From: Limanda limanda
Lineage: Eukaryota; Chordata; Actinopteri; Pleuronectiformes; Pleuronectidae
Assembly: GCF_963576545.1 (NCBI RefSeq)
Contig: NC_083655.1
Span: 909,549-973,548, forward strand
DNA length: 64,000 bases
Reading direction: 5' to 3'
Shown here: piece by piece, positions 1-64,000 of the stretch
Layout of the letters: each line of letters begins with the position of its first letter
How positions within the stretch are numbered: position 1 is the stretch's first letter
Notes under the pieces: generated by a model
Told to the model about the DNA's origin: nothing
Database searches by the model: none
The model's input: only the letters and a program-made list of their open reading frames with translations
Position numbers and translations under genes: made by a program

Positions 1-1411
1 AGGTCATGTGTGTGTACCTGTGAGGTCATGTGTGTGTATCTGTGAGGTCATGTGTGTGTATCTCCACTGGTGTGTGTGACTTTGATAGAGTTTCTACTTC
101 CTCTGCTTGGACCTCAGCATCAATTTAACCACCTACTGCTTCAACTGTCACACACACACACACACACTGACACACACACACACTGACACACACACAGAGG
201 ACAAACTCATCCAGCCAATCTGCACCTGCCCTGCAGCTCCCCCCTCTGGCGGGGCTGAGCACTGCAGGATGCTGCTGTTCCCTCTCAGAGGTCAAACCAC
301 ACAGAGGTCATTCAGGTGATGAGCAGCTGATCCAGATCTGACTCCACTGCATCTAAAACACTTAAACTCATTTTCATTTACTGATATTGATTTTACAGGG
401 ATGTTAAAACGACTCTGAGTGATTGATAACTCCCGTCTCACCCGGAGCTGCTCAACACAATCTGCAATCAATACAACTAATACTACAGCAACACAACATG
501 ACACAAATGAGGTTTAAACTAAACTGAAGCTGAAACAGCCTCTGACTCGTTTTCATTCAGCATCAAACCGGACCTGCAGTTATTCAACTTGACTCCTGAC
601 AATATAAATGCTTTATTTAAATATTATTAATCCTTAAATATTAGACGGTTCGCCTTCACGACCCGACAACCTGCTGCTGCTGCTACACAAACACCAACTA
701 CACAACATGTGCACACAACGTTTAACACAGTTCATGTACAATTACAAAACAAACATTGTTTACTACGGAATGATCCTTAACACACACTCGTCTGAAAGTG
801 TCAACACAAGCAGGCGTTTTCTTACGAGTTCTTACACACACACTCTTACACACACACACAAACACACTCACACACACAGGGGGGGGGGGGGGTGATCTGG
901 CCACTCTTTGCGTCTCAGCATGTTTTATTGATTGGAACAAGCAGCGGTGAAGTGGAGCGCAGCGTTACAGCTTTGTTCAAGGGCAGCGGGCGAGCGAGCC
1001 ACTTAACACACTGACAGGAGAGAGAGAGTGAGACACACCCACAAACACACACAGAACTAATATTTAAAATGTTTGTTTAAAACACTGTCAGCTTGTGTGT
1101 GTGTGTGTGTGTGTGTGATAGAGGTTCAGATCTTGTGTGAGGCTCAGATCGTGAGTGCTCTACACATCCTGTTGGACAAATCCGACAAATCACTTCCTGT
1201 TTATACAAAGGCCTGTGTGTGTGGGGGGGATGTCTGTGTGTGTGTACACTGACACACATAGTTGTGCGTTTGCTTCCTGCTTCGGAGCACAAAGTTGACA
1301 CAACAGACTCTAAATAAAGATGGTCGACATGAGAGCTCCTCAACGTTTAGTCAACACGTCTCCATCCTCCAGTGATGAAGAGACGCAGGGAAAAGACCCC
1401 TGTGTGTGTGT

Positions 1412-1472
<61 letters not shown>

Positions 1473-1495
1473 TGTGTGTGTGTGTGTGTCCTCAC
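1..1495. other. fars2 intron DNA at left edge: microsatellites only
   Basis: No fars2 exon is recognisable here. The stretch holds a 22-bp tandem repeat at the edge (1-65, about three copies of a unit starting AGGTCATGTGTG), CA tracts at 149-198 and 835-878, a run of 14 G (879-892), and TG tracts at 1094-1117 and 1401-1490. The short open frames here are shadows of these repeats. Confidence 0.7.
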
Positions 1496-1627
1496 CAGAG
1501 TTCAGCAGCTCCTGCTCCATCACTCCACAGCCCAGAACCTCCAACCAGTCACCCTGGAAACGCACCTCCATCTCGAAGGAGGGATGAGTGAAGGGGAAGT
1601 AGCAGTCGACCCACCTGACCTCCAGAT
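1496..1627 (-). CDS. fars2: fars2 exon 7 (last exon in window)
   Basis: This 132-nt exon encodes [20 protein letters not shown], the matching [19 protein letters not shown], and NS plus one base. The acceptor is TTTCAG|ATCTGG. The donor CTCTG|GTGAGG is followed in sense by a 90-nt CA tract (plus 1401-1490). Exons carrying motif 3 and the C-terminal domain are expected to the left of the window. Confidence 0.94.
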
Positions 1628-3061
1628 CTGAAAGGAGGAGGAGGAGGAAAGAGAGGGTGAGGACAGGATGATAATACGGAGAGAAGGAAGGTGAGGAAAC
1701 AGAGGAAGAGGTGAAGAGGTGAAGATAGAAGAAGAAGCAGTTGTAGTGGGTGGAGGAGGAAGGAGGATGATGAAATGACGGAGGAGTAAACGTAGAGAGT
1801 CTCAGTTAAATGAAAGTGTGTCCTCTGTCTCCCCCTGCAGGCCGGTCTGAGGTCTCACCTTCTCCAAACAGGTGAGTGACGAGTCGGGTCAGCGTTTGCT
1901 TCAGGTCGAACTCCACCAGCTTCACGGCCTCCAGCGTGTGCGTTTCCTGTTTCTGTGGCGTCCGCCGGCCGCCGCGCTCCAGCAGAGACAGATCCTCGCC
2001 GTTCTGCACCTTGGAGAACAGCTGGAGAGCCGGGACTCGTCAGAACCTCACGAGACGACAACTCACAAACACCAGGAGAGCTAGCTTCACATGTTCAAGA
2101 CTGAAACTGTTCCTGAGGAGAAGCTGCGTCCCGGGACATTAATAAAGCTTCACATAAAGTTTTCTTTTTTCAAAATCCTCAACATGAACTGAGAAAAGTT
2201 TGGACTGAACGAATAATAGAAATGTTTACAGGTGATGACAAAATGAAGAGTTTTCGAACCCGGTGGTCCCACCTGGTGGTTGGAGAAGAGTCGGACTCCT
2301 TCCATCTGGTGGAAGACGGGATAGTGACTGACATCGATCTCGTCACGTCGGTACACGTCTCCAGCCAAGAGGAACGCATCCAGACCGGACTTCACCAGCT
2401 CCCTCTGGTGGGCGGAGGTGTGAGCGCGAAGCAGCATTTTTCTAAACACACACACACACAAACACACACACAAACACACACACTCATAAATAACATAATA
2501 GCTGCTATTGTCCTTTGAGATAAATCTTATACTTCGATGTTTAAATTGCTTAAACAGAAACCAGATGGCGGATACGAACACTGCCACCTTGTGTCTGGGA
2601 GTGAGAGTTGCAGTCGACTTGACGCTCACCTGTTCAGGTAGTAGTTGTCTCCTCGCTTCCTGCTGGGGTGAGTGGGCGGGATCAGCAAGCTGTCATCAAA
2701 TCCCAAAAGAACAAAGAACCAAAGAACCAATCAGAAACCTCTCGACTAGCGCCTGGTTCTGTTTTAATCTGTCACACGACATCAATCAATCATCTGATCT
2801 GCTGACCTGTCGAAGTTCTGCTCCACGCTCACCACCGGGCTCAGGTTGTCGTGCACGGAGAACAGAGGGTTGCCACGGGGACCGATGTAGGAACTGAGGA
2901 GGGAGGAGAGAAACAGGGACACACAACCAAGAGGAAAACGTTAACAACAACAACTGGAATGAAGAATGTTCGTCAAGACTTTCACCAAAAACAACAGGAT
3001 AAAAGCAGGTGATGGTTTCAGTTCAGTTCAAACTGTCTGGTGAGTTGTTAGTGCTGCTCTG

Positions 3062-3138
<77 letters not shown>

Positions 3139-4604
3139 GTACAGTGTGTGTGTGGAGTGTGACTGCAGCCCGGTGATATTTCACTGCCGTGTGCAGTGCA
3201 GCAAACTTTTACACTCGACTGTCCCTGAAGACACATCGAGCTGCAGAGACTCAGAGACTCAGAGACTCAGAGTCAGCAGATTGAGCTTCGAGTCACAGAA
3301 GAATAAACAATATGAGGAAATGTAACAGCAGCGGATTCTCAAAGGTCAGAGCAGAGGTCAGGGGTCATCACAGAGGGTTCATCCTCTGGGAACCAGCAAT
3401 GTCTGAGGATGATCAGATCATCATCCACAAAACGTTAAGAGACTCCAAAGAAAAAACAACAAAACCAAAACTCACATTTAGATGAAATAAACTGAGGAAA
3501 AAAACACGTCTTTTACTTGATGAATGTTTCAGCAATAACATAGATTTAAAAATCTATAATCTACAGATATTAAAAACTCTTGTTTGTTTGTTGACATGTT
3601 GATGAATCTTCTGTCCATTTATTCAAAGTCTAAACTGTGTTCATTTCAATATTTGATTTGGAAAATTCTTTATACATAAAATAATTGAATTTAACTTAAT
3701 GTTTAACACCATGTTTCCTACAAACAACATAAATAATTTTAAGAATATATCATTAATTAATAATTCATATTGTAACATTTGGTTCTTAGACTATTATATA
3801 AATATTTGAGAAGTCTAATTAATTGTCATTTGCTCATTTGATCTCTTTTCTTTAAATTATTGAAAATATATTTTCTTTCCTTTTTCACTTGCCGATTCTT
3901 TTCCTCTTCTTCACGTCCTTTTTCTTCCATCATTCAATCATCTCCACTTTTCTTCTGTTTGCTCGTTTCTCTTTTCTTTTCCTCTTTTCTCAAACTATCT
4001 CTTTATCTCTGCTCTCTGTCAGTGAAGTTTTGATATCGTGAGAAACTTCCTTCATGAAGTTTAGTTCCTCATCACGTCTGATTCTTATCAACATGAATAA
4101 CAAGAGCTTTAGAAATTGTATCTCCTGTTCATTTTGTTTCTTTTATCCTGAATCATGTGTTTATTTGTTCTATAATCATGTTGTCGTCTCCTCTCACGTC
4201 AACTTTTGTGTTGAAAATAAAAACAAGAAAACAAAGTTTGTTTGTTGCTAAGCAGCAGTTTGAAGAACCGCCCACCTGTAGAAGTGAGCTTTGATTCGCT
4301 CCTTGATCAGCCACAGCGGATGATGTGGTTGGTTGTGCAGGTTGCGGCCGACCTTGGCCAAGATCTTTGGTGTCACGTTGGTGAAGTCATCTCGGGGGTG
4401 GGACTGTCCCAGCACCTCCACCGAGTCCTGGCCAATCACAGGCTGGGGGGCGGGGCCAGGGTCTGTGCTGAGGTGTCTGCGTGACGATGCAGCGCTGCCA
4501 TTGGACGAGAGCGCTGCCGGACAGCAGCGACAGAGCCGAGGGAGGAGCTGGGACTGTCGGAGGGGGAGGAGCAGGCAGAGTCTCATGGTGATTGGTCCAT
4601 GGAG
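1496..4604 (-). CDS. fars2: fars2, mitochondrial phenylalanyl-tRNA synthetase (six coding exons, 3' end outside window)
   Basis: The product is the monomeric class II synthetase that charges mitochondrial tRNA-Phe in the matrix. The coding exons in transcript order are 4276-4586, 2807-2893, 2630-2689, 2273-2441, 1859-2021 and 1496-1627. All have GT-AG borders and the joins keep one frame, giving 922 nt or about 307 codons. The human enzyme has about 451 residues. Recognisable stretches include [16 protein letters not shown], the motif-2 region with HTSAHQ and [34 protein letters not shown], and [13 protein letters not shown] followed by [14 protein letters not shown]. The N-terminus is rich in Leu, Arg and Ser with no acidic residue before the conserved part, as expected for a mitochondrial presequence. 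Motif 3 (the GLGLER region) and the C-terminal anticodon-binding domain are not in 1-1490, so the last exons lie beyond the left edge. The gene is divergent from lyrm4, as in human. Identity is very secure; the start codon is likely. Confidence 0.95.
1859..2021 (-). CDS. fars2: fars2 exon 6
   Basis: This 163-nt exon encodes [20 protein letters not shown], then [18 protein letters not shown] and LVTHLFGE. The acceptor is CTCCAG|CTGTTC and the donor GAGAAG|GTGAGA. Confidence 0.93.
2273..2441 (-). CDS. fars2: fars2 exon 5 (motif 2 region)
   Basis: This 169-nt exon encodes [15 protein letters not shown], then [14 protein letters not shown] and [16 protein letters not shown]. It covers class II motif 2 and part of the active site. 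In sense, the acceptor TTTAG|AAAAATG is preceded by a TG-rich tract (2446-2483 on the plus strand). The donor is CACCAG|GTGGGA. Confidence 0.94.
2630..2689 (-). CDS. fars2: fars2 exon 4
   Basis: This 60-nt exon encodes [19 protein letters not shown] plus the first two bases of Arg. The acceptor is GACAG|CTTGC and the donor AACAG|GTGAGC. The [12 protein letters not shown] stretch is diagnostic of mitochondrial PheRS. Confidence 0.93.
2807..2893 (-). CDS. fars2: fars2 exon 3
   Basis: This 87-nt exon encodes [20 protein letters not shown] and onward to EQNFD. The acceptor is CTCAG|TTCC and the donor GACAG|GTCAGC. It joins in frame to exon 4 as NFDS-LLIP, the order known in vertebrate FARS2. Confidence 0.92.
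2894..4273. other. fars2 intron between exons 2 and 3
   Basis: It contains a TG microsatellite (3063-3138), a tandem GAGACTCA stretch near 3246-3271, and AT-rich sequence from about 3440 to 4250. I see no coding signal. Confidence 0.6.
4276..4604 (-). CDS. fars2: fars2 exon 2 (first coding exon)
   Basis: The acceptor at 4605-4606 is preceded in sense by a TCTCTCTCACTCAG tract. Translation starts at the ATG at 4584-4586 ([11 protein letters not shown]) and runs to HFY plus two bases, with donor CAG|GTGGGC at 4274-4275. An upstream ATG at 4598-4600 opens a five-codon frame whose TGA overlaps the main ATG. A longer open frame reaches 4643, but that part lies upstream of the predicted acceptor. 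Confidence 0.88.
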
Positions 4605-5152
4605 CTGAGTGAGAGAGACATCAGACGAGTTAGAAACAGACAAAAAGAGAAAAACATAAAAAGCAGAAATCTAAGTTATGAAGATGAATATGATAACTAG
4701 CATGTGCAGGACACAAAATGGTCTTTTACATTTCCACTCTTACTACATTTCTGTTTTTTGTCTTTATCACAACTTTACAAAATGGTTGTTACTCCTCAAA
4801 GTCGTTCACAGGAAACACTGAACGACAAACTGATTTCAATACGAGTGCTGCTGTGTTCCCTCTCTTCTCTCTCTGTGTTTGGTCTCCACCACCTCCGGAA
4901 AAGTTATCTATCTGCTTCGTTTAGCTGCTAAACGCTGAACCCCCGTCACCAGCTGGTCTCTGAGACTCTAAGACTCTAAGACTCTAAGACTCGAGCAGCA
5001 GAGACTCTAAGACTCAGAGACTCTGCTGCTCGCTGGTCACATGACCTCTCCAGCGGCGAGGGGAACGAGCAGGACGTGAATCACAGGAGGTCGTAAACCA
5101 GCGACTTGCTGGAGGTCAGGTGAGGTGAGCACACACCGCACACACACACACA

Positions 5153-5199
<47 letters not shown>

Positions 5200-5526
5200 A
5201 CACAGACACACACACAGACACACACACACACAGACACACACACACACAGCATTTATTAATGTCAGTTCTAATTACACTATTGGGCAAAAACAGTAAAAGG
5301 TTGAAATGAGACAAAGTGACGCTCAGCTTCCTTCTCTCCTTTTACTTCTCTCCATCATTTATCGTCCGACAGGAGACGAGACCACCGCCCGTCTCTGTCC
5401 CCCCCGAAGATCCACACACAGAACAAGACAAAGGGTGTTGCATTGCAGTGGCAGTGCAGCAAAACGAATTATGGTTCCTAAATCCAAGAAGCCTTTACCT
5501 CTGCTGCTGGTGTCATATTTCAGTGG

Positions 5527-5584
<58 letters not shown>

Positions 5585-7428
5585 CTCAAGGACATTCAGA
5601 CTTTAACAGGAACCTACGATGAAGATACATCATCAGATGATAATGCAGTTAACGTGACGTTGTACAGAATGAAAAACAAGAAATATTAAGTTACATTAAG
5701 TTGAACTCAGGCCACGTGGATCCTCTGGTTCTTTGTCTTGTTCACAGAGTTTATGATCCGTCCGCAGGTCGGCGTTAGACCAAAGGTCACGGAGAGAAAG
5801 GACCATCGTCACAGATTGAATACTTTCACAGTTTCACATCTACAACCAAGGGAAGGTCAGATGATGGGGGGGGGCTGTGTGGTCGACCCGTCACAGTCAC
5901 GTGATCCTGTCGTGTTCACGCAGCTCAGAGTTTCTCTCATTAGTGTCTCAAGTCTCTGCCCCGGGTCGTGTCCCCGGCCTCCAGGCTGTCCTCTGTCCCC
6001 GGTGGGGCGGAGCTTCTGTCATGTGACCATCACCACACGTCTGTTCCCATGACACCAAACACACACTCACATATGTACGCCTACGCACACGCACACACAC
6101 GAGGAGGAGACGCACATAGTGTTTGTAATAAAGTGCAGAGACTGGAATTCATGATAAAAGGAAAAAGCTACAGACACATGAGCTCACATATGATTTATAT
6201 ATAAATGTATCATAATATTTTATACATAAACTTTATATGATGAGATTATTTTTCTCTAATATGAATAATTTTTAAGGACAAACGTGTTCGTCACCTCATC
6301 ATGACATCTGGAATCATTGTTGCACATGGGGCGTGGCCAAACCACTAGACCACGCCCCTTAAACACCAGAATGCAGCCATTTTAACCTGAAAGTACAAAA
6401 GCTGATCAGCTCCAAACAGGAAGTCGCCATTTTGGAAGTAGTGGACGCGTTTTACGTGAACTAACTCCGAATTGAAAAACAATTTGTAAAAACCTTAACG
6501 CTCATTTGTGCTGAAAAGAGATTTGTCTCAATGTAACCCCACTGACTCGTCTGTGTCGTTCACACGGTTGCTAGGCAGTACGTCCACTAGAGGGCGATGC
6601 AGCGTCCAGAGTTTCTGACAACAACAAACAAGGCGAAGGAGGAGAAGCTTGATAACGTTTCTCTTAAGAAAAACACAAAGTTCTCTGAGTCGTAAACAGC
6701 GATGGTCAAACTTAGCAACTTTCTTCAACAGGCGATAACGACGAGAGGTCAGAGGTCAGAGGTCACAGAGACCTGTCCGGCTGGTGAACGGAGGAGGAAA
6801 CAGAGCAGGAGGAGGAACGGATCTGTGAAGAGCAAACGATCACAGAGACTTTTCAAACCGACTCATGAACTCAAGCAAAAGGTAAATATCAGATCAGATG
6901 AAACTCTTCACACGTCTGTGGGGGGGGCACGAGCTGCAGAGTTTACTGCTACTGAGGATTCAGACACTTCCCAGTTTGACTTGTTCAACCTGCAGCTACA
7001 GCGAAGAGGAAACTGGAGTTTTATGTTTGAGCCCGAGCTGCTTTCGGGGTCAATACTGATATTATGAAGTAAAACGATGCTGATCAATACGTCCTGAGAA
7101 ACTGACTCAGACGTTTACAGAACCTCCAGAACATCTCAGGAACAGATTCTGGTCTGAAAACAGCTCTGGTGAAACAAAGGTCAAAGTCTGGAGTCGGCAG
7201 GAAACTCAGATAAAGACGGAAGACAGAAAAGAAAGAAAACCAGGATTCATGACGCAGACGCTGAGGTGGCGTTGAGGTGAAACACTTCCTGTCGCCACGC
7301 CGTGTCACAGGAAGTGAGACACAAGGAGGCGTCGGCTCTTCGGCCGTTTGTCAAACAAGGAGATTTTAATTACTGAGCACGGAGCAGAGGAGACGGTCGA
7401 GTGAGCAGCAGGTCGGACAGACGTGAAC

Positions 7429-7493
<65 letters not shown>

Positions 7494-9012
7494 ACACACC
7501 CACCCACAGACCCACCCACACACACACAGACACACACAGTCTCCAGCAGCAGTTTCAGAGCACAGGGATTCATTCAGCCTCTAAAAGTGACAGAACGAGG
7601 TGATAAATCACACACTGCAGAGGGGGGGGGGGGGGGGGAAGAGGCCTACAGAGAGATACTGTATATACTGTGTGGTTATATATTTATATATTTATATATA
7701 TATATATTTATATGATGGCTGCAGAGAAAGAAAAGCATGACTTGTTTTACAGTATTAACGTCTCAATGGGTCTCATGCATGAACCCGTTGGTCTGAGCAG
7801 ATCCAGATCCAGATCCAGATCCAGATCCAGATCCAGGTACAAACAGGAAGTGCTCCAGGTGAAATAAGCATGTTATTATTATCACAAATACTGTGTTCAA
7901 ATCTGCAATTTGAATCATGATTAAAATTGTATAAATGTTCCTGCTAAGTACAGATTTTAATGCAAGTTATCAATACACTGAAGTTCTAGCTTCTCTTGTC
8001 TCTGCCTGGTGCCGACAGTTATTAAAATAAAAATATTAATAAAAAAGCAAGAAATATCCAAAGAAACCTAGAAACATTTACATGTATATACATATAAACT
8101 GTGAATATTTTTTCGGAGGTAGTAAACAAGGGCGTTGACTCTCTGTGGCTCCTCCCACAGCCGGTGATGTCAGTGGCTTTACTCGCCATTAACCTCGATA
8201 ACTTTCACCTCCAGGAGGCGACGTTGGTTTAACACGATCTTCATCAGTGGGAAAAACACGATCTTCAGTCTGAATCATATTTATTTTGTAAGTGAGGAGG
8301 TGATAAATATATAAATATAAATAAATATAACCCATCACGCAGGAGGAAGCTATTTCAGGAACGTGTGGTTCCTACAGAGAACACGCCGTGGTCATCACGA
8401 CTCAGCGTTCCAGATCCTCACACAGAACAGGTGGCGTCTCTCTCTCTCTCTCTCTCTGTCACCCGCCCCCTCCAATCAGAGGGAGTCCCTCTCTGGCACG
8501 CCACACCACTTCCTGTACACGACCCCCCCCCCGCGTCCCTGAGGTGTTTTAATCAAAGAGTTCATGTGAGAGACAAAAAACACTTAAAATTAAAGACGGT
8601 CACAGAAGATTCATGTAGCTGTCTGTGTGTGTGTGTCTCTGTGTGTGTTAGTGTGTTAGTGTGTGTGTGTGTCTGTGTGTGTGTCTGTGTGTGTGTGTCT
8701 CTGTGTTAGTTTGTGTGTGTGTGCGTGTGTGTGCGTGTGTGTGTGTGTAATGAGTTGCAGTGCGGTGGATTTATTGGAGCTGAAGTCAAACTGTGGAGTT
8801 AACATCGTGTCCTGGAACGACCTCGCATCCGCTGTCCGTCTCTCCCCCCCCCCCTCCTCCCCCTGCTGGCTCATTTAAAAACCATAAACTCAGAGCCCCC
8901 CCCCCTCTGTCCTCCATCATCCCTCGTTCATACACTCTTCTCTTCCTCTCGTCCTTCTCTTTCACTCCTCCTGTTATCGAGCACATTGAAGTACAAACTA
9001 AAAACATTTTCA

Positions 9013-9760
9013 TTTGTACTCTTTTCCTCTGGTAATGTAACTACATGAAGTACTTTTCCTCTGGTAATGTAACTACATGAAGTACTTTTCCTCTGGTAAA
9101 GTAACTACATGAAGTACTTTTCCTCTGGTAATGTATCTACATGAAGTACTTTTCCTCTGGTAAAGTAACTACATGAAGTACTTTTCCTCTGGTGATGTAA
9201 CTACATGAAGTACTTTTCCTCTGGTAATGTAACTACATGAAGTACTTTTCCTCTGGTAATGTAACTACATGAAGTACTTTTCCTCTGGTAATGTAACTAC
9301 ATGAAGTACTTTTCCTCTGGTAATGTAACTACATGAAGTACTTTTCCTCTAGTAATGTAACCAAATGAAGTACTTTTCCTCTGGTAATGTAACTACATGA
9401 AGTACTTTTCCTCTAGTAATGTAACCAAATGAAGTACTTTTCCTCTGGTAATGTAACTACATGAAGTACTTTTCCTCTGGTAATGTAACCACATGAAGTA
9501 CTTTTCCTCTGGTAATGTAACTACATGAAGTACTTTTCCTCTGGTAATGTTACTACATGAAGTACTTTTCCTCTGGTAATGTAACTACATGAAGTACTTT
9601 TCCTCTGATAATGTAACTACATGAAGTACTTTTCCTCTGGTAAAGTAACTACATGAAGTACTTTTCCTCTGGTAATGTTACTACATGAAGTACTTTTCCT
9701 CTGGTAATGTAACTACATGAAGTACTTTTCCTCTGGTAATGTAACTACATGAAGTACTTG
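9013..9760. repeat. 32-bp minisatellite, about 23 copies
   Basis: Head-to-tail copies of a 32-bp unit contain AGTACTTTTCCTCTGG and TAATGTAACTACATGA. Point variants include AAAG for AATG and CCAAATGA for CTACATGA. Each unit holds the palindrome AAGTACTT. There are no spacers. It lies in the inferred fars2 intron 1. Confidence 0.9.
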
Positions 9761-11647
9761 TACTTGCTGTGACATTTGCATTGTATATTGACACTTATTT
9801 TGGTAGAGGATGATTCCTGTCCCTTCTGGTATAATATCTTCCTCCTCTTCCTCCTCTTCCTCTCCCATCTCTCTCTTTACCTCCTGCATTCACCTCCCTC
9901 CACCTGTCTTCCCTTCCTCCATGCAGTCATCTCCCTTTCTTTCCCTCTCTGCTCCTCCTCCTCTTCTTGTAGATGGTGAACTCGTATAGACGCAGCTTTA
10001 CAGCTTCAGATCAAACCGTCACCGGCTGCTGTAAAACTGGAATAAAACAAGCAGTAAAAAAGAGTGGAGAGGAAGAGGAAACAGGTCGAGGGAGAGGAAG
10101 AGGAGAGGAGGGAACAACAAGACAAGGAGGAAGGCTGTGGGGAAAAAAGGAGAGGAAATGTGTAGGAAACAAATCAATGTTCCAGAGGAGGAAGGAGAAG
10201 GAATCAAGGGAATAGGACACAAGGGGAAGTGGATGAAGAAGACGAAGAGCCCGAGTGTCTGACATGATGAAGAGGGGCGGGGGGGGTTTATGGTCGGAGG
10301 AGAAAAGTGCAGAGGCTGCAGCTTAGTGACAGAGAGTAGCTTCACAGACACACACACACACACACACAGACACACACACAGACACACACGATACGTAAAC
10401 ACACAGATCTGAAATCATCAGTCGATTAATTGATGAGTCGACAGAAAATCAATCAACAGCTTCTTCTAGAAACCCTTGTGAGTCGAACGCTTTGTCTCCG
10501 TCCGGACGTTTAAACATTTGAAGACGTCCTGAAGCTGCAGGAGACGACTTCTCACTTCACACACGTTGATTTATAAGGGAAATATGTAAAGGTGACGACT
10601 TTGAGGCCAAAGCTCCAGCTGAGGAGTTTCTGTTTCCATGTTCATGTCTCACTGACTCACTTCCTGCCTGATTTATTCACTTCCATTCTCCCTCTTCTTT
10701 GTTATTGTTCGTCATCGTTTCTTTAACCCGAACCGAGTCCAGTGACGTCCTGTCAGCGGCACGCCGCGTCTTCATGAATACCAGGCGGCGGGACCAGGTA
10801 TCGACCGGGTGGAGACGCTGTCCCCGGGGGGACGGCGAGGGTCCGACCTGAATCAATCATCCTCTCACTGACCGAGCAGCAGCTTCTCTCCAGCGATCCG
10901 TCAGATCCACTTCTCAGCAGCTTCAGCATCTTCTGTGTACACTGCAAAAAATATCAAGTTCGCTTCTGTTGTCGTGAAAGTTGTAAAACCTGTGAACAGC
11001 ATTTCCCCCCCCCCCCCCCCGGTGGGAAACATGAGCTATCACTTCCTGTCACTAACAGCTCCTCCTCCTCACTGTCGCTCCAAGGAAACTAACTGCAGAA
11101 TAAACAAACTACTTCCTGTTTACAACCAATGACCAGTGTACGTGAGTGGTCATGTGACGTGTTTTCAGGCTTCGCACAACAAGTCTGTGTTTTGTTACGT
11201 TTACACACCGACTCAGAAAGTTGTGTCTGTCATGGAAGTTTTCAGAACAGGTTCGATTCGCTTGTCGTTCCACAGAATAGTTTGAGATGTTCAGAGCATG
11301 TGCGTGGGCCGAGGAACCAGGTGAGGAACCAGGAGAGGTGTCGGGCGCCTGGGCCATCGACCTGCGTGTGGATTCCAGGTCTGAACTTGTCCACAGGGTT
11401 CAGTTTAATTAAAGAACCGGAGTCACTCGGACGATCAGAAACCTCCACACTCTCTACAGTCTCTTCAACCAGGTGGCACCAAACTCTATCAGATGTCTTT
11501 TGCACCTAAACCCAGCGAGATCTTTCCTGACCCAGATCCTCCAGAAGATAAATCTCCTCTGGACTGAACCATTTCTCCTGTTTCCATCCTCAAGAGGAAG
11601 CTCAGTTCAATATGTTTCACAAAGACTTTAACATCATGAAGACAGAC

Positions 11648-11865
11648 TAGGGCTGGGCAAGTTAACTCGTTTTGTTTATCCACCAATTATTTTCTTTTTT
11701 CCTGTTCTGCAGCAGTCAGCAACAGACTTTCACAAAATAAAAGCCTGACTTTCACAATAAAACAATAAATAATCAAACCTGAGTTAATGCGAGATAAAAT
11801 AATTAATCGAGTTAACTCATCACTTGAGTTAACTCGATTGAAACGAGTTTACTTGCCCAGCCCTA
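11648..11865. mobile_element. hAT-like MITE, 218 bp
   Basis: The left end TAGGGCTGGGCAAGTTAACT and the right end, read in reverse (TAGGGCTGGGCAAGTAAACT), form near-perfect terminal inverted repeats. The 8-bp flanks AGACAGAC and CTACAGAC match at 6 of 8 positions, an imperfect target-site duplication. The element has no open frame and contains internal GAGTTAACTC palindromes. It is too short to encode a transposase, so it would be non-autonomous. Confidence 0.65.
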
Positions 11866-12946
11866 CTACAGACGTTTGCACGCTTTATTTATTTCATTTC
11901 ATCTCTTTGATAGATAGTGTTAGTGTGAACAGACGTCTTTGTGAGGACTCTAAGGTTAGTGTATGGGGCTCTGGAATGTAATGTGCCAAAGATAGACGTA
12001 CCTACATGTGTGAGATAAAGAGAGAGAGACAGAAAAAGAGTGAGAGAAGGAGTGTGTAGGAGTGTGAATTCAGACTGCGACACAGTAAACATATGCTCCA
12101 GAGACGCTGGAGAAGGTGCAAATTAGACATTTTAAATATGCCACACACACACACACACACACAGGTTTGGGTTTTGGTTCCTCCTAATCTTTGCAGCTTT
12201 GCGTCTCACACTGTCAGTGTTTGAGGATTTGGAAGAAGCCGACTCGGTCTCGTTCCTTCACCCGCTCTCCTCCAGGTGTCACCACACTCAGGGAAGCCAC
12301 TGATGACAACTGTGCACCGACAAACACAACAACGCTGACACACTTCAGCTCCTCATCAGCAGCTGCTCAGGCTGGAAATAGACAAAGTGTTTGTGGAGGA
12401 GTCGGAGGTGAAGATCAGGAGACTGATCGCTGAGGAACCGGATCAGGAAGAATCTGATTCAAACATTCTCATCTGATCTGAAACCTCCTCACGTTACTGT
12501 CAGTGGACCAGGGAAAGATGGTCAGGGGATTTTGCTTCAGGAGAAAAGTGAGGAAGCATTGAAGCTCGTCCTCATTGAGAGAGTTCAGCTCTTATCATGG
12601 AGTCCTGCACCGGTCCATAGTTCACAGACCTGCAGATCCACGTCCCAGACCTGAGCCATCACCAGGGACCTCCTCCAGGTCAAATCCAAACCTGACCTGC
12701 GTACAAATAAGAACCTAAATGAAATCTAATATTCAACGCTGTCCCTGTCCTCGTTAGCTTCCTCTCAGGGTTAAAACACTGGAGCCAGTCTCTGGATGAA
12801 GACTGTTTCTGCAGCTCGTCAAGTTCTCTTCACTGGAAACTGACGTCACTGGGAACGAGAGAGGAGATGAAGGAGGAGACGGAGGAGAACGGGTGAAGTC
12901 TGCTGAGTGTTCAGTGAGGAGCAGGACCAGGCAGCAGAGGGAGGAT

Positions 12947-13480
12947 GAGAGGATGAGAGGATGAGAGGATGAGAGGATGAGAGGAGGAGATGACCTGAGG
13001 GTCCACTCAGAGAGACTCCTCACTCCTTCTCTCTCTACATGAGATCCTCCTTCTCCTCCTTCTCCTCTTTCTCTCTCTACATGTGATCCTCCTTCTCCTC
13101 CTTCTCTCTCTACATGTGATCCTCCTTCTTCTCCTTCTCCTCCTTCTCTCTCTACATGTGATCCTCCTTCTCCTCCTTCTCTCTCTACATGTGATCCTCC
13201 TTCTTCTCCTTCTCTCTCTACATGTGATCCTCCTTCTCCTCCTTCTCTCTCTACATGTGATCCTCCTTCTTCTCCTTCTCCTCCTTCTCTCTCTACATGT
13301 AATCCTCCTTCTCCTCCTTCTCCTCCTTCTCTCTCTACATGTAATCCTCCTTCTCCTCCTTCTCCTCCTTCTCTCTCTACATGTGATCCTCCTTCTCCTC
13401 CTCCCTCTCTCTACATGTGATCCTCCTCCTCCTTCTCTCTACATGTGATCCTCCTTCTCCTCCTTCTCTCTCTACATGTT
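12947..13480. repeat. Pyrimidine-rich minisatellite (CTCCTTCTCCTC...CTACATGTGATC)
   Basis: A 10-bp GAGGATGAGA repeat (about 12,947-12,990) is followed, from about 13,028, by 13 or so units. Each unit is a run of CTCCTT/CTTCTC blocks ending in CTCTCTACATGTGATCCTC. Unit length varies by whole CTCCTT blocks. The long Leu/His-rich open frame across it is a repeat shadow. Confidence 0.85.
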
Positions 13481-14590
13481 TTATTGTGAAGAGACATCTG
13501 GGAACATGTGTTTTTGAGAACATATGTTTGTTGAGTTTGATCTTTAAATAACGGAGGAATAATGATTTGTTAGCTGAAGCTTATTGTTCTTTAACTGCAG
13601 TGAGTTTCAGTGATGTGGCCCGTTAGTGACCTTCACACACATGTAGACACACACTGTTATTTATATATACACATCTTTAGACATGATCCCATTATAAAAC
13701 ATAAAGCTGGAGTGATGAACAGACAGAAGCAGCAGAGCTCAGAGCACATCACCAGCCTGTTACAGTGGGTCGGCCCCTCAGAGACCACCCACTGCCTCCT
13801 GGTTAGCGGCTGAACGTTTCCTACTTTCACCTTTTTACCGACTGTTCCGGGGCTCACATAAAAAGTGCAGCCGACCTTCAGGAGACCCGGCCCGGGGAAC
13901 TCGCTGGTCATAAAACATGGATTCAGATAAAAGGAGGAGAGGTGTCGGGAGGAAAAACCCACATTGAGGTTCTTTAATGATTGAAACCTGCAGCGTGCAC
14001 AGAGAAGGACGAAGGAACTCAGCTGCTGAGACGATGCTCCAGCTCGGACAGGAAGTGGAAACAGCCTCAGAGATTAAAACGCACTGAAGAAATGTGAACA
14101 TTGTCCTGATTTGACATAAAAAAATTCTTCTTTCTGTAAATTATTCTAAAGAAAGTCAAATTACAGTTGTTGTCTGAAGTGTAAGACATTATATAAAGAT
14201 CTTCTCTTGAGTCAAAGCAGCAGGTGAAACCCAGACTCTGCTCCAGCGTCTCACACGTGGTCTTTAGATTCAACCTGGTTCTGTTGCTTTGTGTTTTCTC
14301 ACTGTTTCTCTCCTGCGTCTCATAAAGGAGCATGATGCTTAGTGACACACTGGTCCGACCCCCCCCCCCCCCGACTCAGCCAGGTAAAACAAGAGCTGAC
14401 ATCTCCTCCTGGTGGAGCGGGCCAGCTGGCCAATCACAGCAGACCCATCAATCAATAGATCAATAACAATAGCAACAACAACAATAAGCTTCAGCGTCTG
14501 AAGTGATATAAAACAATGAAAACACTATAATGAAGAAGAGAGGAAGTGAGTGAGGCCGTTCACTACACACATGATGAGAGTGTGTGTGTG

Positions 14591-14644
<54 letters not shown>

Positions 14645-15235
14645 TCTTCCATCTGTTGTAAGAAGCCCTTCCTGAACCTGCTGAGCTCACCACACACACA
14701 CACAGGTCCTTCCATCTCAGTGAGGACACTCGCTGGCATAACACATGAACTCATTCCCCCCCGAACGAGATGCAGAACCATAATTCAGAGAGCAGGAAAC
14801 CAACAGAGGCTCACTTACTCTCTGGGGCCCCCTGGCAGCTTAATGTGACATTACACTCATCCACCAATCACAGTTTGTGTTTGGATGAAATAAAGTAACA
14901 AAGATAAAACCCAGCGAGCAGCCTGTTATGTTTTACTGCCTGAGTCGGAATACGTTGGTGTTTAAATTGAATATAATAAATGTTAAAACCCGACTGGGAT
15001 TTATTTTGTTTATACCTGAATGTTAAACCAGCAGCAGATCCTCCTCGTGGTTCAGGTGAGAGGTGGAGCAGCCGGGGGGGGGGCAGACACACACAGGAAG
15101 TGACTTCATTTCTGTCACTGTCTCACTTTAAGATGAGAACTACATCATCCACTTTAAAGGATGGAAACCGCAGCTGAGAGACGTTTCTCATCCTCCTGTC
15201 TAGTATTTGTTAGTGCAGATGTTTCTACCGGAGCC

Positions 15236-15586
15236 TCGTGAACATCGTGAAACATCGTGAAACATCGTGAACATCGTGAAACATCGTGAAACATCGTGAA
15301 ACATCGTGAAACACCGTGAACATCGTGAAACACCGTGAACATCGTGAAACATCGTGAACATCGTGAAACATCGTGAAACATCGTGAAACATCGTGAAACA
15401 CCGTGAACATCGTGAAACACCGTGAACATCGTGAAACATCGTGAAACATCGTGAAACATCGTGAACATCGTGAACATCGTGAAACATCGTGAAACGTCGT
15501 GAAACATTGTGAAACATCGTGAACATCGTGAAACATCGTGAAACATCGTGAAACATCGTGAAACATCGTGAACATGGTGAAACATC
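15236..15586. repeat. 10/11-bp minisatellite (GTGAAACATC / GTGAACATC)
   Basis: About 350 bp of alternating 10-bp GTGAAACATC and 9-bp GTGAACATC units, with occasional CACCGTG or CATTGTG variants. It is open in all three minus-strand frames, but only because the repeat lacks stops. Confidence 0.88.
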
Positions 15587-16120
15587 TCCGCTCCCCTCGG
15601 TCCAGCTGCCGCAGCCTTTGATTCACATCTTCTCCGGATCTTCACCCCAACATCAAAGCTTCCCCGTGATTTCACCACATTTACATTTTTCCTCCAATTA
15701 AAGCAGAAATCAGGTTTGTTTACATCCTCGGCTCGAATGTGACATTAGACTCAGCAAATAAACTAAAAACCTTCAGTGGGATTCTGTCTCTGTGCAGTGA
15801 GAGGGAGGTCAGAGCTGAAAGAACACATTCGTTCAAAAATAAATATACTGCTGTCGCATATTTAACCCCTGTTTGTTTAGAATGAAAATACTGAAACTAG
15901 TTTTAAACTGCAAGTCACTCATGTTCTATTAGTTGAGTGAAATACATGAAATATCTGTATTTTAATGGAAGTTGTTCCTGCAGCTCACTGAAGGACTCGT
16001 GTCGTCCAAGTTCAGTTTGTTATGAACATAATGAGGAAATGTTAATGAATCTGGAAAGTCCCAAAATGTTGATGCTGAGAAAAACAAGCATTTTTTAATT
16101 TGTTTACCGCATAATATCCA

Positions 16121-16200
<80 letters not shown>

Positions 16201-16331
16201 GTAGATGGCGACACGTGACGACTGTCAACTATCATCTGCATTAAGTAAAGAATCTATACAGAGCAGCAAAGGTATCAATACGATGTTCAACAAAGTGAAA
16301 CATCGCACAACAACACACACCATTAGTGCTT

Positions 16332-16366
<35 letters not shown>

Positions 16367-16979
16367 ACACACACACACACACACACACTATCCACCTACT
16401 TCTCTGTGGAACGACTGATGCAGAAGAGCTAGTTGGTCCAGAGGAGGACGACTGGCTGGACGACCCAGGAGGAGACGGACGGAGACGATCAGGTTTCGGG
16501 TCACGAGCTGATGAGTCTCAGACGGATTCTTCCGCCGGCCGGACCCGGCAGGAAGCGATCGATGGGGGGGGGGGGGGGGGGGGACGTCGGAGGCCTTGAT
16601 CCACCCGGCTGAAAGGAGACAGAGACGGAAAACTCAATCTGCAGCTCACAGCGGTGATTCAGAGTGAGAAACAACCAGGAGTCCACTCGTCTCACTGCAT
16701 CATCAGGAGCTGAACTGTCTGAAAACACGGACAACTCTGTAGAAGTGAAACTTTGTGGGAAAGAAGAGAAGTTCAGCTCCGAGCTGAGTGAAGGTGACGA
16801 GCTGCTGTGGGAGTCTGAGTCTCTGGACATGATCTGGATCTTCTCCTGACGCTCAGTGGTAAAACATCTGTAACATGTCAGAGTCCATGAGAGGAACCAG
16901 CAGGACGACGTGTGGAAGCTTCTCAGAGAGCGAGTGGACGTGTGGACGAGGTTTCTAACATGTGACGTGAAACTAGAAG

Positions 16980-19900
16980 AACTCAAAGATCTCAGGATGA
17001 AGAAGAGGAGCCGGACACGTAGAAGACGAAGACGACGAAGAAGAAGACGAAGAAGAAGAAGACGTAGACGATGAAGACGAAGATGAAGAAGACGAAGACG
17101 AAGACGACGAAGACGATGAAGAAGAAGACGAAGAAGAAGACGTAGACGAAGACGAAGAAGACGATGAAGACGAAGAAGACGATGAAGACGAAGATGAAGA
17201 CGACAAAGACGATGAAGACGAAGACGAAGAAGACGATAAAGACGATGAAGACGATGAAGACGAAGACGTAGACGAAGACGAAGACGATGAAGACGATAAA
17301 GACGATGAAGACGAAGATGAAGAAGAGGAGCCGGACACGGAGAAGACGAAGACGACGAAGACGACGAAGAAGAAGAAGACGTAGACGATGAAGACGAAGA
17401 TGAAGAAGACGAAGACGACGAAGACGATGAAGAAGAAGACGAAGAAGAAGACGTAGACGAAGACGAAGAAGACGATGAAGACGAAGAAGACGATGAAGAC
17501 GAAGATGAAGACGACAAAGACGATGAAGACGAAGACGAAGAAGACGATAAAGACGATGAAGACGATGAAGACGAAGACGTAGACGAAGACGAAGACGATG
17601 AAGACGATAAAGACGATGAAGACGAAGATGAAGAAGACGAACACGATGAAGACGAAGATGAAGAAGACGAAGACGACAAAGACGATGAAGACGAAGACGA
17701 CGATAAAGACGATGAAGACGATGAAGAAGAAGACGAAGACGATAAAGAAGAAGACGAAGAAGAAGACGTAGACGAAGACGAAGAAGACGATGAAGACGAT
17801 GAAGATGAAGACGACAAAGACGATGAAGACGAAGACGATAAAGACGATGAAGACGATGAAGACGAAGACGTAGACGAAGACGAAGAAGACGAAGACGAAG
17901 ACGATGAAGACGATAAAGACGATGAAGACGAAGATGAAGAAGACGAACACGATGAAGACGAAGATGAAGAAGACGAAGACGACAAAGACGATGAAGACGA
18001 AGAAGACGATGAAGACGAAGACGACGAAGAAGAAGACGTAGACGAAGACGAAGAAGACGATAAAGACGATGAAGACGAAGATGAAGAAGACGAAGACGAT
18101 GAAGACGATGAAGACGATGAAGAAGACGAAGACGATGAAGACGAAGACGACGAAGAAGAAGACGTAGACGAAGACGAAGAAGACGATAAAGACGATGAAG
18201 ACGAAGATGAAGAAGACGAAGACGATGAAGACGATGAAGACGATAAAGACGATGAAGACGAAGACGAAGATGAAGAAGACGAAGACGATGAAGACGATGA
18301 AGACGAAGATGAAGAAGACGAAGACGACGATGAAGACGAAGACGAAGAAGACAATGAAGACGATGAAGAAGACGACGACGAAGACGAAGAAGAAGAAGAA
18401 GAAGAAGAAGACGAAGACGACGAAGAAGAAGAAGAAGACGACGACGACGAAGAAGACGTAGACGATGAAGACGAAGACGATATAGACGATGAAGACGATG
18501 AAGACGACGACGAAGAAGAAGACGTAGACGAAGACGAAGACGATGAAGACGATGAAGACGATAAAGACGATGAAGACGAAGATGAAGAAGACGAAGACGA
18601 TGAAGACGATGAAGACGATGAAGACGATGAAGACGATGAAGACGATGAAGACGAAGATGAAGAAGACGAAGACGATAAAGACGATGAAGACGAAGAAGAC
18701 AATGAAGACGATGAAGAAGACGACGACGAAGACGAAGAAGACGACGAAGACGACGAAGACGTACACGTAGAAGACGAAGACGTCAACAAAGGGAGAAACT
18801 AAAACAAAACCAATGAACATAACAAATCCATTTATTAAGAAAACAAGGATCGCTCCAATCCCCCCCCAACAAAAAATACAGCTACACACAAACCGAAGAT
18901 GAAGAAGACGAAGACGACAAAGACGATGAAGACGAAGAAGACGATGAAGACGAAGACGACGAAGAAGAAGACGTAGACGAAGACGAAGAAGACGATAAAG
19001 ACGATGAAGACGAAGATGAAGAAGACGAACACGATGAAGACGAAGATGAAGAAGACGAAGACGACAAAGACGATGAAGACGAAGAAGACGATGAAGACGA
19101 AGACGACGAAGAAGAAGACGTAGACGAAGACGAAGAAGACGATAAAGACGATGAAGACGAAGATGAAGAAGACGAACACGATGAAGACGAAGATGAAGAA
19201 GACGAAGACGACGAAGATGAAGAAGACGAAGACGATGAAGACGATGAAGACGATAAAGACGATGAAGACGAAGACGAAGATGAAGAAGACGAAGACGATG
19301 AAGACGATGAAGACGATGAAGACGAAGATGAAGAAGACGAAGACGACGATGAAGACGAAGACGAAGAAGACGAAGAAGACAATGAAGACGATGAAGAAGA
19401 CGACGACGAAGACGAAGAAGAAGAAGAAGAAGAAGACGAAGACGACGAAGAAGAAGAAGACGACGACGACGAAGAAGACGTAGACGATGAAGACGAAGAC
19501 GATATAGACGATGAAGACGATGAAGACGACGACGAAGAAGAAGACGTAGACGAAGACGAAGACGATAAAGACGAAGATGAAGAAGACGAACACGATGAAG
19601 ACGAAGATGAAGAAGACGAAGACGACAAAGACGATGAAGACGAAGACGAAGAAGACGATAAAGACGATAAAGACGATGAAGACGATGAAGACGAAGACGT
19701 AGACGAAGACGAAGAAGACGAAGACGATGAAGACGATAAAGACGATGAAGACGAAGATGAAGAAGACGAACACGATGAAGACGAAGATGAAGAAGACGAA
19801 GACGACAAAGACGATGAAGACGAAGACGAAGAAGACGATAAAGACGATGAAGACGATGAAGAAGAAGACGAAGACGATGAAGACGATGAAGACGATAAAG

Positions 19901-20100
19901 ACGATGAAGACGAAGACGAAGATGAAGAAGACGAAGACGACGATGAAGACGAAGACGAAGAAGACGAAGAAGACGATATAGACGATGAAGACGAAGACGA
20001 AGAAGACAATGAAGACGATGAAGAAGACGACGACGATGACGAAGACGAAGAAGACGACGAAGAAGACGATGAAGACGTACACGTAGAAGACGAAGACGTC
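16980..20100. repeat. GAAGAC/GACGAT satellite in two blocks, with a 1.3-kb tandem duplication
   Basis: About 3 kb is built from GAAGAC, GACGAT, GATGAAGAC and GTAGAC words, and the plus strand is almost free of T. Block A runs about 16,980-18,780 and block B about 18,896-20,096. The unique segment after block A (about 18,761-18,894) recurs after block B (about 20,077-20,208) with only small differences. The offset is 1314-1316 bp, so repeat plus flank were duplicated together. Unit structure leaves several frames open on both strands (poly-Ser and Phe/Val-rich on minus, Lys/Thr-rich on plus). I do not accept any as a gene. Confidence 0.88.
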
Positions 20101-20249
20101 AACAAAGGGAGAAACTAAAACAAAACCAATGAACATGACAAATCCATTTATTAAGAAACCAGGATCGCTCCAATCCCCCCCCCCCAAAAATACAGCTACA
20201 CACAAACCTGAATGCTGAGAGACAAAGTAAATCTCTTCATCACAAAATC

Positions 20250-20424
<175 letters not shown>

Positions 20425-20525
20425 AGTGCCACTGACCTTTACACTAAAAGACAGCAGGACATCAACATACAGAAAGTGTCTCTGACCTTTCACACATCCA
20501 CTACTAGAGCACGCACACACACACA

Positions 20526-20557
<32 letters not shown>

Positions 20558-21526
20558 TACACACGTACACACCTAACACACACACGTACACACACACGAA
20601 GACTCACTCACACATGTCAGAAACTCAGATGGGAAAAAAACAAATGACCTGTCCTGAATTGATTGAAAGAAATTAGGTTTAAGTGTGTGTGTTTGTGTGT
20701 TAAGTGTGTGTGTGTGTTAGGTATGTGTGTGTGTCATAGATTGTATATGGTGTGTGTGTGTGTGTGTTGTCCACTCTAACAAGATGAATCTCTGAACAGA
20801 GATAACCGCTCTGCTCTGCTGCTCCCTCACCGTGTTTCAATCCCATTCCTCCGAGTCACTCAGCTCAAACAGACCCCAGGGGTCAAAGGTCACGTCCCAG
20901 CGCTCCTTGACCTCCTCTCAGAGGTCAAACAGAGGCACGTCTCCATTTGTTGACGTTTATAATGATATGAAAACAGATGTAGATACTGAATCAGATGAAA
21001 CCAGTGGATAATGTAGGTTTTGTTTGATGTCACCTCTTGAAGCATCAACACATCACTTTGCTCTCAGTTTTATTTCAACATCTAACTGTGACTCATTAAT
21101 ATGCAATCATCAATTATTCCACCAATCAACTTTCACAATCGATCTTCTCGTCTGTAAAATACCAGAAACTCGTGGTTTCACGGCTCAAGGTGACGTCACA
21201 CACACACGAGGCTCGATGTGATCACAACAAACATCTGAAGCTCGACTGAAAGTTCCACACAACACACACAAAACCTGACTTGTGTTTAACGTGAAGACGT
21301 TGAACAAAAATACAAAAAACTGATTCTGGATCAATTATTCAACCAAAGCATCTTCCATGAGCATGTGTGTGTGTGTGTGTGTGTCTGTGTGTGTCTGTGT
21401 GTTCCTTTTAAAACAGAGACAAGAAGTTTCACCTCAGTCTAAAGTTTGAAGAGGTGAGCTGGAGTCTGTCACCATGGCAACCGAGATGAAATGACCAGGT
21501 CACAAACTGTCATGGTAAACTGGCAC

Positions 21527-21726
<200 letters not shown>

Positions 21727-21947
21727 CCTCTCAGTGTGTAGTGTCACTCAGTGTGTGTTTGTAGCACAGCAGCTAGCATGCTAACCAACAACAAAGACAT
21801 TAATGGAGGGGGGGGGGGAGGGACCCCGACCCGGTGTGACCGACGTGCTGCCTGTTCCAGTGCATGACTCAGCACATTGTCGCACCTCCATGTAAACCTG
21901 ACCCACGTGGGGAGCGTGTGTTTGTAGAGGTTAGAAACGTCTCTCAC

Positions 21948-22030
21948 CTTGTGTTCCTGTCCGGTGCGTGTGGCCGCTGAGGAGGCGGGAGCGCGCCTGC
22001 GTCACTTCCTGACCCTGAACACGACCTCCA
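21948..22030 (-). other. fars2: Probable non-coding exon 1 of fars2
   Basis: Read on the minus strand, CAGGAACACAAG|GTGAGAGACG at 21,948/21,947 is a strong splice donor in GC-rich promoter sequence. No start codon in frame with fars2 is needed, because the coding start follows the acceptor at 4605. Human FARS2 likewise has a non-coding first exon next to LYRM4. The 5' end is a guess, and transcript data are needed to fix it. Confidence 0.55.
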
Positions 22031-22216
22031 CCTGACGGGACGGGGCCACGTGACCTTCCTCCCACAGCAACGTGCACACGTGTGTCTGTGAATTCAAACA
22101 GGAAAGAGCTGGAGGCAGGGGGACGTGTGTGATTCGATCAGGCGCGCTGCGGACACTCCTGCTGAAGGGGTCCTGAGATAACAGCGTCGCGGAGCAGCGG
22201 GGTGTGACGTCACATC
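21990..22216. promoter_or_regulatory. Divergent fars2/lyrm4 promoter
   Basis: This GC-rich stretch lies between the probable fars2 exon 1 and the lyrm4 ATG. Visible motifs are an NRF1-like GCGCCTGCGT (about 21,993), an ETS/GABP-type CACTTCCTG (about 22,003), an E-box CACGTG (22,047-22,052) and a full palindromic CRE TGACGTCA (22,205-22,212), four bases before the ATG. No TATA box is seen. NRF1 and GABP sites are typical of nuclear genes for mitochondrial proteins, which fits both partners. Confidence 0.6.
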
Positions 22217-42625
<20,409 letters not shown>

Positions 42626-43132
42626 ATGGACGGAGAAGAGGAGGAGGCCTGTGACAGCAGACGACAGGATGTGACATCAGAGACGGGAGCCAATCGCTGC
42701 TCGGACGTCACCAACCTTCTTCCTCCATCTTTCATTTGACACCCCGGTGACTGGTGGAGGTGTGAAATGCATTGTGGGAGATGTAGGACTGAAGAACATA
42801 GTTTATTTTCCGGGCTGCACTGATCACAGGATCTTTACATCAGTGTGACGTTGTTTATCTGCAGATGTGAGATCTTATTGTTTCAGTGTTTTGTGATCGT
42901 TAATGTTTCCTCATCAGGTGGATTCAGGTGAAGCCAGTTTGAACGGAAACATCTTTTCTACGAGGACAGAACCTTGTTCAAATCTCATTGTTTACAAGCT
43001 GAGTCTGAACCTTTAAAAACGTGAAAACAAGAACAGGAATAACATTAAGATTGAATTTGATCTCCATCATTGGTCGGTGCAGCCATCATGTGCTTTTGAT
43101 TATTTTTTGTGAGTGTTATTTTTTAACATATA

Positions 43133-43138
43133 AATAAA
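43133..43138 (+). terminator. lyrm4: lyrm4 poly(A) signal
   Basis: An AATAAA lies about 510 bp after the lyrm4 stop and is followed by GT-rich sequence (GTGTTTGTTTCCTGTGTTC), a normal arrangement for cleavage and polyadenylation. Confidence 0.7.
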
Positions 43139-44572
43139 GTTCTAAATGTATTTAAATGTTTGAACTCCTGTGTTTGTTTCCTGTGTTCAGAAGTTCAGCG
43201 TCTCACTGACTCTCTCACTTTGTGACGTGACCCTCAACCTGAATCAAACTGAATCAACCTGATCAATCATCAGAGACACGGCGCCCTGAGCTCTCGTCTG
43301 TACGGCGTTCAGAGTTAAAGCCGAGATCATGTGACCCCGATGTTAATAAATGTGATTGGTCTTCACCTGCAGGAAAAAGCTGCAGCTCAGGTGAAGGTCT
43401 GAGGTCAGATCACTCCTCCTGAGGTCGTTATGTATGTTATATTTATTATATATTATTATATTATACATGCTGAACACTCAGTCATTGTTGAGCAGATCAG
43501 GTGAGCTCAGGGTGCGTCTGGTTTTGGAGGCGAAGAAGGTGACTGACCAACAAGGTTCCAGCAGCTGCTATAAATAGACTCATCTGTTTGCATAAAGACG
43601 ACAACGTGGACCACTTGCACACAAAGACACACAAACACACACTGAACCATCACGTTGCTCAATCAGTGTTTCATCAGACTGACACACACTCACTGGACGT
43701 GTTTGGTTCAAGTCCGAGGACTCGACCCACGACTGACACGCTTCGATCCAAACCCGGGAGATTAAACTGAATCTGACTTTTCACTTTTCAACTTGTTCAT
43801 TCATGTGTGTGTTTTTGTTTGTGTGTGTTCGTGTATGTGTGTGTGTGAGTTTTCACCAAAGTTGTGGATATTTCCCTGGGAATGGATCATAACTGTTGAA
43901 GCACAGTTTCAGTCTACATACATTGTTTTTCCAGGCTCATATGAAGTCAGTTTGACCTTTGACCTTTGATCAGTTTATCTTTTAAAGAGATCGAGGTCAT
44001 AAGAATGAGATTTTGACACTATGAGCCTCAGTGGCGTCCATGTTGCCTAGCAGCAGCGATGTTCTCTCCTGACTCTGCAGCCGATGTCTCACTGAACTCT
44101 GTCGGCCGCAGCGACTCCTCAACAAACACAAACGCTTCATGTGGCGTTCACGTGTCAGTCCGACTATGTGAGGTCACGATTGTTGAATTATTACAGGAGA
44201 AGCTCCAGTGCAGCGCTCTGGGATTTATTTGAAATATTGACCCTGGTCCGTGTTGACAGAGCAAACAGACGAGCGGAGGTTTGTCAACACGAATATTTCC
44301 AGAGGCGTCGGACTTCTGCACTTTGGCCTCGATGTAAAGACGCCAGGCGGACACAGGAGGACGGACGCACGCACAGAATCAACAAACAAACACGTCCTCT
44401 CTGCGTACAGAGACAAATGTTCAATCTGAGTCTGGAACGGAATCGACCTCCGGCTCCACAGAGACAACGTGTCGCTGACGTCAGGGTTTGATCTCAACGG
44501 GACCAGAGCAGGTTGACTGGTGAAAAAGGAACTGGCATTAAACTCCCAGAACGGGGGGGGGTCAGTTTGATG

Positions 44573-46697
44573 AAGGGAGCAAGGAGCAAGGAGAGGGAAG
44601 CAGGGAGAAAGGAGCAGGGAGTAGGAAGCAGGGTGAAGGGAGCAGGGAGTAGGAAGCAGAGGGAAGGAAGCAGGGAGAAGGCAGCAGGAAGCAGGGAGAA
44701 GGAAGCAGAGGGAAGGAAGCAGGGTGAAGGAAGCAAGGAGAAGGAAGCAGGGAGAAGGAAGCAAGGAGCAGAGAGAAGGAAGCAGGGAGAAGGAAGCAAG
44801 GAGTTGGGAGAAGGAAGCAAGGAGAAGGAAGCAGGGAGAAGGAAGCAGGGTGAAGGCAGCAGAGAGAAGGAAGCAAGGAGCAGAGAGAAGGAAGCAGAGA
44901 GAAGGAAGAAGTAAGTAGGGAGAAGGAAGCAGGGAGAAGGAAGCAGAGAGAAGGAAGAAGGGAGAAGGGAGAAGGAAGCAGGGAGAAGGAAGAAGGAAAC
45001 AGGGAGAAGGAAGCAGGAAGAAGGAAACAGGGAGTAGGGAGAAGGAAGAAGGAAACAGGGAGAAGGGAGAAGGAAGCAGGGAGAAGGAAACAGGGAGTAG
45101 GGAGAAGGAAGAAGGAAACAGGGAGAAGGAAGAAGGAAACAGGGAGTAGGGAGAAGGAAGCAGGGAGTAGGAAGAAGAAAGCAGGGAGAAGGAAGGAAGC
45201 CGAGAGAAGGAAGCAGGGAGAACGAAACAGGGAGTAGGGAGAAGGAAGCAGGGAGTAGGGAGAAGGAAGCAGGGTGAAGGAAGCAGAGAGAAGGAAGCAA
45301 GGAGCAGAGAGAAGGAAGCAGGGAGAAGGAAGCAAGGAGCAGAGAGAAGGAAGCAGGGTGAAGGAAGCAGAGAGAAGGAAGCAAGGAGCAGAGAGAAGGA
45401 AGCAGGGTGAAGGAAGCAGAGAGAAGGAAGCAAGGAGCAGAGAGAAGGAAGCAGGGAGCAGAGAGAAGGAAGCAGGGAGCAGAGAGAAGGAAGCAGAGAG
45501 AAGGAAGCAAGGAGAAGGAAGCAGGGTGAAGGAAGCAGAGAGAAGGGAGAAGGAAGCAGAGAGAAGGAAGCAGAGAGAAGGAAGCAAGGAGAAGGAAGCA
45601 GGGTGAAGGAAGCAGAGAGAAGGGAGAAGGAAGCAGAGAGAAGGGAGCAGAGAGAAGGGAGCAGAGAGAAGGAAGCAAGGAGCAGAGAGAAGAAAGCAGA
45701 GAGAAGGGAGAAGGAAGCAGAGAGAAGGAAGCAGAGAGAAGGAAGCAGAGAGAAGGAGAGAAGGAAGCAGAGAGAAGGGAGAAGGAAGCAGAGAGAAGGA
45801 AGCAGAGAGAAGAAAGCAAAGAGAAGGGAGAAGGAAGCAGAGAGAAGGAAGCAGAGAGAAGGAAGCAGAGAGAAGGGAGAAGGAAGCAGAGAGAAGGAAG
45901 CAGAGAGAAGGAAGCAAGGAGCAGAGAGAAGGAAGCAGGGTGAAGGAAGCAGGGAGAAGGAAGAAGGAAGCAGAGAGGAGGAAGCAGAGAGAAGGAGAGA
46001 AGGAAGCAGAGAGAAGGAAGCAGAGAGAAGGGAGAAGGAAGCAGAGAGAAGGAAGCAGAGAGAAGGAAGCAGAGAGAAGGAAGCAAGGAGCAGAGAGAAG
46101 AAAGCAGAGAGAAGGAAGAAGGAAGCAGAGAGAAGGAAGCAGAGAGAAGGAAGCAGGGAGTAGAGAGAAGGAAGAAGGAAGCAGAGAGAAGGAAGCAAGG
46201 AGCAGAGAGAAGGAAGCAGAGAGAAGGAAGCAAGGAGCAGAGAGAAGGAAGCAGAGAGAAGGAAGCAGGGTGAAGGAAGCAGGGAGAAGGAAGAAGGAAG
46301 CAGAGAGGAGGAAGCAGAGAGAAGGAGAGAAGGAAGCAGAGAGAAGGAAGCAGAGAGAAGGGAGAAGGAAGCAGAGAGAAGGAAGCAGAGAGAAGGAGAG
46401 AAGGAAGCAGAGAGAAGGAAGCAAGGAGCAGAGAGAAGAAAGCAGAGAGAAGGAAGCAAGGAGCAGAGAGAAGAAAGCAGAGAGAAGGAAGAAGGAAGCA
46501 GAGAGAAGGAAGCAGAGAGAAGGAAGCAGGGAGCAGAGAGAAGGAAGAAGGAAGCAGAGAGAAGGAAGCAAGGAGCAGAGAGAAGAAAGCAGAGAGAAGG
46601 AAGAAGGAAGCAGAGAGAAGGAAGCAAGGAGCAGAGAGAAGGAAGCAGGGTGAAGGAAGCAGAGAGAAGGAAGCAAGGAGCAGAGAGAAGGAAGCAG
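44573..46697. repeat. GAAGGAAGCAGAGA satellite, 2.1 kb
   Basis: Tandem words GAAGGAAGCAGAGA, GAAGCAAGGAGCAGAGA and GAAGCAGGGTGAAG make an array with almost no T on the plus strand. The right half (about 45,600-46,690) shows repeats of multi-word blocks. Leu/Ser/Phe-rich frames of up to 800 codons on the minus strand and Lys/Glu/Arg-rich frames on plus exist only because the words lack stops. Confidence 0.92.
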
Positions 46698-47091
46698 GGG
46701 AGTTTTTTGTGTCAGGTTCTCCTGTTTTGGATTCTTCACAAACACTTGATGTCATAATATGATAAAATCAGATTTGTGTTTTTTTTTGTCGAGCCGAATC
46801 TTTATGTCGTCAGCGGTGTGAAAAATAAACAAATTTTAAAAACAATGAAAAGAATTTAAGAAGTTTAAATTCATATTTATTTCAGTTTCACAACAAGCAG
46901 CAACTGTTTGATCTCATCTCCATGTTTGGATCAAATCACTGAATTGTTTTCTAATGAGAAACTGATTCACCCATAAATTACTTTATTATTAAATTATTAA
47001 ATCTGATAAAGATGCATCGGGTTTCCACTTAGTATCTTCATCCACAGGTTTCAATCACATCACAAACATGAACAATACAGCTGAGAATCAT

Positions 47092-47440
47092 GACATCACA
47101 CCTGAGATCATGACATCACACCTGAGAATCATGACATCACACTTGAGATCATGACATCACTGATGAGAATCATGACATCACACCTGAGAATCATGACATC
47201 ACACCTGAGAATCATGACATCACACTTGAGATCATGACATCACACCTGAGAATCATGACATCACACCTGAGAATCATGACATCACACCTGAGAATCATGA
47301 CATCACACCTGAGAATCATGACATCACACCTGAGAATCATGACATCACACACCTGAGATCATGACATCACACCTGAGAATAATGACATCACACCTGAGAA
47401 TCATGACATCACACCTGAGATCATGACATCACACCTGAGC
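47092..47440. repeat. 22-bp minisatellite (TCATGACATCACACCTGAGAA), about 16 copies
   Basis: Units of 20-22 bp each carry TGACATCA, one mismatch from a CRE or AP-1-like site, and CACCTG, an E-box. Variants include ACTTGAG and a CACAC insertion. It lies downstream of ppp1r3g. Confidence 0.9.
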
Positions 47441-47933
47441 CGATGATGAAGACTAACAATCACCTGTAAATGAGTTTAGTCAGAAGGTCAAAGTGAGTCA
47501 GCAGTTTAGATCTAATCAGACTGAGTCTCTGCAGGTTCACAACAAACACACAACAGATTCTTCATGATGAACATGATGAAGATGATGAAGATGACCTCCA
47601 GCTGTGACTCTCTCCTGTACTTGCTGAAAAGAACAAGACGATCTCTACTTATTGTAAATTATCTTTTATCATAAAACTTTGACAAACGCAAGCTTCTCAG
47701 CAGAGACTCAGGACACCAGGTCGTTGACACGGACCTGATTGTGGCAACACAGGGTCTGTTGTTTGTGTGTCCAGAAAGTCTGAGTTGTGTTGTTGCTCCG
47801 AGGTTTAGAAAAGACACATGTGATGATCACTGTGACACACTGATGACAAAAGACTCACAAAACCACACAACTTCACATGTGATGTGGAAGCAGCTGCAGA
47901 TCAACGAGTGTCTGTCCTCTCTCTCCGTGAGGG

Positions 47934-48967
<1,034 letters not shown>

Positions 48968-49025
48968 GTCTCCCGGCAGCCAGGACTCCAGGGCGGTCAG
49001 CAGCAGCCGAGCACCGGGGGTCCCG

Positions 49026-49035
49026 CTTCTATAGG
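49026..49035 (-). promoter_or_regulatory. ppp1r3g: Possible TATA box of ppp1r3g
   Basis: CCTATAGAAG lies on the minus strand, about 60 bp before the chosen ATG, next to a GC-rich run. The spacing would allow a short 5' UTR. Confidence 0.35.
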
Positions 49036-51148
49036 GGCACGCCCCCCCCCACCAACCCCCAGGACGCGCACTGTCACCAGACACGAGCACGCGCACTGTC
49101 ACGTGTTTATTATGATAAGATTCATAGTGACAACAACAATGATAACAATATGAATCATATAAATAACAACAATATTAATAAACAATAACTGTTATCATTT
49201 AGATTTATGTTTATAAAACCTCCGTGTTTCACAGACACACACACAAAAAATAAAAAAAGTATTATAAAAATAAACATTCAAATAGAATAAACCCAAAACA
49301 TAACTCTTTCATTCATAGTGTATTCATCGTTCTTATATCTTACAATACCTCTTAGTACTGTACTAGTCCATATATATTTCTTACTGTACATATCGTATAT
49401 AAATATGCACAATACTCTGCACCTTTACTGCCTTATTTACACTTGTGGTTTTTGCACTCGATCAGTTCTTGTGTTGTGTAACAGCAGGGTCCACGTGGGT
49501 CCAGCAAAGTGCGTCACACAGCGTCAAGTAAACAAACACGCGCGACGTCATCGCCACCGCTGACGTCACGCCGAGGTTTCCTGTCGTGCGGTGAAAATCG
49601 AACTTTAATGTTTACACGAATCTTCCAGTTTCCACCAGGAGGTGGCAGCGTTGCTTCTTTACTACTCACTCCTCCAATTCATTCATGTGGTGGAAAATAA
49701 ACCCAGTAAAGTTTATACTTCACTCAGAGTACTCAGGTACTTTTACTCAGGTACTTTTACTTTTACTCGGTTAAATTGCCCTCCTTGCATGAGTGTGCTT
49801 GTGCATGTCTGCATGTGTTTGGGACAAATAAATATATCTTAATTGTATCTCAGGTAGCTGAGTACACAGAAGTGCTTATAGGACAGAAGTAATTGAGTGA
49901 GATAAAAGTACTTGAGTACTCGGTTAATAAGTCAACAACATAAACAAGTAAACTAATTGAAATGATTCAGAGTCTGAGCTGCAATATTTCATATTCAACA
50001 TGTATTTAGTGAAACTCAAAAGTAATCAAGTAGGAGAAAAGTTCTATAGAATAAAAAAACTGACCTTGAGCAGAAACTTCATACAAACGTCAAACATTTT
50101 CCATGAATATGTTTTATTTTGTTTTATGAACTTTTACATCAGATGAACGTTTCTTCCTCACTGACTCTGGATTTGTTTAAACAGTTGAAATAGTTTCTGA
50201 TCCTGAGTCTGTGAATGTTCAGCATACACTTCCCAGCATGCACTGCACCAAGGCTCAAACCGCTACACGCTGGAGACGAGCAGGGGTTTAAGTTACTTTA
50301 GTTCTGATTGTGCAAATTAAAACGTGAAAATGAAACTTTACTGAATCATCAATGTTTGATTTTTCTGTTTTAACGATTCAACTCAGATGAAACTGTGTGA
50401 ATCAAACTCTCAGACATTAAAGTTCTGCCTCTCAGGTTGTTACTGTATTTCTCCACTTCTCATATTGATTATAAATTAATATAAATGAACAATCAGCATC
50501 TAAATTTGTTCTGTTTTGAAATAAATCAAAGTTTCAGCTGAAATTTAAAAAGCAGGAACAAGCAGATGAAAGAACTTTAGCTGATGTTCTTAAATTAAAC
50601 TATCACTTTTCAGTGCCTCTTTAAAAGAAGCTTGTGTGGGCGGGGCCTCCATTCCAACTGTACAAAATGACAGCGTTTGCATCAGAGATGTTTTGGCTTC
50701 ACTTCTGGACAAAGTGCAGTTGAACGTGTCGGCCATCTTTATTAACAGTCAGCGTTTACTTTCTTTCTGTGCGACGCCTGAACATGAAAATTCATTTTAA
50801 ACCTGAGACAGAGAATCGTGGCTTTGGTCAGATTCCAGTTTCCAGGACAGTGACGTCACGGTGGACTATGTTAGTCACATGACTGCTGCGTGATGACATC
50901 ATGATGACCTCATGATGCTCTGATTCATACACTCGTTTACATTCAGTTACAAAGATTAAAAAAGATACAACTTCTCATACATCAACTGCATTTCTACAAG
51001 ATTTCATAAAACATCCATATTTCACAGTGTGACGGTATATTCATCAATGTGCATGACTTCATTAGCATAATGCCACATGATTGGTTGGTTAAACAGTATT
51101 GGAAATGAATTGTGGGTAGTGTGGGACGGCGGCAGGACTCTGATGATG
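49036..51148. other. Intergenic region ppp1r3g-cyb5a with the cyb5a 3' UTR
   Basis: This is AT-rich DNA without coding signal. It holds AGGTACTTTTACT repeats near 49,730-49,770. A minus-strand AATAAA (plus TTTATT at 50,738-50,743) about 410 bp after the cyb5a stop is a plausible poly(A) signal. The boundary between the two human synteny blocks falls here. Confidence 0.5.
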
Positions 51149-51233
51149 TCACTCGCTCTCTGCGGTTAAGATGCGGTACATCAGGGTGATAATGGCCGCC
51201 ACCAGAGACGGAATCAACCAGCTGGACCACCAG
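51149..51233 (-). CDS. cyb5a: cyb5a exon 5 (tail anchor)
   Basis: Acceptor CTCTCTTGCAG|CTGGTGG, then [27 protein letters not shown] and TGA at 51,149-51,151. The acceptor is the last member of the 44-bp array that fills the intron. Confidence 0.93.
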
Positions 51234-54200
51234 CTGCAAGAGAGACAACTAGTTTAAACATGTGACTGATTAAACCAGCTGTGAGGAAACTAGTTAAACA
51301 TGTGACTGATTAAACCAGCTGTGAGACAGACAACTAGTTAAACATGTGACTGATTAAACCAGCTGTGAGACAGACACCTAGTTAAACATGTGACTGATTA
51401 AACCAGCTGTGACACAACTAGTTAAACATGTGACTGATTAAACCAGCTGTGAGACAGACAACTAGTTAAACATGTGACTGATTAAACCAGCTGTGAGAAA
51501 GACAACTAGTTAAACATGTGACTGATTAAACCAGCTGTGAGAAAGACAACTAGTTAAACATGTGACTGATTAAACCAGCTGTGAGACAGACAACTAGTTA
51601 AACATGTGACTGATTAAACCAGCTGTGAGACAGACAACTAGTTAAACATGTGACTGATTAAACCAGCTGTGAGAAAGACAACTGTTAAACATGTGACTGA
51701 TTAAACCAGCTGTGAGACAGACAACTAGTTAAACATGTGACTGATTAAACCAGCTGTGAGACAGACAACTAGTTAAACATGTGACTGATTAAACCAGCTG
51801 CAAGACAGACAACTAGTTAAACATGTGACTGATTAAACCAGCTGTGAGACAGACAACTAGTTAAACATGTGACTGATTAAACCAGCTGTGAGACAGACAA
51901 CTAGTTAAACATGTGACTGATTAAACCAGCTGTGAGAGAGACAACTAGTTAAACATGTGACTGATTAAACCAGCTGCAAGAGAGACAACTAGTTAAACAT
52001 GTGACTGATTAAACCAGCTGCAAGAGAGACAACTAGTTAAACATGTGACTGATTAAACCAGCTGTAAGACAGACAACTAGTTAAACATGTGACTGATTAA
52101 ACCAGCTGTGAGACAGACAACTAGTTAAACATGTGACTGATTAAACCAGCTGTGAGACAGACAACTAGTTAAACATGTGACCGATTAAACCAGCTGCAAG
52201 AGAGACAACTAGTTAAACATGTGGCTGATTAAACCAGCTGCAAGAGAGACAACTAGTTAAACATGTGACTGATTAAACCAGCTGTGAGACAGACAACTAG
52301 TTAAACATGTGACTGATTAAACCAGCTGTGAGACAGACAACTAGTTAAACATGTGACTGATTAAACCAGCTGTGAGAGAGACAACTAGTTTAACATGTGA
52401 CTGATTAAACCAGCTGTGAGACAGACAACTAGTTAAACATATGACTGATTAAACCAGCTGTGAGACAGACAACTAGTTAAACATGTGACTGATTAAACCA
52501 GCTGTGAGACAGACAACTAGTTAAACATGTGACTGATTAAACCAGCTGTAAGACAGACAACTAGTTAAACATGTGACTGATTAAACCAGCTGTGAGACAA
52601 CTAGTTAAACATGTGACTGATTAAACCAGCTGCAAGAGAGACAACTAGTTAAACATGTGACTGATTAAACCAGCTGTGAGACAGACAACTAGTTAAACAT
52701 GTGACTGATTAAACCAGCTGTGAGACAGACAACTAGTTAAACATGTGACTGATTAAACCAGCTGTGAGACAGACAACTAGTTAAACATGTGACTGATTAA
52801 ACCAGCTGTGAGACAACTAGTTAAACATGTGACTGATTAAACCAGCTGCAAGAGAGACAACTAGTTTAAACATGTGACTGATTAAACCAGCTGTGAGACA
52901 GACAACTAGTTAAACATGTGACTGATTAAACCAGCTGTGAGACAGACAACTAGTTAAACATGTGACTGATTAAACCAGCTGTGAGACAGACAACTAGTTA
53001 AACATGTGACTGATTAAACCAGCTGTGAGACAGACAACTAGTTAAACATGTGACTGATTAAACCAGCTGTGAGACAGACAACTAGTTAAACATGTGACTG
53101 ATTAAACCAGCTGTGAGAGAGACAACTAGTTAAACATGTGACTGATTAAACCAGCTGCAAGACAGACAACTAGTTAAACATGTGACCGATTAAACCAGCT
53201 GTGAGACAACTAGTTAAACATGTGACTGATTAAACCAGCTGTGAGACAACTAGTTAAACATGTGACTGATTAAACCAGCTGTGAGACAGACAACTAGTTA
53301 AACATGTGACTGATTAAACCAGCTGTGAGACAGACAACTAGTTAAACATGTGACTGATTAAACCAGCTGTGAGAGAGACAACTAGTTAAACATGTGACTG
53401 ATTAAACCAGCTGCAAGAGAGACAACTAGTTAAACATGTGACTGATTAAACCAGCTGCAAGAGAGACAACTAGTTAAACATGTGACTGATTAAACCAGCT
53501 GTAAGACAGACAACTAGTTAAACATGTGACTGATTAAACCAGCTGTGAGACAGACAACTAGTTAAACATGTGACTGATTAAACCAGCTGCAAGAGAGACA
53601 ACTAGTTAAACATGTGACTGATTAAACCAGCTGTAAGACAGACAACTAGTTAAACATGTGACTGATTAAACCAGCTGCAAGAGAGACAACTAGTTAAACA
53701 TGTGGCTGATTAAACCAGCTGCAAGAGAGACAACTAGTTAAACATGTGACTGATTAAACCAGCTGTGAGACAGACAACTAGTTAAACATGTGACTGATTA
53801 AACCAGCTGTGAGACAGACAACTAGTTAAACATGTGACTGATTAAACCAGCTGTGAGAGAGACAACTAGTTTAACATGTGACTGATTAAACCAGCTGTGA
53901 GAGAGACAACTAGTTAAACATATGACTGATTAAACCAGCTGTGAGACAGACAACTAGTTAAACATGTGACTGATTAAACCAGCTGTAAGACAGACAACTA
54001 GTTAAACATGTGACTGATTAAACCAGCTGTGAGACAACTAGTTAAACATGTGACTGATTAAACCAGCTGCAAGAGAGACAACTAGTTAAACATGTGACTG
54101 ATTAAACCAGCTGTGAGACAGACAACTAGTTAAACATGTGACTGATTAAACCAGCTGTGAGACAGACAACTAGTTAAACATGTGACTGATTAAACCAGCT

Positions 54201-54753
54201 GTGAGACAGACAACTAGTTAAACATGTGACTGATTAAACCAGCTGCAAGAGAGACAACTAGTTAAACATGTGACTGATTAAACCAGCTGTGAGAGAGACA
54301 ACTAGTTAAACATGTGACTGATTAAACCAGATGTGAGACAGACAACTAGTTAAACATGTGACTGATTAAACCAGATGTGAGACAGACAACTAGTTAAACA
54401 TGTGACTGATTAAACCAGCTGCAAGACAGACAACTAGTTAAACATGTGACTGATAATAATGTAGATTTCATGTAAATAGCACCAATCTGAAGACCTTTAC
54501 GTGTGTGTGTACATGTGTGTGTACATGTGTGTGTTGGTGTGTGTACATGTGTGTGTGTGTATGTGTGTGTACCTGGTCTGGTACTTCACGGTGGTCACCA
54601 GTGTTTCCTGTAACACACACATCATCAGACTCGGGGGTCAGAGGTCACATCAGGTCACATCTGTATTGAACAGAGATGAGGTCGTTACTCACCTCCGGTT
54701 GGACGAGCTGCTCTCTGTCGTCCTGCAGACAAACACATGGAGATCATTACTTC

Positions 54754-54841
<88 letters not shown>

Positions 54842-57800
54842 CACACACTCAGACACACACACAGACACTGACCGGGTGCACTTCTCCTATCACCATGCTG
54901 CTCGCCATCTCTCGGGCGTCGCTGGAGTGTCCGATGTCCTCGAAGCTCTCGGTGGCGTCTCCTCCCGCCTGCTCCCTCAGCACCTCCTCCCCCCCGGGGT
55001 GCTGGGGAGAGAGAAACTGGCTTTAACACTCAGCACGTTCCCAGGGTCACACACGACACATCGTTTGGATGATGAGTCAACAGAATATTACACAGACGTG
55101 GTTTTTAACAGTCACATCTTATATTTGTAAAATCCACATCAGCAAATACTTTATTAAGTGAAGTTAAAGTAAAGTTTCAGTGAAGTTAAAGTGAAGTTGA
55201 AGTAAAGTTAAAGTAAAGTTTCAGTGAAGTTAAAGTAAAGTTTCAGTGAAGTTAAAGTAAAGTTAAAGTAAAGTTTCAGTGAAGTTAAAGTGAAGTTGAA
55301 GTAAAGTTAAAGTGAAGTTGAAGTAATGTTAAAGTTAAGTTAAAGTAAAGTTAAAGTAAAGTTAAAGTAAAGTTAAAGTAAAGTTTCAGTGAAGTTAAAG
55401 TGAAGTAAAGTTAAAGTTAAGTTAAAGTAAAGTTGAAGTGAAGTTAAAGTAAAGTTAAAGTAAAGTTAAAGTAAAGTTAAAGTAAAGTTTAAGTGAAGTT
55501 AAAGTTAAGTTAAAGTAAAGTTGAAGTGAAGTTAAAGTAAAGTTGAAGTGAAGTTAAAGTAAAGTTGAAGTGAAGTTAAAGTTAAGTTCAAGTAAAGTTC
55601 AAGTAAAGTTGAAGTGAAGTTAAAGTAAAGTTCAAGTAAAGTTAAAGTAAAGTTAAAGTAAAGTTGAAGTGAAGTTAAAGTAAAGTTAAAATAAAGTTGA
55701 AGTGAAGTTTAAGTAAAGTAAAGTTAAAGTAAAGTTAAAGTAAAGTTTCAGTGAAGTTAAAGTGAAGTAAAGTTAAAGTTAAGTTAAAGTAAAGTTTCAG
55801 TGAAGTTAAAGTAAAGTTAAAGTAAAGTTAAAGTAAAGTTTAAGTGAAGTTAAAGTTAAGTTAAAGTAAAGTTGAAGTGAAGTTAAAGTAAAGTTGAAGT
55901 GAAGTTAAAGTAAAGTTGAAGTGAAGTTAAAGTTAAGTTCAAGTAAAGTTCAAGTAAAGTTGAAGTGAAGTTAAAGTAAAGTTCAAGTAAAGTTAAAGTA
56001 AAGTTAAAGTAAAGTTGAAGTGAAGTTAAAGTAAAGTTAAAATAAAGTTGAAGTGAAGTTTAAGTAAAGTAAAGTTAAAGTAAAGTTAAAGTAAAGTTTC
56101 AGTGAAGTTAAAGTGAAGTAAAGTTAAAGTTAAGTTAAAGTAAAGTTTCAGTGAAGTTAAAGTAAAGTTAAAGTAAAGTTAAAGTAAAGTTTAAGTGAAG
56201 TTAAAGTTAAGTTAAAGTAAAGTTGAAGTGAAGTTAAAGTAAAGTTGAAGTGAAGTTAAAGTAAAGTTGAAGTGAAGTTAAAGTTAAGTTCAAGTAAAGT
56301 TCAAGTAAAGTTGAAGTGAAGTTAAAGTAAAGTTCAAGTAAAGTTAAAGTAAAGTTGAAGTGAAGTTAAAGTAAAGTTAAAATAAAGTTGAAGTGAAGTT
56401 TAAGTGAAGTTTAAGTGAAGTTAAAGTAAAGTTGATGTGAAGTTAAAGTGAAGTTCAAGTAAAGTTAAAGTAAAGTCAAAGTGAAGTTAAAGTAAAGTTA
56501 AAGTGAAGTTAAAGTAAAGTTAAAGTAAAGTCAAAGTGCAGAATCCTCAGACTCTCAGTTAACTATCGGACAACTCGCCCACACCGTGAACCCTGAGCAG
56601 AGAAACACCGGCGCCAATAAAAGGCCCGGTCACCTGGACAAAGGTCAAAGGTCAGGCGGCTAAAAGAAAACAGAGCTGAAGAGAGAACGTTTCCTCCAGA
56701 GAAACGTGAAGTTTGAGGAAAGAAATAAAGTTTCTCTTTAATCAGAATCACACGATCTCTTTTCAGGAACTTTTCTGAAGTGACGACGTCGTGAAACTTC
56801 AACTGATCAGTGCAAAGTATTTATAATTAATATTAAACACGTGACAAAGAAGCTTGAGAAAAGTTTACGTGTTTTTATCATATTCACTAAATTATTACAA
56901 TTAATAAAATAAGCTATTTTTCCTGAGATGATTCAGTGAATTAACATAATAATACAAATATAAAACTGATTCTGTCGTATTAATAGAAACTGCTGCAGAT
57001 CATCATATTATCTAATTGTTGTTATTGATCATTTCTAAATAATAAAATTATTTTAATTTAATCTGATATATGTTGTGAAGTAAAGGTGATAAGTATCTGT
57101 GTGTGAGTGTGTGTCTCTGTATGTGAGTGTTTGTGTGTACGTGTATCTGTGTTGAGTCTAAGTGTGTTGTGTAGTTTAGTGCATCTCTCTGTGTATTGTC
57201 TCATTGTGAGTTGTGTAGTTTTTGTAGTGTGTCTCTGTGAGTTATGTTGTGTTGTGTAGTCTGTGTTTCTATGAGATGTGTTGTGTAGTTAAGTGCGTCT
57301 CTCTGTGTATTGTCTCATTGTGAGTTGTGTAGTGTGTCTCTGTGAGTTATGTTGTGTTGTGTAGTGTGTGTCTCTATGAGATGTGATGTGTAGTTTAGTG
57401 CGTCTCTGTGTATTGTCTCACTGTGAGTTGTGTAGTGTGTCTCTGTATGTTGTGTTGTGTGTCTCTGTGCGTTGTGTGTCTCTGTGAGTTGTGTTGTGTC
57501 TGTCTCTGTGAGTTGTGTTGTGTCTGTGTGTGTCTCTTTGAGTTGTGTTGTGTAGTTTGTCTGTGAGTTGTGTGTCTCTGTGAGTTGTGTTGTGTTGTGT
57601 AGTGTGTCACTGTGAGTTGTGTGTGTCTCACCTCCTCCAGGAACTTGGTGACGTCGTACACATTGTGGTGGATGATGATCCACGTGGATTTGAAGTGTGT
57701 GTAGTGTGTTTCTCTGTGAGTTGTGTGTCTCTGTGAGTTGTGTTGTGTTGTGTAGTGTGTCTCTGTGAGTTGTGTGTGTCTCACCTCCTCCAGGAACTTG

Positions 57801-57922
57801 GTGACGTCGTACACTTGGTGGTGGATGATGATCCACGTGGATTTGAAGGAGTTCTGCTCCTGGATCTCGGACAGGCGGAAGAGCCTCGCCCCCCCCGGGT
57901 TGTTGGTCTGCTGCTCCCCCAT
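51149..57922 (-). CDS. cyb5a: cyb5a, cytochrome b5 type A (microsomal), five coding exons
   Basis: The product is a haem-binding electron carrier on the endoplasmic reticulum that serves desaturases, P450s and methaemoglobin reduction. The exons are 57,785-57,922, 54,873-55,001, 54,693-54,722, 54,573-54,607 and 51,149-51,233; 417 nt give 138 residues (human about 134). The haem-ligand histidines are His47 in [16 protein letters not shown] and His71 in [12 protein letters not shown], with the standard spacing of 24. The linker [12 protein letters not shown] is followed by a tail anchor, [20 protein letters not shown] (114-133), and a short acidic end. Residues [19 protein letters not shown] and the SSWW-W-IP tail fit CYB5A better than the mitochondrial CYB5B. 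The start ATG at 57,920-57,922 gives the normal length. Introns 1 and 4 are almost wholly tandem repeats. C18orf63 lies divergently upstream, as on human 18q22.3. Confidence 0.95.
51234..54454 (-). repeat. 44-bp minisatellite filling cyb5a intron 4, about 73 copies of a 3' splice site
   Basis: Read as cyb5a pre-mRNA, each unit begins CTGGTTTAATCAGTCACATG, passes through TTTAACTAG, and ends TTGTCTCTCTTGCAG or TTGTCTGTCTCACAG. The next unit, or exon 5, starts again with CTGG. Some units are shortened to about 40 bp. A run of variant units, including GTGGCTG at 52,221 and 53,702 and ATATGACTG at 52,439 and 53,920, recurs at an offset of 1481 bp, so a block of roughly 0.8 kb has been duplicated inside the array. 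Confidence 0.95.
54573..54607 (-). CDS. cyb5a: cyb5a exon 4 (35 nt)
   Basis: It encodes [11 protein letters not shown] plus two bases. The acceptor GTGTGTGTTACAG follows a short TG tract. The donor ACCAG|GTACACACACA is followed by CA-rich sequence (plus 54,500-54,570). Confidence 0.9.
54693..54722 (-). CDS. cyb5a: cyb5a exon 3 (30-nt microexon)
   Basis: It encodes only [10 protein letters not shown] between acceptor CTGCAG and donor GGAG|GTGAGT. The 150-bp intron before it contains the (ATC)n tract at 54,753-54,841. Confidence 0.9.
54753..54841. repeat. (ATC)n trinucleotide tract in cyb5a intron 2
   Basis: About 29 uninterrupted ATC units (GAT in cyb5a sense) fill over half of a 150-bp intron between exons 2 and 3. 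The His-rich and Asp-rich frames across it are repeat shadows. Confidence 0.95.
54873..55001 (-). CDS. cyb5a: cyb5a exon 2 (haem-binding core)
   Basis: Its 43 codons hold [31 protein letters not shown] and IGEVHP. The acceptor is CCCCAG|CACC and the donor CCG|GTCAGT. Both haem-ligand histidines are here. Confidence 0.95.
55155..56538. repeat. AAAGTTAAAGTAAAGTTGAAGTG satellite in cyb5a intron 1, 1.4 kb
   Basis: Words of 10-12 bp (AAAGTTAAAGT, AAAGTTGAAGTG, AAAGTTTCAGTG) form a higher-order repeat. The marker AAAATAAAGTTG occurs at 55,688, 56,039 and 56,379, giving periods of 351 and 340 bp. Confidence 0.92.
56539..57089. other. cyb5a: Non-repetitive part of cyb5a intron 1
   Basis: About 550 bp of AT-rich DNA without tandem repeats or coding signal. 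The open frame at 56,563-56,802 matches nothing I know. Confidence 0.5.
57090..57626. repeat. TG-rich degenerate tandem repeat (GTCTCTGTGAGTTGTGTTGTG)
   Basis: Imperfect units of about 20-50 bp built from GTCTCTGTGAGTTGTGTTGT and TAGTGTGTGTC. It lies in cyb5a intron 1, next to the partial exon duplication. The intron part of the duplicated 153-bp unit is of the same type. Confidence 0.8.
57632..57695 (-). repeat. cyb5a: Duplicated 3' half of cyb5a exon 1 with splice donor
   Basis: The sequence encodes [21 protein letters not shown], identical to exon 1 apart from Asn for Gln, and is followed by the same GTGAGACACACACAACTC. It is the second copy of a 153-bp tandem unit (57,848 versus 57,695). 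The copy has no AG acceptor just before it, but it is in frame with exon 1 through the intervening 89 nt. Confidence 0.92.
57785..57922 (-). CDS. cyb5a: cyb5a exon 1
   Basis: Its 46 codons run from [11 protein letters not shown] through [17 protein letters not shown] to YDVTKFLEE. The donor is GAG|GTGAGACACAC, followed in sense by CA-rich sequence. The 3' half, with this donor, is duplicated 153 bp downstream. Confidence 0.93.
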
Positions 57923-59651
57923 GTGAGAGGCCTCTGGCTCGGACAGGTTCTGGATCCGGACCGCGGACTAACACTCCGGCATCGAACCCACTTCACTGCT
58001 GTCCCCGCCCGCTAACAACACAGCACTTCCGCCCTCTGCCTTCACAATAAGACGCGTCCCCGCTCCCCTGCTCCATGGGGAGAAGACCAGCGACTCTCCA
58101 GCTGAGGGACAAACTCTCAACTCTTCATTGAGTCTCATGAAAGTTTCATCTTCTGCTTCTTTAATATCTGGTGTCGTCATCGTGGGTTTGTTAATCAAAA
58201 AGTCTGTATTCTACACGTTCAAGGGAAAAAACAACTCTTTATTTTGAAAGGCTACCGTCTAATTTCCGGTTAGACTTTGTTATTTCTGACGCTTTTCAAG
58301 TATTTCGATTTCTCATATGTTAACAAACCCCGCCCCTAAAGCCCTTCCAGTGCTGCCATTGGTGGTCTTCTATTCTACCTTTGGCACAGAAACGCTCTGA
58401 TTGGCTCCTTGTCCTGTCAATCATCAGTGAGCAGTGGGCGAGGACAAGGCTAAAGTTCATCTAAGTTCATGAGCAGCAGGAAGCACTTTCTCTCTCCAGG
58501 GTTCTACTGTATCTTCTTCTTCATGTCTTCTTTTCTCCAGTGTTCTTCTTCATGTGTTCTTCTCTCCATGTGTTCTTCTTCATGTGTTCTTCTGAATGTT
58601 CCTCTCTGTGTTCTTCTCTATGTTCTTCTCCATGAGTTCTTCTCTATGTGTTCTTCTTCATGTTTTCTTTTCTCCAGTGTTCTTCTTCGTGTGTTCTTCT
58701 CTCCCTTTAAAGGGTAAAAACAAAGTGATAAACAGTGAAACTTCCTGGTTTTACTTCCTGGACGTTTTCCCGCTTTCTACGAGCCAAAGATTATCTCTGG
58801 ATAGATGTGTCACTCTAACATAGAAAAAAAGAAATGATAAATCACACAAATGTTTCATTAGGAAATATTAACATTATTTAATTATTTCATTATTGTTATT
58901 ATAGTTATTATTATTTTATTATTATTATTATTAACAACAACAACAGGTAAACAGTAGAAAGTCAACAATAACTGTGAAGTTTATTCTTCTCTTTGACATT
59001 CTAATATATATATATCTATATATATATTATACACAGTGTATTGTTATACAGTAAAAAAAAAAGTATAATCCATTAAACTGTTAAACTCAACCTCATGTTC
59101 TGCCCTAATGACCCAAACAGGTTTTTGTTTTTATTCATGTCCTCAGAGTGAGACCTCTTCCCTCCCTCTCTGATCTTTAGCTAACACTAGCATTAGCTCT
59201 CGTTTTGAAGACTCAGTTTTTTCACTCGACTCTTTACTGAGTTAATTCTCTTAAAACCATAACTTTCTTTACTCAACAACAACTTTTAGAGTCTAGTGTG
59301 AATGTGGAGATAATCTGAGTGACTGGATAGAAAAGTTAAATCTGATAAAAGCTGCTTTGGTTTGGTTTGCACAGGAAACAGAGAGGTGAGTACAGAGTTA
59401 GCCGTTTAGCTAACGATTCGTTGTATGTTTATCATTGATTCAAGTTTTTAGCCCTAAAGCTTTATTAATGTTTCTAATATTCACAACATGATACCACAGC
59501 TCAAAGAGTTTTATTCAGATAAAACTATAAATATCAAAGATGTCGCGGCGGCCATCAGGAGAATCATGATGTTTCCCACTGAGCCGCTACATGAGAAGCT
59601 AACAGTTGACATGTCTGTGTGTGTGTGTGTCTCTGTGTGTGTGTGTGTAGG
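57923..59651. promoter_or_regulatory. Divergent interval between cyb5a and C18orf63
   Basis: GC-rich sequence at 57,925-58,080 next to the cyb5a start is the likely cyb5a promoter. Pyrimidine-rich imperfect repeats (TTCTTCTCCATGTG) fill about 58,500-58,700, and AT-rich DNA with TTATTA and ATATAT runs follows at 58,850-59,060. A GAGAG|GTGAGT site at 59,385 could be the donor of a non-coding C18orf63 exon 1. A TG tract (59,612-59,648) abuts the exon-2 acceptor. Confidence 0.45.
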
Positions 59652-63260
<3,609 letters not shown>

Positions 63261-64000
63261 GTGAGTGTCTCCGCCTCCTACTGTCCACTGGGTTTCAGTT
63301 CTGCACGTTGTCGATTACAACATGATCATATTTGATAATATAAGGGAATTATCCACTTGATTATTTTTACCAATTATTCTTTCAGTTCCACCTCATTTAG
63401 ATCAGCAACTGAAAGGTTCAATCTGTGGTTTTAATCTAGGTGCGTTTCAGTCGGTCGCCTGTTGGTGGCGTCACATCCTCTTTGTGCACGTGTCAGTGTT
63501 TGTCTGAAGAATCAAAAGTGACTTTTTATCCAGTTTGAAGCTGAGCAAACGTTACAGCTTGACTCACAGCCAATCAGAGACGAGTCAGAGAAACACTGAA
63601 GGCCAATTTATGCCTCTACGTCTTTTCTAAAACGGAGAGATAAGACCGCCCTATCCGTCGTGGAACGCCCTCTCCGAGCGCCGCGGAGAGCTTTTCGTAC
63701 ACGTCTGATTCTTCTAACTGTCCGTGTTTATTTCGGAGACCCAACGGACCGCTCTTAGCTGTGATTGGTCCGCGAACGACATAATTTCCGTATGACGTCA
63801 TTTCTGTATTTCACATTTCCGGACCTCAAACTTCCTGCTTCTTTCCCTCATAACAAACACAACTATGATTCTACGATTAATGTGACGTGTGTGTGAAGCC
63901 AGCGGAGTTGTCCGGCTGACGGTGGCTCGTTAGAGCACTGACGGCATGTGTGCACGGTCACAGACGGTTATAACGAGCTTTCATAACGGCGCTAGCAGGC
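63261..64000. other. C18orf63 intron to the window edge, with a possible DNA transposon from about 63,600
   Basis: From about 63,600 (GGCCAATTTATGCCTCTACG) the sequence becomes GC-rich, with ACGGAGAG, CCCAACGGACCGCTC and GATTGGTCCGCGAACGAC. It resembles non-autonomous DNA transposons I recall from fish genomes. The right end and target duplication cannot be seen, so this is tentative. Confidence 0.35.

Follow-up and report, generated by a model that had tools for sequence, protein, structure and literature searches.

In the dab, Limanda limanda, intron 4 of cyb5a, the last coding intron of this cytochrome b5 gene, consists almost entirely of a 44-bp minisatellite whose units end like splice acceptors, 73 of them decoys and the last one the authentic acceptor of exon 5. 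In our judgement this is probably an acceptor-side mirage minisatellite, in which the last site is chosen from the exon side, anchored cytochrome b5 is the main product and some splicing leaks to the decoys. The decoys are nearer to the donor and are transcribed first, and if the last copy is still the one that is joined, the choice must be made mainly on the exon side. Intron 4 of cyb5a may thus serve as a natural experiment on splice-site choice, a question usually addressed with engineered minigenes. The window, i.e. the whole stretch of 64,000 nucleotides that was analyzed, contains the complete coding part of the gene, and its main features are collected in Table 1.

Table 1. Positions of the cyb5a features in the window.
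Feature	Position	Strand	Basis or remark
cyb5a exon 1, coding part	57785..57922	-	138 nt; joined translation identical to P0001
Second copy of exon 1 end, donor and intron 1 start	57543..57695	-	153-bp tandem duplication
cyb5a exon 2	54873..55001	-	exon join and translation
cyb5a exon 3	54693..54722	-	exon join and translation
cyb5a exon 4	54573..54607	-	donor GTACAC from 54572
44-bp minisatellite, 73 decoy acceptor units then authentic acceptor	51234..54454	-	3,221 nt
cyb5a exon 5, coding part (membrane anchor and stop)	51149..51233	-	exon join and translation
First AATAAA 3' of the cyb5a stop	50738..50743	-	hexamer scan

Gene organization and the array

The gene lies on the minus strand and comprises five coding exons for a protein of 138 amino acids, with GT/AG ends at all four (4/4) introns. 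The translation is identical at 138/138 residues to the Limanda limanda cytochrome b5 record, which may itself be a gene prediction, and its haem domain followed by a C-terminal anchor places the protein in type A; solved b5 chains match it as well. A protein search with this query gave 1,199 matches, the best 120 of which were inspected: ranks 2-6 belong to flatfishes and are 87 to 92% identical to the dab protein, and the only Limanda-named record among these best 120 is the anchored form, which makes up a cluster of its own. The frame at 61624-62487 carries a short DUF4708 match of 38 residues (Pfam), which we take to denote C18orf63, presumably the neighbor of human CYB5A on chromosome 18. 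A second CAG/CTGG is located at 51221 on the minus strand, within exon 5 and 12 nt beyond the authentic acceptor; its use would give a protein of 134 amino acids, with four residues fewer and the anchor kept.

Intron 4 extends from 54572 to 51234 (3,339 nt), and the array fills 96.5% of it (3,221 of 3,339 nt). Tandem Repeats Finder delimits the array at 51229–54454, with a period of 44, 73.9 copies and 95% matches, and the CTGGT unit starts number 74, which are the 73 decoys and the authentic acceptor. The initial annotation had described the exon-5 acceptor as the last member of a 44-bp array preceded by about 73 decoys, and both statements hold, since the array runs right up to the authentic acceptor and 73 unit ends come before it. 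The two motifs that it had ascribed to every unit are slightly less general: CAG/CTGG is present in 71 of the 73 decoys and is replaced by CAT in two adjacent ones (54374 and 54330, the second and third units counted from the exon 4 donor), and TTTAACT is found in 68 of the 73 complete units but is missing from the other five. These complete units are mostly 44 nt long (63 of 73), the rest having 40 (seven), 45 (two) or 43 nt (one). A TTAAC of the yUnAy form stands 19 nt upstream of the junction in 62 of the 74 sites; the authentic site and site 52845 have an extra A (TTTAAAC) in this branch-point-like region, and the nearest yUnAy match of the authentic site is TTAAT, 36 nt upstream. Judged by such motifs, the branch-point region of the authentic site would be, if anything, poorer than in most decoys. 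The GC content is 56% in exon 5 versus 38% in the array. The 16-mers of the array occur nowhere else in the 64-kb window, and a 23-mer of the unit gave 0 matches in collections of virus and prokaryote contigs, a search which is little informative for a fish repeat.

Among the 73 aligned units there are 14 variable columns or indel sites. The commonest variants fall at acceptor positions -9, -5 and -4, at which 25, 21 and 16 of the 73 units depart from the commonest base; the pyrimidine tract has lost 4 nt in seven units, and each of the remaining variable sites is changed in two units at most. Purging of changes at the AG is not visible, one variable site being found there versus 0.6 expected (14 over 44 positions), a comparison based on few events and with little power. 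A change that shifts the stop is present in two units. In the string of unit types, a run of about 19 units recurs in similar form 33 to 34 units away, and block duplication has thus contributed to the shape of the array.

The unit and exon 5 have in common CAGCTGGTT and 15 of 18 bases beyond the boundary, the unit aligning with exon 5 from the second CAGCTGG of exon 5 onward. When exon 5 was shuffled 5,000 times, 0.7% of the shuffles matched at least as well, as did 1.3% of 3,807 random segments of the window, and the similarity is moderately significant (p ~0.01, in a test picked after the match had been seen). Thirteen decoys share the CTCTTGCAG type of the authentic acceptor. Both the match and the type fit, without proving it, a putative origin of the unit from the exon-5 boundary.

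A second boundary of the gene has been duplicated as well, namely the exon-1 donor within intron 1 (Table 1), where the two copies are identical at 139 of 153 positions without a gap. The duplicate donor, with its GT from 57631, is in frame and is equal to the exon 1 donor in both its 9-mer and its score. The 153-bp insert is open and in frame, and its use would yield a 189-residue b5 with a 51-residue insert repeating the exon-1 segment; such an insert appears in none of the best 120 of the 1,199 protein matches.

Splice-site strength and predicted products

Splice sites were scored with an approximate matrix. The authentic 23-mer (-20 to +3) recurs unchanged at 13 of the 73 decoys, so that any predictor confined to this interval would score them equally, and decoy 52845 equals the authentic site over 44 nt upstream. 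On the approximate matrix, a score of 10.3 is obtained for the authentic acceptor, against 8.1 for the median decoy, and the real acceptors of cyb5a introns 1, 2 and 3 score 11.4, 9.2 and 6.5; a typical decoy is thus about 2 bits below the authentic site and above the intron-3 site which is in use. By the same approximate measure, 16 of the 73 decoys reach or exceed the authentic score, 32 are within 2 bits of it and 65 are above the intron-3 acceptor. Among the other AGs on the strand (n=4,191), the score of the median decoy is attained by about 2% and that of the authentic site by 0.5%. The proposal that the decoys are acceptor-like is therefore upheld, many of them being as strong as real sites; with 13 identical 23-mers and 16 scores at or above the authentic one, they do not lie far below the exon-5 acceptor. 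When random 44-mers of the window were tandemized (4,000 scored, approximate matrix), the acceptor was at least as good as that of the commonest unit in about 5% and as that of the authentic-type unit in about 1%. The units are copies, and the 73 acceptors are thus not independent coincidences, yet chance does not readily give an array whose edge coincides with the authentic acceptor.

The exon 4 donor is the weakest of the four cyb5a donors (score 4.5, approximate matrix). Inside the array the best GT has a donor score of 4.0 and the rest are below 0 on this matrix, so that the decoys could hardly form internal exons, and internal exons built from the array were rejected on this ground. Recursive splicing was rejected too, the units reading AG/CT and not AG/GT, as was truncation by polyadenylation inside the array, in which none of the four poly(A) hexamers tested occurs.

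Joining exon 4 to a decoy was expected to give an anchorless b5 of 118 amino acids from any unit, and this is predicted for 69 of the 71 CAG decoys; the other two would give 134 amino acids, with a longer tail and again no anchor. The expected tail, SWFNQSHV, ends 63 of the 69 products of 118 amino acids, and the remaining six carry one substitution in it. The haem domain is complete in the predicted decoy products, and the 118-residue product should fold, since b5 domains with as few as 82 and up to 108 residues have solved structures. The predicted decoy mRNA would have its stop codon in the terminal exon, and the remaining array would serve as 3' UTR up to the AATAAA at 50743. The SWFNQ tail is present in none of the best 120 of 1,199 protein matches, where minor isoforms need not be recorded. 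Only two of these best 120 are shorter than 130 amino acids, both of them anchorless b5 isoforms X2, from Trachinotus anak (118 amino acids, ending in SWWSNWFS) and Acanthochromis polyacanthus (115 amino acids, ending in SWWSS). They (P0018, P0008) were rejected as decoy-type isoforms, since exon-5 sequence comes first in them and the departure lies inside exon 5. The use of decoys in cells is a possible event.

Comparison with known systems

The dab array may belong with the mirages of amphioxus (Adh3, BflGb6, BflGb9, TnC and the PGBD5 boundary repeats), in which tandem copies of an intron/exon boundary are homogenized, many units carry AG or GT, and both donor- and acceptor-side types exist (PMC3087553, PMC3902484). 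In the dab, likewise, the signals are retained in many units, with CAG in 71 of the 73 decoys. The differences lie in the vertebrate host, in the exonic part of the unit, which is short and diverged, and in the position of the decoys ahead of a terminal anchor exon; moreover, the dab has 74 acceptor units, versus 6 and 3 repeat units reported for the two BflGb6 haplotypes. The Adh3 and globin mirages are said to leave regular splicing undisturbed, and their units could serve as cryptic sites (PMC3087553); a second paper states that no aberrant mRNAs are generated from the Adh and TnC mirages (PMC3902484).

Two human minisatellites provide further comparisons. The intron-18 VNTR of ABCA7 comprises about 12 to 427 units of 25 bp which open with a donor dinucleotide; one repeat unit can be retained through splicing, independently of array length, and of the cell lines compared, the one carrying the largest allele pair shows 3.2x more exon-19 skipping than the one carrying the smallest (PMC5954066). 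This repeat is on the donor side of an internal exon, and its length, as described there, acts through skipping of the next exon and not through its own repeat sites, whereas the dab array is on the acceptor side. In the minisatellite of human IFI6 (6-16), two downstream repeat units are reported to act as splice donors (PMC4526556), so that it too differs from the dab array in its donor side. No report of a vertebrate acceptor array of such size was found in the full-text literature searched, which consisted mostly of papers open without subscription.

Mammalian soluble b5 is made by splicing, with a short alternative exon. The human erythrocyte form (UniProt P00167-2) presumably diverges after residue 97, which corresponds to dab residue 100 in a gap-free alignment with chain 2m33, which we take to be rabbit b5. 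Residue 100 lies at most one residue away from the border between exons 3 and 4 (99/100). The initial annotation had placed the mammalian event at the same place in the protein, but by this site and the 2m33 alignment the human divergence falls about 11 residues before the array, one intron away. The dab and mammalian forms share the gene family and a haem domain which is anchorless (predicted in the dab), yet the mammalian one arises one intron upstream and not from repeated acceptors, which makes the parallel one of outcome and not of position. Membrane-bound and soluble isoforms of mammalian cytochrome b5 are mentioned in PMC7511354.

Origin and possible effects of the array

In the mirage reading, about 44 bp across the intron-4/exon-5 boundary, including TTTAAC, the pyrimidine tract, CAG and the first exon-5 bases, would have been copied in tandem and would then have grown via slippage, unequal exchange and block duplication into 74 acceptor modules, an origin and order of events that we infer. 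Only the last of these modules adjoins the anchor exon. As the adjacent intron sequence is the same at this site and at its 13 identical copies, the choice would be made on the exon side, where exon-5 enhancers, terminal-exon definition coupled to polyadenylation and the poor quality of the AT-rich repeat as an exon may all take part. The splicing machinery probably steps over the array for the most part, and most of the b5 made would still be anchored; some splicing to the decoys, giving soluble b5 of 118 residues, is likely, its purpose being unproven. The exact end of the array, the 13 identical decoys, the exon-1 donor duplication and the anchored record all fit this reading, which would extend the amphioxus idea to a vertebrate and supply an acceptor-side counterpart of ABCA7 and IFI6. 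By analogy, neutrality should not be the default, because a longer ABCA7 VNTR does change splicing.

The leak may be larger than this, with several units used often and a sizeable share of transcripts giving soluble b5 as a by-product, not as a selected switch. We consider this unlikely, even though the decoys have high scores, are in part identical with the authentic site and are transcribed ahead of it, and the stop in the last exon would, by the exon-junction rule, spare their mRNA from nonsense-mediated decay. The repeat donors of IFI6 are reported to be used (PMC4526556) and a unit of ABCA7 can be retained (PMC5954066), but SWFNQ is absent from the best 120 of 1,199 matches, where minor isoforms need not be present, and the sole Limanda-named record among these 120 is the anchored form. 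An ordinary minisatellite, with a chance acceptor in its unit and an edge that met exon 5 via the shared CAGCTGG, is a still less probable source of the array. Repeats are common here (154 tandem-repeat rows in 64 kb, some overlapping), 1 to 8% of 44-mers, whether shuffled or random, attain comparable acceptor scores, and one of nine other units scored (58514–58704, plus strand) reaches 10.3; however, the unit resembles exon 5 past the shared CTGG, and another boundary of cyb5a, that of exon 1, is duplicated as well.

The initial annotation had gone further and proposed that competition among the acceptors, with copy number as the dial, could tune how much b5 is soluble and how much is anchored. 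In this reading the array would be kept for its effect, and it would have originated in this flatfish lineage independently of the mammalian soluble form. If true, this would represent a fast-evolving splice control over the amount of anchorless b5, but we regard it as very doubtful. Unit variation without depletion at the AG leaves selection unsupported: one of the 14 variable sites falls there versus 0.6 expected, so that conservation is not seen in what is a weak test, and a stop-moving change is tolerated in two units. Moreover, by the presumed human site and the 2m33 mapping, the mammalian soluble form comes from another intron. Length-dependent splicing is real in ABCA7, with its 3.2x exon-19 skipping, yet in the same report unit retention did not follow length (PMC5954066); the soluble isoform itself has a mammalian precedent (PMC7511354).

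Other features of the window

Another array, at 58514-58704 on the plus strand, has a consensus unit with an acceptor-like site, whose score of 10.3 equals the authentic one on the approximate matrix. Two long arrays (16973-20098 and 44225-46711) are purine-rich on the plus strand, and their minus strand is free of stops over 1041 and 828 codons; they are probably low-complexity repeats. Pfam was run on 10 of the 139 listed frames in the window and gave matches to CBM_21 and DUF4708; among these 10 frames, the summed score but no individual stretch took PI_PP_C and PIN_3 past the cut-offs, and CDC45, Na_trans_assoc and Copper-fist were below the cut-offs. The CBM_21 domain (E 4e-15) resides in the minus-strand frame at 48032-49174, which we take to be probably a glycogen-targeting subunit of protein phosphatase 1.
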